This document shows, piece by piece, positions 1 through 64,000 of a DNA stretch of 64,000 nt (its first letter is position 1; each line of letters begins with the position of its first letter). The notes under the pieces are model-generated. The model did no database searches and had not been told where the DNA came from. It saw nothing but the letters and a program-made list of their open reading frames with translations. This DNA comes from a virus, in IMG/VR virus record IMGVR_UViG_3300025789_001072, positions 1 through 64,000 of that record; one strand, written 5' to 3'. The position numbers and the translations under genes are program-made.

Positions 1-151
1 CTTCTACTAAACATTTATCACCAGCAAGTTCTTGAATAACTGCAACCAACTGGTCTACTGTATCGCTATCTAGTTTTGTGTCAGCAGTTTGTTTGTCTGC
101 AACTAGTTGTGATACTTTAATTGTAATTGATTCTTCAAATAGTTTAGCCAT
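1..151 (-). CDS. Partial conserved phage hypothetical protein
   Basis: The 5' end of a minus-strand gene that runs off the left edge; about 50 residues are visible, starting MAKLFEESITIKVSQLV. A strong Shine-Dalgarno (GGAGAATATCA before ATG) sits inside the last codons of the upstream gene, and the two overlap by 8 bases. Short proteins with this type of N-terminus are common in T4-like marine phages, but I know no function. Confidence 0.7.
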   Translation of the reverse strand, partial: MAKLFEESITIKVSQLVADKQTADTKLDSDTVDQLVAVIQELAGDKCLVE

Positions 152-494
152 TGATATTCTCCAAAGTATTTATTCTAGGTTTACGCCCACGCTTTTTACC
201 CGCACCACGCACTGCACCATTTGCCTTAATATCATAAGCAAGACCAAGCCGTGTGGGTTCCATACCATCAATCTCTTCAATTTTATCAATAGGAACACTA
301 AACTTGCGACCGCTACGATGAGAAGAAATAAACTTCATTGTACCTTCATCACTCACGACACGATCAACATTAAGAAATAAACGTTTCTCGGTGGGCATAC
401 CGCCAAATGCTGCTATAGGACACCGTGCTAGAATACGAGTCTTGCTATTCACGACACCACGATTAATAAGGGCTGTTGCTAATTCTAAATTCAT
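144..494 (-). CDS. Hypothetical protein, basic C-terminus
   Basis: A 116-residue protein with no family I recognise. The C-terminal third is rich in Gly, Arg and Lys (GAGKKRGRKPR), which could bind nucleic acid or be a flexible tail. It lies 4 bases after the 234-residue gene upstream and overlaps the next gene, so it belongs to the same minus-strand operon as clpA. Confidence 0.65.
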   Translation of the reverse strand: MNLELATALINRGVVNSKTRILARCPIAAFGGMPTEKRLFLNVDRVVSDEGTMKFISSHRSGRKFSVPIDKIEEIDGMEPTRLGLAYDIKANGAVRGAGKKRGRKPRINTLENING

Positions 495-498
495 TATG

Positions 499-1203
499 TT
501 ACGCTTTCACTTTCTTTACTAACTTATAAACTTTTTTAATTCCATCTTGGAACAACATATATAGCAGTGGAATATTGTCTGCACTTCGGCAATAAACACG
601 AACTGTGCCATAGTAATAATGTGTTTCAAAACCTGTGGCAGTACGAGTACACCAACGATTTAGTTCGTATGGCAGTGACAAGTCATCTTTGTTGTTATTA
701 ACAAACTCATACAACTCAAGTAGATTTTCTTTCTGTGTTTTTCTGCCACTACCTTGTGATCCACCGTTTTGCCAACCCCAATAAGTTTCAAACTCAACCT
801 GATAAGGAATATCTGGGTCATACCTTGTATCACTTACCAGTTTAACATCAACTGCGATATTGTCAAGGTTTTTTATCGCTGCAATATACTGATCATTACT
901 TGTGGTAAATCCTTTGACTGCGGCAAGAAGTGATGGATCATCAAGAATAGCATCAAGTGCTGTCGTGCTATTGGTAAAGAAACGCAAGTATGATTCTTTA
1001 CGAAGCCGACAGTCTGGATCAAGGGTTTTTAAAACTTTTCGCATATTTTCACGAATATCCCAATCTCTTGGAACTGCTAATTCTACACGAAAGTGATACT
1101 TGCCATACCAAAGTTTGTTTTCAGTATCAATGTGCCACTTAAACAAATGGTCTCTGAACCGATCACGGTATTCAATCAGCGTTAATTCTGCTATTTTGGT
1201 CAT
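499..1203 (-). CDS. Hypothetical protein, 234 aa
   Basis: Soluble, mixed-charge protein with many Tyr and Trp residues and no recognised motif. Its start lies inside the end of clpA (32-base overlap), which suggests translational coupling. No signal peptide or membrane segment is visible. Function unknown. Confidence 0.65.
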   Translation of the reverse strand: MTKIAELTLIEYRDRFRDHLFKWHIDTENKLWYGKYHFRVELAVPRDWDIRENMRKVLKTLDPDCRLRKESYLRFFTNSTTALDAILDDPSLLAAVKGFTTSNDQYIAAIKNLDNIAVDVKLVSDTRYDPDIPYQVEFETYWGWQNGGSQGSGRKTQKENLLELYEFVNNNKDDLSLPYELNRWCTRTATGFETHYYYGTVRVYCRSADNIPLLYMLFQDGIKKVYKLVKKVKA

Positions 1204-3409
1204 CTTGCGCTACCAATTCCAACTTGTCAACATTTAGGTCTACCTTAATATTAGCATAGTTTCCTGTCTTGTCAAACAGTATTTTCTTTGCTAGCGGAAC
1301 TTTAATATGTTCGTGAATTGTGCGATGCATTGGTCTGGCACCAAGACTTGGAGTATAACCCGTCTTGCACAACCAATTCCACGCAGAATCAGTAAGTGAT
1401 ACTGATGTATTCTTTAGGGCAAGTTTTTCATTAAGTTCACGAATAAACTTCTCTGCAACCTTACGAATTGTAGCCCCATCAAGTTTATTGAATGTAACAA
1501 TCGCATCAACACGATTGCGGAACTCTGGACGGAAATATTCTTTAACAGCAGCATCAACTGCATCCACGTTTGTTCCGCCACCAAATCCAATAATGTTACG
1601 TTCACTATCAGCAGCACCCAAATTACTGGTCATAATAAGGATAGACTGGCGGCAATCTGCTCGTTTACCATTGGTGCCAGTGATGAAACCTTCATCCATA
1701 ACTTGCAACAGCACCTGTGAAACATCAGGATGTGCCTTTTCAATCTCATCAAAGAGAATGATGGAGTGTGGGTTCTTGGCAATCTCACTAATAAGCAAGC
1801 CACCAGCAAGGTTAGCATCCTCGTAGCCAACATAGCCAGGAGGCGCACCAATAAGGCGTGAGATAGAATGACGCTCTTGATACTCACTCATATCAAAGCG
1901 CAGCAACTTCATGCTTAAACGATCTGCCAATTGCTTTGCAAGTTCAGTCTTGCCTGTGCCAGTAGGTCCAAGGAACAGGAATGAACCAACAGGCTTGTTA
2001 TCAGCCTTAAGACCAGCCTGTGATACCCACACACGGTCTAGCACCTTGTCAACTGCGGTATCTTGATTATACACAACTGCCTTAATCTCGGCACCAATAT
2101 TTGGCATAATCTTCTGTGTATTTTCTTCGCCTAATTGACTTTCTGGAATACCAGTGATACGACTGAGTTCACGGCGAATTTGTGCAACATCAATAGTGCG
2201 TGAGCCACGTGCCTTGGTGCGGCGTAATGCTGCGGCACTATCAATAAGGTCAATTGCCTTATCTGGCAACTTCTTGTCTGCCTGATAACGAGCACTCAAT
2301 TCTACTGCTTCATTTATAGCAGCATCGGTAATCTTAACATTATGAAAAGTTTCGTAGAGTAGTTTAATGCCGCTTAAAATTTGCTTGGTAACAGCAATGG
2401 TTGGTTCATCAATTGTCACACGATTGAAACGACGCATAAGTGCACGGTCTTTTTCAAAGTGTTGGGTATACTCTTCCCATGTTGTACTAGCAATAACCTT
2501 AAACTCGCCACGAGCAAGTGCTGGTTTCAGCATATTACTCAGGTCTACTGCGCTATTACTACCGCCACCAGCACCACGCATCTGATGTGCTTCATCAATG
2601 AATAGAATAACATTACCAAGTTCAGCAGCAGCCTCTAAAATTTCTTGAATACGTTCTTCAAAGTCACCACGATACTTTGTGCCAGCAAGCAATGAACCAA
2701 TGTTTAGGCTATAAACTTCATGGTTCTTAAGAAACTTTGGAACATTTCCTTGCACAATGTTAAGGGCAAGTCCTTCGGCAATGGCAGTCTTGCCTACGCC
2801 AGCATCACCAACAAGCAACACATTGCACTTGCTTTTTCTAGCAAGAATCTGTGTCATGTCAGCAATTTCTAAATCACGACCAATTACTGGATCAATTTTG
2901 CCACTGGCTGCTTGCTCATTGAGATTGGTGCAATATTCCTCAAGTGCTTGTGCAGCATAGTTGTTGTTTTTCTTTGTTGAGGATTTCTTATAAAGTTCAA
3001 CAATCTGCTCTGGTTCCACGCCATACTTCTTTAAGAAATATGCAGCATGGCTGTGTGTTTCTTTGGAAATAGAAAGGTATAGGTCAGTAATATGAATGTT
3101 CTGACGACCAAGAAGGATTACTTGCGTAAACGCACGATTAAACACTCGTTCAAGCGTTTGAGTTTTCTTTGGTTCTACGCCATCATCATTTGATTGCGGA
3201 ACATTATCAGCAACATATTGCTCTACATCAGCAATTAGGTTATCAACATCTACGCCAAGTGTATGCAAGGTAGTTGCGAAACTACGCTCATGCAGCATAC
3301 TAATTAGCAGATGCTCAACCGTAAAATACTGATGGTTGTTATCTGTTGCAAATTGCTTTGCATACTTAACTACTTTGTCTAGGTCGCCTTGGCTATTAAT
3401 CTTACTCAT
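1172..3409 (-). CDS. clpA: ClpA/ClpB-type AAA+ unfoldase, ClpA-like
   Basis: A 745-residue Hsp100 unfoldase close to the usual ClpA length. It has an N-terminal Clp_N double repeat (about residues 1-145), a first AAA+ module with Walker A GDAGVGKT at 201-208 and Walker B ending FIDEA near 270-274, and a second module with GPTGTGKT at 480-487 and LFDEIEKAH near 551-559. The long ClpB middle coiled coil is absent. The tripeptide IGF at 606-608 lies where ClpA carries its ClpP-docking loop, so the protein could feed substrates to host ClpP; no clpP is seen here. A sigma70-like promoter has its -10 element 6 bases before the ATG, with no Shine-Dalgarno, so the mRNA is probably leaderless. Confidence 0.95.
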   Translation of the reverse strand: MSKINSQGDLDKVVKYAKQFATDNNHQYFTVEHLLISMLHERSFATTLHTLGVDVDNLIADVEQYVADNVPQSNDDGVEPKKTQTLERVFNRAFTQVILLGRQNIHITDLYLSISKETHSHAAYFLKKYGVEPEQIVELYKKSSTKKNNNYAAQALEEYCTNLNEQAASGKIDPVIGRDLEIADMTQILARKSKCNVLLVGDAGVGKTAIAEGLALNIVQGNVPKFLKNHEVYSLNIGSLLAGTKYRGDFEERIQEILEAAAELGNVILFIDEAHQMRGAGGGSNSAVDLSNMLKPALARGEFKVIASTTWEEYTQHFEKDRALMRRFNRVTIDEPTIAVTKQILSGIKLLYETFHNVKITDAAINEAVELSARYQADKKLPDKAIDLIDSAAALRRTKARGSRTIDVAQIRRELSRITGIPESQLGEENTQKIMPNIGAEIKAVVYNQDTAVDKVLDRVWVSQAGLKADNKPVGSFLFLGPTGTGKTELAKQLADRLSMKLLRFDMSEYQERHSISRLIGAPPGYVGYEDANLAGGLLISEIAKNPHSIILFDEIEKAHPDVSQVLLQVMDEGFITGTNGKRADCRQSILIMTSNLGAADSERNIIGFGGGTNVDAVDAAVKEYFRPEFRNRVDAIVTFNKLDGATIRKVAEKFIRELNEKLALKNTSVSLTDSAWNWLCKTGYTPSLGARPMHRTIHEHIKVPLAKKILFDKTGNYANIKVDLNVDKLELVAQDDQNSRINAD

Positions 3410-3415
3410 ATTACT

Positions 3416-3443
3416 AATATACCACCTTTTTGGTTAAAGTCAA
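3416..3443 (-). promoter_or_regulatory. Sigma70-like promoter for clpA, leaderless geometry
   Basis: TTGACT, 16-base spacer, TATATT on the minus strand; then AGTAAT and the ATG of clpA. With standard spacing the transcript would start at the A of the ATG. It overlaps the last codon of the dnaJ-like gene. Confidence 0.7.
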
Positions 3444-4318
3444 GTGTTTATTGGACGAATTTTCTGAATTTGATTAATTAATTGTAATTGTTGCTCGGTA
3501 AGTGCAGTAGGAATTAGGATATTAAGTTTTGCGATATATTTGCCACGTGTTCCATTACTACGAAGAAATCCTTCATCAGTAATTCCAAACTGGCTTTGAT
3601 GTTGTGTACCTGCTGGTATATTCAACTCAATAAACTTGCCACTTGGTAGATACAATGGTATCATTGCTCCCATAATTGCTTGAAAGCAATCGATGGTTAT
3701 TTCTTCAACTACATTTTCGCCATTTCGCATAAAACGTAAGTGTGGCTTGACATTAATTTGAAGTTCAAGATTGCCACGAGGAATAGCACCATTGGCATCA
3801 TCGCCTCGTCCTTGAATTGTAAACACAGAACCATGTTCAACACCTGGCGGTATATCTACTTGTATCGTTTCTTTGCTATTTGCAGTTTGATAATTTAGAA
3901 CCTTGCTTATAGGTTGTAGCGTTTCTAAAAACTCAATATCAACTACTAACCGTAGATTACGATTGCGTGGTGGTTGACGAGTTGAAAATCCAAACTGTTG
4001 TGCAAATTGTTCGTGAAATGCACCAAATGGGTCTGGCCCACCACCAAAGTTAAAATGAAATTCAAATGGATTACCTGCACCACGCTGCTGTGCCTGTCCA
4101 TATGGATTATGCTGTGCCTGTGGATTACGACGAGTATGATCATAATGCGCACGTGCATTTGGATCACTTAATGTGCTATATGCTTCATTGATCTGTTGAA
4201 ACGTTGCCTGATTACCACCCATATCTGGGTGATGCTTCTTGGCAAGGCTTCTGAATGCCGATTTTAATTCTTCGGGGCTAGCAGTTTCTGCCACACCAAG
4301 TGTTTCATAATGACTCAT
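3440..4318 (-). CDS. DnaJ/CbpA-type J-domain co-chaperone
   Basis: A 292-residue Hsp40. The J domain occupies about residues 1-65 with the DnaK-activating HPD at 30-32. A Gly/Phe/Gln-rich linker follows, then a DnaJ C-terminal substrate-binding domain from about 120. The Cys-rich zinc finger of DnaJ is missing, so the layout is that of CbpA (type II Hsp40). It presumably recruits host DnaK to virion assembly or takeover tasks. It lies directly upstream of clpA in the same direction. Its start has no Shine-Dalgarno and a promoter -10 element 6 bases upstream. Confidence 0.93.
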   Translation of the reverse strand: MSHYETLGVAETASPEELKSAFRSLAKKHHPDMGGNQATFQQINEAYSTLSDPNARAHYDHTRRNPQAQHNPYGQAQQRGAGNPFEFHFNFGGGPDPFGAFHEQFAQQFGFSTRQPPRNRNLRLVVDIEFLETLQPISKVLNYQTANSKETIQVDIPPGVEHGSVFTIQGRGDDANGAIPRGNLELQINVKPHLRFMRNGENVVEEITIDCFQAIMGAMIPLYLPSGKFIELNIPAGTQHQSQFGITDEGFLRSNGTRGKYIAKLNILIPTALTEQQLQLINQIQKIRPINT

Positions 4319-4324
4319 ATAATA

Positions 4325-4353
4325 ACTATGCCACGATACTGGTTATTTGTCAA
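4325..4353 (-). promoter_or_regulatory. Sigma70-like promoter for dnaJ-like gene
   Basis: TTGACA, 17-base spacer, CATAGT (a 4/6 -10 match), then 6 bases (TATTAT) to the ATG. Same leaderless geometry as clpA. The -10 is weak, so confidence is moderate. Confidence 0.55.
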
Positions 4354-4356
4354 GTG

Positions 4357-5013
4357 TTAAGTAGTGCTTATTGTGCCACTAGGTGGCTTTGTACCAGCCG
4401 TTGCGCTTGCTGCTGATGTTTTCTCTTGAGTTCTGCCATAAGCAGAGATACCAAGAATGGCACCGAATGCAAGGTGAATTAACCCACCATTTGACAGCGT
4501 AAGGCTTTGCCATTGAGCATAGGTAACTGTATTTGCACCTAAACTTTTTAAAAAAATTGGCATCAACATGCTTAAAATTGGAGCGGCAACAAAATCAAAG
4601 AAACAAATCAACATATAAAGCCAACCCATTGCTGGACGCCAGTAACTTTTCATCCAGTGTTCACTGGTTTTTTCTTCTTTTTTATTTTCTTCTTTGGCTA
4701 TCTGTGCACGTTCATAAGCAACTTCGTCTTCTCGCTGATCTTCATGACGATCTTCAATCGCCATCTTATGATATTCTTTTTTTTCTTCTAATGCAAAGCG
4801 CATTTCTTCAAGACGAAGTTTACGAAGTTCAATGTTGTTTTGGTCTGATTCTGATAATACAGGTGCAGATGGAGCAGCAGTTTTTAACTGCGCATCATCT
4901 GGGCGTTCATCATCTGCCATACGACGAGGGCCAACTGGCTCGTCATCATCCTCAATTGGTGCTGCCACTGGTAGTTCCTGACTTGGTTGTACCTTGGGTA
5001 GAGGCTTGGGCAT
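4357..5013 (-). CDS. 3TM-type phage holin
   Basis: The C-terminal part holds WRPAMGWLYMLICFFDF followed by further hydrophobic segments, the signature of the GTA/3TM holin family. It would form the inner-membrane lesion that starts lysis. The N-terminal half is acidic and charged with a helical region rich in Glu and Lys. The reading frame opens upstream to 5172; I chose the ATG at 5013 to limit overlap with the o-spanin gene, but no Shine-Dalgarno decides it. It follows the two spanin genes, giving a compact lysis cassette. Confidence 0.75.
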   Translation of the reverse strand: MPKPLPKVQPSQELPVAAPIEDDDEPVGPRRMADDERPDDAQLKTAAPSAPVLSESDQNNIELRKLRLEEMRFALEEKKEYHKMAIEDRHEDQREDEVAYERAQIAKEENKKEEKTSEHWMKSYWRPAMGWLYMLICFFDFVAAPILSMLMPIFLKSLGANTVTYAQWQSLTLSNGGLIHLAFGAILGISAYGRTQEKTSAASATAGTKPPSGTISTT

Positions 5014-5347
5014 CGTAGTAAGATTTGTAGGCGTTAATTTGCGCTTGATATTGTCTAATGACTTTAACAAGGTTGGCTTGGTTAACAGCCATGTCCTCGT
5101 AATCTCTTGGGTTAATGGCGAAAAGGCTTTCGCTATGTGCTTTTCCAAATGCCGTGTCAATGTGATCTTCACTTCCTGGTTTTGCTGATTTATTTACCAC
5201 ATGCCATTCTACATCACTTAACTTAACTTGGTCTACGCTAGGAAGAACAAGAGTTGGACGTTCAACAGTTACCACTGCAGTTGTGCCAACAGTTTGGCAA
5301 GCAGCGAGTAATAAACATAGTGGAATTGCTTTAGCAACCTTGAGCAT
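4952..5347 (-). CDS. Outer-membrane spanin lipoprotein (Rz1-like)
   Basis: A 131-residue protein with a lipoprotein signal (MLKVAKAIPLCLLLAAC; lipobox LLAAC) and no other membrane segment. It starts inside the end of the i-spanin-like gene with AAAGG 9 bases upstream. Position and topology fit an o-spanin that joins the i-spanin to fuse the two membranes after endolysin action. It is longer than lambda Rz1, as in separated or overlapping two-gene spanins. The call rests on lipobox and context, not on sequence similarity. Confidence 0.65.
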   Translation of the reverse strand: MLKVAKAIPLCLLLAACQTVGTTAVVTVERPTLVLPSVDQVKLSDVEWHVVNKSAKPGSEDHIDTAFGKAHSESLFAINPRDYEDMAVNQANLVKVIRQYQAQINAYKSYYDAQASTQGTTKSGTTSGSTN

Positions 5348-5732
5348 TGGTTAAACCTTTATTGACAGTATCTTCTATGCAGCGGAATGATTTGGCTGTT
5401 GCGTCATTCATACGCTTTTGTAACTCTGTTGGTTTGCTTTGTGCAAATGCGCCAAGGTCACGATTATTTTTCGTAAATTTTTCTTGGATATCTTGCACTT
5501 CATTGCGAGCAGCCTGATAGTCATCAAATGTCTTTTGTGAAACTGCTTGCTGTTCCTTTAAATCTGCTTGTGTTTTTTCAAGGGTTGCTGTCGTAGTCTT
5601 AAGAGCAAAGTCCTTGCTTGCTACTTCCTGATTCAATCTTGCTAGTTCGTCCTGTGTATACTTGAAGTAACCTACTACTGCACCGATTAATAAAACCACT
5701 GCCATTATTTTATAGATTGAAAATCCAAACAT
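5331..5732 (-). CDS. Inner-membrane spanin (Rz-like)
   Basis: A 133-residue protein with one N-terminal membrane anchor (about residues 6-24) followed by a long helical, coiled-coil-like periplasmic region rich in Gln, Lys and Asp, and two Cys near the end. This is the topology of an i-spanin. Its stop region overlaps the lipoprotein gene and its start overlaps the upstream stop as TAATG. Confidence 0.65.
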   Translation of the reverse strand: MFGFSIYKIMAVVLLIGAVVGYFKYTQDELARLNQEVASKDFALKTTTATLEKTQADLKEQQAVSQKTFDDYQAARNEVQDIQEKFTKNNRDLGAFAQSKPTELQKRMNDATAKSFRCIEDTVNKGLTNAQGC

Positions 5733-6223
5733 TAGATAATCCCACTTAGTCTCTTGATATCTGCTATATCACTATTTAACTTTTTGGTTTCATTTTTAAT
5801 TGTCACAAATTTCTGCACGGTTTCTTCATATTTTTCAGGAGAAAGCGGCACAATCTTTGTGAAATTTTCTTCGTTCATTGGTTGATAATCATCTTGCTTA
5901 TACCAACGAAATTTCCATTCGTCTGGTGAGATACCTGTTAGGTGATCTAGGTCTGTTAACATTTCATTTACATACTTGTAAAGATTTGGACGACGTTGTG
6001 CTTCAACAAAGACAAGACGATCCATATCACTTACTTCACCTGTTGATACATCGGCATCAAGAATCCAGTCATACCCATTTTCAAGGAATGATACTAAATC
6101 ATTTGCTGGCATAATATCACGAATCTTAAAACTGAGCGTGACAACATCTTGTGCTTGCCCCATCTTGCTATTATACTCATCAATGTGAATAGTATCCTTA
6201 ACCAAATAGTTGAGGTCACCCAT
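5732..6223 (-). CDS. Hypothetical T4-like phage protein
   Basis: A 163-residue acidic, soluble protein of unknown function. The frame opens to 6259, but the ATG at 6223 has a good Shine-Dalgarno (GAAGGT, 8 bases) and gives a shorter overlap. It could be a baseplate or virion accessory protein, given the 201-residue neighbour in the same operon, but nothing in the sequence proves this. Confidence 0.65.
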   Translation of the reverse strand: MGDLNYLVKDTIHIDEYNSKMGQAQDVVTLSFKIRDIMPANDLVSFLENGYDWILDADVSTGEVSDMDRLVFVEAQRRPNLYKYVNEMLTDLDHLTGISPDEWKFRWYKQDDYQPMNEENFTKIVPLSPEKYEETVQKFVTIKNETKKLNSDIADIKRLSGII

Positions 6224-6233
6224 TTGTAAACCT

Positions 6234-6797
6234 TCAGATATTAGGGACGGGCGCTGCATTAGGCTCTCCTTCGGGTTGTTCTTGTGGTTGCGGTGTGGTA
6301 TCTTGCTTGGTATTGGTCTGGTCAGTCAAACCTTTTTCCATGCTATTTTGTAGATCACTTAAGTCTACTTCTTCACCGGCAATGTCTACTGAACCTTGTT
6401 TAATGTCAGCCATAAGTTTCTTTGGTAGCATCATCTCTACATACCAGATTGGAAAGTCAACAAGTTTACCTTTATGACTGCCTGGGCGAATGTCTTGAGG
6501 ACTGCGAATTTCAACAGGCATTTGCACAACATCTTTTTCATAGGTAATCTTTGCACCATATGGAATAAGACGCTTGGCTGCTGCTGGATCAGGCATACGA
6601 TCACGTGGCCACATAAACTTGCACTTTACCCAATAACGACTAATTTTAGGACCATCTACAAGTTCGCCAATGCGCCAGTTTGGAAATGTGTAAAAATCCA
6701 TGCTGTCTAACACTCGCTCAAAGTCGCATAACATGCTGACAGCAGCATCACTCATATAAATCTTTTTAACACTATCAATATTTGGTTTAACACTCAT
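6234..6797 (-). CDS. Hypothetical phage structural-type protein
   Basis: The 187-residue product from the ATG at 6797, chosen because AAAGGTG lies 5 bases upstream. A globular N-terminal part with many aromatic residues is followed by a Gln/Pro/Glu/Thr-rich disordered tail. Function unknown. A TAAATA late-type element lies upstream (near 6810-6817). Confidence 0.6.
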   Translation of the reverse strand: MSVKPNIDSVKKIYMSDAAVSMLCDFERVLDSMDFYTFPNWRIGELVDGPKISRYWVKCKFMWPRDRMPDPAAAKRLIPYGAKITYEKDVVQMPVEIRSPQDIRPGSHKGKLVDFPIWYVEMMLPKKLMADIKQGSVDIAGEEVDLSDLQNSMEKGLTDQTNTKQDTTPQPQEQPEGEPNAAPVPNI

Positions 6798-6908
6798 GGC
6801 AACACCTTTGAGATATTTATGATTGTACAGCACCTTCAAAGATTACAATATAATTGTCATATTACATCATTAAATACTTTTGTGTTACAACCAACACAGG
6901 AATCTCAA

Positions 6909-7682
6909 ATGCAGCATAAGCGTAAACAGAAGTATAATCAGCCAATGAATAGTTTTAACAATGGAAACGGAAACTCACACAAACGAAATTATAATAATGT
7001 TATAGAACCTGACCAGTTCGCACCTGCTAAAAAAAGAAATGTAGATATAATCCCAAGAAACCTTAATCAAGAACATTATCTTGATTTACTAATGGATGAT
7101 AGCGTAAGTATCATCATCGCAAGCGGACCAGCGGGAACTGGTAAAACCTTGCTAGCAATGCAAGCCGCAATTAAAGCCTTAAAAAATCGTGAAATTGAAC
7201 GCATTATTCTCACTAGACCAGCAGTGGGTGTAGAAGGTGAAAAGCACGGTTTTCTACCAGGTGACCTAAATCAAAAAATGGAACCTTGGACCAAGCCACT
7301 ATTTGATGTTCTCCACGAGTATTATAGTATTCGTGAAACTCAACAGATGGTAGAAACAGGTGTAATTGAAATTTGCCCACTTGCATTTATGCGTGGTCGC
7401 ACATTCAAGAACTCTATGATTATTGCTGACGAAATGCAGAACGCAACACCTAATCAAATGAAGATGTTGCTTACTCGTATTGGTGAAGGCAGTCGCATTG
7501 TTGTAACAGGTGACGTTCGTCAAACTGACAGAACAGAAGGTGAAAATGGTTTGTTAGACTTTAGCCGTCTTATTGACCGTTTTGCTGACAGTGACCATGT
7601 TGGAACAGTTGAGTTCAACGGTGGTGACATTGAACGTCATCCTGCAGTTGAAGAAATTCTACGCATCTACGGCGATATTTAA
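6909..7682 (+). CDS. phoH: PhoH-like ATPase
   Basis: A 257-residue P-loop ATPase of the PhoH family, near-universal in marine T4-like phages. Walker A is GPAGTGKT at residues 73-80; Walker B/sensor region reads MIIADEMQNATPNQ, a PhoH hallmark. An N-terminal extension of about 55 polar residues precedes the core. The ATG at 6909 is preferred over 6819 because AGGA lies 8 bases upstream. Its molecular role is unsettled; host PhoH is phosphate-regulated in some bacteria. It is the only plus-strand gene in this region and ends convergently with the next one. Confidence 0.93.
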   Translation: MQHKRKQKYNQPMNSFNNGNGNSHKRNYNNVIEPDQFAPAKKRNVDIIPRNLNQEHYLDLLMDDSVSIIIASGPAGTGKTLLAMQAAIKALKNREIERIILTRPAVGVEGEKHGFLPGDLNQKMEPWTKPLFDVLHEYYSIRETQQMVETGVIEICPLAFMRGRTFKNSMIIADEMQNATPNQMKMLLTRIGEGSRIVVTGDVRQTDRTEGENGLLDFSRLIDRFADSDHVGTVEFNGGDIERHPAVEEILRIYGDI

Positions 7683-8014
7683 TTCGTAGGGCGACTTAAT
7701 ATTTTTAAGAGTTGCCAATTATTATAGGCTTCTTCAACGGATGGATTCTCGTGAGTTTGATCTTTTACCCAACTGGTTTCACGAACCCACCCGTTGATTT
7801 TATTTTTATAAGAAGCAACCATCCATGCTTCTACTAGGTATTGCTCATACCATGTATCTTTGCCATTGTCGTCTTTTTGTATGCCAAAGAAAGCATTGCC
7901 ATCCATTATAGCAATTACTTCTGCAATAGGACGTAAGATACGTTTTTCTTCCGCAGTAAATTTCTTTTTGCGTGTTTTCTTGTAAGTGTTGTGTATATGA
8001 CTAAGAATTTCCAT
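7679..8014 (-). CDS. Hypothetical protein next to clamp loader
   Basis: A 111-residue basic protein with several Trp and Lys clusters. It follows the clamp-loader gene with a 14-base overlap, the place where T4 has gp62, but it is much shorter than gp62 and I see no real similarity. It may be a replication accessory protein by context only. Confidence 0.6.
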   Translation of the reverse strand: MEILSHIHNTYKKTRKKKFTAEEKRILRPIAEVIAIMDGNAFFGIQKDDNGKDTWYEQYLVEAWMVASYKNKINGWVRETSWVKDQTHENPSVEEAYNNWQLLKILSRPTN

Positions 8015-8936
8015 TAATTTCCGCTAACTCACACAATGTAGCACTTAGGTTAATTTCAGCATCGGCAACCATAGAATGATTGACTAGTCCATTGCGAATG
8101 ATAACAATAGCACGATCTTGTCCTTCATCGGTGGTTGAAAATAACTCAAGGTTGTCATACATCCAACGAAATACTTCTTCAATTTCATCACTACGAACTT
8201 GATTGCATAGAAGTTTACGTGCCTCTCGTACCTTACCACTCTTGAATAAATCAACTGCGGCAATACGATAATCTGTGCTACTCTGTGAATCGTTGCTTGC
8301 AGAACTTAAAGAACCACCATTGCTTGCACTTTGCAAACTGTTGATACACTTACGTAGGTCAGGATAGGCTGCAGTTACATAAACGTCTAGGGTATCTAAA
8401 TCAAAATCAACATTTTCTTCAACAAGAATAGTAGCAGCACGAGCAGTAAACTCAGTCTTATCAAGACGTTCAATATGAAATCCCTGACAGCGGCTATGCA
8501 GTGCTGGAATAATCTTATTGGGATAGTTACAGGTCATGATAAACCTAGCACTGCTGCTATAAGTTTCCATCAAACCACGCAACACTGCCTGTGCGCTCGG
8601 TGAAAGATAATCTGCCTCATCAAGCAGCACAATCTTAAACTCACCAAATGGCATCGTAGATACAAATCCTTCAATCTTATCACGAATGAAGTCTACGCCA
8701 TTGTCTCGTGAAGCATTGATTTGTAGAACGTCGTAGTCATCTACGCCCAAGTCATGGATAAGAACCTTTGCTAAGGTAGTTTTACCTGTGCCTGGTCCGC
8801 CGCTGAATAGCAAGTGTGGAATAGTTGCATCACTAATCCACTGGCGAACCTGTGCTTCTTGTGTGGCATCACGCCACACATAATCCGTCACGCTAGATGG
8901 ACGATACCGTTCAACCCAAAGATAATTTTTTGTCAT
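8001..8936 (-). CDS. Sliding-clamp loader large subunit (gp44/RFC-like)
   Basis: A 311-residue AAA+ clamp loader ATPase. It begins WVERYRPSSVTDYV, typical of RFC small subunits and T4 gp44. Walker A is GGPGTGKT at 46-53, Walker B is LLDEAD near 104-109, and the arginine-finger SRC motif is present (HSRCQGF). It would load the phage sliding clamp on primer-template DNA. A Ser/Asn-rich stretch in the collar linker is unusual. The start lacks a Shine-Dalgarno and lies 6 bases after a promoter -10 element. Confidence 0.93.
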   Translation of the reverse strand: MTKNYLWVERYRPSSVTDYVWRDATQEAQVRQWISDATIPHLLFSGGPGTGKTTLAKVLIHDLGVDDYDVLQINASRDNGVDFIRDKIEGFVSTMPFGEFKIVLLDEADYLSPSAQAVLRGLMETYSSSARFIMTCNYPNKIIPALHSRCQGFHIERLDKTEFTARAATILVEENVDFDLDTLDVYVTAAYPDLRKCINSLQSASNGGSLSSASNDSQSSTDYRIAAVDLFKSGKVREARKLLCNQVRSDEIEEVFRWMYDNLELFSTTDEGQDRAIVIIRNGLVNHSMVADAEINLSATLCELAEINGNS

Positions 8937-8942
8937 AAGATT

Positions 8943-8971
8943 ATACTAACACTGAGTTAGAGGAATGTCAA
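8943..8971 (-). promoter_or_regulatory. Sigma70-like promoter for clamp loader, leaderless geometry
   Basis: TTGACA, 17-base spacer, TAGTAT, then AATCTT and the ATG. A transcript from it would start at the ATG itself. Confidence 0.65.
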
Positions 8972-8976
8972 CTATT

Positions 8977-9366
8977 TTAAGTTGGATTAAGACCAAATGT
9001 CAAATCTTCTTTTGGTGGCTCATCGCTACTCATAAGAATATCTTTTGGATCAACAAGACGAACAGTAGTGCTGTTACCTTCTTCATCGGTCATATCGAGA
9101 CCACGAGTCCAACGACCATGTGCTACGAGAATATATTCGCCTGGCACAACATCTTGTTGCGTTGGTCCAACTGCTACTACTTCTGCCCAACGAGGACGAA
9201 TGCCTTGACCTTTCTTATCATCATCAATAATGATAATGCCACCAAGTGTTTGACGTTCACCAAATGCCATATCCTTGACCAACACATTGTTTTTTGTCGG
9301 TGTAATGTTGCGATAGTCTTGGTAATAATGTAATACGCTACTACGTGAACCTAATGTGTTTATCAT
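8977..9366 (-). CDS. GroES/gp31-like co-chaperonin
   Basis: A 129-residue protein with the GroES fold signature: NVLVKDM at the first strand, a mobile-loop region GERQTLGGIIIIDDD, then RWAEVVAVGPTQQDVVPGEYIL. Like T4 gp31 it is longer than GroES. It would cap host GroEL, with the hydrophobic III segment of the loop as the GroEL contact, and help fold the major capsid protein. It overlaps the next upstream gene by 4 bases. Confidence 0.85.
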   Translation of the reverse strand: MINTLGSRSSVLHYYQDYRNITPTKNNVLVKDMAFGERQTLGGIIIIDDDKKGQGIRPRWAEVVAVGPTQQDVVPGEYILVAHGRWTRGLDMTDEEGNSTTVRLVDPKDILMSSDEPPKEDLTFGLNPT

Positions 9367-9779
9367 ATTCTGTTTCTCTGTGCTCTCATTTTTTCGGCAA
9401 GTTCCGTACTACGTTGTTGTGCATCCGCAATACCATTGTTGGTGCTTACGCCACTTTGTGGTTCAACGACAGTTGGTTCCGCATTTGCTGCTTCAATCTG
9501 ATCATAGCCATTTGAAATTGGTTCGGCAAAGATATCAGCCACTGCTGCGGCATTTGCTTCATCGGCATTATTAAAGATTTTACCGTCAGTCAATTGGCTT
9601 GATTTTTGACTATTATAAAATTCAGTCATGATTTCATCTCGTGTTTTTACAACTTGACCGCCTTGGCCCAATAAATCACCACGAGCGTTCATGCGACTAT
9701 TTCCAACAGCAACTGTATTTTCCTGTTGTATTTTAAGAGCATTGATATCAAGATATCGCCCATTTGATGTTCTGTGCAT
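9363..9779 (-). CDS. Conserved phage hypothetical protein
   Basis: A 138-residue low-complexity, Ala/Asn/Gln-rich protein that looks largely disordered. It contains VVKTRDEIMTEFYN, a stretch seen in a small conserved protein of T4-like marine phages. Function unknown; it is coupled to the GroES-like gene. Confidence 0.6.
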   Translation of the reverse strand: MHRTSNGRYLDINALKIQQENTVAVGNSRMNARGDLLGQGGQVVKTRDEIMTEFYNSQKSSQLTDGKIFNNADEANAAAVADIFAEPISNGYDQIEAANAEPTVVEPQSGVSTNNGIADAQQRSTELAEKMRAQRNRI

Positions 9780-9808
9780 AGTTGAGTCGTCCTCTGTATT
9801 ATATCTAT

Positions 9809-10324
9809 TTAACGCATAAATTCATTGAAGTCTAAATTATTTCGTAAACTATGTATGCGATGTACGCCAATTAAGTATAGCACAAAACTTGCTACACTTG
9901 AACCACGACCTACTCCCCATACTACATTATTTGTACGCATGGTGTCAACAAGATATTTTAGGTATTGTAGTAGCGGCAATAATCCACGGTCTGCATATTC
10001 CATAAGTTCACTGCCAGCACGTTGAAGTTCATTTTGGTCCGCACACTGGTCTAATACCCACTTGGCAATATCCATATCTTTGTATTCATCGGGCATAAAC
10101 CACTGTTGTTGGTTTATCTTATGATATTCTTGTATTGAACCATTTAGGGTTGCTAATTTTTGTAGTGGTTTATAATCCCAATACAAACTTTTAATGGCAG
10201 AATTATATTTTTCTGGATCAATAATAGCAACATCATCAACAGCGATTTGCGGATTCGTATATAATAAATCTGCTAACTCGCTGTCGCTGATTATACTGCG
10301 ATTATATTCGTCAGTTTTTATCAC
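9809..10324 (-). CDS. Short DNA polymerase III alpha-like protein
   Basis: The 171-residue product from a GTG at 10324, which has AGAGG 8 bases upstream; the open frame extends to a poorer TTG. The C-terminal part, WGVGRGSSVASFVLYLIGV then NLDFNEFMR, closely resembles the GRGSAAGS...LLFERFL region of bacterial DnaE (the start of its palm). The catalytic aspartates lie beyond this region in DnaE and are missing, so it cannot be a polymerase by itself. Similar stand-alone fragments occur in cyanophages; the role is unknown. Confidence 0.7.
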   Translation of the reverse strand: MIKTDEYNRSIISDSELADLLYTNPQIAVDDVAIIDPEKYNSAIKSLYWDYKPLQKLATLNGSIQEYHKINQQQWFMPDEYKDMDIAKWVLDQCADQNELQRAGSELMEYADRGLLPLLQYLKYLVDTMRTNNVVWGVGRGSSVASFVLYLIGVHRIHSLRNNLDFNEFMR

Positions 10325-10967
10325 CTTTAATAACCTCTGGCTTCCACCCTTTTTTAAGTGGAACAATGTTGTTTTCTGATTTCTTCTTGGTTATTATAGC
10401 AGGTGGTTGATCCCATTGCAATATTGTTGGCCATTCATTTTCATCAGTTTCAACTATAAATTCTTTATTCTTTTTAGTTGGAACGTCCCACGTAGTAGGA
10501 GTTGGTCTAAACCACCATGCTGGTTTTTCCCAACTTTTCATTGCCAAGTCATCCATAACTTCTTCACTAGTAACAATATCTTCGTCAATGTTTAACGCAA
10601 TATCATCACTTTTATCACTGCTAACGGAAATGTATTCAAGTGTCGTTCGACCCTGAGTAATACTTAAAATTTTATACCAAGTAACCACCCCAATAATAAA
10701 ATTATTAGGTTGATATGGCAAGGTTATGATACGAGATTTAAATTTTTTATGTAGCGTTGGTAGTAGCGGATTTTCAACATGTACAAAGATTGCATCTTGA
10801 TATAAATCTTTTATTAAACTGCGCATTCTACCAAAGGAAGTATGCGGGTCTTCATCGTTAATTGATTCATCATTAAACCCAATGCTAATAGTATAATCAC
10901 ATGGTTCAAGAAAATCTTTGAAACAATTGATAGCAGTAAAATTTACATTCCAACTTACATCACTCAT
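10311..10967 (-). CDS. Hypothetical protein, Trp-rich C-terminus
   Basis: A 218-residue acidic protein. The C-terminal third carries a run of Trp/Pro motifs (KPAWWFRPTPTTWDVP), perhaps a short peptide-binding or docking segment. It overlaps its upstream neighbour by ATGA and the Pol III alpha-like gene by 14 bases. No family recognised. Confidence 0.6.
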   Translation of the reverse strand: MSDVSWNVNFTAINCFKDFLEPCDYTISIGFNDESINDEDPHTSFGRMRSLIKDLYQDAIFVHVENPLLPTLHKKFKSRIITLPYQPNNFIIGVVTWYKILSITQGRTTLEYISVSSDKSDDIALNIDEDIVTSEEVMDDLAMKSWEKPAWWFRPTPTTWDVPTKKNKEFIVETDENEWPTILQWDQPPAIITKKKSENNIVPLKKGWKPEVIKGDKN

Positions 10968-11197
10968 CCTATATCCAAACTATCCTTGAAAATTGGGTTT
11001 TCTTTTGCAGCATTTGCTTCTGCACGATAACGAGCATTAATTTCTTCTTGGTAAGTATCAGCAACCATCCGTAACTGATTTACCATAGCAGGGTTGCCCA
11101 TTTTACCAGCAAAACTTATCTTTTTATAAGTTTCATTGATAGTTTTAAGCAACTCGTCCAATGTTTTATCAGTTAAATTGCTCAACAATGGATGCAT
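10964..11197 (-). CDS. Small helical hypothetical protein
   Basis: A 77-residue mostly helical protein (LLKTINETYKKISFAGKMG...). It is coupled on both sides by short overlaps in the MazG operon. Function unknown. Confidence 0.6.
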   Translation of the reverse strand: MHPLLSNLTDKTLDELLKTINETYKKISFAGKMGNPAMVNQLRMVADTYQEEINARYRAEANAAKENPIFKDSLDIG

Positions 11198-11613
11198 TAT
11201 AGATCACCTTTTTTACGATTTTCACTGTGCCACGCATCAAACGTGCCGCCTGGATAACGTGATTCTAATTTCTTAACATTCTCGTTAATTACATCAGTTG
11301 GATCAAGTCCAAGTGCAGTGCAGGCATTCATCCAATACCACATGATGTCGCCAAGTTCACGCTTCATATGAAATACGTTTTCTTCATTGAGCGGTTTGCC
11401 TTGGAAGAACATCTTCTTGATGATTTCATTAAATTCACCACTTTCAGCACTCAAGCCCATACCAGCAGTAAGCAACAATGCTGGATTAATCTTGGTACGA
11501 TCTTCCTGATACTGGCTTAGTTGGTCAAATCGTTCGGTAAAAGCATATTCATACTTGCTTGGTTCGCTCGTAACTGCGATCACGAACTCTTGATACAATT
11601 TAAGGTCTGTCAT
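11197..11613 (-). CDS. mazG: MazG-like nucleotide pyrophosphohydrolase
   Basis: A 138-residue all-alpha NTP pyrophosphatase. The metal-binding motifs are visible: ESGEFNEIIKK and, about 45 residues on, ELGDIMWYW. Phage MazG homologues hydrolyse (d)NTPs and have been proposed to act on host alarmones or nucleotide pools. First gene of a minus-strand operon with its own promoter and an AGGAGT Shine-Dalgarno. Confidence 0.88.
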   Translation of the reverse strand: MTDLKLYQEFVIAVTSEPSKYEYAFTERFDQLSQYQEDRTKINPALLLTAGMGLSAESGEFNEIIKKMFFQGKPLNEENVFHMKRELGDIMWYWMNACTALGLDPTDVINENVKKLESRYPGGTFDAWHSENRKKGDL

Positions 11614-11629
11614 AATTTACTCCTAAACT

Positions 11630-11658
11630 AATATAACGTTAGGTAGAGAATTAGTCAA
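11630..11658 (-). promoter_or_regulatory. Sigma70-like promoter for mazG operon
   Basis: TTGACT, 17-base spacer, TATATT on the minus strand, followed by a short leader with AGGAG before the ATG. Confidence 0.65.
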
Positions 11659-11660
11659 TA

Positions 11661-12566
11661 TTAAATTTGTGTTTTAAACCACTTTTCAACGCCAGGATTA
11701 CGTGGATAACCAACGTAAGTATAACCCAAGTGAGTGCCAGCAGTTAGCGTAGTCGTATTGCCGTTAATTGTATTGGCATGTAGCAAGAATAGATTTGATA
11801 CGTTTACGTTTGCAGAAATCTGAACAACCTGACCATCAACTGGATATGGAGGGAACGTTACGCTAACATTTGAAAGAGCGCCAGCAGCACCATTATCAAG
11901 AATAAGTTTTGTAACCATTGTAGTAGCAGTTGGGCTTGCAGCAGTACCATTGGCAATGTTTGCATAAGTGTAGTCAACATTGTTACGAGCACGTGATAGT
12001 GGAATAACGGTAATAGTTGCACCAGCATCATCGCTAATGAACTCATACCAATATGTACCAGCGCCACTCTGAGAATAGCCAATGCTTTTTGTATTGGCAT
12101 TATAATCTTGTAGATACGGTAGACCATATGTAACCGCTGCTGGCAGCGTGATGCGATGTGCGCTATTAGTAACTACTAGTTTCAAACGAATACGACCAAC
12201 TGTGCCAGCAACTGGGAAGTTAGTGAAAGCAATTGCGATTGACGCATTTGTTTGAACACGTTGATAATGACCTTGTGTATGGTCTAGTGTAACAGTAGTA
12301 CTAATAACACCATTATCATATTCTGTTTCACGGAAATCTTGAATAAGAGCACTGCTGATTAGTGTGCCAGCCATGTTATTAGATAGGGTTGTGCCAGTAA
12401 GTGCACTCTTTACAATTGCCTTGCTTTGAAGGTCATTGAGTTCACTCTGTGCGTAAGCAAAGTTGTTTTTAATATTTGTGAAGTTATCACGAAACCCTTG
12501 ACTATCGTTGTCAACACCTGCGACAGGGTATGCACCATTAATGTTAAGTGGATTAATATTACTCAT
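11661..12566 (-). CDS. Virion fibre-like structural protein
   Basis: A 301-residue beta-rich protein. The N-terminus (MSNINPLNINGAYPVAG, then SQGFRDNFTNIKNNF) resembles the N-termini of phage fibre proteins, including GDPLRTSFTKINNNFSRLF in the 747-residue protein two genes away; this RxxFxxIxNNF segment may be a shared attachment module. The rest is Thr/Asn/Gly-rich. A CTAAATA late element lies about 20 bases upstream of its Shine-Dalgarno (GGAAAT). Confidence 0.7.
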   Translation of the reverse strand: MSNINPLNINGAYPVAGVDNDSQGFRDNFTNIKNNFAYAQSELNDLQSKAIVKSALTGTTLSNNMAGTLISSALIQDFRETEYDNGVISTTVTLDHTQGHYQRVQTNASIAIAFTNFPVAGTVGRIRLKLVVTNSAHRITLPAAVTYGLPYLQDYNANTKSIGYSQSGAGTYWYEFISDDAGATITVIPLSRARNNVDYTYANIANGTAASPTATTMVTKLILDNGAAGALSNVSVTFPPYPVDGQVVQISANVNVSNLFLLHANTINGNTTTLTAGTHLGYTYVGYPRNPGVEKWFKTQI

Positions 12567-12604
12567 TTGCTAATTTCCATGTTATTATTATTTAGTACTG
12601 GTAT

Positions 12605-15600
12605 TTATTGTAAAATTGTAGTGCGAGGGAATTTTAAGTAACTGTCACTTGTATATGGAGTGACATACTGATCTTCGTTATTAATAAACACAGTTGTTTT
12701 ATTGTCAAAGGTAGTAGGAACCTTTAACTGAGTAGTATTTGTATTTACATATTCATATTCTGGAACAGTTTGCGCACCTACACCAATATGTGCGGCAGTA
12801 TACTGATAAGTCTTGCTGCTCTTTGCACCAAATCTTATAGCAACTACTTGGTTAATTTTAATCTCTTGCACAAATGTCAGTGTAATTTGATTATTAGCAA
12901 CTGTTGATAGCCATACACCGCTACGTTGGTTGACTGCACTGCTGCCACTTTGAACCTCAGCATAGCCAGGCACAACAGTATTGTTTAAGTTCCAACCATT
13001 ATTGGTAAGTGTAGGATAGTCACCAACATAATTTTCTTGTGTAGTAAAGATAATATACTTGTTATTATAATCACCTACTGAGCCATCATAGCCCCCAAGT
13101 GCTGCCATTTGTGCAAGAGTGGCACCATTAACATGATCAAATGGTATATCAAGACCAAAATCTACAGTTGTAGTAATTGGTAAACTTTGAATATATCCAC
13201 TATCAAAACTAGTATAATGCTTGGCAACATAACTGCGTGTTGTAATATTATAATTTGTATCAAGATTATTATCAAGGATATAACGGTCACTTACAAACGG
13301 CACATTTTTAATATCACTAGGAACACCATTTACAAGTTTGTATAGAACCTTGGCACCTGTGCCTGGTTTTAAATATGCAAGTACTGCTGCAGTTTGGAAG
13401 CCGAGAGTCTTGCCATTTGTTTGTATAGAGGTTTCCCACTGCGGCAGCGTATTAGTATTAGTAGTTCCAAGTGCAACAATAATATCATTAATCATTAAGT
13501 CAATATCATTTGGATACAGCGTAACGCCGTTTTTGCTTACAAAACTACTTGCAGGTATGCTTTTTAAAACTTGTCCATCAACTGTTTTATATGTTTTAGT
13601 ATCTTCAATAAGATCAACATACACTACATCATAGATTGCATTGCCATTCGTATCGGTCGCAGTGGCATAGTGATAATCACCAAAATAAAATTTCTTATTA
13701 AAATGGCGACGTTGCATTGCTGAAATATAACTGCTGCTTTCGCTTGCAGTTAAACCATAACCAACGAGTATCTTAATATCACTTTGAACACCCCACCATG
13801 GATCATTAGGACGATAGATATCATCTAACGCAAAGTAATTTGTATTTCCTAAAATATTGTTTAACAGTGAACGCTTTACAATATTTGGGCTGCAATTTAA
13901 GTATAGATTGTCATATGGCGCATATGTTACCACATTGGTTGCTAGTGTGAAAGTTCTAGTACCGCTTACTGTACCACTATAATCTTGCGCAATTACAGTA
14001 AAAGTATGTGACTTGTCAACTGTAGTAGGTGATGTATAAATTCCTAATCCTACGTTGGTAACATCAAATGTTGTTAAACCTTTGTCAAGCGCAAAACTTT
14101 GGAAACTTACACGACCACTTATATCACCATTGTTAAGTAAGGTTAAACCTTGTGGTAATTTACTGCCACTTACAAGATAATAATATAGTTGTCTACCACT
14201 TGGCGCAGTGGCATTAACATTCAACTTGCTTACACTGCCAGTATCAATCAATCCTAAGTTTGTTGGTGTATTCCATGCAACACTTAAATCAAGCGCACTT
14301 AGCACACGTATATTAAAGACAGTGGTTGGACTGCTTATTGTATTATCAAACGCATTTACCACTTGTATACCAAAACTATAATCAGTAAATGGAACAGCAG
14401 TTTCTGGTATAAGTCCTGTTAGCCAACCTGTTTGTGTGTCTAACGATAAACCTGGTGGCAGAGCAAATAAACTTTGATCCCATGGCGCAGCATCCCACCC
14501 CAATTGTGGGTCTTGGGTAGGCGGTGATACTGAACTAGAATCCCAACCTGTGCCTGCAGTGCCAGTCACACTGAAGTTTACTGGTACATTATCATAATCA
14601 ACCGCAGTAAATTTAAATGCAAAATAATTGCCACTTGTATAAACAGCATGATCACCAAGTGTTGTTGTAGTTAATATTGGTGGTCTGTTAATACTACTGT
14701 CAGCAGTAATAACATTATCATCATCTTTTAATGCGGCATTATCTGCACGAATGTCATCATGTGCATAAACTACTATCTTGTAATTTTTTACGTCACTGCT
14801 TTTACTATCGCTTGCACGAACAGTGAAGGTGTAAACATAATTACTGCTGATAGTACTAAATTCCCATGGATTATTTCCCCAAGGACTATTATTCCAACCA
14901 GTAATTTGACCTTGATTGCTGCTAGTGTTAGGTATTAAGATACCACTTATGACACCATCACTACTTAAAGCAAGACCTGGCGGAAGTGAACCATCTAATA
15001 TGCTAAAAATAATGGTGTCATTATTAAGATCAACTGCACTTAACGGTATTGATACTGATGTACCATCTAAGAACTCACCGAGTGCAGTATAATTGCTGGT
15101 TAATATTTGTGGAGCATAATTGCCTGTAACAGTTAATATAAAGTTTCTATCAGTGACCTTGCCACTGCTACTAATAGCACGAACAGTAAATGTGCTTGTG
15201 CGATCTTGTGTAACTGCTTCTGGCACACCATCAATGCTATAGGTATCTTTTGGATTACCTGTTACTTGACCGCTGCTATCAAGTTGCATACCTGCTGGCA
15301 AGCGTCCACTTATCAACTTATAATTAACATCTCTGCCATCGGGATTACCAGTTGGATCAACTGCTTGTAAACCTAATTCAAAGAACTGCAAGGCTTGAAT
15401 CTTGCCTAAGTCACCGCCTGGCGTAACCCATTGTGGATAAGCAGTTGCGGTGCCTGGTGCGGCTTCTTGTGTTGCAATATCAACGTCACCATAATAAGTT
15501 GTACCAATGACATATGGAAATGCAACATTGCCACTGTTATCAATCGTAGTAAAGTATGCATATGTGCCATTAGGAAAATCAGGAGTAACACAATATCGCC

Positions 15601-16414
15601 CATTATGTGTATCTAAATCACCAGCGTTTGTAAACTGGTAATCTTCCATGAATATACCTAGCGGATAGATTGTTAGATTACTGGCAGTAGTTCCTACACG
15701 ATAACTGCTTGGTTTTAGTGTATAACCACTCGCCATGCGACGAGTTCCACTTGTAGCACTTAGGGAATTACTATATCCATATGGACCATATATTGGATAG
15801 CCGTCGATACTAAAACCAAGTATTTTACTGTGTCCATCATCAAAAGTAAGACCACCATTTAAGTATGGTATTACATCCGTTTCTGCTAGCCCATGAACAG
15901 TGCTACTAAATGGCTTACCGCCTAGACCAGTAGTCCACGCATCGGCAAAACCATAACTTTTATAATTATATTCGCCAACACTATTTGCTACGCCATTGGC
16001 CAAATCTTCATTATATGTGTAATTAAATTGTGCTTCTGGAGTTGGTGCAGCAACAAAATGGAATCCTGCTGGTCTAGAAAACCCAAGTGGTGCAGAATTA
16101 AGCGCACTTGAATTAAGAATTGCTACGCCATTTAACCAATAACCTATATTTTCAGTACCGACAGTAGTAGGACTTGCACTTGCCGTATTGGTTCCGCCAC
16201 GATAAACCCAACTCAGATTATAATATTGAGCAAGAGAAACGGTTGTAGAAAGATTATTTCCATATCCATGATATGGCAATCCGACTGCAGTTAAGCCAAT
16301 AAGTGTTACATAACTGCCATGACGATAAACATTAGGCGTAAATGTCCATGCATTGCTGACATTGATCAGACGACCAAGTTGCACATTTGTTGCGAACCCA
16401 TTATAATTTGACAT
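12605..16414 (-). CDS. Large YHYH- and Ig-repeat virion adhesin
   Basis: A 1269-residue protein with a YHYH-type domain near residues 150-330 (GHSKILGFSIDGYPIYGPYGY region) and several cadherin/He_PIG-like repeats carrying LPPGL-L....G-I-G cores (for example near 370-395, 465-490, 640-670). Such proteins are large tail-associated adhesins in marine phages. The extra Ig-like copies suggest a long filament that contacts the host surface. A late-type CTAAATA lies upstream. There is no signal peptide, consistent with a virion protein. Confidence 0.8.
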   Translation of the reverse strand: MSNYNGFATNVQLGRLINVSNAWTFTPNVYRHGSYVTLIGLTAVGLPYHGYGNNLSTTVSLAQYYNLSWVYRGGTNTASASPTTVGTENIGYWLNGVAILNSSALNSAPLGFSRPAGFHFVAAPTPEAQFNYTYNEDLANGVANSVGEYNYKSYGFADAWTTGLGGKPFSSTVHGLAETDVIPYLNGGLTFDDGHSKILGFSIDGYPIYGPYGYSNSLSATSGTRRMASGYTLKPSSYRVGTTASNLTIYPLGIFMEDYQFTNAGDLDTHNGRYCVTPDFPNGTYAYFTTIDNSGNVAFPYVIGTTYYGDVDIATQEAAPGTATAYPQWVTPGGDLGKIQALQFFELGLQAVDPTGNPDGRDVNYKLISGRLPAGMQLDSSGQVTGNPKDTYSIDGVPEAVTQDRTSTFTVRAISSSGKVTDRNFILTVTGNYAPQILTSNYTALGEFLDGTSVSIPLSAVDLNNDTIIFSILDGSLPPGLALSSDGVISGILIPNTSSNQGQITGWNNSPWGNNPWEFSTISSNYVYTFTVRASDSKSSDVKNYKIVVYAHDDIRADNAALKDDDNVITADSSINRPPILTTTTLGDHAVYTSGNYFAFKFTAVDYDNVPVNFSVTGTAGTGWDSSSVSPPTQDPQLGWDAAPWDQSLFALPPGLSLDTQTGWLTGLIPETAVPFTDYSFGIQVVNAFDNTISSPTTVFNIRVLSALDLSVAWNTPTNLGLIDTGSVSKLNVNATAPSGRQLYYYLVSGSKLPQGLTLLNNGDISGRVSFQSFALDKGLTTFDVTNVGLGIYTSPTTVDKSHTFTVIAQDYSGTVSGTRTFTLATNVVTYAPYDNLYLNCSPNIVKRSLLNNILGNTNYFALDDIYRPNDPWWGVQSDIKILVGYGLTASESSSYISAMQRRHFNKKFYFGDYHYATATDTNGNAIYDVVYVDLIEDTKTYKTVDGQVLKSIPASSFVSKNGVTLYPNDIDLMINDIIVALGTTNTNTLPQWETSIQTNGKTLGFQTAAVLAYLKPGTGAKVLYKLVNGVPSDIKNVPFVSDRYILDNNLDTNYNITTRSYVAKHYTSFDSGYIQSLPITTTVDFGLDIPFDHVNGATLAQMAALGGYDGSVGDYNNKYIIFTTQENYVGDYPTLTNNGWNLNNTVVPGYAEVQSGSSAVNQRSGVWLSTVANNQITLTFVQEIKINQVVAIRFGAKSSKTYQYTAAHIGVGAQTVPEYEYVNTNTTQLKVPTTFDNKTTVFINNEDQYVTPYTSDSYLKFPRTTILQ

Positions 16415-16448
16415 ACTGCGGACAACCTCTACACTAATATTTAGTGGA

Positions 16449-18689
16449 TTATCCTACTCGTATCCAACGTGGTCCACCAGGCAATTGTTGTGGAATAGGA
16501 TTTCCATTGTAAGGAGCATATTTTACATAATGCCAACTATATGGAGTTGTCGGACTAATGCTTGTAACATTTCCACTTACACTGCTATCATTTGCAATAA
16601 TATACAGCGTAGACACTGTAATATTACTGCTAATAGTAATCTTTGTACCGTCACTTATGTTTGCATTTGCGGGCAGATAAACATTTGCAATAGAAACTGT
16701 AGCACCAGCAGTATTGTCAAGTATTAAAGTAGATACATTGCCATAAAGTGTAACGCTATTTGTATTATTGTTTGCTAGATTAGCAAATGTATAGCCATTG
16801 ATGGCAATATATCCCAACACATAACTGGCGCTGCTTACACCATTTGCTGCAATGTTTGCATTTTTATAGTATGTTGGCAGATAATTTGCTACACTAGCAT
16901 TACTATAAAGACCAGTAAGATATTGTGAACTACCAACGAAGTATGTAGCATTAACATTGCCAGTTGTGTTAACATTGCCAGCATTAATATTGCCACTATA
17001 AGTTGGAAGATAAGCAGCAGCCTGAATATTACTGTATAAACCAGTTAGCAGACTTCCATTACCAATAAAGTAAGTTCCGCCTACGTTACCAGTCGCTACA
17101 AGATTGCCTGCAGCAACATTGGCAGTATTTGTAGGTAGATAAGTTGGAAGATATGCCGCAACCTGAGTATTGCTATACATGCCGCTTAAGGTGCTTCCAT
17201 TGCCATAGAAGAATATGCTGGTGACATTACCAACACTGGTAATATTAGCAACAGTAACATTACTGTTGAACTTAGCGGTGCCAGTAACCTGTAGTTTATT
17301 TGTAGCATCATCGCTGCCACCAATCACCCAACGACTGCTGGTGATACGACCTGCTTCATTAGAGGATAATGTACCATCGGTATGGAATACAATTGCTTTG
17401 TTAAGGGATGCAGTTCCGATAGCAATGTTACCATTTGCAACATATAGGTAAGCATCATTTGGGTACGTGATAGTAAAATTACTATTGCTATAATTGTTAG
17501 CATTGATACCAAGATCAACATAGTATGCACTATCATTGCCATTGTTTGCAGTTGCCACAATATCAGCACTTGTGCTACTACCATTACCAATGTTTTGAAT
17601 GTTGATTTGTGTATAGTTTGTGCTGTTATCTACAAAACTTGCAGTCAAATAAGTTGTAGGAACAGTTCCTAGCGGTCCAACAATAAGATCAGTAGTTGCT
17701 AATAGGTTTACTGCAGTAACATTACCACTGAATGTTCCATAATTAGCAGCAGTATTGCCACTTGTTACAATGTTACCGCTGCTGTAAATGTTACCAGCAA
17801 TACCAATACCACCTTGGACAATGACGGCACCTGTTTGTGTGCTACTTGCTTGCGTAGTGTCATTAACCCAAATTTGCGTTGCAGCGGCAATAGCAAGGTC
17901 ACCAGTTCCATCAGCATTAATGTTGATATTGGCATTTGTACCCGCTGGCGAGATAATATTACCTGTTGCGCTTAACACAAGATTTGCACCTGCACGAAGC
18001 GCAAGGTTACCACTTACGTTAACATTACTTGCTAACACATTTCCATTATAAGTTGTAAGATATGCCGCAGCATTTGTATTGCCATAACTTGATGGACCAA
18101 CTGCTAAGCCACTCAAGTAATAGCCATTACCTGTTACGAATCCACTTGTGCTTAAGTTACCAGTGGCATAGATATTAGCATTTGTATTAATTGTAGCAAC
18201 GTTCATAATACCAACGTTGATATAGTTTAGGTTACCAATAGCAGTTACGTTTGGTAATTGTGTGCCACTGAAATTCTGTGCATTTGTTGCAGTGCCAGCG
18301 GTTGTGGCATAGGTTGCTGTTGTAGATAGCAGAGACTGTGTTGCATAGCCACTTAAGTTACCAACAAATCCATATTGACTTGCGGTCACTGTACCAGTAA
18401 ATACTGCCGTGTTTGCTTGGAAATTTGTAATATTGGCAGTAGTGCCATAAAGAATGTTAGTGGCACCGATTACTACACTGCCCACGCCCTGTGGTTGAAG
18501 GATTAGGTTACCGTTAGTGGTACCTTGTACACCTGTTGTGATAGTATTGCCACTAAACGCAAGATCGGTACTAACAACACTTTGAAAAAGTCTTGAGAAA
18601 TTATTATTAATTTTTGTAAACGATGTTCTTAGTGGGTCACCTGTGCCATCATTCGGACCAGCACCAATATTAATAACCTCTTGTACCAT
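16449..18689 (-). CDS. Repetitive tail-fibre-like protein
   Basis: A 746-residue Gly/Asn/Thr-rich fibre. The ATG at 18689 is chosen because GCAGGAG lies 8 bases upstream. The N-terminus VINIGAGPNDGTGDPLRTSF is a common phage fibre head. The C-terminal third has tandem units of about 45 residues containing YF.GNGS.L.GLYSN..AAYLPTY, at least three copies. Its Shine-Dalgarno is the 3' arm of an inverted repeat that contains the late promoter. Confidence 0.8.
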   Translation of the reverse strand: MVQEVINIGAGPNDGTGDPLRTSFTKINNNFSRLFQSVVSTDLAFSGNTITTGVQGTTNGNLILQPQGVGSVVIGATNILYGTTANITNFQANTAVFTGTVTASQYGFVGNLSGYATQSLLSTTATYATTAGTATNAQNFSGTQLPNVTAIGNLNYINVGIMNVATINTNANIYATGNLSTSGFVTGNGYYLSGLAVGPSSYGNTNAAAYLTTYNGNVLASNVNVSGNLALRAGANLVLSATGNIISPAGTNANININADGTGDLAIAAATQIWVNDTTQASSTQTGAVIVQGGIGIAGNIYSSGNIVTSGNTAANYGTFSGNVTAVNLLATTDLIVGPLGTVPTTYLTASFVDNSTNYTQINIQNIGNGSSTSADIVATANNGNDSAYYVDLGINANNYSNSNFTITYPNDAYLYVANGNIAIGTASLNKAIVFHTDGTLSSNEAGRITSSRWVIGGSDDATNKLQVTGTAKFNSNVTVANITSVGNVTSIFFYGNGSTLSGMYSNTQVAAYLPTYLPTNTANVAAGNLVATGNVGGTYFIGNGSLLTGLYSNIQAAAYLPTYSGNINAGNVNTTGNVNATYFVGSSQYLTGLYSNASVANYLPTYYKNANIAANGVSSASYVLGYIAINGYTFANLANNNTNSVTLYGNVSTLILDNTAGATVSIANVYLPANANISDGTKITISSNITVSTLYIIANDSSVSGNVTSISPTTPYSWHYVKYAPYNGNPIPQQLPGGPRWIRVG

Positions 18690-18696
18690 AAAAAAA

Positions 18697-18722
18697 CTCC
18701 TGCACAATATTTAGCGCAGGAG
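18697..18722 (-). promoter_or_regulatory. Late promoter inside an RBS-sequestering hairpin
   Basis: Minus strand: arms CTCCTGC and GCAGGAG (7 perfect pairs plus a C-G and a G-T inside) around GCTAAATATTGT. The 3' arm is the Shine-Dalgarno of the fibre gene; the loop holds the CTAAATA late element. Transcripts that read through would hide the RBS, while late transcripts starting after TAAATA would lack the 5' arm. Confidence 0.7.
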
Positions 18723-18727
18723 ATTTC

Positions 18728-19075
18728 TTATACACTAATACTTGTTCCGCATCCGCATGAACTCTTAGCCATTGGATTAGTTACAACCAGTTGACTGCTT
18801 ACAAAATCGCTTTTATAATCAATTTCACTGCCTAGCAGATACATTAATCCGCTACCGTCTACGATAAGTGACTTACCTTCACCTAGAGAGATCATTTCAT
18901 CAATTTGTGGTGAACCATTTTGAGCATAAAGTTCATCATCGGCAGGTTCCCAGAAATATTCAAATCCTGCACAGCCACCACCTTTGAGACCAAATACAAG
19001 ATATGGCTTGTCAATATTAATAAGTGTACGACGAATATGAGTTCTTGCTGCTTCTGTGATAGTTACTGCTTGCAT
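18728..19075 (-). CDS. A-type Fe-S cluster carrier (IscA/ErpA/HesB)
   Basis: A 115-residue HesB-family protein. The three conserved cysteines are present: C in GGGCAGFEY and the C-terminal SSCGCGTS pair. These bind an Fe-S cluster or iron for delivery to apoproteins. It starts with VTITEAARTHIRRTL, typical of the family. Phage-encoded A-type carriers occur in cyanophages. It sits 9 bases downstream of the IF-1 gene. Confidence 0.92.
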   Translation of the reverse strand: MQAVTITEAARTHIRRTLINIDKPYLVFGLKGGGCAGFEYFWEPADDELYAQNGSPQIDEMISLGEGKSLIVDGSGLMYLLGSEIDYKSDFVSSQLVVTNPMAKSSCGCGTSISV

Positions 19076-19084
19076 AATGATATC

Positions 19085-19300
19085 TCACTTAAAACGATAG
19101 GTAATTCTTCCACGAGTCAAATCATATGGAGTTAGTTCCACAGATACACGATCATCTTGGATAATCTTAATTTTATTCTTACGCATATTGCCACTTGCAT
19201 ATGCAAGGATAATATGGTTGTCAATATCTACTCGGAATACGCCGTTAGGTAGAACTTCTACCACTTTGCCTTCCATTGTTATTAGTTCTTCTTTAGCCAA
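19085..19300 (-). CDS. infA: Translation initiation factor IF-1
   Basis: A 71-residue S1/OB-fold protein matching bacterial IF-1 over its whole length ([19 protein letters not shown], then [10 protein letters not shown] and [16 protein letters not shown]). IF-1 binds the ribosomal A site during initiation. The start is TTG at 19300, supported by AAAGGA 7 bases upstream and by the conserved MAKE beginning. The upstream gene ends 1 base before it. A phage copy of an essential host factor is rare; it could bias initiation late in infection. Confidence 0.93.
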
Positions 19301-19301
19301 G

Positions 19302-19988
19302 TTAATCCTTTATCTCAGTTCCATATGGCGCTAATATACCACTTACACCCATTTTACCCCACGGTAGATTATTTATAAGGTGGGATGGCATATGTTTATA
19401 TAGCGCATGTTCGGTATCACAATATTTGCCAATAGTTACATGATCTAAAATCTCTTGATGCATCTTTTTGTATATGTCATGCATCATGTTTTGAAGTTCT
19501 GTTCCATATACCATACAACGCACACTATACCAAAACTTTATATCACTAAAATTCTCTGGATTACCTGTTTTCACAGGACCACTTAGCGTAATCTTATTTG
19601 CAACATAGTTTAATGAAAATGTATCATCTAAGATATATCTTCCACTCAACTTAACTACTACACCATCTTCAAGTTTTTCATTTTGTAAGAATACACCTAG
19701 CGCATAACTCTCACATAAGTTCTTGCATATACTGTCTACGTTCCAATTATTATATATTTGCTGCAAATATTCATCATTAATCGTAACAACTTTATGTGAG
19801 TATTGTTTTATAGCAGATATTTGTGCGTCGTTTAATGAATCTTTGCTGATATCAAGTGTAATAATATGTGCGTCAGGAAATTTTTCTAAGATATTACGAT
19901 ATGTAACAAGTTGCTGTTGCAATCTTTCGTCTGATGAAAATACACCAAAACTACTATTGACAGCACTTGTTACAATAAAGTTTATCAC
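19302..19988 (-). CDS. Paralogue of the 61-kb gene; possible sugar-transferase-like
   Basis: A 228-residue protein sharing clear motifs with the gene at 61086-61820: FITSAxN near the start, ERLx[14 protein letters not shown] (FKVSGRYMLTDTF there), EH..YK, and GxLAPxG near the end. The GTG start at 19988 overlaps the previous stop as GTGA. The SGRYxLxDTF core resembles phage and LPS-type glycosyltransferase-like proteins, but this assignment is weak. Confidence 0.65.
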
Positions 19989-20476
19989 TTATATTTCACC
20001 GACATAGAATCACCAGTGTCTGGGTCAAACATTGTAAATGCATCCAAATCAGTAGGAGATGCTGCCACAACCGTTTTATCGGGTGATGTATATGTGGTGA
20101 CAGGATTTCTATGTAATATATCTGTTAATTCTGCAATCTGATCATCACTCAATGTAACAGTGGGCGAATATGGCATTGGGGAGTTACCCCAATTGCCGTT
20201 ATAGTTTCTACCTTGATCATAGGTGCCTGGTGACCAATATGAGCCACGGTCTTTATTAACTGCATCTATTTTAAGTTGGTCTAATTCACGACGCATATTT
20301 TGCAATTCACGCCACATTTGTTCAAGTGGTCCAACAGGATCAATTCTATCTGAAAGCGATTCTGCTACCTTGCTTAACACAACGGCTTGCTTAAAAGCAT
20401 CAAGCACGGTTGGATCACGTGATATCAAAACTTTGTCTAGTTCTCGTAGTTGTTCTACTAAATTAGTTTTGGCCAT
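19985..20476 (-). CDS. Hypothetical protein, helical N-terminus
   Basis: A 163-residue protein from the ATG at 20476 (AAAGGA 11 bases upstream). The first 75 residues look helical and coiled-coil-like (LEQMWRELQNMRRELDQLK); the middle is Gly/Tyr/Asn-rich and probably flexible. Function unknown; may be structural. Confidence 0.6.
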   Translation of the reverse strand: MAKTNLVEQLRELDKVLISRDPTVLDAFKQAVVLSKVAESLSDRIDPVGPLEQMWRELQNMRRELDQLKIDAVNKDRGSYWSPGTYDQGRNYNGNWGNSPMPYSPTVTLSDDQIAELTDILHRNPVTTYTSPDKTVVAASPTDLDAFTMFDPDTGDSMSVKYK

Positions 20477-21038
20477 TGTCAAGCAAATCCTTTCTGCGAT
20501 AAAGTAGTGTTAAACCAGGTGCATAATACATATTTTCAGCGATATGCCATGGGTCATTGTTTTGTAAGAAACTGTTAAGACCAAACACAACACCGATTGC
20601 CTGCACACCATTGCCTAGTCTAACCGTTGGATCAGGTTGATGCGCATGTTTAAATGTGTTATTAACAACAACATAACGATTAACGCACTGTTCAAACTTT
20701 TGGCAAATAGTCATTACTACATTGCCTTCGGCAAACGCATCAACTATCAACATATCAGTTTGCGGAATAGTATCCAATTCAACAATCATCTTATTGTGAA
20801 ATACAAATTGGATACCATACTGATTAGCAAGTGCTTGATAATCACCAATGCCATCAGGTAATACATGATCATATAGTGTAATGCTCTTTGGTTTGGTGCT
20901 TAATGCCACAAGAGTGCTAAGACCGCTCCCAAACCCAACAATAGTAATATTATCCACTCTGCGACACCAATCCATGAGACGAAAAAATTGAGGATTGCTG
21001 CTAATGTTCTCTGCGATGTTTTCATAAATTTCCTGCAT
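20463..21038 (-). CDS. Rossmann-type SAM methyltransferase-like protein
   Basis: A 191-residue protein with ITIVGFGSGLSTLVAL (glycine-rich motif I) followed by an acidic strand end (ITLYDH) and DMLIVDAF, the pattern of class I methyltransferases. No target-recognition motif such as NPPY is seen, so the substrate is unknown. It overlaps the next gene by 14 bases. Confidence 0.55.
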   Translation of the reverse strand: MQEIYENIAENISSNPQFFRLMDWCRRVDNITIVGFGSGLSTLVALSTKPKSITLYDHVLPDGIGDYQALANQYGIQFVFHNKMIVELDTIPQTDMLIVDAFAEGNVVMTICQKFEQCVNRYVVVNNTFKHAHQPDPTVRLGNGVQAIGVVFGLNSFLQNNDPWHIAENMYYAPGLTLLYRRKDLLDNGQN

Positions 21039-21046
21039 GATTATAA

Positions 21047-21325
21047 TTATACCTTATGATGTTGCTTTGCTAAATTTAATAGTACCTGATACTGTTCCCA
21101 TGCTTCCATGACAGTAGGATACTGCTCACGAATCATGGCTTCATAAAATGCGTTCTCTACAATATCGTGCGCTGCATTTTTCGTAGTCCAAATTTCTTCA
21201 CGGTCATTGTTTGGCAGCGTGTTTATACGCACACGAATCTCTTTAAAACCTTCTTCATGGTTATTCCATGGACGACGAGTGACAGTTTTACCACCGTCTG
21301 GACTTTCATAAATCCAAGAGGTCAT
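21047..21325 (-). CDS. Hypothetical protein, 92 aa
   Basis: Small soluble protein with a helical C-terminus (ENAFYEAMIREQYPTVMEAWEQY). AGGA precedes its ATG, and it overlaps the end of the upstream gene by 20 bases. Function unknown. Confidence 0.6.
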   Translation of the reverse strand: MTSWIYESPDGGKTVTRRPWNNHEEGFKEIRVRINTLPNNDREEIWTTKNAAHDIVENAFYEAMIREQYPTVMEAWEQYQVLLNLAKQHHKV

Positions 21326-21548
21326 TTTTAATTCCTAGTGTTTGTGGAGAATGGTCAAGATATTCTGTCTGGCCATTGCTATAAAAATAAGCATCTTCAT
21401 CATTGATGGTTACTCGTAAATCACTGTGACAAATTTCATAATCAGTAAATTCGCCGTCCTCGTGATAGACACGGAATACCCAATGATCATCCATTGGATG
21501 AGTGGGTATCAATACTCCAGTCACGCCATTTGCATTTTTTAATTTCAT
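21306..21548 (-). CDS. Hypothetical protein, 80 aa, leaderless start
   Basis: An acidic 80-residue beta-rich protein (VTGVLIPTHPMDDHWVFRVY). First gene of a minus-strand operon reaching at least to 19302. No Shine-Dalgarno; the promoter -10 lies 6 bases before the ATG. Confidence 0.6.
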   Translation of the reverse strand: MKLKNANGVTGVLIPTHPMDDHWVFRVYHEDGEFTDYEICHSDLRVTINDEDAYFYSNGQTEYLDHSPQTLGIKNDLLDL

Positions 21549-21554
21549 ACAATA

Positions 21555-21583
21555 ACCATATCAAAAAATTTAAGTACAGTCAA
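21555..21583 (-). promoter_or_regulatory. Sigma70-like promoter, leaderless geometry
   Basis: TTGACT, 17-base spacer, TATGGT, then TATTGT and the ATG of the 80-residue gene. Confidence 0.6.
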
Positions 21584-21613
21584 TAAGAATAATATATATT
21601 TGTAGAGGAATAC

Positions 21614-22765
21614 ATGTTTTTTTCCATAAGCAAAGATAGCAAAGATAACTTTCCACACCATTATAATTTTGGTAATTTCATCGTAAACACTGATAATGGT
21701 TGGAAAATAACAATAATTAATAATATTCAATATCTGTATAAAGGATATACAGATATAGGTAACATTGAAGATAATTTACCGCAGATTATTACTGAAAATT
21801 TTCCAACATTTCTTGGTAACTTTTGTGTTATTGGCAATAACAAGATAGTATCTGATTTATACAGAAGTTTTCCAATTACATATGATAATATGGAAATTAC
21901 TAATTTAAAAAATGTCGGACATAGTATTTGGTGTGATAATTGTGTAAAATTTGATGATGAATTAAATGTTACTGAAACACACAATGATGTTATTGGAAAA
22001 ATTGATAGCAGTACAATAACAGAAGAAACTGCAATTTCACAAATTGATCGTATTCTATCAGAAAAAACTATTGAATTTTTAAAATATAATACTAAACCGT
22101 TAAAAGTTTTCTTAAGTGGAGGAGTTGATTCTTTATTAGTATACAGTTATATTCAAAAATATACTAAAAATTATGAGTTAATATTAAACAACCATATTGA
22201 TTTTGATTATTTTTGGTTAAAAAATAGCAATTCAATAGAAAATTATTGGGGATATCGTCAGATTCATCATTGGAATAATGATTGTGTATTAACTAGTGGT
22301 GCACCTGGCGATGAGTTTATGTTACGTAGTCCAAATACAGCAAATATATTCTGTCGTTATTACAATACATCTATAACAAAATTGTTAAAAGAAAAACAAT
22401 TTGTAAATTGTTTACATCATAACTATTTTTCATTAGAAAAACATACTAAATTGTTTAAACAACATGAAATAGAAAATTTAAAATTTAATAATTTGGAAGA
22501 AACAATTAAATTCTTGTGTAATATAAATGCAAATGATTTTCAACATTGGCATTTAGGAAATACATTAACATGGACGCCGTTACGTGATTTAGAAATTTTT
22601 AAAATATTACTACGGTTAGATTTTAATACTGCATCACATCAGATAATGAACAGTACTATTAGTAAAAAATTAATTGAAAGAAATAATCCAAACTTGATTA
22701 AACTAATAAGTGATAGTAAAAATCATGAAAATTATTTAAGCAACTTAGTTTACCTACTTAATTGA
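21614..22765 (+). CDS. Asparagine-synthase-like PP-loop amidotransferase
   Basis: A 383-residue protein with the AsnB ATP-pyrophosphatase signature: FLSGGVDS (SGGVDS at 168-173) and, about 60 residues on, SGAPGDEF (228-235). The N-terminal domain lacks the catalytic Cys2 of glutamine-dependent AsnB, as in beta-lactam synthetase or lasso cyclase relatives, so ammonia from glutamine is unlikely. It would adenylate a carboxylate and form an amide. A good Shine-Dalgarno (AGAGGA) is present. It is far more AT-, Asn- and Lys-rich than its neighbours and ends convergently (16-base overlap) with the radical-SAM gene, which shares this composition; both look recently acquired. Confidence 0.8.
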   Translation: MFFSISKDSKDNFPHHYNFGNFIVNTDNGWKITIINNIQYLYKGYTDIGNIEDNLPQIITENFPTFLGNFCVIGNNKIVSDLYRSFPITYDNMEITNLKNVGHSIWCDNCVKFDDELNVTETHNDVIGKIDSSTITEETAISQIDRILSEKTIEFLKYNTKPLKVFLSGGVDSLLVYSYIQKYTKNYELILNNHIDFDYFWLKNSNSIENYWGYRQIHHWNNDCVLTSGAPGDEFMLRSPNTANIFCRYYNTSITKLLKEKQFVNCLHHNYFSLEKHTKLFKQHEIENLKFNNLEETIKFLCNINANDFQHWHLGNTLTWTPLRDLEIFKILLRLDFNTASHQIMNSTISKKLIERNNPNLIKLISDSKNHENYLSNLVYLLN

Positions 22766-23868
22766 TTTAAAAAATTGCTGTAATCAATACTTTTTATTTT
22801 CTTAACAGTGTCCATTTTATTAACAAAATCAATAAACTGTTTATGATTATGTTCGTCATATTCATTCGACGATAATTGCTCAATGCAATTTTTCATAGCA
22901 TTGATGGCATTTATTTTTTGCATTTTTTCTATATTACTTTTTAACAATGTTATTACTGTCTGAGTAAGTTGATTTATTATTTCTTTTCGCATCGTTAATG
23001 GTATTACTTTTAATTGTAAATGAGATTCTTGTACTACTCCAAAAGTAACTTGATGCCAATCTTCACATAAAAATTCTATTAGTTCATTAAGATAAAACAC
23101 ATTATAAACGCTTATCGTGACATTAACGCATATTTCTACATGGTCATATGTTTGACATTTTATATAATTTTCCTTAATAGTTTCCCAATTACTGCCAAAT
23201 CGAATGTATTCAGCACTTTTTCCGATACTATCAATACTAAAAACTAGTTTAATTTTACCATGATAATTTTCTATAAAATCGTAATCAATTACGCTGCCAT
23301 TGGTAAAAATAATTAAGTTTGCTTGCAAATTGTTAGATGCCCAATTTAAAAATTTTAAACAATTTTTATCATAAAATGGTTCGCCTCCCAGTACTACAAC
23401 ATCTTTTATTCTGTGTTTTACTGGTTCAAGCATATCAAAATTTTTGTGGCTAATCGATATGTTTTCTTTTTTTATCAGATTTGCGGCAACATGATATTGA
23501 TATACTCTACTACTTGCTTCTGGCCAACATGTTTGGCATGCAAGATTACATGTATTACCTGGTCTAATTTCCAATGTTAAATCATCATTGACATAATTAC
23601 CATAAGAATTGTCACCATTTAATCGTGTACTATCGCCACGACCTTGTTCTTCTAAATTTTTACATTTATAACATTCTTTTGGCCAAATATCATTACTAAG
23701 TTGTTCTCGCAACTCTTTTACTTCATCTTTATCATGCCAGTTTGCCAAATCATTATTATCTATTTGATTATTAGCAATCCAATTGCTATCTGGCACAAAT
23801 GAACAGCATGGTACTATAGTTTTATCATACTTTAAACTAAATCCATGGGATAAAAATTTACATTCCAT
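22750..23868 (-). CDS. Radical SAM enzyme, phage twitch-type
   Basis: A 372-residue radical SAM protein. The cluster motif C-X3-C-X2-C is at C107, C111, C114 (CNLACQTC). GGEP (VVVLGGEPF) near 155-165 binds SAM. Extra Cys at 21-22 and 66/69 (CCSF, ECYKCK) could ligate an auxiliary cluster, as in SPASM/twitch enzymes. Such enzymes modify peptides, sugars or RNA; the substrate cannot be told here. The strongly AT-rich composition and convergent overlap with the AsnB-like gene suggest a shared origin and possibly a shared pathway. Confidence 0.85.
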   Translation of the reverse strand: MECKFLSHGFSLKYDKTIVPCCSFVPDSNWIANNQIDNNDLANWHDKDEVKELREQLSNDIWPKECYKCKNLEEQGRGDSTRLNGDNSYGNYVNDDLTLEIRPGNTCNLACQTCWPEASSRVYQYHVAANLIKKENISISHKNFDMLEPVKHRIKDVVVLGGEPFYDKNCLKFLNWASNNLQANLIIFTNGSVIDYDFIENYHGKIKLVFSIDSIGKSAEYIRFGSNWETIKENYIKCQTYDHVEICVNVTISVYNVFYLNELIEFLCEDWHQVTFGVVQESHLQLKVIPLTMRKEIINQLTQTVITLLKSNIEKMQKINAINAMKNCIEQLSSNEYDEHNHKQFIDFVNKMDTVKKIKSIDYSNFLNQLSR

Positions 23869-23907
23869 ATAATAATTTAGCTTTTAGTAATTAATCTAAT
23901 ATAAATT

Positions 23908-24345
23908 TTAATAATTATTTTGACGATTTCTTACCGCAATGCTTAATTGGTCTGCGGGTATGCCGTTCATTTTATACCCATCATAAACGTGTTTTAGGTA
24001 TTTGTGTGATGGTGATCTTGATATATCGTCTCTGCTCTTGATCATAACATAGGTTAAGGCTTTATATAATTCACCTTTGTATAGCACTTCAATAAAAGCA
24101 TGACTATAATCTTTGCCATCGCCTTCATACCAATCTAATATTTTTAATGAATCCATATCAACAGCCCACAATACACCATAGGTTTTTGCGCCATCTTTTG
24201 CAACGATGTTAGTATAATGATTTATTTCTAATTGTTGATTTGGTGCAACAGCAACCCCAATGCGTTTTGCGTTGGGAATACGGTTTTTTAATTCAGGTAT
24301 ATTAGTATTATGTCCGTATGAGAAATATAAAATGCTGTCAGCCAT
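23908..24345 (-). CDS. Gamma-glutamylcyclotransferase/AIG2-like protein
   Basis: A 145-residue GGCT-fold protein: YFSYGHNTN at the N-terminus replaces the usual YGSNL, and LDWYEGDGKDY supplies the acidic residue region typical of the family. Family members cleave gamma-glutamyl amides to 5-oxoproline, but phage versions are uncharacterised. A paralogue lies at 31615. The late promoter TATAAATA is exactly 5 bases before the ATG, so the mRNA would be leaderless. Confidence 0.78.
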   Translation of the reverse strand: MADSILYFSYGHNTNIPELKNRIPNAKRIGVAVAPNQQLEINHYTNIVAKDGAKTYGVLWAVDMDSLKILDWYEGDGKDYSHAFIEVLYKGELYKALTYVMIKSRDDISRSPSHKYLKHVYDGYKMNGIPADQLSIAVRNRQNNY

Positions 24346-24350
24346 AAAAA

Positions 24351-24358
24351 TATTTATA
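24351..24358 (-). promoter_or_regulatory. Late promoter TATAAATA, leaderless geometry
   Basis: A perfect T4 late consensus on the minus strand, 5 bases (TTTTT) before the ATG of the GGCT-like gene. Confidence 0.7.
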
Positions 24359-24365
24359 ATAAAAA

Positions 24366-24410
24366 AGGGGAAGTAAAAACTTCCCCTAATCCTTGTTCAT
24401 TCGCATGAAC
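24366..24410 (-). terminator. Terminator plus hairpin after nuclease gene
   Basis: Two hairpins follow the nuclease stop on the minus strand: GTTCAT/ATGAAC (24395-24410, loop GCGA), then AGGGGAAGT/ACTTCCCCT (24366-24387) followed directly by a run of T. The second is a classic intrinsic terminator. Confidence 0.85.
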
Positions 24411-24416
24411 TAATAT

Positions 24417-25250
24417 TTAGTCGTTACCTGGATCACCCTTGCAGAGTGTCTTCTTAGCAGCAGCAACTGCTTTAAAATCTACTGGCCATAGAGCAGGTTT
24501 TGCTTTCTTGTCAGCGCCTGGTGGAAGTGGGAATACCAATCCACTTGCTGCTTCAACATCAGCCACGGATACCTGAACCTTGGTTAGGTCATTGCCCTGA
24601 TTTTCAGCCTGTGGGAATAAGAACGCATAAACTTCCTTAGTTTGTTCATCAATAACAATCTTAAACATCTTGTTTGGAACAGTTACCTTGTTAACGCCGA
24701 TTGTCTTATCGGTTCCAACCTTGTAGATGTTGCCAGCATAGATGAGAAGCGTATGATTGCGTGAGAATGTCCACGCACCTGTTGAACCTTCAAGCAACTT
24801 CCAGATACCACGATTAAGACCTGGCAACTGTGGTGACATGTTGCTCATTAGGAATGATTCATATTCAACCTGTTGGTCCCATGACTGATGAGCATCATTG
24901 GCGATATGTCCCTGATCATAGCCGCTAGCAGCATAATCACTTGGAGCCGAACGCTTGTCCGCAGGTAGTGCCGCATCAGCGACGAATGCATTGGAACGGG
25001 CTACACAGCCATTAACATGCTGTGGAGTGATATCCCATGCAGCCCATAGTGGTTCCTTGGCAGCATTGTCATGCATAACAAAGTAACCTTGGCGGCATAG
25101 TGGAGTAGTATCGTGCTTTGCGGTGTCAGTAATCTTGCCATAAGGCATGAACGCAGCGCAAACGCTATCTGGTTGATTTGGACGTTGGTTCCATGCGTAG
25201 GCAAGTGATGGGATTAGTAGTGCAAGTAGAATTACGAGAAGTTTCTTCAT
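24417..25250 (-). CDS. Exported DNA/RNA non-specific endonuclease (NUC1 family)
   Basis: A 277-residue protein with a cleavable signal peptide (MKKLLVILLALLIPSLAYA). The catalytic region reads GYDQGHIAN, where the family norm is DRGH; the general-base His is kept but Arg is replaced by Gln. Downstream are the conserved Asn-containing segments (SFLMSNMSPQLPGLNRGIW), matching NUC1 metal-binding geometry. It would act in the periplasm or outside, perhaps on superinfecting or environmental DNA. It is a single-gene unit: late promoter CTAAATA (25277-25283) upstream, AAAGGA before the ATG, terminator downstream. Confidence 0.87.
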   Translation of the reverse strand: MKKLLVILLALLIPSLAYAWNQRPNQPDSVCAAFMPYGKITDTAKHDTTPLCRQGYFVMHDNAAKEPLWAAWDITPQHVNGCVARSNAFVADAALPADKRSAPSDYAASGYDQGHIANDAHQSWDQQVEYESFLMSNMSPQLPGLNRGIWKLLEGSTGAWTFSRNHTLLIYAGNIYKVGTDKTIGVNKVTVPNKMFKIVIDEQTKEVYAFLFPQAENQGNDLTKVQVSVADVEAASGLVFPLPPGADKKAKPALWPVDFKAVAAAKKTLCKGDPGND

Positions 25251-25276
25251 TGAGATATTTCCTTTTTGGATGAAGA

Positions 25277-25283
25277 TATTTAG
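25277..25283 (-). promoter_or_regulatory. Late promoter CTAAATA for nuclease
   Basis: Lies just downstream of the terminator of the preceding operon, about 25 bases before the nuclease ATG, with AAAGGA between. Confidence 0.55.
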
Positions 25284-25290
25284 ACATAAA

Positions 25291-25322
25291 AAAACACCGC
25301 AGAGATTAATCTACGGTGTTTT
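25291..25322 (-). terminator. Terminator of the small-gene operon
   Basis: Minus strand: AAAACACCG pairs with CGGTGTTTT, with an inner AGATTAATCT palindrome, followed by a T run. It ends the operon that runs from 31567 to 25506. Confidence 0.8.
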
Positions 25323-25505
25323 CTATCTGCTAGTTAATACGATATTGTTTAGTTTTTACACTTTACATTCTGCTAGTTATCACATGTTATATTTTTAATT
25401 TTTAAGCTAGTTATTTTCTAAAGTTAGTTTTCAAAGTTAGTTTTTACTACTGTCTATATTTTTAGCTAGTTATAGGTGCCATTCAGAGTGACCCTACATT
25501 TTTAT
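25323..25505. repeat. Non-coding stretch with four GCTAGTTA copies
   Basis: About 180 bases without a gene. GCTAGTTA occurs at 25329, 25372, 25406 and 25465, and AAGTTAGTTTT-like variants at about 25421 and 25434. Spacing is irregular (43, 34, 59). It may be a protein-binding array or part of a 3' UTR. Confidence 0.5.
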
Positions 25506-25712
25506 TTAGCATTTGATACCAATGTCATTCAACATTTTTACGGCATCATCTACTTTGCCATTTTCAACTTCAACTTCAAGCATATCAAGATAAATCATCA
25601 TCATGTCGCTTTCGCTAAGTTCATCCATCCAAGCATACCCATCATTGTGAGTAAGTGGTTGCACCCAACTAAATTTTAGGGTAGGAAACTTTTTCTTTTC
25701 ACTCATTTTCAT
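25506..25712 (-). CDS. Small acidic hypothetical protein
   Basis: A 68-residue protein with many Met, Glu and Asp (MDELSESDMMMIYLDMLEVEVE). Last gene of the small-gene operon before the terminator. Function unknown. Confidence 0.55.
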   Translation of the reverse strand: MKMSEKKKFPTLKFSWVQPLTHNDGYAWMDELSESDMMMIYLDMLEVEVENGKVDDAVKMLNDIGIKC

Positions 25713-25911
25713 TATCCAATTTGCGTTGATAATCTTCCACTACTTCACGCAGTGGATCAATTCTAACTAGCGCACGATGACCATTGGGTCTAATGTGTAA
25801 TATAAACTTATCGCCATCTTTCCAACCCACTTGTGAGATGGGAAGGTCTTCATCTAATATAAGCCCAAAAGGATTGATGTCCCAAAAATAACCGTCTGCT
25901 AACATCACCAA
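25699..25911 (-). CDS. Small hypothetical protein, 70 aa
   Basis: Overlaps both neighbours by 7-14 bases. Contains FILHIRPNGHRALVRIDPL; beta-rich N-terminus. No family recognised. Confidence 0.55.
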   Translation of the reverse strand: MVMLADGYFWDINPFGLILDEDLPISQVGWKDGDKFILHIRPNGHRALVRIDPLREVVEDYQRKLDNENE

Positions 25912-26123
25912 GCCTCGTAGTCAGTTACATCAAGTTTGGCGATTTGTTCGCCATGTTCGTCAATAGCAATGGCATCAACCGCTTGACCAATGCCATTGCC
26001 ATTTGTGACGATAATCTTTACACTCTTGGCGCTCATCATTAAGTCGCTGTCTAGCCAATCTTTAATCTTGGTTATCTCAGCAACAAACAGATGAACGCCC
26101 GTCGTGTTTTTCTTTTTAGTCAT
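25905..26123 (-). CDS. Small hypothetical protein, 72 aa
   Basis: Mixed alpha/beta protein with a GNGIGQAVDAIAIDEHGE segment. Coupled to both neighbours by short overlaps. Function unknown. Confidence 0.55.
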   Translation of the reverse strand: MTKKKNTTGVHLFVAEITKIKDWLDSDLMMSAKSVKIIVTNGNGIGQAVDAIAIDEHGEQIAKLDVTDYEAW

Positions 26124-26310
26124 TACGAGGAAGTTCTGCTACTTCTTTTACAAGAGCAACAAGTTCATCAACTGAACTTACAATGATCTTAGCAGTCTTC
26201 CAATCATCTTCACTATCACGACCACCGACTTCAATCATGAAACCGTTGTCATACATGTTGATGGTATAATTGTCATTGACCTTCGCCAATTTATCACTAA
26301 TCTTAGCCAT
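26116..26310 (-). CDS. Small hypothetical protein, 64 aa
   Basis: A 64-residue acidic protein (NYTINMYDNGFMIEVGGRDSEDDW) resembling the small conserved proteins of phage early regions. AAAGGAGA precedes the ATG. Confidence 0.6.
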   Translation of the reverse strand: MAKISDKLAKVNDNYTINMYDNGFMIEVGGRDSEDDWKTAKIIVSSVDELVALVKEVAELPRND

Positions 26311-26330
26311 TTTTTTCTCTCCTTTTTTAA

Positions 26331-26657
26331 TTACTTAAAAACACACCATAGAGGACCACCGCTCTTGTGACCATCTGCAAATAGTGTTTCGCCATAGGCT
26401 TCTTTTGTCTTGGCATTAAACGCCATCTTAAACCTGTTGCCAGTATCGCTCACTTCAACAACAGTTAGCCAAGGGTTTTCAAAGTTTGAAATAGCACTAC
26501 GGAAACCTTTGTTATCCCATTGGATCATTGTAGTACCACCTTGACCTACGACCGTAAAGTGTTCGCCACTTTGGAAATAGCAGGTGAGTGTTGCTGGCGC
26601 ATCAGCCAGCACAGGAGTAGCAAACAGCAGCGATGCTGCTAGTAAAATCTTCTTCAT
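26331..26657 (-). CDS. Exported small protein, 108 aa
   Basis: A clear signal peptide (MKKILLAASLLFATPVLADA) and a mature beta-rich domain of about 88 residues with two Cys (CYFQ and LWCVFK) that could form a disulfide. Presumably periplasmic. Function unknown. Confidence 0.65.
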   Translation of the reverse strand: MKKILLAASLLFATPVLADAPATLTCYFQSGEHFTVVGQGGTTMIQWDNKGFRSAISNFENPWLTVVEVSDTGNRFKMAFNAKTKEAYGETLFADGHKSGGPLWCVFK

Positions 26658-27043
26658 TTCTTTTCTTCTTCGGTTGTAAATGCAATATATGGTTGGGGAA
26701 CAAAAGTCTTGTCAGCAGGTACGCCTGCTACTTTAACCAAGTTTTCAAGTTCGGTCATCGCTGGTATTTCTTCTGTTTTCTTTGGTATTGGCAAGGTAGG
26801 CATATCAATTCTATTGGCGAGCGTCTTTACGCTATCGCCCCATGCATACAACTTATTAGCAACAGCGTTCAAGAACCGCACTTGCCATACACGCTTTCTT
26901 GTGACAATAGCATTAAGTTTTACTTGCGTTTCTTTAACATGTTTAGCAATCGCATCACGGTCTGCTGCAATTTCTTCTGGCGTTGGGTATCTTTTTGGTG
27001 GCAATGTTGATGCCTTTGCAATTTTTGCTTTAAGTTCTTCGTC
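26654..27043 (-). CDS. Hypothetical protein, 129 aa
   Basis: Starts at the ATG at 27043, which has AAGGA 9 bases upstream. Helical, charged N-terminal half with a PPKRYPTPEEIAADRDAIAKH stretch broken by Pro; no membrane segment. Coupled to the exported protein by a 4-base overlap. Confidence 0.55.
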   Translation of the reverse strand, partial: DEELKAKIAKASTLPPKRYPTPEEIAADRDAIAKHVKETQVKLNAIVTRKRVWQVRFLNAVANKLYAWGDSVKTLANRIDMPTLPIPKKTEEIPAMTELENLVKVAGVPADKTFVPQPYIAFTTEEEKK

Positions 27044-27050
27044 CATGTTA

Positions 27051-27308
27051 TCAATCCTTCTTACAAACTTGTTTGCCATCTGCGCCCATACGAGGCGTAA
27101 GTGAATAGCGATACAGATACTGACAACCTGTTAGATGATCAGTATAAACTTCCATGTGGCTGTTCTCATGCGGACCATCGCTATCATCTCGTGGTTCATA
27201 GGGTAGTGATGCCTGATAAATTGTTATCCCAAAAATTGCGGCACAACACAGCATATAAAAAGACCACCAAGACCACCACTTAAAATACTTCTTCATGCTA
27301 CACTCCAA
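27051..27308 (-). CDS. Single-pass membrane protein with DUF6440-like tail
   Basis: An 85-residue protein with a Trp-rich membrane segment (about residues 9-30) and a C-terminal domain VYTDHLTGCQYLYR...LTPRMGADGKQVC, which resembles the small DUF6440 phage family. The two Cys could pair. Function unknown. Confidence 0.6.
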   Translation of the reverse strand: MECSMKKYFKWWSWWSFYMLCCAAIFGITIYQASLPYEPRDDSDGPHENSHMEVYTDHLTGCQYLYRYSLTPRMGADGKQVCKKD

Positions 27309-27589
27309 TCATAATCATCAACTGTCATTACAGTTTCCATACCATCATATTCATCAATGCGATATTTCGTACCAGCCTCAACTTCACGTATAGCAAGTTT
27401 AGCAAATCCGTCGCCAGCAGCCTTGCCCAACTCTTCTACAACCTGCACAAGAATAGGGTCGGCACGATTTACTTCATAAACATACCAATCATCTGGTTTA
27501 GTTTCGCCACGAATTTCCCAATAACGAGCAATTGCCTCTTTGGACAATCCAAATCCACCATAACAAGTATTATAAACTATTTTAGTCAT
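27293..27589 (-). CDS. Conserved phage hypothetical protein
   Basis: A 98-residue protein beginning MTKIVYNTCYGGFGLSKEAI, a recognisable conserved phage/bacterial small protein family in which KIVYN.CYGGFxLS is the hallmark. C-terminal YRIDEYDGMETV is also typical. Function unknown. Confidence 0.75.
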   Translation of the reverse strand: MTKIVYNTCYGGFGLSKEAIARYWEIRGETKPDDWYVYEVNRADPILVQVVEELGKAAGDGFAKLAIREVEAGTKYRIDEYDGMETVMTVDDYDWSVA

Positions 27590-27867
27590 ACCCCAACCTT
27601 ATCCGCTCTCTCACGATCTATACTCATAATAACACCGTTACCAATATCTGTCAAGTCATTATTTGGAAAGAATATGTAAGCATTTGGGTCATTTACCTTT
27701 GTGCCGTTTAGCCGTATGCCACCGCTATCTACAAGGCGGTTAAACTCACTCTTACTTGTGACAAGTTTAGCATCAATGCCAACCTGTGCGAGATTGACAG
27801 CACGAGCATATTCTGCCAGTGGAACATAACTCCAATCGGTTAATATTTCTTCTAATGCTATATTCAT
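27586..27867 (-). CDS. Stand-alone S4-like RNA-binding domain protein
   Basis: A 93-residue protein whose core SKSEFNRLVDSGGIRLNG matches the S4 domain of tyrosyl-tRNA synthetases and ribosomal S4 (SKSEARRLIxQGGVxLNG). It would bind structured RNA such as tRNA or rRNA. The domain is small and the flanks are unassigned. Confidence 0.65.
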   Translation of the reverse strand: MNIALEEILTDWSYVPLAEYARAVNLAQVGIDAKLVTSKSEFNRLVDSGGIRLNGTKVNDPNAYIFFPNNDLTDIGNGVIMSIDRERADKVGV

Positions 27868-28097
27868 TGCCCATTCCTCATTGCCGCTAATACATATTCT
27901 TCACTGGTCATATTAGCATAGGCTTGAATAAAACCTAATTTTACCCATCTTGCAAGCAATCGCCGTTCTTTTTCAACTAACGCATCAGTAAAAATTCTAA
28001 CTTCTGCACGAGGCACAAGACGTGTGCCATCAATAAACCTGAATTGTCTATCATTTGGACCTACACTTACAGTATCGGATTTTTCAACGGTGATCAT
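27864..28097 (-). CDS. Small hypothetical protein, 77 aa
   Basis: The ATG at 28097 (MITVEKSDTVSVG) is favoured by AGGAG 6 bases upstream. N-terminal beta segment, C-terminal helix rich in Arg/Lys (ALVEKERRLLARWVKLGF). Function unknown. Confidence 0.55.
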   Translation of the reverse strand: MITVEKSDTVSVGPNDRQFRFIDGTRLVPRAEVRIFTDALVEKERRLLARWVKLGFIQAYANMTSEEYVLAAMRNGQ

Positions 28098-28308
28098 ATC
28101 TGCTCCTATACCGTTGGCGATTAGCATCTACTAACTGTGACATTATATCATTAAACTCTTTACTGACCACCCATGGTTTTTCGGCGTTTGGAATTATTTC
28201 TTTACTGTCCGCAAACATCATGGAACCTTCAAGTGTTTTTGGGTCATGGACGAGCCATAACTTATCTTCTGCCCACAGTTTAAACAATTCACTTGTAGTA
28301 TAGGTCAC
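28084..28308 (-). CDS. Small hypothetical protein, GTG start
   Basis: A 74-residue protein starting GTG in a GTGA overlap with the upstream stop. Contains LWAEDKLWLVHDPKTLEGSM. Function unknown. Confidence 0.55.
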   Translation of the reverse strand: MTYTTSELFKLWAEDKLWLVHDPKTLEGSMMFADSKEIIPNAEKPWVVSKEFNDIMSQLVDANRQRYRSRYDHR

Positions 28309-28466
28309 TTACAAATCTCACGGATTTCTTCTACTGTGCGATTGCTTTTGGCATATTCCATTTTACAACTGTTCTTCTGCCAACTATCAACGGCTACACC
28401 GCCCATCATAGCCACAACTGCGATGGCGACCATAATAAAATACCATTTATATTCTGCTTCAAACAT
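28305..28466 (-). CDS. Small single-pass membrane protein, 53 aa
   Basis: ATG at 28466 with a perfect GAGGAG Shine-Dalgarno. MFEAEYKWYF leads into a membrane segment (IMVAIAVVAMMGG), then a polar tail with two Cys (SWQKNSCKMEYAK and EICK). Overlaps the next start as GTGA. Likely membrane-located; function unknown. Confidence 0.65.
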   Translation of the reverse strand: MFEAEYKWYFIMVAIAVVAMMGGVAVDSWQKNSCKMEYAKSNRTVEEIREICK

Positions 28467-28746
28467 TTATATTCTCCTCACTGCATTTTGGACACAACAG
28501 TGTGCGTGTCATTTCTTTTATATCTGGATTGTCAAATCTTGAGTATGCATCCCATACTGGTTCTATCTTGTAATAAGAATAGTTCCAACCACGCAATTGT
28601 TCTTTACGCTTGGCACTGCGATTGTCAACATTATCAGCAAGGTTATCCCGCTCGCTTTCTTCGTGTGCGTGTTCTTCTACGTGACCACACGCATCACAGG
28701 TAAGTGTAATATGATATGTTTTAACTGTGAAGGTATCTAAACCCAT
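28459..28746 (-). CDS. Zinc-ribbon-like hypothetical protein
   Basis: A 95-residue protein starting at the ATG in a TAATG overlap. It has two CxxC pairs, CDACG near residue 17 and CPKCS near residue 86, that could bind one zinc. The spacer contains charged helices. May bind nucleic acid or a protein partner; unproven. Confidence 0.6.
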   Translation of the reverse strand: MGLDTFTVKTYHITLTCDACGHVEEHAHEESERDNLADNVDNRSAKRKEQLRGWNYSYYKIEPVWDAYSRFDNPDIKEMTRTLLCPKCSEENINV

Positions 28747-28925
28747 TAGTAAGTCTCTACTTCTTTCAACAACCGCTGACAGCGTTTGCGCCAATCATCA
28801 CGTTGCTGTTGTGCTTTTTCATAACTCAATTCATACGAGTCATTGGCGATAAACCGCACAAGATCACGATACTTTTCTAACTTGGCAATCTTTTCACGGA
28901 TTGCTGCAATTTCTTCATCCATCAT
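28746..28925 (-). CDS. Small coiled-coil protein, 59 aa
   Basis: Starts MMDEEIAAIREKIAKLEKY; almost entirely helical and charged. TTGGAG lies 6 bases before the start, and the stop overlaps the next start as TAATG. Function unknown. Confidence 0.6.
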   Translation of the reverse strand: MMDEEIAAIREKIAKLEKYRDLVRFIANDSYELSYEKAQQQRDDWRKRCQRLLKEVETY

Positions 28926-29155
28926 TCAACTCCAAAATGTTTAGCGATTAATTCTGATGGGGCGAAGAAGTTACCATATTCATCAGTGAGTACTAAATTA
29001 CCAACTTCCATACATTCACGCACAATTAGTTCAGCAAACTTCTCAACATCTTCTTGTTCGGCATTGCCACTAATGAAGTAGCGTCTAGGTGTTTCATGAT
29101 CTACATAGTTCAACAGACCAGCATCTAGCGCAAGTTCTATAAATCTCTCATTCAT
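28922..29155 (-). CDS. Conserved phage hypothetical (MNERFIELA family)
   Basis: A 77-residue protein from the ATG at 29155. The pattern MNERFIELALDAG followed by EKFAELIVRECMEV is common in many unrelated phages. Function unknown. Confidence 0.7.
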   Translation of the reverse strand: MNERFIELALDAGLLNYVDHETPRRYFISGNAEQEDVEKFAELIVRECMEVGNLVLTDEYGNFFAPSELIAKHFGVE

Positions 29156-29445
29156 CGTTTCTCTTCCCAACACTCATTCGCATCGTCCCAATGACGATTA
29201 TCATATAACTTAACACTAACATAGAACCATAGAATTGTCAAGTCAAATTCTGGACCAGCGTGATCATGACCATACCACCAAGTGTCAAGATTGATGCTAA
29301 AAAACTCATCTAAACCGCTCCAAAATGAAACTTGTAATTCCAAGTTTTTATGTTTGGTAATGCGATAACTCCGTAAAATAACATCACGAGTAACTACCCA
29401 AGACTTGGCAAATGGATTGCCTATACGTAAATGAAATCCTATCAT
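29152..29445 (-). CDS. Conserved phage hypothetical (DHAGP family)
   Basis: A 97-residue protein with the conserved pattern NPFAKSW...LTKHK-like...WWYGHDHAGPEFDLTI and YDNRHWD near the end, widely seen in tailed phages. ATG at 29445 has GAGG 8 bases upstream. Function unknown. Confidence 0.7.
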   Translation of the reverse strand: MIGFHLRIGNPFAKSWVVTRDVILRSYRITKHKNLELQVSFWSGLDEFFSINLDTWWYGHDHAGPEFDLTILWFYVSVKLYDNRHWDDANECWEEKR

Positions 29446-29684
29446 TCTACCCACCTCATTGTAAAAAGCACAGCATGTTCCTTTTTGTAAAACCTAATCT
29501 TTGTTTGTATGTAAGTAGGATAAGTTTTACTGATTGTATCCCACATTTCCCAACCAACGGCTTTCATTGGGCGACCCCAAGTTTTAACTGGTCCAACATT
29601 TTCATCAAGCCAAATTACAATCTGCGACCACTCTTCGCCACCACGCCCATACAAATCTCGTATTGTAATTGTTTTACTCATCAT
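29442..29684 (-). CDS. Small protein with C-terminal FxMRW motif
   Basis: About 80 residues; two adjacent ATGs at 29684/29681 are equally possible. Ends HAVLFTMRWVE. The C-terminal aromatic-x-(L/M)RW ending recurs in three other small genes here (29681, 29973, 35911). Confidence 0.6.
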   Translation of the reverse strand: MMSKTITIRDLYGRGGEEWSQIVIWLDENVGPVKTWGRPMKAVGWEMWDTISKTYPTYIQTKIRFYKKEHAVLFTMRWVE

Positions 29685-29971
29685 GCCCATCGTAATAAAA
29701 ATAATGCTAACTGTTCTTCGGTATCAAATCCAAATGCTGGCGTTAGACTTTTATTGGCATACTCATCATACTGCACCCCGCAGTTATTTTCCTTGCACCA
29801 TGCTGCAACTTCATTAATCATATTAAACCGCATACCTGTCATGGTATCAACCTGTGGGCGATAAATGTCAGTCATTGTGGCACGAACATTGTATGGCTTA
29901 GGTAACTTTACATCTTGAAAGTAAGCGGTATCCTTAGTAATCATTTTGAATGTAAGTTTTAATGATGACAT
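29681..29971 (-). CDS. Small protein with C-terminal FLLRW motif
   Basis: A 96-residue protein ending TEEQLALFLLRWA, coupled to neighbours by overlapping stop/start. GGAG lies before the ATG. Member of the local (F/H)FxxRW family. Function unknown. Confidence 0.65.
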   Translation of the reverse strand: MSSLKLTFKMITKDTAYFQDVKLPKPYNVRATMTDIYRPQVDTMTGMRFNMINEVAAWCKENNCGVQYDEYANKSLTPAFGFDTEEQLALFLLRWA

Positions 29972-29972
29972 A

Positions 29973-30386
29973 TCAACTCCATCGCATTACAAAGTGTGTT
30001 AAATCTTCTGCTCGCTTAAACTTAAAAACAAACACGGTTGGCTCTAAACTTATTAGTGTAATATTATTTGCTACAATATCGTTGGCTTCCGACCATGATG
30101 TTTTTTCAGGATTGTCAATGTTTTCTGAAACCCATTGTCGTATTTCAAGATATAATTCTTTAATAGTAGATACATGAGCACCTTCAACAATTGTAACATT
30201 AGCCTGATGTTTATACCTGTAATTAATATATTTGGCAAGCACCCACGATTTGCAGTCTTTTAATTTGCTACGCCAGTTATTCCTATGAATATCAAATCCT
30301 ACTGCAATCATGGCACATACACCGTAGCATACAACCATGATTGCATCAGTTGCAACAACCCAATAAGGTATTTCAATAACCAACAT
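29973..30386 (-). CDS. Membrane protein with C-terminal FVMRW motif
   Basis: A 137-residue protein with an N-terminal membrane segment (about residues 8-30) and a soluble domain ending AEDLTHFVMRWS, the same ending as its two downstream neighbours. Stop and start overlap with the RNA ligase gene. Confidence 0.65.
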   Translation of the reverse strand: MLVIEIPYWVVATDAIMVVCYGVCAMIAVGFDIHRNNWRSKLKDCKSWVLAKYINYRYKHQANVTIVEGAHVSTIKELYLEIRQWVSENIDNPEKTSWSEANDIVANNITLISLEPTVFVFKFKRAEDLTHFVMRWS

Positions 30387-31567
30387 TAGGCATCGCCCTC
30401 AAAGTGATAAGTCCAACGGAATGAACCCCATAGTGAACGGGCTTCATCTACTTTGGTCTGGCTACCAAGATGCTTGCGGATCAAGTCCAACACCATCTTG
30501 CGAGTATCCTTACCATCAAACTTACCAAACACAATGTTACCAACGAAAGCATCTTGTGCCTTGATAGTAGGAAGCCATTCTAAGGCAAACCGCTTACGAT
30601 CCATGTCATGTGCTAGCACCGTGTCGTAGTATTGGTCATATGACTTGATGACTTGGGCAACACCCATCCAAAAGTCAGTTTCAAATTCTTCAACACGCTT
30701 GCGGTCATCATCTAACATGAACGCCTTAGCATCATCCATCTTTTCTTCAACAAGAAGTTCAATGATGTTCTTCTCGTGAAGCAGATGATCTTTAGTCTTG
30801 TGAATACGCAGATACCATTCACCCTTGCACTTGACCATGTGACCATCGTCAAAGCGAACGATGTAACCTTCAATGCCTTCGGCATCACGAGTTTCATCCA
30901 TAAGGTGTGCCATAGATTCTGCAGAACCTTGATAAGTCTGCACTACTTCTATGTCAAACATATCACCGTATTCTTGCAACCATTGTAGGCTTGCATACAC
31001 ACCGCTATCCTTGCGACGAGCAGCAATCAACACAAGACGATCTTCTGGATAATCAACCACAATACGCTGCTTGCGTGAGCACCATTCAAATATAAGAGTA
31101 TAACCACATGATTGATCTGCCCAACGAATGAACTGTTCATACTGTGGGCGTGTTGCTATAAACTCTTCTGCTTGCATAGAGACTTCTGTAATCCCCATTT
31201 TGGTGCCAAGTCGCAATCCACCATCGGTGAATACGCCAGTTATCATAGAGCCGTCTAACTTCTCCAAGATAACATGTGGCTGCGTGAAGTCAATCACACC
31301 AAACTGCGTTTCATCACGCTCACCGATGTTGAAGAACTTGTGCAAACGACGAGCCATGATAGAGCCGTCCTTGTGGAACAGCATACCACGACATTCACGG
31401 CGGACTGCATCTATCTCCGTTTCAACAGGCGGAAAGGTATCGGTCATAGATACAATGTAGTTGACTATATAGCCCCAATCACGCTCTGCAATGATAAATT
31501 CATCACGACCTTCAATAGCAGGACGAACCTGATCAAGGTGAGTGATACGGGGAAATTCGTAGTGCAT
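30386..31567 (-). CDS. rnlA: RNA ligase 1 (T4 Rnl1-like)
   Basis: A 393-residue ATP-dependent RNA ligase, close to T4 Rnl1 in size and motif order. The nucleotidyl lysine lies in EKLDGS (K103); motif Ia/III-like segments RRECRGMLF upstream and LIFEWCS, EGIEGYIVRF and a distal KCK (motif V) follow. T4 Rnl1 seals breaks in tRNA anticodon loops after end-healing by Pnkp; both Pnkp halves are encoded at 41-42.5 kb here. It starts the small-gene operon, with a strong sigma70-like promoter and AGGAG. Confidence 0.93.
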   Translation of the reverse strand: MHYEFPRITHLDQVRPAIEGRDEFIIAERDWGYIVNYIVSMTDTFPPVETEIDAVRRECRGMLFHKDGSIMARRLHKFFNIGERDETQFGVIDFTQPHVILEKLDGSMITGVFTDGGLRLGTKMGITEVSMQAEEFIATRPQYEQFIRWADQSCGYTLIFEWCSRKQRIVVDYPEDRLVLIAARRKDSGVYASLQWLQEYGDMFDIEVVQTYQGSAESMAHLMDETRDAEGIEGYIVRFDDGHMVKCKGEWYLRIHKTKDHLLHEKNIIELLVEEKMDDAKAFMLDDDRKRVEEFETDFWMGVAQVIKSYDQYYDTVLAHDMDRKRFALEWLPTIKAQDAFVGNIVFGKFDGKDTRKMVLDLIRKHLGSQTKVDEARSLWGSFRWTYHFEGDA

Positions 31568-31590
31568 GGTCCTACTCCTGTTTATAACTT

Positions 31591-31618
31591 AATATAACAC
31601 AGATATAGGGGTTGTCAA
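31591..31618 (-). promoter_or_regulatory. Strong sigma70-like promoter of RNA ligase operon
   Basis: TTGACA, 16-base spacer, TATATT. It overlaps the last codon of the GGCT paralogue. The same TTGACA-N16-TATATT form, with similar spacer ends, recurs at 41331, 42660 and 49529. Confidence 0.8.
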
Positions 31619-32073
31619 GCAATTTCTTTATAGGCTTTTCCGACCTGATTTGTGGTAATTCCAGCGTGTTTATACCCATTTACGATGGTTGTAACATAGG
31701 AATCACTAGGGCGGCGGTCTCTGCCTGCCCATTCACGGGTAGATGGGGTCATATAATATACCCATGCCTCATACTTTTGACCGTCCACGAATATTGGGAC
31801 AATCTTCCTACCATACATGTTTGGATAACTTTCAATATGGTCAAGATAACGCAGCATTTGCTCATCTGGAAGTTCCCAAAGGACACCATCAACGCTATCG
31901 CCACCACTTTGAACAACATCGGCAAACTTATAAAATTCAAACTTGAAATTTTTAAGTTGTCCACGACCAATAAAGTGCGCATCTTGCATAATGCCAGGAT
32001 CGGTTAACATACCGTATGCAAAGTAATAGATTGGCTGACCGCCAGCTTCTAGGATTATCTCATTCATTTTCAT
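31615..32073 (-). CDS. Gamma-glutamylcyclotransferase-like protein
   Basis: A 152-residue AIG2/GGCT-fold protein: YYFAYGMLTD in place of YGSNL, then VDGVLWELPDEQM and LDHIESYPNMY with the catalytic-Glu region. Only moderately similar to the 23908 copy. Late-type CTAAATA at 32081-32087, 7 bases before the ATG. The tRNA-Arg gene lies upstream. Confidence 0.75.
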   Translation of the reverse strand: MKMNEIILEAGGQPIYYFAYGMLTDPGIMQDAHFIGRGQLKNFKFEFYKFADVVQSGGDSVDGVLWELPDEQMLRYLDHIESYPNMYGRKIVPIFVDGQKYEAWVYYMTPSTREWAGRDRRPSDSYVTTIVNGYKHAGITTNQVGKAYKEIA

Positions 32074-32092
32074 GCTCTGATATTTAGGGGTT

Positions 32093-32169
32093 TGGCGATC
32101 TCGGCAGGATTCGAACCTGCAACCTAAAGAGTAGAAATCTTTTGCACTGTCCAGTTGTGCTACGAGACC
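32093..32169 (-). tRNA. tRNA-Arg (anticodon UCU)
   Basis: Acceptor GGTCTCG/CGAGATC (one G-T), D-stem GCAC/GTGC with GG in the loop, anticodon stem AAAGA/TCTTT with loop TTTCTAC, T-arm GCAGG TTCGAAT CCTGC, discriminator G and encoded CCA. Reads AGA, a codon frequent in AT-rich phages. Confidence 0.95.
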
Positions 32170-32172
32170 ACA

Positions 32173-32553
32173 TTACAATTCAAATATATCACGCAGTGCT
32201 GCTTCTGTCAACTCACTTGTGAGAAAAGTATGGTCGCACTTATATGATGGACTATCGCTTAAGCGACGTGGTGCCTTGTTATGCACAATACGAACGCTCA
32301 CATCATGCTGAACACGATCAACCGCATGTTGGTGGCTCTGATGCAGCACCATAGCAAGTGGTCTGGCAAATCTATAAATCTTAGAAAGACTTTCAGCACG
32401 GCTAACAACATAGGCGCTATATCCTACCGCATGTTGCTTATTATTGTATGGACTCTCAGCAATTATTTCGGCTTCACTTATGACTTTAACTTGCGGCAAC
32501 TTAGCCAACAATTCTACACAGTCATAATCTTCAACTAGAAATAATACTTTCAT
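32173..32553 (-). CDS. Hypothetical protein between tRNAs, 126 aa
   Basis: An alpha/beta protein beginning MKVLFLVEDYDCVELLAKL; GGAAAC precedes the ATG. Many His and Arg residues in the centre. No family recognised. Confidence 0.55.
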   Translation of the reverse strand: MKVLFLVEDYDCVELLAKLPQVKVISEAEIIAESPYNNKQHAVGYSAYVVSRAESLSKIYRFARPLAMVLHQSHQHAVDRVQHDVSVRIVHNKAPRRLSDSPSYKCDHTFLTSELTEAALRDIFEL

Positions 32554-32576
32554 GCCGTTTCCAAAAAAAAAAATAA

Positions 32577-32664
32577 TGGCGGAGCGTAGAGGAATCGAAC
32601 CTCTTCAACCCGTTAAGGTTGTACGGTTTAGCAAACCGCTGCATTACCAGCCTGCCCACGCTCC
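32577..32664 (-). tRNA. tRNA-Ser (anticodon GCU)
   Basis: Type II tRNA: acceptor GGAGCGT/ACGCTCC, anticodon stem GCGGT/ACCGT with loop TTGCTAA, long variable arm (CAACC/GGTTG), T-arm AGAGG TTCGATT CCTCT, discriminator G, encoded CCA. Its 5' 37 bases are also the last codons of the homing endonuclease frame. Confidence 0.95.
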
Positions 32665-33359
32665 ATTATATTAAATATAGCATCTTTTCCCCATACTGTC
32701 AATTTATTTTTAAATTGTTTCCACTTGCAACGGTCAAGTTCTGTCTCATAACCCTTGACTTCAAGATAACCACCTAATTCTTCAACATAAAAATCAGGAG
32801 TATAATGACTCAATGTTCCTTTTAAATTGATATAAGGAAATCTTTCAGTATTTCTACGCCAATTCCATCCTTGTTTATCCATATATTTTGCGGAAATTAG
32901 TTCCCACGAGCCATCCAATAAAACTTCACCAGCAATAGGAGATACATATTTAATTTTTTTGCATCTTCCTGCTTTTGGCATCCATCCGTCTTCGTATCTT
33001 TTAATAATTATTTCACGGTGTCTATCTCTAAATTTTTGTTGTTTTTCTTCTGTTAAATTATTCCAAAATAATTTACCTAGATTTGCACTTCGCAACTTTT
33101 CTTTTTGAATTATTGCGCCTTGTTCACCAAATATTTCATTATATTTTTTTCCTTTAAGACTTGTGCCTTTTGAAGAACCTTTTGGGTGTCCATTTTTCCA
33201 ATAATTATTGCCTAATTCTTTTCTTAATTTTTTTATTTTAGAACGATTTAGTTCCTTCATTCCATTACAGGAACTAGTAGATTCACTACAACAATTTTTT
33301 CCATTTTTTAATTTATATTTTGCTTCTGTCCCACAACCATAATCACATAAGTTTGTCAT
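32628..33359 (-). CDS. Homing endonuclease (EDxHD/VSR-like), ends in tRNA-Ser
   Basis: A 243-residue protein. The N-terminus is a Cys-rich zinc module (C5, C9, C23/C24, C32). A basic NUMOD3-like part with GKKYNEIFGE follows. The C-terminus carries YTPDFYVEELGGYLEVKGYE, a PD-(D/E)xK-like nuclease core, as in phage free-standing homing endonucleases. The last 12 codons lie inside the tRNA-Ser gene. TATAAATA sits exactly 5 bases before the ATG, so expression looks late and leaderless. It is more AT-rich than its surroundings, consistent with a mobile gene inserted in a tRNA cluster. Confidence 0.82.
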   Translation of the reverse strand: MTNLCDYGCGTEAKYKLKNGKNCCSESTSSCNGMKELNRSKIKKLRKELGNNYWKNGHPKGSSKGTSLKGKKYNEIFGEQGAIIQKEKLRSANLGKLFWNNLTEEKQQKFRDRHREIIIKRYEDGWMPKAGRCKKIKYVSPIAGEVLLDGSWELISAKYMDKQGWNWRRNTERFPYINLKGTLSHYTPDFYVEELGGYLEVKGYETELDRCKWKQFKNKLTVWGKDAIFNIMERGQAGNAAVC

Positions 33360-33364
33360 ATAAC

Positions 33365-33372
33365 TATTTATA
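33365..33372 (-). promoter_or_regulatory. Late promoter TATAAATA for homing endonuclease
   Basis: Perfect consensus; GTTAT then ATG. Transcription would begin at the start codon. Confidence 0.7.
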
Positions 33373-33407
33373 CAAAATAATTAAAAAGGTGCTTTTAACC
33401 TCTGAGA

Positions 33408-33481
33408 TGGTAGGCAATGACAGAATCGAACTGCCGTAGCCGCTGTGTAAAAGCGGAGTTTTACCATTAAACTAATCGCCC
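33408..33481 (-). tRNA. tRNA-Val (anticodon UAC)
   Basis: Acceptor GGGCGAT/ATTGCCT (two G-T pairs), D-stem GTTT/AAAC, anticodon stem CCGCT/AGCGG with loop TTTACAC, T-loop TTCGATT, discriminator A, encoded CCA. Confidence 0.93.
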
Positions 33482-33528
33482 ACTTCTTATATTACTAATA
33501 TACTTATATTATTCAATTTTGTCAAGCA

Positions 33529-34353
33529 TTATTTTGTAAAACATGCATTTATTTTTGGTAGAATTAAATTAAACCAATCTACATGCGCCGCTTCACTTGG
33601 GTGACTGCCGCATAGCGGATAATTATTTTTCTGTGACCAATTATTAAAGGCGTGTTCTTTATACCAGTTATTCCAATTGACAGTTTCCCATAAACCACTG
33701 TCATTTACTACTTCTGGTAAGGGATTTAATATTTCATCGCTTGCCAAACAAAAGAAATACGGTATATTCTTAGACTGCAAATAAAACTGTAACAAATTTA
33801 TTTCTTTAAGCAAATTAAATTGATGATAATGATAATCACCTGTTACTTTATAAAAATAATTTGCAGCATCAGTGATACCAAGTTCAGTCATCTTGTCATG
33901 CTGTTGTTTAAAAAATTCATGTCTTTCTGGATGCAAATCATCTTTAAAAAATGACATTTTCTCTTTAAATGTTAAACCATGCCATGCATTAAGATTAATC
34001 CAATAATTGTCAATATCAAATCTGGCTGCTACCACTGGATCATTGTTGATATCAATAAATGGTTTTTCTTTTCGTAATCTTATTTCACTACGATGTGTGT
34101 ATGTCCACATAACTGCCACATATATCTCGTCATGAATTTTAGATTGTTTTGCAACTTCTGCGATTACACGACGAGATATACTGTTATTTCCGCTGCCTGG
34201 TTTGGCAACACAATTATAGTCCATATTATAGTGTTGCGATATTTTTGCAGACCATGTTAATTGACTTGGTATGTTTTTCTCATAGTCAAGATACTGGTCA
34301 GGCAGTTCACTGCCCCATGTAAAACTATCGCCACCACTAATCAATATGGGCAT
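33529..34353 (-). CDS. SGNH/GDSL-like hydrolase-type protein
   Basis: A 274-residue protein opening ILISGGDSFTWGSELPD (GDS block I) with KPGSGNNSISRR (block III-like GxN) and a late SHPSEAAHVDWF giving the Asp/His-type block (HP...H). This is the SGNH esterase/lipase fold pattern. Substrate unknown; phage members may edit surface glycans. AT-rich composition. Coupled to the endolysin by TAATG. Confidence 0.65.
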   Translation of the reverse strand: MPILISGGDSFTWGSELPDQYLDYEKNIPSQLTWSAKISQHYNMDYNCVAKPGSGNNSISRRVIAEVAKQSKIHDEIYVAVMWTYTHRSEIRLRKEKPFIDINNDPVVAARFDIDNYWINLNAWHGLTFKEKMSFFKDDLHPERHEFFKQQHDKMTELGITDAANYFYKVTGDYHYHQFNLLKEINLLQFYLQSKNIPYFFCLASDEILNPLPEVVNDSGLWETVNWNNWYKEHAFNNWSQKNNYPLCGSHPSEAAHVDWFNLILPKINACFTK

Positions 34354-34967
34354 TAAGCACCCAATACTGACTTGGCTTTGTTATAAAGTTCAGTACGTTC
34401 TTCTAGCCCAATATTTCCACCATTGATGATCTTAGTTGTTTTTACAACATCATCTGCATCAGCAGTTTCATTGCAGCCATTTTCTTGAAAGAACCATGCA
34501 GCCGAACGAGCAGCGCCTTCTGGAGTTGCGAGATAATCGCTATCACTCGTTAGGTCTTTGTTAAGTGCCTTGCCACAGTTATCATAGTTTGACTTACCAG
34601 TTAATTGGATGAGTCCACGACCACGATAACGATAGCCATCACCGCTTGCTTCATCGCCATTGCCCATGCGTGATGCATAAACACGGTTAGCAATCTTTTC
34701 TGGTTGCTTTGCAAAGTCATCTGGATTTACATCACGGAAATACTTTGGAAATACCTTTGTTAAAGTTTCTGCCTTGTAGTTAAGGTTTTCACTTACGGCA
34801 CTAAACATGCCACTTTCATGTCCACACTGTGCAAGAAACATTGCTTCACGAGCAAGAGTGTTGATTTCAAACTCATTCATTGCTTCGTTAAGTGGATCAC
34901 AGAACTTGTCTAGGTTTTCTTCTTTTGCGCCGTGAAAGATTTCTTTTAATTGGTCAATAGTTGCCAT
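34353..34967 (-). CDS. Endolysin, GH19 chitinase-type
   Basis: A 204-residue glycoside hydrolase family 19 protein. Catalytic Glu in GHESGMF (E51), second Glu in SENLNYK (E60), and the substrate-cleft signature GYRYRGRGLIQLTGKSNY. It would cut peptidoglycan. There is no signal peptide, so release depends on the holin at 4.4-5.0 kb. AAAGGA before the ATG. Confidence 0.92.
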   Translation of the reverse strand: MATIDQLKEIFHGAKEENLDKFCDPLNEAMNEFEINTLAREAMFLAQCGHESGMFSAVSENLNYKAETLTKVFPKYFRDVNPDDFAKQPEKIANRVYASRMGNGDEASGDGYRYRGRGLIQLTGKSNYDNCGKALNKDLTSDSDYLATPEGAARSAAWFFQENGCNETADADDVVKTTKIINGGNIGLEERTELYNKAKSVLGA

Positions 34968-35017
34968 TTTAATTTCCTTTAGGGGTTATACACTATTTAC
35001 CATTCCCAATATGTCAC

Positions 35018-35024
35018 CTAAATA
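35018..35024 (+). promoter_or_regulatory. Late promoter CTAAATA, leaderless geometry
   Basis: CTAAATA, then ACTAC and the ATG of the Ntn-hydrolase gene; no Shine-Dalgarno. Confidence 0.6.
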
Positions 35025-35029
35025 ACTAC

Positions 35030-35914
35030 ATGTGTATCATAGTGGCCAAGTATTTTGAAGGAACTGGTTGGGTCGGAGTAAAGAACCGAGATAGAAACTA
35101 TGTTCCTGATTTAAGTTTTATTAAAGTTAAAAATAATAATACCGAAACTTTATACTTTCATGATGATATTACAAAATATGTAGAAGGTATGAATGATAGT
35201 GGTATTTGTATTTTATCAGCATCGTTGATGGTGCTTGATGATGAAAAAGAAATCACTGTTCGCACTAAAACACCATCGAAAGATGGTGTAAAGATTAAGA
35301 AAGCACTTAAACTTACTGATATTAAAGCAGTTTGCATGAGTTTAATTAAACAAAAATTACCAGGCTGCACACTTATATTCAATCAAGAAGATTGCTATCT
35401 ACTTGAAGGTGCTTGGGCACCTGGTGGTTATGAAGATAAAGATTACAAATATAAGATTGAAAAGATTGAACACAATGAAACCGTTGCAAGAACTAATCAT
35501 GGTGTATGGTTAAAGTGGGCTGGCTATCAATATGGTGCGGACGATAACGAAAGCATGAGTGCTATTAGTAGTCGCAGTCGTTTGTTAATTGCGCAGCATG
35601 TTGTTGATAGCGCAGAAACACCTGCACAACTTATTGATTGGTTGACCAAAAAGTATGTTGATAATTGGCAGTTAAATGCCATGCGTTTAGCAGATGAAAA
35701 AAAGATGATGCGCACAACTGCACAACTTATGTTAGTGCCAAAAGATTTAACAATGTTTGTGCGTCCTATTCAAAGCAATATTAAGTTTAACTTTTGGAAA
35801 CTTAATGGCGCTAAGGATAATAAGATGTGGGTTGAATTGCTTACCAATCGTGTGCTACGCACTGGCGAAGATGATCCTGCTATTCCAACTAATCTTTCAC
35901 ATATTGAAGATTAA
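35030..35914 (+). CDS. Ntn-hydrolase family protein (C45/choloylglycine-like)
   Basis: A 294-residue protein starting MCIIVAKY with Cys2 as the likely N-terminal nucleophile, followed by GWVGVKNRDRNY, the NRD motif of Ntn amidohydrolases. ARTNHG in mid-protein fits the conserved Asn of the family. Such enzymes cleave or form amide bonds after Met removal. Substrate unknown. Convergent with the 83-residue gene (4-base overlap). Confidence 0.75.
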   Translation: MCIIVAKYFEGTGWVGVKNRDRNYVPDLSFIKVKNNNTETLYFHDDITKYVEGMNDSGICILSASLMVLDDEKEITVRTKTPSKDGVKIKKALKLTDIKAVCMSLIKQKLPGCTLIFNQEDCYLLEGAWAPGGYEDKDYKYKIEKIEHNETVARTNHGVWLKWAGYQYGADDNESMSAISSRSRLLIAQHVVDSAETPAQLIDWLTKKYVDNWQLNAMRLADEKKMMRTTAQLMLVPKDLTMFVRPIQSNIKFNFWKLNGAKDNKMWVELLTNRVLRTGEDDPAIPTNLSHIED

Positions 35915-36162
35915 ACTGGATGATGGGCTAAACCCCAATCATTGTTTACCCAACGCAAACTAAACAGCATGGCATCTTCACTACAGTAAAATCGCCACTG
36001 ACTAGTCCAACCAAAATCGTCATTAACATATGGCCATTTTTCTACTTGAAATTTAATGTCATTTGACTCACACCATTTATGCATCTGATCAATCCACCAC
36101 TCTTTTCCATAATAGTGGGCGGCAGGTAGCGTGATATCAATTTTATAAATTTCGTCTATCAT
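35911..36162 (-). CDS. Small protein with FSLRW motif
   Basis: An 83-residue protein with WRFYCSEDAMLFSLRW before a short tail. This F..E.DAMxFxLRW ending is seen in many T4-like phage small proteins and links it to the three genes at 29442-30386. Function unknown. Confidence 0.65.
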   Translation of the reverse strand: MIDEIYKIDITLPAAHYYGKEWWIDQMHKWCESNDIKFQVEKWPYVNDDFGWTSQWRFYCSEDAMLFSLRWVNNDWGLAHHPV

Positions 36163-36178
36163 GATTACTTTTTAAGTT

Positions 36179-36311
36179 TGGTGCGCTCTACCAGAATCGA
36201 ACTGGTACGCCGAAGCGAGAGATTTTACGGCGGAGATTCTGGATTTGAACCATAATGGGCGTTTACCCTTTCTCCGAAGTCTCTTGTGTCTACCTATTCC
36301 ACCAAGAGCGC
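36179..36311 (-). tRNA. tRNA-Leu (UAA), anticodon loop interrupted by 50 nt
   Basis: All parts of a tRNA-Leu are intact: acceptor GCGCTCT/AGAGCGC (7 perfect pairs), D-arm GTG/CAC with GG, anticodon stem AGAGA/TCTCT, variable arm CGC TTCG GCG, T-arm ACCAG TTCGATT CTGGT, discriminator A, encoded CCA. The anticodon loop is split: CTT or CT before the insert, AAAA or TAAAA after it. Removing 50 nt gives the normal loop CTTAAAA (anticodon UAA) and an 83-nt tRNA. The insertion point matches that of group I introns in cyanobacterial tRNA-Leu(UAA), next to U34, but the insert is far too short for a group I intron. Confidence 0.85.
36228..36277 (-). other. 50-nt tRNA-like insert in tRNA-Leu
   Basis: The insert (36277-36228 or 36276-36227, one-base ambiguity) folds like a D-armless mini-tRNA: CGGAGA/TCTCCG closing stem, a GGG/CCC hairpin, and a T-arm-like TGG TTCAAAT CCA with a canonical T-loop. 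Acceptor plus T-arm is the minimal RNase P substrate, so host tRNA-processing enzymes might excise it (inference). Confidence 0.7.
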
Positions 36312-36318
36312 ATTAGCC

Positions 36319-36606
36319 TTATTTTACACTTATACTATGTATGCTGTCAAGACGAAACGAACGCCATTCTTTAATATCGGTCACAAAAACTGCCAACGAT
36401 TTATCACTGACCTTGCGCTTTGGCATTTCAGTATCTTCGCTTTCTACGATAGGAGGCAACATCTCAGGATTAAGAGTGCAAGGCATCGTGCGTAGATCAC
36501 CATTGACTTTAGTAAAGGTTACTTCACAAATACCTTCATGCAACATACTACGCAGCATATCAATGCTTGGTTGAACATCCGCATTAAATTCAATATATGT
36601 TGGCAT
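36319..36606 (-). CDS. WYL_2/Sm-like SH3 beta-barrel protein (DUF2693-like)
   Basis: A 95-residue protein with LRSMLHEGICEVTFTKVNGDLRTMPCTLNP and a C-terminal EWRSFRLDSI, the pattern of the small phage SH3-like WYL_2 family. A nucleic-acid or ligand-binding role is likely but unproven. Lies between two tRNA genes. Confidence 0.75.
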   Translation of the reverse strand: MPTYIEFNADVQPSIDMLRSMLHEGICEVTFTKVNGDLRTMPCTLNPEMLPPIVESEDTEMPKRKVSDKSLAVFVTDIKEWRSFRLDSIHSISVK

Positions 36607-36624
36607 CTATACTCTTTCAAAAAA

Positions 36625-36700
36625 TGGTGGGCAGTGAGGGACTCAAACCCCCGATCAAATTCTTATGAGGAACCGGCTTTAGTCGCTAAGCTAACCGCCC
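36625..36700 (-). tRNA. tRNA with CAU anticodon (Met, possibly Ile2)
   Basis: Acceptor GGGCGGT/ACTGCCC (one G-T), anticodon stem GGTTC/GAATT with loop CTCATAA, T-loop TTTGAGT, discriminator A, encoded CCA. The D-loop AGCGACTA lacks the usual GG. Initiator, elongator or lysidine-type Ile cannot be decided by eye. Confidence 0.88.
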
Positions 36701-36711
36701 ATTGTTATAAT

Positions 36712-36936
36712 TTATACTGTTTTGTTTAACCTGTCAATAAAAAGTTTCTTCAACGCTTTCTCAAAACCTTCCGAATTTCCTTCAACACGAGCCAAGAACA
36801 ATTCGTAAACAAGTGGGTCATGACTTGGTGGTGTAAAAACAAGATTGCGTGATTTCATCTCTTCAATGAGTTCATCATCATCAAAATCACTGATATCATA
36901 TTCTACTTCTACTTCTGTGTAATGTGTTCGTGCCAT
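36712..36936 (-). CDS. Small acidic hypothetical protein, 74 aa
   Basis: Begins MARTHYTEVEVEYDISDFDDDELIEEM; acidic and probably helical. GGAAGA precedes the ATG. Similar acidic D/E helices occur in small phage proteins; function unknown. Confidence 0.6.
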   Translation of the reverse strand: MARTHYTEVEVEYDISDFDDDELIEEMKSRNLVFTPPSHDPLVYELFLARVEGNSEGFEKALKKLFIDRLNKTV

Positions 36937-36938
36937 TT

Positions 36939-37382
36939 TTATTCTTCCATTTCAAAAAGGTTATTGCCAAATTCTTCTGGTTCACCAAAAAGATAATTGT
37001 ATTCTAGACTATCAGCGCATACAATATTTTGCTCAACAACATATCGCAAATCTTCACGCCCACACAATAAACGATCTTGACATAATTTAACATTGTCTGC
37101 CATAATGTCAACACCATAAATCGTAGATAGTGCAGTTTCAAATGAAATGCCGCTTTCAAGTTTGCAAATTAATACTTCACTTAAGAACTGCCCATCACCA
37201 CATGCAGGATCACAGAATATTTTAGTCGGATCACTGAATAATTCTTGTGGTAACTTGTCTAATACTTCTTGCACAAGTTCAGTAGGTGTAAACACTTCAC
37301 CTGTTGCTTTCACTCGCAACTTGTCACGTTCTACGCCACTCATATATTCACGATTACGAAGATGATTAATTATCTTTTGCAT
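36939..37382 (-). CDS. Partial-type N6 adenine methylase, motif I only
   Basis: A 147-residue protein (ATG at 37382 or 37391) with GEVFTPTELVQEVLDKLP and DPACGDGQFL (SAM-binding motif I), as in N6_Mtase/Eco57I families. The catalytic NPPY/F motif is absent, so it is probably not an active methylase by itself. It starts inside the end of the full-length methylase gene; the pair may form a heteromer, or this may be a decayed duplicate. Confidence 0.7.
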   Translation of the reverse strand: MQKIINHLRNREYMSGVERDKLRVKATGEVFTPTELVQEVLDKLPQELFSDPTKIFCDPACGDGQFLSEVLICKLESGISFETALSTIYGVDIMADNVKLCQDRLLCGREDLRYVVEQNIVCADSLEYNYLFGEPEEFGNNLFEMEE

Positions 37383-38592
37383 TGAACCCATCTACGAATT
37401 TCTTTTCATCATCAGTAAGTCCAAAGTAATTGTATACTTCATCATCGTTGTATACATGGTTCAGCGGTGGCAGCGCAAAGTTTCTGATTACTTCTTTATT
37501 ATTAAACCCACTCCACTTATTACATGCCATGATAAAGTGAAATAGTTTACTGTTAATAACGCTATGTGCACTATCAACTGTTTCACCATCTTTTACAATA
37601 TATGCCAGACACATATCAGTAAATCCCATAGTTCCGTAATCTGGCTTTGGTTGATACTTGCCACTAAGACTAATCATGACTTTATGATCATTTAGATTAG
37701 GATGCGGAACATTAGTATACCAATAACGTTCGCCCTTGGCTGGCGTATGATATACAGGATAGGTAAACATGTTATCTTGTGTTTCACTATACTTGATAAT
37801 ATTTTTACTCTGCAATTGTCCAGCAATAACTTTGCCTGTTATCTTTGCTGAGTATTTTAAATTAATGCTATATGCAAGCGCATTATTAATGGTAGGCAAA
37901 CTATCATACTGACGAAGATCAACAGTAATCTGTGTACCATCATTAAGTTCAACGAGCGTAGAGCCACCATATGGCGCATGCTGCACAATATAATAACTAA
38001 ATGTGCTTCCAACACCTGCAAAGTGTTTTCCAAGACTGTTGCTAAGATTGATATATGTTGTATTGTTCTTCGCAAGAACATCCTTGAGAAGATATCGTCC
38101 GCCGCTTAAATTCTTGGTTGGTCCTGCCCAACTTGCAGGCGTAATCATTGCAAGATATCCGCCATCGACAAGTAATTCGTTAACACTCTTGTCAACGAAT
38201 TTACTCCAAAGATTGGTGCTTAGGCTTTTACGATTGCCATTGCTATCGCTTTCGCCAAATGGTGGATTGCCGACAATTACGTCAAACTTCATAGTAACAT
38301 CCTGCTTCAAGAAATCATTATACGACATCTTATTGAAATTTCCAATAAGTTTATTCATGTTCACGGCAAGATTAACTAATGCCTTGTTATATTCAACCCC
38401 ATAAACACGGCCCTGAATGTTCTCATCATTATGACCTGCTTCACGCAACCGACGAATAATTTCAATTAAAAATTGTCCACCACCCATTACTGGATCAAGA
38501 AAAGTTGTAGTTGTGCTAGTCCACACATGTGGTGGCAAGCCGTCAAGCATTTGACTGACAAGAGCAGTGATTGGTTTAATACGAGCAAGCAT
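37366..38592 (-). CDS. N6-adenine DNA methyltransferase (Eco57I/TaqI-like)
   Basis: A 408-residue methylase with FLDPVMGGGQFL (motif I) and VIVGNPPFGES (catalytic NPPF). The C-terminal half would hold the target-recognition region. Stop and start overlap with the helicase gene upstream. With the helicase this resembles methylase-helicase modules of restriction or anti-phage systems, but no nuclease domain is visible. It could protect phage DNA or guide a phage-specific process. Confidence 0.82.
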   Translation of the reverse strand: MLARIKPITALVSQMLDGLPPHVWTSTTTTFLDPVMGGGQFLIEIIRRLREAGHNDENIQGRVYGVEYNKALVNLAVNMNKLIGNFNKMSYNDFLKQDVTMKFDVIVGNPPFGESDSNGNRKSLSTNLWSKFVDKSVNELLVDGGYLAMITPASWAGPTKNLSGGRYLLKDVLAKNNTTYINLSNSLGKHFAGVGSTFSYYIVQHAPYGGSTLVELNDGTQITVDLRQYDSLPTINNALAYSINLKYSAKITGKVIAGQLQSKNIIKYSETQDNMFTYPVYHTPAKGERYWYTNVPHPNLNDHKVMISLSGKYQPKPDYGTMGFTDMCLAYIVKDGETVDSAHSVINSKLFHFIMACNKWSGFNNKEVIRNFALPPLNHVYNDDEVYNYFGLTDDEKKFVDGFNAKDN

Positions 38593-40865
38593 TATGCACC
38601 TATTAGTTTAATGACTTTGGCAGATTTCTGTAAACTTGCCAAATCATAATTCAAGATACCACGGTCGAAAAACTCAAGAATCTTCTGTGGCGTTGCACTA
38701 AATTCCTGCGTGACATACGCATGATATTCACTATCGTCAATACAAGCCTTTAGACTATCACGTATTGTAACCTGATTTGTCATAAATGTCAAGTAGGGAA
38801 GATGCTCAACGATGGTAGTAAGAACCTTACGAGCCTTATCAACCGCATCTAGATTAGCATCACGTTCGTTATTATTATTTTGCTGCTTACTGGATGAAGA
38901 TTCACCGTAAGTTTTACCACGTTCAGCAATTTGAGTTTCTTCGAGATTATCATAAGCAATATTGCCGTTAGCAAGAGCAATGATTTCTGTCAGGCTCATC
39001 TTAGTCAGATCAGCTTGTTTGCCAACCATACGACTTAACGTGTCACGGTTAAGTAGCTGCTGCAAATAATCATCTGGATTTATCTTAACCGCACCATCAG
39101 GCGTTGCTGAAAAGATATCAATCGTAGCAATAACCTTACGTTGTGCATCAACTATTTCAATACCATCACGCTTGGCAATATTCTGTGCAGCGGCAACCAA
39201 CATTGTATCAAATTTATCATCACGATTTGGATCAAATGACAAACTAAAAATACGTCCAATCTTGCCAGCATCTAGAGGAGTAAGAGCACGACTGATCTTT
39301 TGTGTAGTAGCGCCAGCATCACCTTCATCATAGCATAAAAATAGATTAGTAATTTCACCAATGCTGTAACTACGCTGAGCCATACCACGGCTAAGAATAA
39401 GAACAGGTGTGTTTGACTCCTTTGCTTTGGCAACTACTTCCTTTGTAATTTCTTCGGCATTCTCATTCTTAATCTTGATACCATTATAGGTGCCAGCGCC
39501 ACTAATCTCTAAAATTATCCAACCTTTTAACGCTGATTGCGTGTATGCAACAACATCCTTAAGGTCTTTATTTCGCATACCGCCTGGCAGAAACATCATT
39601 GATGCTTGAAAGCTGTCACTGACATTTGTTTGATATGAAATGTTAAGTTCATCAAGATTATTCTTACCAAGAAACATAGCCTCAAGCATACGAACCCAGA
39701 AACCTTTTGCACGAGAAGGTTTCTTAGAAAATTTAGTCCAACTTGGCAAATTATCCTTATCAATCATAACCGTTGGATCAAGGCGACATGCTTGAGCAAG
39801 AGCATTATTGATATCAAGCTGATAGAACTGTGTATCAACCACCTTATCAACACGACTATAATCAATATCAAAGTTCTTTAACGTATTGCTATGATAGACG
39901 CTGCCACCGTTTAATACTTCTTTTTTAATAATAAGAAGTTCTGGATATACAACAGAAAGATAGTGGTCAATTTTCCAATTGCCGCATGCACGATCACCAT
40001 TAGTACCAGTCATTAGCACAACATGATCATTAGATTTTACTGCAGCAATAAATGGCTCTGTTTGATTTTTAGTATGTGCGCCAAAGTCTGCTTCATCAAT
40101 AAAAAGCAACCGTGGTTGTTCAAGATTAAACAAATAATCAATACGATCTTGCCGCAACGAACCGCCGACCATGCTAAGCAATACAATAACTTGCTGATCG
40201 TTGTCAAGAGCAGTTTGAACATCTGCTTGATATGTTGCACTGGATGCTTCGACCACTACCATATTACGAAATTGTTCATACTTTGCTAATTCATTTTTAA
40301 AACTAGCAAATGATGTAAGAACATAACTGGCAATAATAGTTAATCGTGAATTAAGTTCGTGAGCAAGAGCCGCTGCCCAAATTGTTTTACCAAAGCGAGC
40401 ACACAATTCTGCTAATGTAATCTGTTTGTTTTCGCCAATTGTAGCAATAACATTTTCAGCCGCTGCATATTGCCAAGGACTAAGACCAACTTTAGAACGT
40501 TCTATGCCCCATGAATTAATATATTGGTTAATGCGAAGCATTGCGGTTTCAAAGTGAACTGCATGATGCTCATCTTGTGGATCAACACGATATCCGATAG
40601 CAGGACGAATATAATCATCCATCTTTGCCTTTGCATAATTACGGTTAACTGCAGTTGCAATTTCAGTTACATCCCAGAAGCCATCAATAACAACCTTGCC
40701 GTTATCATAGTCACGCTTGTTAACACCAAGACTTTGGCGAACACGATTAATAACCGCAGTTTCAATGTCTTCGCCTGTTAATACAAATGTTTGTCCAAAT
40801 TTAACCTCATTTGGATTATTGATAAAATGATGCAAATATACAACCATGCTACCTTCGGTATTCAT
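38592..40865 (-). CDS. SF2 helicase, restriction-subunit-like
   Basis: A 757-residue DEAD-type helicase/translocase: Walker A variant LCARFGKT near residue 160, LLFIDEAD (motif II) near 250, MTGT (motif III-like), and TTQKISRALTP (motif VI region) near 530. The order fits type I/III restriction subunits or related phage helicases. The C-terminal 150 residues contain a polar low-complexity linker (SSSSKQQNNNNER). No nuclease motif recognised. Directly upstream of the methylase, same operon. Confidence 0.8.
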   Translation of the reverse strand: MNTEGSMVVYLHHFINNPNEVKFGQTFVLTGEDIETAVINRVRQSLGVNKRDYDNGKVVIDGFWDVTEIATAVNRNYAKAKMDDYIRPAIGYRVDPQDEHHAVHFETAMLRINQYINSWGIERSKVGLSPWQYAAAENVIATIGENKQITLAELCARFGKTIWAAALAHELNSRLTIIASYVLTSFASFKNELAKYEQFRNMVVVEASSATYQADVQTALDNDQQVIVLLSMVGGSLRQDRIDYLFNLEQPRLLFIDEADFGAHTKNQTEPFIAAVKSNDHVVLMTGTNGDRACGNWKIDHYLSVVYPELLIIKKEVLNGGSVYHSNTLKNFDIDYSRVDKVVDTQFYQLDINNALAQACRLDPTVMIDKDNLPSWTKFSKKPSRAKGFWVRMLEAMFLGKNNLDELNISYQTNVSDSFQASMMFLPGGMRNKDLKDVVAYTQSALKGWIILEISGAGTYNGIKIKNENAEEITKEVVAKAKESNTPVLILSRGMAQRSYSIGEITNLFLCYDEGDAGATTQKISRALTPLDAGKIGRIFSLSFDPNRDDKFDTMLVAAAQNIAKRDGIEIVDAQRKVIATIDIFSATPDGAVKINPDDYLQQLLNRDTLSRMVGKQADLTKMSLTEIIALANGNIAYDNLEETQIAERGKTYGESSSSKQQNNNNERDANLDAVDKARKVLTTIVEHLPYLTFMTNQVTIRDSLKACIDDSEYHAYVTQEFSATPQKILEFFDRGILNYDLASLQKSAKVIKLIGA

Positions 40866-40866
40866 A

Positions 40867-41304
40867 TTACTTTACTTTCTTCTGTGATTGTTTAAACATT
40901 TTATACAATCCAAGTTCACGACCAAAGGCTTCAATCTCCCAAGGACAATCCCAATAGTTCATATCTTCTGGATAATACTCACCAGCAAAACGATACATGC
41001 GCTTACGAGAGTTGAAGCCAAACTTGTCACACACATGCTGCTTGACATGCACCATCTCATGGGCGAGCGCCAACAATATAGACCGCTCGCCCATGTCAGC
41101 ATCAACCGTGATAGTAAACTCTTTACCATCATCATTGACACAATCAGCATAATTGCCTTGGTTCTTCAAAAAACCTTTTTCAAAGTCAATATGCACGTCT
41201 ACCTTCGCATGTTTCTTCATGAGATAATCGGCATAGAAACCCATCGCTGCCTTGACGGTTTTGTGGTCAATCTTGGAAGGCTTGCCAGAAATCGTGAGGA
41301 ACAT
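40867..41304 (-). CDS. SprT-like zinc metalloprotease
   Basis: A 145-residue protein with LAHEMVHVKQH (HExxH zinc motif) and a downstream EIEAFGRE that may give the third ligand. Phage SprT-like proteases are common and undefined; cellular SPRTN cleaves DNA-protein crosslinks. GGAGAT before the ATG. First gene of the helicase-methylase operon. Confidence 0.8.
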   Translation of the reverse strand: MFLTISGKPSKIDHKTVKAAMGFYADYLMKKHAKVDVHIDFEKGFLKNQGNYADCVNDDGKEFTITVDADMGERSILLALAHEMVHVKQHVCDKFGFNSRKRMYRFAGEYYPEDMNYWDCPWEIEAFGRELGLYKMFKQSQKKVK

Positions 41305-41330
41305 GCGATATCTCCATTGCTTATATTCTC

Positions 41331-41358
41331 AATATAACATGGATTTAGGGTTTGTCAA
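41331..41358 (-). promoter_or_regulatory. Sigma70-like promoter of SprT-helicase-methylase operon
   Basis: TTGACA, 16-base spacer, TATATT on the minus strand, inside the 3' end of the kinase gene. Confidence 0.78.
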
Positions 41359-41815
41359 GCATTATTATTTCGTCAAATCCCTCACTCAGATGAGGCATTT
41401 CAAGATGTTCAATCATGCTATCAATAACATTTTGCGGTATCTTCTTGCCCCAACGACTGTCCAATCGGCGTTGCAATTCGGCCTCATCTGGCGTAGGAAA
41501 AAATACCCCAACCTTGATCCAATCCTTGGGTAGCCGTGCCAACCGCAACTTGCGGTGCTTGGCTACCGTGTTGGTTTGATCCCATACAAGCGTCTTGTCC
41601 AAATTGATAGCCATCTGCACTTGCGAGTCACAAAACTTTTGTGCATAGCCAATAGCCTGACTAAACATTTGGTCATAGGTCTTGCCAGCCTTGGCAGCGA
41701 CAGTTTCAATATAAGCATCGCTAGACGCAATGATTGCGTCTTCAAAACCTTGCTTTGTAATCCACGTTGACTTGCCGGAACCTGGCACACCAATTAACAT
41801 ATAACACTTTGTCAT
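41345..41815 (-). CDS. Polynucleotide 5'-kinase domain (Pnkp N-terminal half)
   Basis: A 156-residue P-loop kinase: GVPGSGKSTW at 9-18, like the start of T4 PseT. WDQTNTVAKHRK and RLDSRWGKKIP give the lid/substrate regions. It lacks the phosphatase half that T4 PseT has; that half is a separate gene at 42041. It would phosphorylate RNA 5'-OH ends before ligation. A general AAA_33 kinase is the alternative. Confidence 0.82.
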   Translation of the reverse strand: MTKCYMLIGVPGSGKSTWITKQGFEDAIIASSDAYIETVAAKAGKTYDQMFSQAIGYAQKFCDSQVQMAINLDKTLVWDQTNTVAKHRKLRLARLPKDWIKVGVFFPTPDEAELQRRLDSRWGKKIPQNVIDSMIEHLEMPHLSEGFDEIIMLDKP

Positions 41816-42039
41816 TTTACACCTATCATTTCAACTTCACTATCAGTTTCAATCCAGAGTTTGGCACCACATTTTCGTGGTTTGTCTGAACTATACACCA
41901 TACGAGATGGACCTTTAATATCTACTTCCATACAGTATGTTACCACACCATCCTGTTCAACACGAACAACAGGCTCACTTCTGCCGTGTTTGGCGTTAGC
42001 CTGTATGATGTTTCGATTAATATGGATAATAGTAGTCAT
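41812..42039 (-). CDS. Conserved phage hypothetical between Pnkp halves
   Basis: A 75-residue protein from the ATG at 42039. INRNIIQANAKHG, EVDIKGPSRMVYS and CGAKLWIETD match a small conserved phage protein. It sits between the phosphatase and kinase genes with tight spacing. Confidence 0.7.
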   Translation of the reverse strand: MTTIIHINRNIIQANAKHGRSEPVVRVEQDGVVTYCMEVDIKGPSRMVYSSDKPRKCGAKLWIETDSEVEMIGVK

Positions 42040-42040
42040 A

Positions 42041-42490
42041 TCAAAAATTACCTTCGGCAACCTGCAACACACGAACGCCACATGCACGGATGGCATCAAC
42101 AACCTGATTACGGTCATCAAACCACAGCCAAGGCTCGCCAAAGTCGCTACGGATTTGGTCAAACAATTCTACTTTGACAATGCTATCCTTGCGATAGTCC
42201 CTTTCCGCTCGCATGTAAAGCCGCTTGTATGGAACGGTATGCGTTGCCAACCACTTCTCGGTTACCGCACGAGTTTCCTCGCCACGACCGCTGCAAAAGA
42301 TGATAATGTCGCCCCGTGAATGAAACACATCCAACAGCAATGAGATGTCTGCATGAACAGTGTCATTTGCCATACCAGCGTTCCAAGCAGCCCAGTTCTT
42401 TGGCTTGCTTGCAACCCAATGCTTGCGGTGTTCAGTGTTGGCAATCGTGCCATCAATGTCACATACGATAATCTTGTTCACTTTAACCAT
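42041..42490 (-). CDS. Polynucleotide 3'-phosphatase domain (Pnkp C-terminal half)
   Basis: A 149-residue HAD phosphatase: VCDIDGTIAN (nucleophile Asp), SGRGEETR (motif II), YRKDSIVK (motif III Lys) and WLWFDDRNQVVD (motif IV). The order and the FDDRxQVV segment match the 3'-phosphatase domain of T4 Pnkp. It would remove 3'-phosphates or 2',3'-cyclic phosphates at broken tRNAs. Encoded apart from the kinase. Confidence 0.88.
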   Translation of the reverse strand: MVKVNKIIVCDIDGTIANTEHRKHWVASKPKNWAAWNAGMANDTVHADISLLLDVFHSRGDIIIFCSGRGEETRAVTEKWLATHTVPYKRLYMRAERDYRKDSIVKVELFDQIRSDFGEPWLWFDDRNQVVDAIRACGVRVLQVAEGNF

Positions 42491-42636
42491 TCCTTGTGAT
42501 AGCCAATAAGCGTCTTGATTTGATCTTGACTAAGTTCGCCGTTGGACAGGAGACCCGCCATATACGAGTCATAAATCATGTTCTTTTTGTCACAATAAAG
42601 TGACACCAGAAAGCGTAATTTGTCCATGTCATACAT
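42478..42636 (-). CDS. Small hypothetical protein, 52 aa
   Basis: ATG at 42636 with AAGGAG 9 bases upstream. MYDMDKLRFLVSLYC, then a helical GLLSNGELSQDQIKTLI. First gene of the kinase-phosphatase operon. Function unknown. Confidence 0.6.
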   Translation of the reverse strand: MYDMDKLRFLVSLYCDKKNMIYDSYMAGLLSNGELSQDQIKTLIGYHKEWLK

Positions 42637-42659
42637 CGTTTGCGTTCTCCTTATATCCA

Positions 42660-42687
42660 AATATAACACAGGTTTAAGGGTTGTCAA
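42660..42687 (-). promoter_or_regulatory. Sigma70-like promoter of Pnkp operon
   Basis: TTGACA, 16-base spacer, TATATT; near-identical to the promoters at 31591 and 41331. Confidence 0.8.
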
Positions 42688-42690
42688 GCA

Positions 42691-43500
42691 TTATTTTAAC
42701 TTAACGTATTGTGGATTTATGTTATTTTTTAATAAATCGTCAACTTTGTCGATATCTTGTATCTTTCCAACAATTATGACACCGTTTGTATTTTCAAGGG
42801 TCCAATCGGGTATATTATGATGTGTTAACCATTCTTCTTTATATTGATTCCACCAGCTATTAAATTTATCAACATCAATATTTGGAAATAAATCACAATT
42901 TGTTAATGCTATGTTTAATTGTGGTTTTATTATCAACCATGGTTTTATTAATTCTTTAATGCGGTTTATATCATTCGGTTCGCCATCTTTCCAGTACCTA
43001 TATATTTTTTTACCTAATTCAGCCCATGTAATAAAAATATCACCACGTTTAACAATAGTTGTTAAATTTTTTGTATATTCATGATCATATGGTTTATTAA
43101 AATATCCAGCTTTTTCATCATATGTTATAAAAAATACATTTTTACTTGGCTTATAATAGTCTTCACACAGATGTATCATTTCATGAAATATTAACCAATT
43201 ATGATTTTTTCCATCGTAATTTTTTTCGTATAATTCATGTAAGTGGTTGCAATAAGATTGCGCTGAGTCACCGTGTAGATTATCTATGTTAACAATAATT
43301 GACAATTTTTCAGCGAAGTTTTTTAATTTTAACACATGCTCAGCATATATTATATTTTCAGTATAATATGGATTTTGAAAATCATGGAAGTCCAACGGAA
43401 TATGTTGTAGATGCTTAAAACATTTTTGTATATATTCTCGCAACGGAGAATCTATTAATTCAAATTGTACTGTTTCATTATTATTAAAAATAATTTTCAT
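42691..43500 (-). CDS. Hypothetical AT-rich protein with HEMIH motif
   Basis: A 269-residue Asn/Lys-rich protein of unknown family. NWLIFHEMIHLCEDYY contains HExxH, so a zinc protease is possible, but I see no clear third ligand. Composition is far more AT-rich than its neighbours, like the genes at 21.6-23.9 and 55.6-56.2 kb. Confidence 0.55.
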   Translation of the reverse strand: MKIIFNNNETVQFELIDSPLREYIQKCFKHLQHIPLDFHDFQNPYYTENIIYAEHVLKLKNFAEKLSIIVNIDNLHGDSAQSYCNHLHELYEKNYDGKNHNWLIFHEMIHLCEDYYKPSKNVFFITYDEKAGYFNKPYDHEYTKNLTTIVKRGDIFITWAELGKKIYRYWKDGEPNDINRIKELIKPWLIIKPQLNIALTNCDLFPNIDVDKFNSWWNQYKEEWLTHHNIPDWTLENTNGVIIVGKIQDIDKVDDLLKNNINPQYVKLK

Positions 43501-43519
43501 AAATTTACTTATAAAACGC

Positions 43520-43547
43520 TTGACAACCGCCCCAAATATGTTATTAT
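43520..43547 (+). promoter_or_regulatory. Sigma70-like promoter, plus strand
   Basis: TTGACA, 16-base spacer, TATTAT, then a 29-base leader with AGAGAG before the ATG at 43577. Confidence 0.75.
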
Positions 43548-43576
43548 GAGGATATTATCAATAGAGAGAAAACACC

Positions 43577-43798
43577 ATGAGCAATCAACGTGCAGGCAAA
43601 ACCCATTCGGCAGCCCTTGTAGATGGTGACAAGGTTTCCCTTACGTCCATTATCAAGTTTCTCAAAGATGCCAAGACCGATCTCGAAAAGAGCGGCGAGG
43701 AAGATGCTGCTCTTCGGTTTGAAATTCTTGCTGACTATCTTGTGCAAGACTATCGTGGTGGTGGCTTCAAATATTCTAGCAAGATGATCGGACTGTAA
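43577..43798 (+). CDS. Small hypothetical protein, 73 aa
   Basis: Basic, helical protein (IIKFLKDAKTDLEKSGEEDA). Expressed from the early-type promoter just upstream. Its GC content is higher than that of its AT-rich neighbours. Function unknown. Confidence 0.65.
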   Translation: MSNQRAGKTHSAALVDGDKVSLTSIIKFLKDAKTDLEKSGEEDAALRFEILADYLVQDYRGGGFKYSSKMIGL

Positions 43799-43808
43799 TA
43801 ACTACAGT

Positions 43809-44510
43809 ATGACCAATGACTCCAGTGAACTGCTCCTAATGTTTCCGCTAGCAGTGTACAAGGCAATGCTAGCGGATAGCGATTCAATAAATCAAATATT
43901 CTTTGATAATATTGAAGCCTATACTTTTAGCAGTTCACTGGATACGCTAACTGGTGATTTCTTAGGCAAAGGCAATATACATCATAATCCGCTATTCAAA
44001 CCTTTCTTTGATAAGGTAAGTGAACATGCCACCAAATATATGGCAACGCTAGGTGTCAACACCGATATCTTTGATTTGTTTGTGAACAAATGTTGGTTGA
44101 GTATTATTGATACTCCGCAATATAATATGAGTTATCACACTCATACAGTTGCTGACATTTCTTTTGTATATTATTTGCAGATTCCAGAAAATAGTGACCT
44201 AATTTCATTTGCAAACCGTCACAAACAAAACGAATTATTTCCAAACTTGCTAGACAGTGATCGTCCGTTAGAGCAAACAATGCTCACGGAGATAAATTCA
44301 TTTAATTGTAGCACCTATAACATAATGCCGCAGAGTGGATTGTTGTTGATGTTTCCTGGCAAACAATCACATGGCACAATTAAAAATGCTGCTGGTGATT
44401 TTAACGGCACCCGTATTGCTGTTGTTGGCGATATGAGTTTATTTTTTAAACCAGGATTTGAAAATACTGATTATGGCAGACTACCATTTAATTACATGAG
44501 AAAAATATGA
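43809..44510 (+). CDS. Putative 2OG-Fe(II) oxygenase
   Basis: A 233-residue protein of the phage 2-oxoglutarate dioxygenase type: SYHTHTVADISFVYYLQIP supplies the first His and acidic ligand region, GKQSHGT the distal His, and GTRIAVVGD the Arg that binds 2-oxoglutarate. Such oxygenases are frequent in marine T4-like phages; targets are unknown. Stop and start overlap with the methyltransferase gene. Confidence 0.72.
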   Translation: MTNDSSELLLMFPLAVYKAMLADSDSINQIFFDNIEAYTFSSSLDTLTGDFLGKGNIHHNPLFKPFFDKVSEHATKYMATLGVNTDIFDLFVNKCWLSIIDTPQYNMSYHTHTVADISFVYYLQIPENSDLISFANRHKQNELFPNLLDSDRPLEQTMLTEINSFNCSTYNIMPQSGLLLMFPGKQSHGTIKNAAGDFNGTRIAVVGDMSLFFKPGFENTDYGRLPFNYMRKI

Positions 44511-45721
44511 CAGATTGTAAACCCCTACGCCGTTGCCTATGCTGTGGCAATCATAGCCTTAAACTTACTCTCGACTTGGGTTCTCAGCCGCTTGCCAATA
44601 GTTTTAAGGCAACGGCTAGTGAACCTGAAAATACATATCCACTTGCAGTTAATTATTGTGCTGACTGTTCGCACCTACAACTTACCCATGCTGTTGATGG
44701 CAATATTATCTTCAAGAATTATCTTTATGTGAGTGGTACTAGTCTCACTATGCAGAATTATTTCGCATGGTTTGCAGATTATGTCATGGAGTATTTTCCA
44801 GATGTTAAACCTCGCAAGGTTCTGGAAATTGGCTGCAATGACGGCACACAGTTAAACTATTTTAAGAAACATGGATTAGAAACAGTGGGTATCGATCCTG
44901 CAGAAAACATCTATCCAATCTCTTCCAAGAACCACAAGATTATTTGTGATTTCCTAACACCAGAAGCCTTACTCAAAGTAGGCAAGACACCTGATATCAT
45001 CTACGCACAGAATGTATTTGCGCACCAAGATGATCCAGAAACTTTTCTGAAACTATGTCGTAATATCATGAATCCTAACACGCTGTTGTTTATTCAAAAC
45101 TCACAGAGTGATATGATACAGAATAACGAGTTTGATACCATCTATCATGAGCACCGTAATTTCTTCTCCGTAAAGAGTTTATACACGCTTGCTAGCAGTG
45201 TTGGCTTGAACATGATTGATGTGTTCAAAGGAACTATTCATGGTGGCAGCAATATCTTTGTGTTCTCAACGGACCAACATAGTCCTGCTCGTATATCCTC
45301 GTATCTTGATTGGGAGCGTATTCAGGGATTGCATGATTATAGCACATACCAAAGTTGGGCAGAAGGTGCCAAGCGCACAGTTAATGACCTTTCAATGGTC
45401 CTAGATGGGCAGCGCAAGGCTCACCAGCGGCTTATAGTAGGCTATGGAGCGCCAGCAAAGGGTAATACGCTTCTTAACTTTGGCAATATCAATATGGACT
45501 TTATCATTGATGATAATCCACTAAAACAAGGCAAATTTACGCCTGGCATGAGCATACCTGTTGTCACGATAGATGAACTTAAAAAGTATCCTGACCGTGA
45601 AATTTGCTTTGTGCCGCTAGCATGGAACTTCTTTGATGAGATTGTAGGACGTATTCGCAAGGTTCGCAACTTCAAGGGCGATGTATTCGTCAAGTATTTC
45701 CCAGAGATCGTAATCTCCTAA
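44507..45721 (+). CDS. Sugar C-methyltransferase-like SAM enzyme
   Basis: A 404-residue three-domain protein: an N-terminal zinc module with C10/C12/C13 (CLCCGNH) and CADC near 53-56, a central class I methyltransferase with KVLEIGCNDGTQLNYF, and a C-terminal domain VGYGAPAKGNTLLNF with a Rossmann-like part. This is the layout of NDP-hexose C-methyltransferases (TylC3/NovU type). It may decorate a phage or host glycan, in line with the epimerase gene at 62 kb. Confidence 0.82.
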   Translation: MTDCKPLRRCLCCGNHSLKLTLDLGSQPLANSFKATASEPENTYPLAVNYCADCSHLQLTHAVDGNIIFKNYLYVSGTSLTMQNYFAWFADYVMEYFPDVKPRKVLEIGCNDGTQLNYFKKHGLETVGIDPAENIYPISSKNHKIICDFLTPEALLKVGKTPDIIYAQNVFAHQDDPETFLKLCRNIMNPNTLLFIQNSQSDMIQNNEFDTIYHEHRNFFSVKSLYTLASSVGLNMIDVFKGTIHGGSNIFVFSTDQHSPARISSYLDWERIQGLHDYSTYQSWAEGAKRTVNDLSMVLDGQRKAHQRLIVGYGAPAKGNTLLNFGNINMDFIIDDNPLKQGKFTPGMSIPVVTIDELKKYPDREICFVPLAWNFFDEIVGRIRKVRNFKGDVFVKYFPEIVIS

Positions 45722-45739
45722 ATAATTGTAGGAGATTAC
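45710..45739 (+). promoter_or_regulatory. Late promoter within RBS-sequestering hairpin
   Basis: Arms GTAATCTCCTA and TAGGAGATTAC (11 perfect pairs) around AATAATTG; CTAAATA spans 45718-45724. The 3' arm holds the AGGAG of the gene at 45745, and the 5' arm overlaps the end of the methyltransferase gene. Confidence 0.75.
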
Positions 45740-45744
45740 CCACG

Positions 45745-46362
45745 ATGAACAACGATATCAGATATACAATGTTAGTCCTTGAAGGACTTGAAATCAACCA
45801 TCGCATGGATAGTGATGTGTTAGACATGATTCGTGGTCTCATGGTCGAGAGTGAACAACTTGATGAAGGTGTATTGGATACCATCAAGGACAAGGCTGCT
45901 GCTTTTGCCGATAAAGTAAAAGACAGTGCCAAGAATATTCTTCCAAGTATAACACAGAAATTTGATAATGTGTTGGCACAGGTTCGTACTAAACAAGGTG
46001 AAGAAACTGCCGATGCCATTGAAGATGAAATGCGCAAAAAAGGCGGTAGTGATTGGAAAACCAATAGTGTAAAGATTGCAGCAGCCCTAGCAGTTGCAAG
46101 TAGTCTGGCACAAGCATCACCTGCACAGGCACGTGATATGTATATGCGCATGTCGCCATTTCAGGCACAACAATATGCGATGCAGAACCAGGCAAATTGG
46201 TCACGTCAGCAAGCAATGTGGGGACAACGCAATTTTAATCGTCCAATGCCACAGGGTTATTATCAGGGCAATCAGGGTGGTGGTAATGATGCAGCCGCAC
46301 TTGCTATTGGTGTTATGATTGGCGCAGCACTTGGCGCAGCATTAAGTCAGCCACACAAATAA
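45745..46362 (+). CDS. Hypothetical virion-type protein, 205 aa
   Basis: Helical, charged N-terminal half, a hydrophobic Ala-rich stretch in the centre (KIAAALAVASSLAQASPAQA) and a Met/Gln/Asn-rich tail ending in a Gly/Ala hydrophobic segment (AIGVMIGAALGAALSQ). Possibly an internal head or membrane-active protein. Late expression by the hairpin promoter just upstream. Confidence 0.6.
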   Translation: MNNDIRYTMLVLEGLEINHRMDSDVLDMIRGLMVESEQLDEGVLDTIKDKAAAFADKVKDSAKNILPSITQKFDNVLAQVRTKQGEETADAIEDEMRKKGGSDWKTNSVKIAAALAVASSLAQASPAQARDMYMRMSPFQAQQYAMQNQANWSRQQAMWGQRNFNRPMPQGYYQGNQGGGNDAAALAIGVMIGAALGAALSQPHK

Positions 46363-46377
46363 TAAAATAAATACCCT

Positions 46378-47106
46378 ATGCGCAGTAGAGAATTTATCAC
46401 AGAATCACGAAGAGTCATACTAGAAGGCGGTAATATGTTTACCGATGCTAGTCAGTTTGACCAGAAGTATGCAAAGAATATTACGGACACAGTAAACAAG
46501 GCACTTGCGAAAACTGGTATCAAGGTTATTCCTGTGGGCAGTGGCGCAACACCAACTGCTGGCAAGATGAGCGGTGACTTTGATGTTATGGCAGATGAAG
46601 AAGATGTTAAGAATTACTTTAACGTTCCTGATGCCAAAAGTGCTCGTAAAGCCCTAAATGATTACTTACATAGTCTAGGTTTTAATACTGCACAAAGCGG
46701 CATCAATGTTCATATTCTAGTTCCGCTGCCTGATGGTGCAAAGGCACAAACTGATATTATGGTCACGCCGCAGGCAGCAACAATATCTAAGTTTCATGTG
46801 CACTCAGTGCCACAGGGAAGCCCGTACAAGGGCAAGAACAAGATTTTGCTTATGACGCTACTTGCTAAACAAAAAGGTATGTTATGGAGTCCATGGCAAG
46901 GTTTGTTTATGCGTGATGCCAGTGGCAAGAAAGGCGAGTTTGTATCTAACGATATTGATCAGGTTGCTAAAACACTAATTGGTGGCAACGCAAGTGGTAA
47001 AGATTTAGGCAGTGTTGAAAGTATTCTAGGTGCCATGCCACAAGACCAGGCACAACGTTTATTAACAGATATTCGTACCGATCCTAATTGGGAAGAAGCA
47101 CGATGA
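46378..47106 (+). CDS. Nucleotidyltransferase-fold protein
   Basis: A 242-residue protein with IPVGSGATPTAGKMSGDFDV: the GS...DxD pattern of the polymerase-beta nucleotidyltransferase superfamily, with a later Asp in KAQTDIMV. It could transfer a nucleotide to RNA or protein. The N-terminus MRSREFITES resembles the start of the next gene. AATAAATA lies 4 bases before the ATG. Function by fold only. Confidence 0.65.
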   Translation: MRSREFITESRRVILEGGNMFTDASQFDQKYAKNITDTVNKALAKTGIKVIPVGSGATPTAGKMSGDFDVMADEEDVKNYFNVPDAKSARKALNDYLHSLGFNTAQSGINVHILVPLPDGAKAQTDIMVTPQAATISKFHVHSVPQGSPYKGKNKILLMTLLAKQKGMLWSPWQGLFMRDASGKKGEFVSNDIDQVAKTLIGGNASGKDLGSVESILGAMPQDQAQRLLTDIRTDPNWEEAR

Positions 47107-48548
47107 GAGCAAAAGATATATTAGTTAAAGAAGCAAGCATTATTCGTAAACTTGGTGAAAAATATCACTATGGTATGAAGTTTATATTGCGTGGAAAAAA
47201 TGGTGATACTTTAACAAATATTATCAAAACAAGTGGTGTTCCTGATTTTAATAAAACAGAAGAACTAACTCTAATACAAAACAACCCACCTGGCGACGTT
47301 GATGAAGTTCAATTTGGGCGTGGAAATAATGTTATTACTTTTGAACGACCAAATGGAAAATTTTTACAAATAATTGGTACTCAAAGTAATATTGAAAATT
47401 CAATAAGCGCAGCATCCAGTGAAAAAACAAGCAGAGGTGGCAACATAGGCGATTTAAGTGAACCTGTGTTAAGCGCAGCAGTTATTGCAAAACTTATCAA
47501 GCGTGGTGGTTCAAATGTTGAAGATATTACTGGCGATGATGTAAAAACAGTATTAAATGGCGCACTTGCAAATGATGGCTTAGTCTATAACGTTTTTGAT
47601 CAAAATAGTAGAATTGCTGATAATATTGAATTTTCAATGAGACTGCGTGATGATACAAAGATGTTTATTAATAGTCCTCTCTTTTGGCCAAAGTATGATC
47701 CTATTTTACCAAGCGTAGTGCATTATGCCAATAGTGGGCAGATTGACAAATATGCAGATTATTTTTATAAAAACGGAAAAGTTGATAAAGTTCGTGTTAT
47801 ATCCGATGGCGTAAGTGACGCAAAGGCACGAAAAACAGATGTTGAGGCTTTAGTTTTTAATGAAAAAACTGGACAGGTGGATAGACCACTTCAAAATTTA
47901 AATTTAAGTTTGAAAGCGGGTAGTAATAAACTTGGTATAGTTGGTGGTGGTTCACTAAACAAATACAAATTAAGTGGCAAGGAAAAAGGTACAGAAAACG
48001 CAACCTATATACAAGCTAATGCACAGAAGTTATTCGGTGAATTAGGTGTTGGGGTTCCAGAATATAACGGCAGACAATCAAAAGCACAGTATTGGGATAA
48101 ATGTTACAAGATCGCTGCAACAGAATTGAGAAATATGTTAAAAGATCGAAATGTACGATCAGAAAAACAAATTGTTGAAAAAATAGCAAGAATGATTCAA
48201 TTCCATGCACAGAAATCAGAAGCCAATGTTCGTCTTGTAAACATAGATAGAAAAAATAATATTTCCACTGTCCATACTTTTAAAAATCTAGAAACCAGAT
48301 TAGTAAATTATGACATTGATTTAAATGCCCAGTACATATCAGGATATACTAGAGATGGTGAAAAAAGACCTACTCTCACTATATTTGATAATAATAGTGG
48401 ATATGAAATACTAAGAATTAATGTTATTATAAGTGCCAAGGGTGATTTAAATAATGAGATTCATATGGGTAAATTACTGTCAAAATTGACAGAAATACAG
48501 TTTACCAAAAATAAACCAAAAGAACCTCAACAAGGCAAACTAATATAA
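47103..48548 (+). CDS. Hypothetical phage protein, 481 aa
   Basis: Starts at 47103 (GGAAGAAG upstream) as MRAKDILVKEA. Contains RGGNIGDLSEPVLSAAVIAK and a polar alpha/beta body without a recognised motif. It may be packaged or act early, given its N-terminal similarity to the preceding gene. Ends at a shared bidirectional terminator. Confidence 0.6.
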   Translation: MRAKDILVKEASIIRKLGEKYHYGMKFILRGKNGDTLTNIIKTSGVPDFNKTEELTLIQNNPPGDVDEVQFGRGNNVITFERPNGKFLQIIGTQSNIENSISAASSEKTSRGGNIGDLSEPVLSAAVIAKLIKRGGSNVEDITGDDVKTVLNGALANDGLVYNVFDQNSRIADNIEFSMRLRDDTKMFINSPLFWPKYDPILPSVVHYANSGQIDKYADYFYKNGKVDKVRVISDGVSDAKARKTDVEALVFNEKTGQVDRPLQNLNLSLKAGSNKLGIVGGGSLNKYKLSGKEKGTENATYIQANAQKLFGELGVGVPEYNGRQSKAQYWDKCYKIAATELRNMLKDRNVRSEKQIVEKIARMIQFHAQKSEANVRLVNIDRKNNISTVHTFKNLETRLVNYDIDLNAQYISGYTRDGEKRPTLTIFDNNSGYEILRINVIISAKGDLNNEIHMGKLLSKLTEIQFTKNKPKEPQQGKLI

Positions 48549-48550
48549 GA

Positions 48551-48578
48551 AAATAGCCCCTTTCGGGGCTATTTTTTT
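48551..48578. terminator. Bidirectional intrinsic terminator
   Basis: AAATAGCCCC TTTC GGGGCTATTT followed by T on the plus strand and flanked by A-rich sequence on the other side; sits between convergent genes. Confidence 0.9.
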
Positions 48579-48939
48579 AAGCATCACGTGAAATATAGTG
48601 ATGACGAATCTTCTGTGGCTTGAAATACTTTTCCACAGTAGAGAATACAAGTTCATTCTCAAATGGCTTGCATGAGAATACATCAATATAGAAATTGCCG
48701 TCATTGTCACAGAAGTGACCAGTGATGTTTGAAGTCTCAATCATCTGACAAAGACTGTAACCAGCCTTATCTGCCGCATGAGTGGCGAAACGTTCAATCC
48801 AAGGCTCGCCAAATGCTGTCATATCAATAACAACAACTAGTTCCTTAATAAAGTTATAGATATTTTCCCGTGAACCGATAAGTTCCTTATCGCCAGCGGT
48901 GCAGTCTAGTAGTAGGTGGTAACCCCAAGTTTTGCTCAT
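48577..48939 (-). CDS. speD: S-adenosylmethionine decarboxylase-like (SpeD)
   Basis: A 120-residue SpeD of the short prokaryotic class. The core TSNITGHFCDNDGNFYIDVF matches the pyruvoyl-forming region; Ser70 would be the self-cleavage residue, but it is preceded by Thr69 rather than the usual Glu, so processing may differ. It decarboxylates SAM for spermidine synthesis, an auxiliary function known in cyanophages. AAAGGA precedes the ATG. Confidence 0.8.
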   Translation of the reverse strand: MSKTWGYHLLLDCTAGDKELIGSRENIYNFIKELVVVIDMTAFGEPWIERFATHAADKAGYSLCQMIETSNITGHFCDNDGNFYIDVFSCKPFENELVFSTVEKYFKPQKIRHHYISRDA

Positions 48940-48973
48940 GCCAGTTTTCCTTTGTTGATAGCAGTTTGAAGAA

Positions 48974-49522
48974 TTATTTATTTGGATATACGCCTAACTT
49001 GTGGAAACACTCAGTTAGTCGTTGTATTTGTGACAAACAATCCCATAACGCATGGTGTTTGTTATTTTGTGGAATAAAATGGTCAGGAACCAGTTTATAG
49101 ATTGTGCGAGCATCTAGCACTTGCCAGAAGTTCCACGGTGACTTATTATTGAGTTGACGGTTGCAACTTTCTAAGATAGTAAAATCAAATCCTGCACCAT
49201 TTGCCCAATAACGGTCAGCACCCTTTGCCCAATCATTGAGACTTGACATTGCTTCTGCTAGTGGTAAACGATTATCATCAGCAAATGCTTCTGCCTTTGC
49301 TTCTTGTGGTTGTTTAGCCCACCATTGAACTGTATCTTCATTGATTTCACGCTTCTGTGATTCAACATCTACTCTGCAGTAGAAGAAGTCCAGTGTGGTA
49401 GGGTCTGCTACGGTGGCATACTTGCCCATACGGTCAAAGGCAATGCCAGCGATGGTTAAAACTGTGGCGTCAGGTGTATTGCCTAACGTCTCGATATCGA
49501 TCATTACATCTCTGTGTTTCAT
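48974..49522 (-). CDS. DexA-like 3'-5' exonuclease
   Basis: A 182-residue DnaQ-fold exonuclease: MIDIETLG (motif I DxE), NGAGFDFTIL (motif II) and HHALWDCLSQ (motif III HxxxxxD). T4 DexA and Rv2179c-type exoribonucleases share this pattern. The ATG at 49522 lies exactly 6 bases after a TATATT -10, giving a leaderless mRNA. Confidence 0.85.
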   Translation of the reverse strand: MKHRDVMIDIETLGNTPDATVLTIAGIAFDRMGKYATVADPTTLDFFYCRVDVESQKREINEDTVQWWAKQPQEAKAEAFADDNRLPLAEAMSSLNDWAKGADRYWANGAGFDFTILESCNRQLNNKSPWNFWQVLDARTIYKLVPDHFIPQNNKHHALWDCLSQIQRLTECFHKLGVYPNK

Positions 49523-49528
49523 ACTATC

Positions 49529-49556
49529 AATATACACTAAAATAACAGCATGTCAA
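49529..49556 (-). promoter_or_regulatory. Sigma70-like promoter for dexA-like gene, leaderless
   Basis: TTGACA, 16-base spacer, TATATT, GATAGT, ATG. Both hexamers are near consensus. Confidence 0.75.
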
Positions 49557-49616
49557 GATATTTTTATGCGTACAGAATAAATAATATTGTCAGTTAATGT
49601 TTCGGAGTACTAACCA

Positions 49617-49757
49617 ATGTCTTCTCAAGAATGGCAATGCATTAGAAAGCATCTTCCTAATTTTCTAATTTGGCCAGAAGTATGGATGGGTTGCCTCTTT
49701 GGTTCGGTAAGTGGTGTAATACTCTTAGAAACAATATTAAAGTACGTCGTTCAATAA
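49617..49757 (+). CDS. Small membrane-associated protein, 46 aa
   Basis: ATG at 49617 with CGGAG upstream and a late-type AATAAATA at about 49576-49583. MSSQEWQCIRKHLPNF leads to a hydrophobic stretch (WMGCLFGSVSGVILLETIL). Ends just before the holin-like gene. Confidence 0.5.
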   Translation: MSSQEWQCIRKHLPNFLIWPEVWMGCLFGSVSGVILLETILKYVVQ

Positions 49758-49771
49758 ATTGGAATTCGTGT

Positions 49772-50050
49772 ATGGATTTCTTAAAATTAGTTGGTGAAGT
49801 TGGATTCCCTATTGCAGCCGCCTGTGCAGGCGGTTATTTTGTTTTTTTAACCCTAAAATTTATTCTTGCTGGCGTTACAAGTTCCGTGAATGGTATTAAA
49901 GGTATCATTATGGCGCTTGATAACCGTGTTAAGACAATGAACCATGATGTTATAAGAATTGATACTCTCATGAGTAATGCGTTAGGTGTGCGTCCCGACC
50001 TTGATCGTATTGCTCGTGCAGACGGTAAGAACGACGCAAGGAGAGACTAA
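49772..50050 (+). CDS. Holin-like single-TM protein A
   Basis: A 92-residue protein from the ATG at 49772 (MDFLKLVGEVGFPIAAACAGGYF). One hydrophobic segment is followed by a helical region. GFPI.AA...GY, then a second run D.R...M..D.IR.., matches the protein at 50518, so the two are paralogues. Similar small proteins are annotated as holin-like in some phages. Start uncertain. Confidence 0.6.
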   Translation: MDFLKLVGEVGFPIAAACAGGYFVFLTLKFILAGVTSSVNGIKGIIMALDNRVKTMNHDVIRIDTLMSNALGVRPDLDRIARADGKNDARRD

Positions 50051-50134
50051 ATGATAGAGAATTTTGTATTAGCAAGTTTGTTCGTCCAGCTGGCAGTAAT
50101 TGCATATGTTGGCAAAGATTATCTGTTTAATTAA
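50051..50134 (+). CDS. Tiny membrane peptide, 27 aa
   Basis: ATG directly after the previous stop, with AAGGAG upstream. MIENFVLASLFVQLAVIAYVGK is almost wholly hydrophobic. Translation is supported by the good RBS; function unknown. Confidence 0.5.
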   Translation: MIENFVLASLFVQLAVIAYVGKDYLFN

Positions 50135-50145
50135 AGGAAAAGACA

Positions 50146-50328
50146 ATGAAGAAGTTATTATTAGTAGCAACAATGTTAGCATTTTCAACAAGTGCTTTCG
50201 CAGCAACTGCACCAGCAACTAAGGCTCCAAAGGCTAAGGTTGTGCATAGTGCATGTGATCCTGTAAAAAATGCAGCAGCATGTAAGAGTGTAGTTCATCA
50301 CAAAGCACCAAAGAAGAAAAAGAAATAA
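50146..50328 (+). CDS. Exported small basic protein, 60 aa
   Basis: Signal peptide MKKLLLVATMLAFSTSAFA, then a short mature part rich in Lys/Ala/Pro with two Cys and a KKKKK tail. AAAGGA upstream. Likely periplasmic; function unknown. Confidence 0.65.
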   Translation: MKKLLLVATMLAFSTSAFAATAPATKAPKAKVVHSACDPVKNAAACKSVVHHKAPKKKKK

Positions 50329-50366
50329 TTAACTTTTTGTTAAGTAATTGGTGGTAGTATAATGAA

Positions 50367-50546
50367 GTGGAAAATGCACAGAATCCTTACCGTGTTGAAG
50401 AACATCATCGTGTAAACGGTGATCGGTATTATACTGTGCACTTCCATGGAAAATTAATAATAATACTACGAAATAAAAGAATAGCAGACGAATATATAGA
50501 ATTGAATAAGAAGAATAATGGAACAGAGTCTAGTACAAGCAATTAA
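50367..50546 (+). CDS. Possible small protein, 59 aa, GTG start
   Basis: Frame with protein-like composition (NGDRYYTVHFHGKLIIIL, then RIADEYIELNKKN). GTG at 50367 lies 6 bases after TAGTAT, the leaderless spacing seen elsewhere, but the -35 is poor. It overlaps the next gene by 29 bases. Confidence 0.45.
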   Translation: MENAQNPYRVEEHHRVNGDRYYTVHFHGKLIIILRNKRIADEYIELNKKNNGTESSTSN

Positions 50547-50871
50547 TCAATATGGGTTTCCAATTATAGCCGCAAGTGGAATTGGCTATATGATATATTT
50601 TGTTTGGAAATGGGCAACTGAAGAAGTTAAACCTGTGCTAAGCGAAGCCAATACAGTGCTGATTGGTCTTATAGATCGTATTCGTATGTTAGATAATGAT
50701 CTTATCCGTCTTAATCAAAAACTAAACATAGTGCTAATGTTGCGTGGTAAGGAGATTGAAAGCCAACGCCATCTTGATGATGCAGTTGCAGATGTTGCTG
50801 CAAAGGCAAAAGAAGAAGAAGTTCAACGCACTCTTAAAAGAGCAAGTAAGAAAATTCCAAGCGACGGTTAA
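50518..50871 (+). CDS. Holin-like single-TM protein B
   Basis: A 117-residue paralogue of the 49772 protein: INQYGFPIIAASGIGYMIYF as membrane segment, followed by a helical RIRMLDNDLIRLNQKL region and a Lys/Glu-rich tail. Topology is that of a small class III holin or membrane scaffold. Ends 1 base before the convergent cyclase gene. Confidence 0.6.
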   Translation: MEQSLVQAINQYGFPIIAASGIGYMIYFVWKWATEEVKPVLSEANTVLIGLIDRIRMLDNDLIRLNQKLNIVLMLRGKEIESQRHLDDAVADVAAKAKEEEVQRTLKRASKKIPSDG

Positions 50872-52923
50872 TTACTTTGAATTAGTGCGGAAAACACCAT
50901 CCCAATCTTTACCTGGCGGATTGGCAGCCATCTCGGTACAACGTTCAATCCACATATCATAATAGCCATCCATTTGACCATCAAACTCGCCTTTTAACTG
51001 CTTACATGCTTCAATAGCAGTTTTAAAGTGTTGTGAGTGATAATCATCCATCATACTAATATGCCCACTTTTTGCTGCTAGGTATTCTGCGGCTGAACCA
51101 GCATCGTATATCTGTAGCACAGTGTGAATATTAACACCTTCTTTCTTACCTTTAACTGCGATACAATCTAGTGGTAGCGTGAAGTAATCATTCTTTACAT
51201 ATTCATTGGTTTTATCGCCAATAACCATAGCAACATGATATGGTTTGCTTTGACCTTCTAGGCGTGAGGCAAGATTGACACCATCGCCAAGGCAAGTGTA
51301 ATCAAACCGCTGAGAACTCCCCATGTTACCAACAACGACAGTAGCAGTGTTGATGCCAAGTCCCATTCCAAAAGGTGGAACGCCTTCTGCGGCGACTTCT
51401 CTGTTAAACGCATCTAAACTTCCTAACATTTGTAGTGCTGTTTTTACAGCATTCTTTGCATGTTCTGCATCATCTAGTGGTGCGTTCCAAAATGCCATTT
51501 GAGCATCACCGATATACTTGTCAAGTGTTCCGCCATTATCTAAAATTTTAGCAGTCATCGCTGTCATATAGCGATTCATGATCTTGGTTAGCCCCTGAAC
51601 GTCGCTTCCATAATGCTCGCTAATAGAAGTAAAGCCCCTAACATCTGTAAATATGATAGACAATTCACGTGACTCTCCCCCAAGTGCCAATAATTCAGGA
51701 TTCTTTTGTAGTTTTTCAACCATTGCAGGTGAAAGATAAGTTCCAAATTGTTTCTTTATTTGTTGCTTTTGTAAGAACTCAGAGATAAATTTAACTCCGT
51801 AGGCATGCAAAGCAACCAAGATGATTGTAGCAACAGGAGCGGTTGCGTCCCATAACTGTAGAGTGTGACTAAACTGATACTGAGAAAAAGCAATACTGCC
51901 GATGCCCAATACAACAACCGTGCCAAGTCCAACATATACCCACCTTGTTAGGAATAGTAGTAGTAATCCACCAATGACAATGGCAGCAAGTTCTGTACCT
52001 TCTGCATAATCTGGTCTAGAAATATTTACCTTGTTTGCCAACGTAGCAATGATCTTGGCTTGAATATCTTGTGGATATACAGCACCGATAGCAGTAGGAA
52101 CGGGATTAGCAATGCCAGCAGCCGATGTACCAACAATTACAACAGCACCATCAAAGTTTTGTGGCATATTCATAAGACTTACTTGTTTATGTTGTTGACT
52201 TAAATCAATCCATACACGACCAAGTTGGTCAGTGGTGAATATAGATTTGCCCATACCCATCTTATCAATGCCAATTTCACTTAGCTTAACCTTAAAGTTT
52301 TTTTCATTTGTAAAAACACGTAGCGTTTCAATACCAATGGTTGGATAAAGTTTGCCACCACTGCCAATAAGTAGTGGAATACGACGATTCACACCATCTA
52401 TTTCAGGGTATACATTGGTAGTACCGACACCGATTGCGGCGTTTTCTAGTTCTGGAATGTTGGCGATTACTCCAGGATAATTGTAAATCCTATCTATAAA
52501 ATTGCTATTGACAATGGCGGCACCATTAGGACGAGGAGTATTTTTATTGACTGTACTTGGAATGTTTGAAAGAATGGTGGGGTGTTGTTTAAGAGTATCT
52601 GCTAGCACAGCATCACCGCCTTGACGGTCCGCCTCTGGCATCAACACTGTCCATACAACTAGACTTGCTCCACGAGCATAGATATCTTTAATAATATCCG
52701 CATATACAGTTCTGCTAAACGGCCACTGACCATACTTGTCAAGTGCTGCTTCATCAATATTAACTGTATAAATTGGGTTATCAGTAGGAGCCTTGTTGGT
52801 GATTAACGTGTCAAAGTATCGTAACTTTATACTTTCAACAAAGGTGGGTGATGAAATCTTAATGGCAACTAAAATTGCCAACGTGATGAGCGCAGTCCAT
52901 GGAGATAGCAGAATTTTTTTCAT
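50872..52923 (-). CDS. CHASE2-domain class III adenylate cyclase
   Basis: A 683-residue membrane receptor cyclase. TM1 at about 8-24, a periplasmic CHASE2 sensor (about 30-305, with LRYFDTL and QWPFSRTVYADII), three TMs at about 312-380, then a class III cyclase domain from about 420. Catalytic residues are all present: metal Asp D427 and D473, substrate-specifying K469 and T543 (the ATP-type K/T pair), N550 and R554. It should make cAMP inside the host. FecR, its common genomic partner, is encoded 5 kb away. A CTAAATA late element lies 5 bases before the ATG and no Shine-Dalgarno is seen. Confidence 0.93.
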   Translation of the reverse strand: MKKILLSPWTALITLAILVAIKISSPTFVESIKLRYFDTLITNKAPTDNPIYTVNIDEAALDKYGQWPFSRTVYADIIKDIYARGASLVVWTVLMPEADRQGGDAVLADTLKQHPTILSNIPSTVNKNTPRPNGAAIVNSNFIDRIYNYPGVIANIPELENAAIGVGTTNVYPEIDGVNRRIPLLIGSGGKLYPTIGIETLRVFTNEKNFKVKLSEIGIDKMGMGKSIFTTDQLGRVWIDLSQQHKQVSLMNMPQNFDGAVVIVGTSAAGIANPVPTAIGAVYPQDIQAKIIATLANKVNISRPDYAEGTELAAIVIGGLLLLFLTRWVYVGLGTVVVLGIGSIAFSQYQFSHTLQLWDATAPVATIILVALHAYGVKFISEFLQKQQIKKQFGTYLSPAMVEKLQKNPELLALGGESRELSIIFTDVRGFTSISEHYGSDVQGLTKIMNRYMTAMTAKILDNGGTLDKYIGDAQMAFWNAPLDDAEHAKNAVKTALQMLGSLDAFNREVAAEGVPPFGMGLGINTATVVVGNMGSSQRFDYTCLGDGVNLASRLEGQSKPYHVAMVIGDKTNEYVKNDYFTLPLDCIAVKGKKEGVNIHTVLQIYDAGSAAEYLAAKSGHISMMDDYHSQHFKTAIEACKQLKGEFDGQMDGYYDMWIERCTEMAANPPGKDWDGVFRTNSK

Positions 52924-52928
52924 GATGA

Positions 52929-52935
52929 TATTTAG
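52929..52935 (-). promoter_or_regulatory. Late promoter CTAAATA for cyclase, leaderless
   Basis: CTAAATA, TCATC, ATG on the minus strand. Confidence 0.6.
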
Positions 52936-52937
52936 AT

Positions 52938-53822
52938 TTAGGAAATCTTGAAGGAGATATATTCAACAATAGCGGTGGCAATATCTACGCCGCAATACTT
53001 CTCAAACCCTTCAAAACCAGGTGCGCTATTTGCTTCGCATACCTTGTAACCGTCATCGTCAAACAGCAAGTCAATACCAGCCACATCTAAACCAAGACAC
53101 TTAGCTGTTTCACGGCATAGCAAGTCCATCTCTGGTGTAACGGCAAATGGTTCGCCACTGCCGCCGCCTGTGATGTTGGCACGGAAATCACCTTCTGGAC
53201 CAATGCGTTTCATAGCACCAATGGTCTTGCCACCAATTACCCATACACGAAGGTCAGTGCCTGCTGCAGCATTAACGAACTCTTGCACAATCATTGTCTT
53301 CTTAACGCCAAGATTATCAACCAAGTCCATTAGATTTTCAAATAGTTCTTTGGTTTGGCAAAGATGAACGCCCTTGCCATGCGAACCTTGCAGCACCTTA
53401 ACAACACATGGAAATCCTATTTCTTGTTCAACCACTTTGCTCGAAACAGGAAACTTAACTAACATTGTCTTTGGTGTAGGGATATTGTTCTGTGCTAGGA
53501 TTTGATGTGCTAGAAGTTTATCTTTAACATTTGCAATAGCATCACTACTATTAATAGTAGGCACACTAAACTTTTCTAATTGACGCATAACAGCACTGCT
53601 AAAGTAATTTGTTCCACTTCCTGTGCGGGTTAGCACAATCTTAGGCATAGAGATGCTTGTGCCTTGATAGCGAATACTTTTTGAACGACTGCGATTAACA
53701 ATGATATCAAAGTCATCTGGATGCACAAGTTTGGTGTCAATGTTTTTAGCAGCAAATGCTGCTAGCAATCTGCCGTTCTCATAACTTTCACGATGCTGAC
53801 TTAGTATCCAAACTGTGCTCAT
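52938..53822 (-). CDS. rimK: RimK-family ATP-grasp glutamate ligase
   Basis: A 294-residue ATP-grasp ligase matching RimK over its length: an N-terminal pre-ATP domain, the nucleotide loop GSHGKGV near 147-153, RVWVIGGKTIGAMKR, and the metal/product motif CEANSAPGFEG near 265. RimK adds glutamates to ribosomal protein S6; related ligases act on small molecules. With IF-1 it suggests ribosome modification. Lies between the glycosyltransferase and cyclase genes, spacing 4 and 14 bases. Confidence 0.88.
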   Translation of the reverse strand: MSTVWILSQHRESYENGRLLAAFAAKNIDTKLVHPDDFDIIVNRSRSKSIRYQGTSISMPKIVLTRTGSGTNYFSSAVMRQLEKFSVPTINSSDAIANVKDKLLAHQILAQNNIPTPKTMLVKFPVSSKVVEQEIGFPCVVKVLQGSHGKGVHLCQTKELFENLMDLVDNLGVKKTMIVQEFVNAAAGTDLRVWVIGGKTIGAMKRIGPEGDFRANITGGGSGEPFAVTPEMDLLCRETAKCLGLDVAGIDLLFDDDGYKVCEANSAPGFEGFEKYCGVDIATAIVEYISFKIS

Positions 53823-53826
53823 GCTA

Positions 53827-54840
53827 TTAGTTATCTATGGACTTAATAAGACTTAAATTTTCTACAAATGCAGCAGTGCAGCCGCTCCATGTATATTGCT
53901 TACTTGATTCATGCACAGTCTTACGATCACAGTTAAGTGCTTGTTCAACCGCCTTTTCTAAATCATCATCCATATAACCATTAACGCCATTAACAACTAC
54001 ATCGCTTGGTCCAGTAACAGGATAAGCAGCAATAGGAGTTCCACATGCCATTGCTTCTAACATTACAACACCAAATGTATCAGTCTTGCTTGGAAATACA
54101 AACACATCAGCACAAGCATAATATTCGGCTAGTTCCCTACCACTCTTATAACCAGCATAGTTGATATGTGGATATTTGCGTTTTAATTCTGGCAGATATG
54201 GACCGTCACCGACGAGTATCTTGGTGCCATCTATTTGTAGGGAACAGAAATCATCTAGCCCTTTTTCATAACTAGCACGACTAACACAAAGTATGATAGG
54301 TTTCTTGACACCAGTAGTTTCTCTGCGTTGTGGATTAAAAGTAACAGTATCAACACCACGGTTCCACACAGCAAGATGTTCAAATCCACGCTGTGTCAAT
54401 TCCCCCTTCATAGTTTCATTTGTAACTAGCACCTTAGTAGAGAACTTATGAAACATTTTTATAAACCAGTATCCCCAATCTACAGGAAATCCAAAGAACT
54501 TATTAAAATATTCTGGAAACTTTGTATGGTAGGATGTATTGTGTGGGATACTGCGCTTATCTACTTTACAATACCAACGAGCAGCAAACCCTAGCGGACC
54601 TTCTGTGGCAATGTGAATGGCATCGGGATTAAATGATTCAATCATTGGACCAACCTTCCAGATATTCCACGCTAGTCTAATTTCTTTATAGCCAGGTGCT
54701 GGCACGGTCTTAAACTGACTTGGTTCAATAACCTGAACCTCGTGTCCAAGTTTTCTTAGTTCTGCAACAGTATTGACAAGGGTAGTTACAACGCCATTTA
54801 CGCTTGGACTATATGTATCGGTGACTAGGGTGATCCGCAT
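53827..54840 (-). CDS. agt: GT4 glycosyltransferase, Agt-like (glycolipid synthesis)
   Basis: A 337-residue GT-B glycosyltransferase: TDTYSPSVNGVVTTL at the N-terminus, SYHTKFPEY, NRGVDTVTF, then the C-terminal donor motif FPSKTDTFGVVMLEAMACG (E-x7-E). In SAR11 and rhizobia this type lies beside plcP and adds a sugar to diacylglycerol under phosphate starvation. Here the plcP-like gene overlaps it by 32 bases, which supports the Agt reading. Other GT4 specificities remain possible. Confidence 0.82.
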   Translation of the reverse strand: MRITLVTDTYSPSVNGVVTTLVNTVAELRKLGHEVQVIEPSQFKTVPAPGYKEIRLAWNIWKVGPMIESFNPDAIHIATEGPLGFAARWYCKVDKRSIPHNTSYHTKFPEYFNKFFGFPVDWGYWFIKMFHKFSTKVLVTNETMKGELTQRGFEHLAVWNRGVDTVTFNPQRRETTGVKKPIILCVSRASYEKGLDDFCSLQIDGTKILVGDGPYLPELKRKYPHINYAGYKSGRELAEYYACADVFVFPSKTDTFGVVMLEAMACGTPIAAYPVTGPSDVVVNGVNGYMDDDLEKAVEQALNCDRKTVHESSKQYTWSGCTAAFVENLSLIKSIDN

Positions 54841-55567
54841 GAGAGTATTTAATTATAATCCACTTGCCTTCATAGGTTTCAACAAGTGCTGTGCAACTCT
54901 CTACCCAATCACCACAGTTCATATACTTTACATCACCTATATCACGAATGTTCGCATGATGAATATGTCCGCATATAATACCATCGGCACCTTTGACTCT
55001 AGCAAATTTGGCTAGGTTTTCTTCAAAGTCGCCAATAAAATTTACTGCTTGCTTAACTTTATACTTTGCCCATGCGCTTAGACTCCAGTGTGGGAGTCTG
55101 AACCAATTTTGTAATTTATTAACAACCACATTAATGTTAATGAGAATATCATATGCCCAACTTCCTATATGTGCCAACCACTTCATATTCTTCATGACCA
55201 CATCAAACTGATCGCCATGCATGACTAGATATTTCTTTCCATCTAATCCGCTATGTGTGATTGTATCAGTCAGAATAATATTACCAAAATGATGGTCGCC
55301 AAAACTGCGTAAAAACTCATCATGATTGCCTGGCAAATAGGTAACAGTTGTTCCCTTACGAGCCATACGCATAATCTTTTGTATAACATCGTTATGTTCT
55401 TGTGGCCAGTAAAATGATTTGCTCATTGCCCAACCATCAATAATATCGCCTACAAGATAAAGACGCTCACATTCAAATGTTTTAATAAATTCAAGCAGAG
55501 CCTGTGGCTGACTCATTTTTGTGCCTAGATGCACATCGCTTATGAATACACTTCGATAATAATTCAT
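54809..55567 (-). CDS. plcP: PlcP-like metallophosphoesterase (lipid remodelling)
   Basis: A 252-residue calcineurin-like phosphoesterase with all metal motifs: SDVHLG, GDIIDGW, GNHDE, HGDQFD, GHIHH. The long stretches (YWPQEHNDVIQKI, SLSAWAKYKVKQAVNFIG and YMNCGDWVESCTALVE) match bacterial PlcP, a phospholipase C that turns phosphatidylglycerol/ethanolamine to diacylglycerol, rather than LpxH. Paired with the Agt-like gene it would replace phospholipids by glycolipids and free phosphate for phage DNA. CATAAATA lies 7 bases before the ATG. Confidence 0.85.
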   Translation of the reverse strand: MNYYRSVFISDVHLGTKMSQPQALLEFIKTFECERLYLVGDIIDGWAMSKSFYWPQEHNDVIQKIMRMARKGTTVTYLPGNHDEFLRSFGDHHFGNIILTDTITHSGLDGKKYLVMHGDQFDVVMKNMKWLAHIGSWAYDILININVVVNKLQNWFRLPHWSLSAWAKYKVKQAVNFIGDFEENLAKFARVKGADGIICGHIHHANIRDIGDVKYMNCGDWVESCTALVETYEGKWIIIKYSHADHPSHRYI

Positions 55568-55574
55568 GCAGTAA

Positions 55575-55582
55575 TATTTATG
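55575..55582 (-). promoter_or_regulatory. Late-type promoter CATAAATA for plcP-agt-rimK
   Basis: Lies 7 bases before the plcP ATG, flanked by a 4-base GCAG/CTGC inverted repeat. Confidence 0.5.
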
Positions 55583-55592
55583 CTGCCATTTT

Positions 55593-56195
55593 TTAGTTAT
55601 TTGGGTAGTTTATTAATTCTTTGTATTCAATCCAATGATGTTTATCTAGATTAATATTTAATTTGTTAAGATTTTCATTCAGATAATTCCAATCAGACAA
55701 AGATTGCTCAACATCAATGTGAATGAAATAATCTTTATTCTTTAATTGTTCTTCAATACTTGATTTACAAATTTTCATAAATTGATCTAATTTATGTGTT
55801 TGTTCATTTTTAATGATGCAGTTTTCTGCAACTTGTTTATAATTTTTGCTATAAAGATGTATCTTGATTTGATCTTTTTCAACTAAATCTTTGTGCACGA
55901 AATTTTTAATATTCTTGAAATATTCATAATGAGTTGATATAACAGTATTCAAGTTATTATCTATAATATTTTTATAATTTTTGTTGATTAAGATATTATC
56001 ATTTTCAACACGAGTTCTAAAAGGCATCGGTTCATTGCACCACTGTGGTCCAATAAATTTTACTTTATTACCAAATTTTTTATGTATTTTCCATTCATTT
56101 ATGCCATCTGCGGAAAAAACGTTATTTGATTTTTCTAAAAGATTACAAAAACCATCTCCGCCAACACCTGCAAAGAAAAATATCCAATATTGCAT
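55593..56195 (-). CDS. Hypothetical AT-rich protein, sulfotransferase-like start
   Basis: A 200-residue Asn/Lys-rich protein beginning WIFFFAGVGGDGFCNLLE, which resembles the P-loop-like start of phage sulfotransferase-type proteins; no other proof. TTAAATA lies exactly 5 bases before the ATG (leaderless late geometry). Composition like the 21.6-23.9 and 42.7-43.5 kb genes. Confidence 0.55.
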   Translation of the reverse strand: MQYWIFFFAGVGGDGFCNLLEKSNNVFSADGINEWKIHKKFGNKVKFIGPQWCNEPMPFRTRVENDNILINKNYKNIIDNNLNTVISTHYEYFKNIKNFVHKDLVEKDQIKIHLYSKNYKQVAENCIIKNEQTHKLDQFMKICKSSIEEQLKNKDYFIHIDVEQSLSDWNYLNENLNKLNINLDKHHWIEYKELINYPNN

Positions 56196-56216
56196 TTAAT
56201 TATTTAATTTAGAAAA

Positions 56217-56349
56217 GGTGCGGGTAGGATTTATACCTACAATTTGATGGTATTCACAGGCTACAGGTTTAACAGACCCTTGCTTTCTAGTTTTCAATAT
56301 TTCCATCATGCCGATACTCGATTACGTGTCCTGCCCACGCCGCCACACC
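56217..56349 (-). ncRNA. 133-nt tRNA-like structured RNA
   Basis: A gene-free segment that folds partly like a tRNA on the minus strand: ends GGTGTGG/CCGCACC (7 pairs, one G-T), a D-arm-like CGTG/CACG with GG in the loop, a T-arm-like GTAGG TATAAAT CCTAC, and an inner hairpin with CTGTTAA, the anticodon loop of tRNA-Asn. An extra TGATGG/CCATCA helix lengthens the anticodon region. No CCA follows; TTTTCT does. It may be a degenerate tRNA-Asn with insertions or another structured RNA. Confidence 0.5.
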
Positions 56350-56359
56350 CGTATTCTAA

Positions 56360-56593
56360 TTAACCTTGACTAACAAAGTCATTTAGAATCTTAGCCTTTT
56401 CAACAATCTGTTCCATAGTATAGATTGGTGGAAGGTCTGGAGTAGTAGGAACAGGTTTATGTCCTTCATGTGCCAATGAAACTTGATTGCTCCAATCAGT
56501 GCGGATCATATCACATTTTGTATGGTATTCTGTATTAAGTGCGTCTTGTGCCATCTTTAACAATTCAAGACGAAGCATATATGGATTTGACAT
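56360..56593 (-). CDS. Conserved T4-like phage hypothetical, 77 aa
   Basis: MSNPYMLRLELLKMAQDALNTEY is a recognised N-terminus of a small conserved protein in marine T4-like phages. Helical ends with a Pro-rich middle. AAAGGAG before the ATG. Function unknown. Confidence 0.75.
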   Translation of the reverse strand: MSNPYMLRLELLKMAQDALNTEYHTKCDMIRTDWSNQVSLAHEGHKPVPTTPDLPPIYTMEQIVEKAKILNDFVSQG

Positions 56594-56680
56594 TATATTC
56601 TCCTTTGTGTGTTTGTGTGTAATGTCTGCCTACTGTTGTAAGCAAGAGTATTTAACCACACTTTACGTAGTAATGCAAAT

Positions 56681-57385
56681 TTAATTTAACGCTATTACTT
56701 CTTTACTGCCAAGAATCTGTGCAGTGTATTTGCAAGCACGTGGATTGATAATATTCACTTCTTTTTCTTCTGGATTACCACGAACATCTACGCTTAAATT
56801 ATCAATATTGTTTGGTGGTGTAGTAGCAGTAAGTAAAACATAAACTTCTTTACCTTCACTGTGTGTGCGACCTTCTACACCTTCAATATAATCATCTATA
56901 ACATCACGATCAACAGTCCAGTGTGAACCTAAATCTGTGCGATTCAAATCTTCAAACTTTTGCAAGAATACAATACGATATAGCACACCACCTTGTTGTA
57001 TTATAGCATCGACTTCATTGCTATAATCATAAATTTCAACTGCGCCACGACGACTATCGCCATAATAATCTGTCCAAAACTTTAATGCATCAGCAAAATA
57101 TTTTGGATCAATTAGCCTATTATTTTTTTCTTTTGCGGGCGATGGCAGCGTATTAAAATATTCCCATGTATTAGAATCACGCACAACGCTAAACTCTTCT
57201 GGTTTAGCACCACTATTTTTTATGGCATAATCAATGCGATATTTTTTATACCAATCCACTGCTTCATCATATGAATTAAAAAACTTTGCATTATCATGCA
57301 TATCGTTTGGCTTACCATTACGAAATAATTCATAATAGCCTGGTCCAGTTTTTTGTGGTTTGGTTTCTATTTCACTTATACGCAT
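56681..57385 (-). CDS. Possible ADP-ribosyltransferase-like protein
   Basis: A 234-residue protein. The C-terminal half has LYRIVF, LGSHWTVDRDVIDDYI and NPEEKEVNII, spaced like the R, S-T and E-x-E elements of ADP-ribosyltransferases; NPxExEV is common in phage ART-like proteins. The first 110 residues are unassigned, starting MRISEIE. TTAAATA sits 4 bases before the ATG. The functional call is weak. Confidence 0.5.
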   Translation of the reverse strand: MRISEIETKPQKTGPGYYELFRNGKPNDMHDNAKFFNSYDEAVDWYKKYRIDYAIKNSGAKPEEFSVVRDSNTWEYFNTLPSPAKEKNNRLIDPKYFADALKFWTDYYGDSRRGAVEIYDYSNEVDAIIQQGGVLYRIVFLQKFEDLNRTDLGSHWTVDRDVIDDYIEGVEGRTHSEGKEVYVLLTATTPPNNIDNLSVDVRGNPEEKEVNIINPRACKYTAQILGSKEVIALN

Positions 57386-57392
57386 ACTATAT

Positions 57393-57920
57393 TTAATGTT
57401 TTGTGTAACTGTATCCAGAACAAGGCGGCGTTAAACATTGGATACTCATGCTGCCGCTATCTGGCACCGTAGGGCTATCTTGTAACACTTTTGCTGTAAT
57501 ACCACTGCCACTCAAATTAAGAACAAAACTTTTATCAGCATCACCAGACTGATGAATAGCAGCGCCGTTATTGCTATTGGAAGTAGTGCCATCAAGATTA
57601 ATAGCAGCAGTATGATTTCCACTACCGCTTTGAACGATTGTGAGGGTGTTGTTGTTATTATTAGCAGCATTAGTATTAGTATTAATAGTTCCATCTTGGT
57701 TCATTCCTACGGGTGGCGTTCCAATGAATGCAGCGTGATTGCCACTGCCATTCTGTATTATAGTTAGGTTGTTGTCATCGCCTTGATTCAAAATAGTAGC
57801 CTGTGGCGCACCACTACTAACCTGTTCTACGAATATGTTATTGCTATCACCTACTTGGTCTATATAAACACTGCCAGCCGCAGCAGGCGTAATCCATAGT
57901 AAGAATAATAAACGCTTCAT
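57393..57920 (-). CDS. Curlin-repeat protein B
   Basis: A 175-residue exported protein: signal peptide MKRLLFLLWITPAAAG, then curlin-type repeats with I.Q.G..N (VYIDQVGDSNNIFVEQV, LTIIQNGSGNHAAF, LTIVQSGSGNHTAA). Such repeats form cross-beta amyloid in CsgA/CsgB. The C-terminal part leaves the repeat and has two Cys (QCLTPPCSG). It follows the FecR gene by 1 base. Would be secreted through the phage CsgG. Confidence 0.82.
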   Translation of the reverse strand: MKRLLFLLWITPAAAGSVYIDQVGDSNNIFVEQVSSGAPQATILNQGDDNNLTIIQNGSGNHAAFIGTPPVGMNQDGTINTNTNAANNNNNTLTIVQSGSGNHTAAINLDGTTSNSNNGAAIHQSGDADKSFVLNLSGSGITAKVLQDSPTVPDSGSMSIQCLTPPCSGYSYTKH

Positions 57921-57921
57921 A

Positions 57922-59034
57922 TTAGTTTCCCTGTGTTATTGTAATAACGCTACCGCCAGGATGTTGAACATTTTGTGTCATTGAAGTTCCTTCTTGATTT
58001 AAGATAAGTGTAGTTGGGCTATCCTTATCCACTGTCAATTGACTATAACTATTACCACCTTGACGATACAGTGTAAGGTTAGTATCTATCTTGACATACT
58101 TTAATCCTGCTTGTTTATTTGCGGCATATTGTGGCAGCATTTGATTTTCACCGCCTAACATACTTGCCAATAGTGAAGCATTAGCGAGGTCTAACATATT
58201 AGCCAAGAACTCTACATCAAGATTATTGATACTTAACTTGTTAAATGCTGTTAGATAATCCATGTTTAATTCATCAAACTTTAAGAAATCTTTATCAAGA
58301 AAATTAATATCAAGTGCTGTTTTCTGAACATGCTGTTCTTCTTCTACTTTCTTTGGTGGTTGAAGAATAAGCATATTGTTGATTTGTTCTGGACTTAGGG
58401 CAAGTATAACAGGTTTGGTTGGGTTTTGCTCTTTAGCACTTGTAGATGTTGCCTGAAACGGCTTGTCAAGATGTACAGTTCCCATATCAGTTGTTACATC
58501 AATCTTACCAGTGATACAATCTTTATCAATGTTCTTGTAACCTACTGGACAACTTGGCAGCAGTACAATAAGACTGCGACCTAACTCATCAACAGTCATA
58601 CTAAAATCAGTTCCACGCACACCGATTGTAGCAGTAGGAGTTTCAATCTTTACACTTTGTGGATTATCTTTGGCAATCTGACCACTGGCATAGCGAGCAG
58701 TGCCGATAGCAACTTTTAATCCTAACTTTCCAGCATCACCGTGAGCAGGATCATAAACAAAATCATCGATAACAAGTTTACTTTGCTCCGTTATTTCAAC
58801 TTTGGTATCATCTTCAAATGTAATACCAACTCGTGCTTTAGCAGTAACAACGGCATCGTTCATTTCGACGCCGCTGTTTACATTGCTCGGTATGCTCTGA
58901 CTTGACCGTTGTATTTCCGTCGGCCCTGTTTGTTCAGTCACAGTTCCGATTGCAGCATTAGTTACCGCTGGTAACAGAAATACTGTTATTAGAACCAGTA
59001 CTCTTAATATTGACTGTGCTATCAGTTGTGCCAC
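57922..59034 (-). CDS. FecR-domain exported protein
   Basis: A 370-residue protein with a signal peptide (VLVLITVFLLPAVTNA) and a FecR/LysM-like beta domain at about 35-150 (ARVGITFEDDTKVEITEQSKLVIDDFVYDP, in short VGITFEDDTKVEI; TPTATIGVRGTDF is the FecR hallmark). The rest is helical with a repeat-like tail. FecR-domain proteins often pair with CHASE2 cyclases. The GTG start lies inside the preceding curlin gene (77-base overlap); a later start is possible. Confidence 0.85.
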   Translation of the reverse strand: MAQLIAQSILRVLVLITVFLLPAVTNAAIGTVTEQTGPTEIQRSSQSIPSNVNSGVEMNDAVVTAKARVGITFEDDTKVEITEQSKLVIDDFVYDPAHGDAGKLGLKVAIGTARYASGQIAKDNPQSVKIETPTATIGVRGTDFSMTVDELGRSLIVLLPSCPVGYKNIDKDCITGKIDVTTDMGTVHLDKPFQATSTSAKEQNPTKPVILALSPEQINNMLILQPPKKVEEEQHVQKTALDINFLDKDFLKFDELNMDYLTAFNKLSINNLDVEFLANMLDLANASLLASMLGGENQMLPQYAANKQAGLKYVKIDTNLTLYRQGGNSYSQLTVDKDSPTTLILNQEGTSMTQNVQHPGGSVITITQGN

Positions 59035-59644
59035 TTTGAGTCACCGCCACGTTATTACTCGCACCAGTTACTTCAACCTTTGACACAAAGCCATTAGCAC
59101 CCGCTGGTCCGTTCTGACTTATATTTACCACGTTTGTATCGCCAGTTTCTTTGACATCAACGCCAGCACCCATTAGGTTTGTAGTGCTGCTGCTAATAGT
59201 AGTGTTGTTTGTGCTACCAGAAACTACTGCACTAACTGTGCTTTTAGAACCAGCGGTGATACTTGTGTTGTTTGTATTACCTGTAACATTGGCAGTAATA
59301 GCAGTATCATTACAACTGCTACTTGGTGCAGCACCACACGCAACCGTAGTATTATTGTTATCACCAGTTACAACGCTGTTAATAACGCTGTTAGCACCCT
59401 GTACATTTACTTTATTAGTATTGCCACTACCGACTTGTGAAATGCTTACGGTTTGTCCATTTCCATGAAGAGTAGTTGCGGTCGTGTCATTTCCAATCTC
59501 GTTGTTGGAACCTTGTTGATTGAGCGTGATCGTGCTTCCACTGCCCACTTGGTCGATATAAACGTTGTTTATCGTACCAGCAAAACTTTGACTCGCTAGC
59601 ATTATAACTGCAAATCCTATTGCAGATTTAATAATGTTTTTCAA
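58958..59644 (-). CDS. Curlin-repeat protein A
   Basis: A 228-residue exported protein: signal peptide MKNIIKSAIGFAVIMLASQSFA, then many curlin-like units (VYIDQVGSGSTITLNQQGSN, VSISQVGSGNTNKV, VNISQNG). Degenerate Asn/Thr/Ser repeats fill the middle. Start is TTG with GGAG 8 bases upstream; the GGAG lies in a perfect palindrome ACTCCTT-T-AAGGAGT (59651-59665) that may hide it. The likely fibre subunit for the CsgG/CsgF channel. Confidence 0.85.
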   Translation of the reverse strand: MKNIIKSAIGFAVIMLASQSFAGTINNVYIDQVGSGSTITLNQQGSNNEIGNDTTATTLHGNGQTVSISQVGSGNTNKVNVQGANSVINSVVTGDNNNTTVACGAAPSSSCNDTAITANVTGNTNNTSITAGSKSTVSAVVSGSTNNTTISSSTTNLMGAGVDVKETGDTNVVNISQNGPAGANGFVSKVEVTGASNNVAVTQSGTTDSTVNIKSTGSNNSISVTSGN

Positions 59645-59650
59645 ATGCCT

Positions 59651-59665
59651 ACTCCTTTAAGGAGT
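59651..59665 (-). promoter_or_regulatory. Palindrome covering the curlin A Shine-Dalgarno
   Basis: ACTCCTT/AAGGAGT, 7 perfect pairs around a single base, with AAGGAG as the Shine-Dalgarno of a TTG start. Too short a loop for a stable hairpin of full length, but it could still reduce initiation. Confidence 0.4.
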
Positions 59666-59666
59666 T

Positions 59667-60488
59667 TTACGACGCCTTCTTTTTAGTAGTCGCATAACCC
59701 CATAGATTTTTTTGTGCACCCTGTTTAATCATATCCACAACGGCTGCTTCTGTTGCCAGACGCACTGCGTATGTGGTGGGTTCGTTGACATTTGCACCAG
59801 CCTCGACTTGTAAACTCATCGTACTCTGATCTAGGAATGTGACTACTGTGCCACTTCCACCTGTGCTTAAGATTGTTTTGGTAGCGCCAGCAGAAATTAA
59901 AACCTCACCTGTATGAACGCTGATCAATCTCACAATCACAGTAACCTCGTCGGTTCTATATTGTTGATTTACGCCTATTCCTAACATGGCAGCGCCATTG
60001 CCACCACTTTGTACATTGGTATCATAACCTACGATACCACCTTCAACCATAACACCAGCAATAAGCATTGGTGATAATGGCTTGGCATCTTTTCCTTCAT
60101 AGGTTTCACGTTGGTTGCGAATTAATTGACGCTCTTTAATAAGATCATCTAAACCAACACGTTCTACAACTTGAAACCATTTTCCCTTACCTGCGTCTTG
60201 TAGTGCCTTGATAAGAAATACTTCACCACCCTGTGTTACAGCACTACTTAGCACTGAAAACTTATCATTTTCCTTGCGTTGACCAGTTTTATCACCAAAG
60301 CCATACATTGCAATAGTAATTGGTTGTCCATCTGGCGGTGGCATATTTGCCAACTCATTATAATAACTTTTAGTAACTTTCTGCGGCATGTCGCTTGCAG
60401 CAGTTGGAACTCTTGCTTCATATGGCTGAACAGTGCTACATGCTGCCAGCAACGTGGTTATAATCATTGATACGATAAATTTATACAT
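59667..60488 (-). CDS. csgG: CsgG-like curli secretion channel lipoprotein
   Basis: A 273-residue lipoprotein (lipobox LLAAC at about 13-17) of the CsgG family: DKTGQRK, FLIKALQDAG, WFQVVERVGLDDLIKERQLIRNQ, LIAGVMVEGGIVGYD, and a QYRTDEVTVIVRLISV strand pair are family hallmarks. CsgG forms a nonameric outer-membrane pore for curlin export. Starts in a TAATG overlap with csgF. Confidence 0.93.
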   Translation of the reverse strand: MYKFIVSMIITTLLAACSTVQPYEARVPTAASDMPQKVTKSYYNELANMPPPDGQPITIAMYGFGDKTGQRKENDKFSVLSSAVTQGGEVFLIKALQDAGKGKWFQVVERVGLDDLIKERQLIRNQRETYEGKDAKPLSPMLIAGVMVEGGIVGYDTNVQSGGNGAAMLGIGVNQQYRTDEVTVIVRLISVHTGEVLISAGATKTILSTGGSGTVVTFLDQSTMSLQVEAGANVNEPTTYAVRLATEAAVVDMIKQGAQKNLWGYATTKKKAS

Positions 60489-60937
60489 TAGAACTTGAAA
60501 CTCCCTATTGGAACTGTGATATCTGTACGATTGCCAGTAGCATCAATTACCGTTAAGGCGATAGTCTGCGCAGTGCTATCCTTGATCCAAGAGATAGTGC
60601 TGCCTTCAAATTGCATAGTTCCAGTAGTTGATCCATCGCTAAACATAGCATTGCTAAGTTGCAAACTTAACTGTGCATAGATGCGGCTTTCCAGATTGTT
60701 GAGAAATTTATTTAAATTGGTATTGCTAGCCGCTGCTGCGGCTGCATCTGCTTCTGCTTTTTTAGAAGCAGCAAGAGATTGACGACGAGTATATTCTTCG
60801 TTTTCAATAGTCAGAACATGACTAGAGAATCCATCACCACTAAATTGCGGGTTTTTAAATGCAAATGTCATATCACTTGCGTGAGCAAGTGTGGGAATTG
60901 TCATTAAAAATACACAAAGTGCGCTAATTTTACGCAT
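60488..60937 (-). CDS. csgF: CsgF-like curli assembly protein
   Basis: A 149-residue protein with a signal peptide (MRKISALCVFLMTIPTLAHA) and the CsgF signature directly after it, SDMTFAFKNPQFSGDGF, the segment that plugs into the CsgG pore. The C-terminal beta region (TITVPIGSF-like) also fits. First gene of the curli cluster. Its RBS (AAGGG) lies in the 3' arm of a 13-bp inverted repeat containing the late promoter. Confidence 0.88.
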   Translation of the reverse strand: MRKISALCVFLMTIPTLAHASDMTFAFKNPQFSGDGFSSHVLTIENEEYTRRQSLAASKKAEADAAAAAASNTNLNKFLNNLESRIYAQLSLQLSNAMFSDGSTTGTMQFEGSTISWIKDSTAQTIALTVIDATGNRTDITVPIGSFKF

Positions 60938-60943
60938 AATAAT

Positions 60944-60980
60944 ACCCTTGTAACTAATATTATTTAGTAGTTACAAGGGT
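60944..60980 (-). promoter_or_regulatory. Late promoter inside 13-bp inverted repeat (curli operon)
   Basis: Arms ACCCTTGTAACTA and TAGTTACAAGGGT pair perfectly around CTAAATAATAT (minus strand). The 3' arm carries AAGGG, 7 bases before the csgF ATG. Same architecture as at 18697 and 45710. Confidence 0.78.
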
Positions 60981-61005
60981 GTCAAAATATTGGCACTTTA
61001 TTAAT

Positions 61006-61080
61006 TGGCTGGGGAAACTGGACTCGAACCAATACTAACGGAGTCAAAGTCCGCTTTTCTACCGATTAAAATATTCCCCA
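61006..61080 (-). tRNA. tRNA-Gln (anticodon UUG)
   Basis: Acceptor TGGGGAA/TTCCCCA, D-stem TTTT/AAAA, anticodon stem GCGGA/TCCGT with loop CTTTGAC, T-arm ATTGG TTCGAGT CCAGT, discriminator G, encoded CCA. Reads CAA. Confidence 0.93.
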
Positions 61081-61085
61081 ATAAC

Positions 61086-61820
61086 TCAATTTTCTATTGC
61101 TTGTCCATTTGGTGCTACTAGACCTTTAACACCAGTTCTAGCAAACTCTACTACATCCGCCTTTGGCAAGAACTTATACCAAAGATGTTCAATATCTATA
61201 TATCCACCTGCATTAACACGGTCTTGCATATGTTCAACCATGTCTTCAAGAAGTAGAATAAACTCCCCCATACGACTGCCACCAAAACTATAAACACGCA
61301 ACATATGCTGTTGATCTACACCAGTCACACCTGGCGCAAACTGACTTAACATACGCTTGGAAACAACATACTTGTCGCCAACGATATCGTTCTCATAGTC
61401 TGCGGTATTAAACGTATCAGTAAGCATATAACGACCACTTACCTTAAAGATGCGATCACAGCCCTCAAACCAACCTTCTTCCTGTGCCATTTCAAAGAAA
61501 CTATGAACTACTGAAAGTTCAGTAAGATTCTTGACAATATCCTGTACTTCAATGTTATCATGAATCCAAACAACATTTTCATCGCCACTGAAATCCATAA
61601 AGTGATCAACATGTTCAACAAGCTGAGCCTTTACATCATCACTTATACCAGGTTGGCTGCAATCTGTCAAGCAAATAACGCCATTTGGAATACGTGCACG
61701 AACACTGGCAATAGTTTCTAGCGTCTGAGCAAGTCGTTCCTGCGGCTTATAGATTGAGAACTTGGCATTGATGGCACTGGTGATAAACACCCCATATTTC
61801 TTTGTTTTCTTTTTAGACAT
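61086..61820 (-). CDS. Possible glycan-modifying protein, paralogue of 19302 gene
   Basis: A 244-residue protein with FITSAINAKFSIY, ERLAQTLETI, FKVSGRYMLTDTF, IEHLWYKFLP and GLVAPNGQAIE, each matched in the gene at 19302. The pair resembles small sugar-transferase-like phage proteins. Neighbour of an epimerase gene, which fits a surface-sugar role. Confidence 0.65.
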   Translation of the reverse strand: MSKKKTKKYGVFITSAINAKFSIYKPQERLAQTLETIASVRARIPNGVICLTDCSQPGISDDVKAQLVEHVDHFMDFSGDENVVWIHDNIEVQDIVKNLTELSVVHSFFEMAQEEGWFEGCDRIFKVSGRYMLTDTFNTADYENDIVGDKYVVSKRMLSQFAPGVTGVDQQHMLRVYSFGGSRMGEFILLLEDMVEHMQDRVNAGGYIDIEHLWYKFLPKADVVEFARTGVKGLVAPNGQAIEN

Positions 61821-61867
61821 TTTTAAATCTTTCTTTATTAAGATTATAATACAACTATCTGCTGCCG

Positions 61868-62893
61868 CTAAAGCCAGGTATCAGACCTTAAGAGAGTCCA
61901 ATCAACAACTTGCTTAATACGTTCGGTAAGTTCAATCTTAGGTTCCCAACCAAGGCTCTTCATAAATTCACCACTTAAGGAATAACGAAGGTCATGACCA
62001 GGACGGCTAGAATGGAAATCAACCATTTCATAATGTAGTTGTTTGTCTTGCGCATTGGCAATAATCTTGGCAAGTTCAAGGTTATCAATTTCTTGCTTGC
62101 CTACGATATTAAACTTTGGACACTTTGCTCCACCAAACTCTGGTGGCATTGTAAAGTCCTTGAGATCAAGAATAAACATCAAGGCTTCGGCAACATCCTT
62201 AGCATGAATATAGTGACGTGAACCAGGTACTGTGCGAGTTTTGTCACTATGAACCGTGATTGTTTCGCCATCACGAGCCTTGCGAATACACATAGGAATA
62301 AACTTCTCTGGATGCTGACGCTCACCAAATACGTTCATGGTATGCGTTACATAGACGGGCAGACCATAGGTATTTTCATATGCAACCGCAAGTTCTTCAC
62401 CACCTGCTTTGGCAGCACTATACGGATTGCCACTGTTATAGCGATCATACTCACCGTAATTTACACCAACTGGTGCAGGACCAAATACTTCATCAGTTGA
62501 GAAATACACAAAGCGTTCTAAATTATCACACTTACGAGCAAACTCAAGAATATTGCAAGTTCCAACCACATTATCCATAACGAATTCCATAGGATAATCG
62601 ATACTACGGTCAACATGACTGCCAGCGGCCAAATGTAAAATAATGTCAACAGGACCAATGCGAGTTTTGGTAAGAGGATTGATTTCGGCTTTAAGATCAT
62701 GGAAGATTACCTTTACACGTGATCGTGTTTGTGGGCTATGGTCTTGCATCATGTCGTTTAAGCGGTTAAGATTGCCACTAAAATCCAAGCGGTCAAGACT
62801 GATGATATTCCAGTTGGTAGTTTTAAGGATATGATCGATAACATGGGTAGCAATAAAACCTGCACCACCAGTAACTAATACGTTCTTTGACAA
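61868..62893 (-). CDS. dTDP-glucose 4,6-dehydratase-like (RmlB) SDR
   Basis: A 341-residue extended short-chain dehydrogenase: VTGGAGFIATH (NAD binding), LAAGSHVDRSID, FSTDEVFG with the catalytic Asp-Glu pair, and YSAAKAGGE (YxxxK). Sequence landmarks fit RmlB-type dehydratases or UDP-sugar epimerases. It would supply an NDP-deoxysugar for phage or host glycans. Start TTG at 62893 with CGGAGAA upstream. Confidence 0.88.
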   Translation of the reverse strand: MSKNVLVTGGAGFIATHVIDHILKTTNWNIISLDRLDFSGNLNRLNDMMQDHSPQTRSRVKVIFHDLKAEINPLTKTRIGPVDIILHLAAGSHVDRSIDYPMEFVMDNVVGTCNILEFARKCDNLERFVYFSTDEVFGPAPVGVNYGEYDRYNSGNPYSAAKAGGEELAVAYENTYGLPVYVTHTMNVFGERQHPEKFIPMCIRKARDGETITVHSDKTRTVPGSRHYIHAKDVAEALMFILDLKDFTMPPEFGGAKCPKFNIVGKQEIDNLELAKIIANAQDKQLHYEMVDFHSSRPGHDLRYSLSGEFMKSLGWEPKIELTERIKQVVDWTLLRSDTWL

Positions 62894-62916
62894 TTTATTC
62901 TCCGATTATTGATATT

Positions 62917-62945
62917 ATTATATATGGTTACGATACTTTCGTCAA
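62917..62945 (-). promoter_or_regulatory. Sigma70-like promoter for sugar operon
   Basis: TTGACG, 17-base spacer, perfect TATAAT on the minus strand, followed by a 23-base leader. Confidence 0.75.
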
Positions 62946-63152
62946 TAAATTATTGATGATATCGTTACTAATCTTTTTAGAATGCCCATTTCTATCAACA
63001 AGCACCAACCCAATGCCTGTTGGACTTGCATCATCAGGATAAAACTCTACAGTAGCTTCACTGTCCTTACCACTATCACGCAGATAACGTTTTACCATCG
63101 TCATCATACGCATGTTAATAAACATGTTTTCACAATCAATGACATTATCCAT
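62928..63152 (-). CDS. Small hypothetical protein, 74 aa
   Basis: AGGTGA precedes the ATG. Contains ATVEFYPDDASPTGIGLVLVD; Met-rich N-terminus. Function unknown. Confidence 0.55.
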   Translation of the reverse strand: MDNVIDCENMFINMRMMTMVKRYLRDSGKDSEATVEFYPDDASPTGIGLVLVDRNGHSKKISNDIINNLLTKVS

Positions 63153-63166
63153 GGTTCACCTATCTT

Positions 63167-63337
63167 TCAATTAGTAATGGCAGTAATGCCACAAGCCTTC
63201 ATAAACATACCATAATGGAACCGTGGGTTACTCTGGCGGCAAACCTCTGCAATAGACTGTGCAATCTTTATGCGATTTTCAAGGCTGTCAATACAGGATA
63301 TAGCGGCGGCTAGAACTTCGAAATGTTTTTTACTCAT
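63167..63337 (-). CDS. Conserved phage small protein (SKKHFE family)
   Basis: A 56-residue protein: MSKKHFEVLAAAISCI then NPRFHYGMFMKACGI. The KKHFE...NPRF....F..ACG pattern is one of the most widespread small phage protein families. Role unknown. Transcribed from a TTGACA/TATATT promoter. Confidence 0.75.
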   Translation of the reverse strand: MSKKHFEVLAAAISCIDSLENRIKIAQSIAEVCRQSNPRFHYGMFMKACGITAITN

Positions 63338-63386
63338 AGGATACCCTTTCTGTTGTTTGAACCAAGTAATATTGATTCGTATTATT

Positions 63387-63414
63387 AATATACCATATGA
63401 TTAAAATTTGTCAA
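63387..63414 (-). promoter_or_regulatory. Sigma70-like promoter
   Basis: TTGACA, 16-base spacer, TATATT on the minus strand, upstream of the 56-residue gene. Confidence 0.78.
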
Positions 63415-63415
63415 T

Positions 63416-63446
63416 AAAAAAAAGACCGCTGCGAAGCGGTCTTTTT
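63416..63446. terminator. Bidirectional intrinsic terminator
   Basis: AAAGACCGCT GCGA AGCGGTCTTT flanked by A and T runs; ends the gene at 63494 on the minus strand. Confidence 0.9.
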
Positions 63447-63493
63447 AACGGACATCTTTAGTTTTGGCTCGTGCCGACGCCGCAGGTTCTTAA

Positions 63494-63907
63494 TTACTTT
63501 GCCTTCTTTGCCTTTGGAGCAGCCGCCTTCTTAGCACGGGGCTTCTTAACTGGTGCTGCTTCTGCCGCTACTTCTGGTATTACGACTGCACTTGGTGAAT
63601 CAACAGTTACAACAACTGGTGCTACTTCAACACGATTTGGGTTTTGATCACTCATTGCCCATTCAGCGTCACTTATGTTTTCTGGCTTAGTTGTTGCCTT
63701 TGGTGTTTCGGTGGCAGTTTCAGCAACATGTAATACTTCGTCCATCTTTGCCGCTACTGCCTGCTCTGCTTCTGCCAAATTTGCCTTGGCTTCTGCTTCT
63801 AACTTATCCAGAGGATCAACCTCTGGTGTCTTGTCTTTATGATTTAGCAACTTGTAAATCACTGCAATAAGAACAGCAAGACCAAGCAATAAAATAATAG
63901 TGTTCAT
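63494..63907 (-). CDS. Membrane-anchored protein with Lys/Ala tail
   Basis: A 137-residue protein with an N-terminal membrane segment (MNTIILLLGLAVLIAVIYKL), a Glu/Ala-rich helical middle and a Lys/Ala/Pro-rich basic tail (KKPRAKKAAAPKAKKAK). The tail resembles DNA-binding histone-like tails. AAGGAG precedes the ATG. Function unknown. Confidence 0.65.
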   Translation of the reverse strand: MNTIILLLGLAVLIAVIYKLLNHKDKTPEVDPLDKLEAEAKANLAEAEQAVAAKMDEVLHVAETATETPKATTKPENISDAEWAMSDQNPNRVEVAPVVVTVDSPSAVVIPEVAAEAAPVKKPRAKKAAAPKAKKAK

Positions 63908-63939
63908 CGATATATCTCCTTTTTAGATATTTACTATCT

Positions 63940-63968
63940 ATAATATGACATTTAAATTAAAATGTCAA
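63940..63968 (-). promoter_or_regulatory. Sigma70-like promoter over an inverted repeat
   Basis: TTGACA, 17-base spacer, TATTAT. TGACATTT/AAATGTCA (63944-63965) is an 8-bp inverted repeat overlapping the -35 and spacer, a possible operator. Confidence 0.65.
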
Positions 63969-64000
63969 ATTATTTGTACGATGGGGAATAAAATTTAAAT

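What the first reader, a model, noticed from the sequence alone, without database searches (positions are those of the whole stretch)
36179..36311. tRNA-Leu(UAA) with a 50-nt mini-tRNA nested in its anticodon loop
Every arm of the outer tRNA is intact and CCA is encoded, yet the anticodon loop is split next to U34 by 50 nt. The insert itself folds as a D-armless tRNA-like element (CGGAGA/TCTCCG stem, TGG-TTCAAAT-CCA T-arm, small GGG/CCC hairpin). Removing it restores a normal CTTAAAA loop. It is too short for a group I intron and lies at U34, not at the 37/38 site of archaeal introns. I know no description of such a nested tRNA intron in a phage.
Basis: partly seen in the sequence, partly recalled or inferred. 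Interest (0 to 1): 0.92.

Follow-up and report, generated by a model that had tools for sequence, protein, structure and literature searches.

The report
tRNA-like introns nested in phage tRNAs
Some phages carry tRNA genes whose anticodon loop is interrupted by a second, often miniature, tRNA; the pattern recurs in about 50 different tRNA genes, including in phages growing in the laboratory, and looks like an undescribed kind of intron that is cut out by ordinary tRNA-maturation enzymes and sealed by a phage RNA ligase.

Summary
On the minus strand, 36311..36179 is an intact class II tRNA-Leu(UAA) whose anticodon loop is split at 34/35 by a 50-nt D-armless tRNA-like insert. Relatives with flanks only 72-85% identical keep the 133 nt 98.5-100% identical. 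Searches of IMG/VR and of isolate phages gave about 50 more distinct tRNAs (Asn, Lys, Thr, Arg, Gln, Ile, Leu, Met, Phe, Tyr, Gly) with a tRNA-like insert in the anticodon loop (34/35, 35/36 or 36/37). The insert usually runs from tRNA position 1 to position 73 or 76 (often encoded CCA), and its removal leaves a 7-nt loop. A matched control for variable-loop insertion gave 1 hit against 69. Ends of insert and outer tRNA agree (CCA or none, p=0.0009), and the interrupted tRNAs fill gaps in the phage's own tRNA set (16 of 22, expected 6.8). Isolates Sinorhizobium phiM12/phiM7/phiM19 and Salicola SCTP-2 carry it; Ochrobactrum phage ORM_20 has the empty site. The window encodes T4-type Rnl1 plus end-healing enzymes. 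Best reading: an intron excised by RNase P and tRNA 3'-end nucleases and sealed by a phage RNA ligase. Splicing itself is untested.

The parts
36179..36311 (-). Composite gene: tRNA-Leu(UAA) interrupted in the anticodon loop by a tRNA-like insert
   Evidence: Rfam RF00005 40.9 bits with a 53-nt skip; sequence; 98.5-100% identical in four other contigs
36277..36311 (-). 5' exon: acceptor 5' strand, D-arm, anticodon stem 5' strand, C32 U33 U34
   Evidence: sequence; alignment with intron-less tRNA-Leu of Ochrobactrum phage vB_OspM_OC (83 nt) and of L005
36227..36276 (-). 50-nt insert (tRNA-like, positions 1 to 76 without D-arm)
   Evidence: fold; rule shared with about 50 others
36270..36276 (-). 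Insert: 5' acceptor strand CGGAGAA
   Evidence: 6 of 7 pairs with 36231-36237
36257..36268 (-). Insert: GGGTAAACGCCC hairpin in place of D and anticodon arms
   Evidence: fold
36238..36254 (-). Insert: T-arm TATGG-TTCAAAT-CCAGA; A/G variation at the position-59 equivalent in L012
36231..36237 (-). Insert: 3' acceptor strand ATCTCCG
36227..36230 (-). Insert: CCGT, at the place where other inserts have NCCA
36179..36226 (-). 3' exon: A35 A36 A37 A38, anticodon stem 3' strand, long variable arm, T-arm, acceptor 3' strand, ACCA
   Evidence: sequence
30386..31567 (-). T4 RNA ligase 1 homologue (393 aa) with the nucleotidyltransferase domain and the Rnl1 C-terminal domain; proposed sealing enzyme
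   Evidence: PF09511 87.4 bits, PF20819 30.6 bits; PDB 5tt6/9do4/2c5u T4 Rnl1, E 3e-26 to 4e-27, KxDG motif aligned
42041..42490 (-). Pnkp-type 3' phosphatase (HAD_PNKP); end-healing enzyme
   Evidence: PF25109 110.7 bits; PDB Pnkp1 4xrp and polynucleotide kinase 1ltq
41345..41815 (-). P-loop kinase of the AAA_33 family, probable polynucleotide 5'-kinase
   Evidence: PF13671 59.8 bits; no PDB match
36625..36700 (-). Ordinary tRNA-Met(CAU), neighbour in the tRNA cluster (others: Arg 32093, Ser 32577, Val 33408, Gln 61006)

Best explanation
The gene makes a precursor in which a tRNA-like hairpin bundle (the 'intron') sits in the anticodon loop of tRNA-Leu(UAA). The tRNA-like insert is recognised as a tRNA by the maturation machinery: RNase P cuts at its position 1 (right after U34) and a tRNA 3'-end activity (RNase Z or a CCA-tolerant endo/exonuclease) cuts behind its 3' end. 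These enzymes leave a 3'-OH on the 5' half and a 5'-phosphate on the 3' half; the two tRNA-Leu halves stay paired through acceptor and anticodon stems and are joined by a phage Rnl1/Rnl2-type ligase (a nicked anticodon loop is the natural substrate of T4 Rnl1). Shown: the nested architecture, its conservation, its recurrence, the exact tRNA-defined insert ends, the empty sites, the complementary isotypes, and the presence of Rnl1 and healing enzymes in this phage. Inferred: that excision and ligation happen, and which enzymes do it. The non-CCA 4-nt tails, including CCGT here, do not fit a simple RNase Z cut after N73 and need a further trimming or a cut after position 76.
For: Geometry: among 52 distinct outer tRNAs with a T-arm hairpin in the loop insert, a 7-nt 5' partner with at least 6 pairs to the inner 3' acceptor strand lies at loop offset 3, 4 or 5 in 12, 21 and 6 cases and at most 3 at any other offset tested, although the search did not impose this. 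Insert ends are mostly N73 or N73+3 (NCCA in 15 distinct cases), leaving a 7-nt loop. End type follows the outer tRNA: NCCA inserts 13 with/2 without outer CCA; N73/N+1 inserts 2 with/9 without; Fisher p 0.0009. Site specificity: 69 stretches for anticodon loop against 1 for variable loop under a matched pattern. Function of the outer tRNA: nested tRNAs supply amino acids missing from the ordinary set in 16 of 22 cases, expected 6.8, P about 1e-5; one 332-kb phage has four (Gln, Thr, Arg(UCU), Gly), three of them for missing amino acids. Inner elements have often lost what translation needs (4-nt anticodon loop in L250, no anticodon arm in L258, none in the minis) but keep acceptor and T-arm. 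Conservation: 0/133 differences in L008 against 59/288 in the adjoining gene. Empty site: phiM12 against ORM_20 tRNA-Asn, gap exactly CTGT|46 nt|TAA. Enzymes: Rnl1, Pnkp phosphatase, kinase in the window; Rnl1 and Rnl2 in phiM12, phiM7, SCTP-2.
Against: No RNA data. RNA ligases are not significantly more frequent in large nested-tRNA records (14/22) than in large tRNA-rich controls (23/47), Fisher p 0.31; several nested records show none, so a host ligase or an undetected one would be needed there. About 10 inserts, the window's included, end in a 4-nt tail that is not NCCA. A leader-bearing subclass needs an extra processing step. Three of 22 nested tRNAs duplicate an ordinary tRNA (G014, G015, G016).
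Confidence: 0.6

Rival explanations
1. The insert is spliced out, but by another route: a phage or host endonuclease (anticodon-nuclease-like) cuts at both junctions, leaving cyclic phosphate and 5'-OH ends that Pnkp and the ligase heal and seal; the tRNA-like shape serves folding or recognition only.
For: This phage carries a Pnkp phosphatase and a kinase besides Rnl1, which RNase P/Z cuts would not require; non-CCA tails.
Against: Insert ends coincide with tRNA positions 1 and 73/76 and follow the CCA habit of the outer tRNA, which tRNA-end enzymes explain best. Such healing enzymes are common in tRNA-rich phages for repair of host-inflicted cuts (PMC7824862).
Confidence: 0.17
2. The two tRNAs are simply co-transcribed and the inner one is the product; the outer tRNA is sacrificed (insertion of a tRNA into a tRNA gene, or decay).
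For: In L102 the inner element is a complete tRNA-Phe(GAA), and nearly complete ones exist.
Against: Most inner elements have no usable anticodon; outer tRNAs are well paired, supply missing isotypes (P about 1e-5) and are conserved with the insert; only the anticodon loop is hit.
Confidence: 0.07
3. The composite RNA is used unspliced, for example as a decoy for host anticodon nucleases or as a regulatory RNA.
For: The anticodon is split and so hidden; phage tRNAs are proposed to evade anticodon nucleases through anticodon-loop changes (PMC10264068).
Against: A decoy would not need an exact 7-nt remainder loop with a sensible anticodon or complementarity to the tRNA set.
Confidence: 0.06
4. 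Degenerate group I intron or other self-splicing element.
For: 34/35 of tRNA-Leu(UAA) is a known group I site (own knowledge).
Against: About 50 nt is far below a group I core; no Rfam intron match in the window, only tRNA; sites also 35/36 and 36/37 in ten other isotypes; structure is tRNA-like.
Confidence: 0.01

Closest known systems
T4 tRNA repair pathway (Pnkp + Rnl1 sealing tRNA-Lys nicked in the anticodon loop by PrrC)
   Same: Same substrate geometry (two tRNA halves with a break in the anticodon loop); this phage encodes an Rnl1 with both domains, a Pnkp phosphatase and a kinase
   Different: In T4 the break is inflicted by a host nuclease; here the break would be programmed by an insert in the gene
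Archaeal/eukaryotic tRNA introns (splicing endonuclease, bulge-helix-bulge, mostly one nucleotide 3' of the anticodon; PMC4090602)
   Same: Intron in the anticodon loop of a tRNA, two cuts and one ligation
   Different: Insert is itself tRNA-like, at 34/35 to 36/37, with tRNA-defined ends; no sign of a bulge-helix-bulge
Group I introns of tRNA-Leu(UAA) and other bacterial tRNAs (review PMC3984707)
   Same: Insertion at 34/35 of tRNA-Leu(UAA)
   Different: No ribozyme; 50 nt; that review states that all phage introns observed up to then lie in protein genes despite the many phage tRNA genes
Minimal RNase P substrates (acceptor stem plus T-arm plus 3' CCA; own knowledge)
   Same: Mini inserts keep exactly these parts
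   Different: Here the substrate sits inside another tRNA
Permuted and split tRNA genes
   Same: Mature tRNA assembled from separated halves
   Different: Halves are in normal order and separated by a tRNA-like element

Membership tests
tRNA (Rfam RF00005) | Outer gene reaches the family's gathering score over the full model | tested here: met
   40.9 bits against 29, model 1-71
Group I intron | Ribozyme core P3-P8 (over 200 nt) detectable | tested here: not met
   50 nt; no Rfam intron match, only tRNA matches in the window
Archaeal-type tRNA intron | Bulge-helix-bulge at exon-intron junctions | tested here: not met
   By inspection of the folds: the insert helix starts directly at the 5' junction with an unpaired 3' side; no 3-nt bulge/4-bp helix/3-nt bulge
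Archaeal-type tRNA intron | Splicing endonuclease in phage or host | not tested
   Host unknown
T4-type tRNA repair (Rnl1) | Rnl1 catalytic domain with KxDG motif and Rnl1 C-terminal domain | tested here: met
   PF09511 and PF20819 above cut-off; EKLDGS aligned with T4 TKEDGS
Nested tRNA intron (class proposed here) | Intact outer tRNA with tRNA-like insert only in the anticodon loop | tested here: met
Nested tRNA intron (class proposed here) | Insert runs from tRNA position 1 to 73 or 76, remainder loop 7 nt with consistent anticodon | tested here: met
   the window insert has CCGT for NCCA
Nested tRNA intron (class proposed here) | Excision and exon joining in vivo | not testable with these tools
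   Needs RNA from infected cells

The most novel reading that the evidence does not exclude
Phages have a class of intron that is neither self-splicing nor removed by a splicing endonuclease: a tRNA nested in a tRNA, excised by RNase P and tRNA 3'-end enzymes and sealed by phage RNA-repair ligases, so that splicing of phage tRNAs depends on the phage's own ligase. It may arise at the RNA level, when a ligase builds a mature tRNA (including CCA) into an anticodon loop cut by a host nuclease, followed by capture into DNA; two inserts (L298, L299) carry CCA although their outer tRNAs do not encode it.
Probability: 0.55. Interest if true: 0.96.

Novelty: categorically new. Interest (0 to 1): 0.93.

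Why it matters
It would be a further way of splicing tRNA, built from enzymes every bacterium already has, and would give phage RNA ligases (usually explained as repair after host attack) a routine job in making phage tRNAs. It would explain tRNA genes in phages that annotators call pseudogenes or mis-call (phiM12 'tRNA-OTHER', phiM7 'tRNA-Thr'), and suggests how introns can arise from mis-repaired RNA. It is directly testable in a cultured phage of a laboratory symbiont, S. meliloti.

Tried and rejected
Folding energy of the insert: not significant on its own. Covariation inside the window's own family: uninformative, only two substitutions, both in unpaired positions. Pair counts over the whole class were not used as evidence because inner pairing was part of the selection; the offset test was used instead. 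RNA-ligase enrichment: tested and not significant; not claimed. RtcB: found in only 1 of 36 nested records. D-loop or variable-loop insertion: 4 and 4 hits against 76 with the same code, all tandem-tRNA chance combinations by eye (the loci were partly selected for anticodon-loop inserts), and 1 against 69 in a matched collection scan. Reversed or complemented sequences gave 0 hits, block-shuffled sequences 3, 0 and 0. Many hits of the spacing pattern are ordinary tRNAs followed by an orphan T-arm, not nested tRNAs; set aside. Assembly artefact: rejected, since the insert recurs in independent samples and analogous inserts occur in isolate genomes. Literature: eight open-access searches found no description of nested tRNAs in phages; preprints and subscription journals were not covered.

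Full report
What is there. The window lies in a 130,704-bp virus record. On its minus strand, 36311..36179, Rfam finds a tRNA with a large insert in the anticodon loop that ARAGORN misses. The outer tRNA-Leu(UAA) is complete, class II, with encoded CCA. The loop reads CTT|50 nt|AAAA. The insert folds as acceptor stem, small hairpin and T-arm, that is, a tRNA without a D-arm, ending in CCGT where a tRNA would have N73-CCA.

It is under constraint. Relatives were fetched through a neighbouring protein and through an insert pattern. Besides a contig of the same phage (L002), three divergent contigs from other samples carry the gene (L008, L011, L012). Between the window and these, the adjoining gene (36319-36606) is 77-80% identical and the 35030-35914 gene 77-84%, but the 133-nt gene has 0, 1 and 2 differences. 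The two variable positions are a linker base and position 59 of the inner T-loop (TTCAAAT/TTCAAGT), a change normal for tRNAs. Other relatives have intron-less tRNAs at the same place; Ochrobactrum phage vB_OspM_OC has an 83-nt intron-less tRNA-Leu, 86.5% identical over the matched exon parts.

It is a class. Because an inner T-arm 30-50 nt upstream of an outer T-arm cannot come from ordinary tandem tRNAs, patterns of that kind were scanned over IMG/VR and over bacterial and archaeal genomes. A script that requires an intact outer tRNA around an anticodon-loop insert, and then looks for tRNA-like structure inside, found 53 distinct sequences, 50 after removal of near-duplicates. A few members (L149, L059, L180) are doubtful. 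Reversed and complemented sequence gave none, block-shuffled sequence 3, 0 and 0. Isotypes: Leu(UAA), Asn, Lys, Thr, Arg(UCU, CCU), Gln, Ile, Met, Phe, Tyr, and Gly. In genome contigs only L445, L449, L472 and probably L441 are of this kind, all in metagenome-assembled bins, which may be phage contigs.

The geometry is that of a tRNA inserted end to end. Taking outer tRNA and inner T-arm alone, the 5' partner of the inner acceptor (at least 6 of 7 pairs) lies at loop offset 3, 4 or 5 in 12, 21 and 6 of 52 cases and at most 3 times at any other offset tested. The insert then mostly ends one nucleotide (N73) or four nucleotides (N73 plus three, often CCA) behind the acceptor, and the remaining loop has 7 nt with a sensible anticodon. 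The 3' end follows the outer tRNA: 13 of 15 NCCA inserts sit in tRNAs that encode CCA, 9 of 11 N73 or N73+1 inserts in tRNAs that do not (p=0.0009). Inner elements range from a complete tRNA-Phe(GAA) (L102), through tRNAs with a 4-nt anticodon loop (L250) or no anticodon arm (L258), to minis of acceptor plus T-arm such as the window's. A subclass with a 5' leader hairpin whose loop contains GAGTAAAC is inserted near 36/37 (L050, L156, L166, L219, L240, L492, L493). Insertions elsewhere in the tRNA are rare or absent: 1 variable-loop stretch against 69 for the anticodon loop.

Cultured phages have it. Sinorhizobium phages phiM12, phiM7 and phiM19 carry tRNA-Asn(GUU) as CTGT|46 nt|TAA, annotated 'tRNA-OTHER' (flagged pseudogene) or 'tRNA-Thr'. 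Ochrobactrum phage ORM_20 has the same tRNA-Asn without the insert, and the alignment gap is exactly the insert. Salicola phage SCTP-2 carries tRNA-Asn with a 45-nt insert.

The outer tRNAs are real members of the tRNA set. In 13 records with 22 well-supported nested tRNAs, 16 supply an amino acid for which the record has no ordinary tRNA (expected 6.8, P about 1e-5 under equal isotype frequencies). The 332-kb record G005 has four nested tRNAs: Gln(UUG), Thr(UGU), Arg(UCU), Gly(UCC); all but Arg serve amino acids otherwise missing. In the window's phage the nested gene is the only tRNA-Leu found. The count assumes uniform isotype frequencies and partly incomplete genomes, so P is approximate.

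Mechanism. RNase P with an acceptor/T-arm substrate and tRNA 3'-end nucleases would cut exactly at the observed ends and leave 3'-OH and 5'-phosphate, the ends that T4-type ligases join (established enzymology, own knowledge). The window phage encodes an Rnl1 with both the catalytic and the C-terminal domain at 30386-31567, a Pnkp-type phosphatase at 42041-42490 and a P-loop kinase at 41345-41815. L011 and L012 keep the ligase next to the tRNA cluster. phiM12, phiM7 and SCTP-2 have both Rnl1 and Rnl2. Over all large records, however, ligases are not significantly enriched (14/22 against 23/47, p=0.31). So the ligase step is plausible but not proven by co-occurrence; host ligases may serve in some.

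Known or new. Phage introns had been reported in protein genes only (PMC3984707); jumbo-phage RNA ligases are discussed as repair of host-inflicted damage (PMC7824862); phage tRNA anticodon-loop changes are discussed as evasion of nucleases (PMC10264068). None of the eight searches of the open-access library found nested tRNAs in phages. Preprints and closed journals were not searched, so priority is not certain.

What is not shown. No RNA evidence; host of the window phage unknown; the 3' cut of non-CCA inserts (including this one) and the leader subclass are unexplained.

Noticed in passing
L156 2928-3094 and 3871-4021, L219 4191-4347, L166 1421-1589, L240 783-927, L050 6371-6532, L492, L493: Subclass with a 24-33-nt leader hairpin (loop GAGTAAAC or similar) in front of the inner tRNA, inserted near 36/37; how the leader is removed from the 5' exon is unexplained.
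   Followed up: partly
L477 2996-3112 (Sinorhizobium phage phiM12, KF381361.1 94960-95076): Nested tRNA-Asn(GUU) in a cultured phage, annotated as tRNA-OTHER pseudogene; in phiM7 and phiM19 annotated as tRNA-Thr.
   Followed up: yes
L513 18848-18952 (record G005): A still smaller insert (35 nt; CTTCC|CGAGAA...TTCTCG-ACCA|AA) in a tRNA-Gly(UCC); the T-arm is replaced by a short hairpin.
   Followed up: partly
L102 4972-5120: A complete tRNA-Phe(GAA) nested in a tRNA-Arg(UCU): two potentially functional tRNAs from one locus.
   Followed up: partly
L164, L170, L171, L190, L193, L196, L234, L238 and others: Ordinary tRNAs directly followed by an orphan 3' tRNA half (part of an anticodon stem, T-arm, acceptor strand) without an evident 5' half within 260 nt; could be split or permuted tRNAs, or remnants.
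   Followed up: partly
L004 9149-9225, L006 9793-9869, L007 6649-6725, L009 9144-9220: Relatives of the window phage have, at the same locus, a 77-nt tRNA with anticodon UAA but a short variable loop, unusual for tRNA-Leu.
   Followed up: no
L488 17547-17927 (G000 81547-81927) and L026 5804-6200: ARAGORN reports tmRNA genes (marked tmRNA*) in the window's phage and in a relative.
   Followed up: no
L298 7901-8020, L299 3357-3476: Inserts with encoded CCA although the outer tRNA does not encode CCA, as expected if a mature tRNA was inserted at the RNA level.
   Followed up: no
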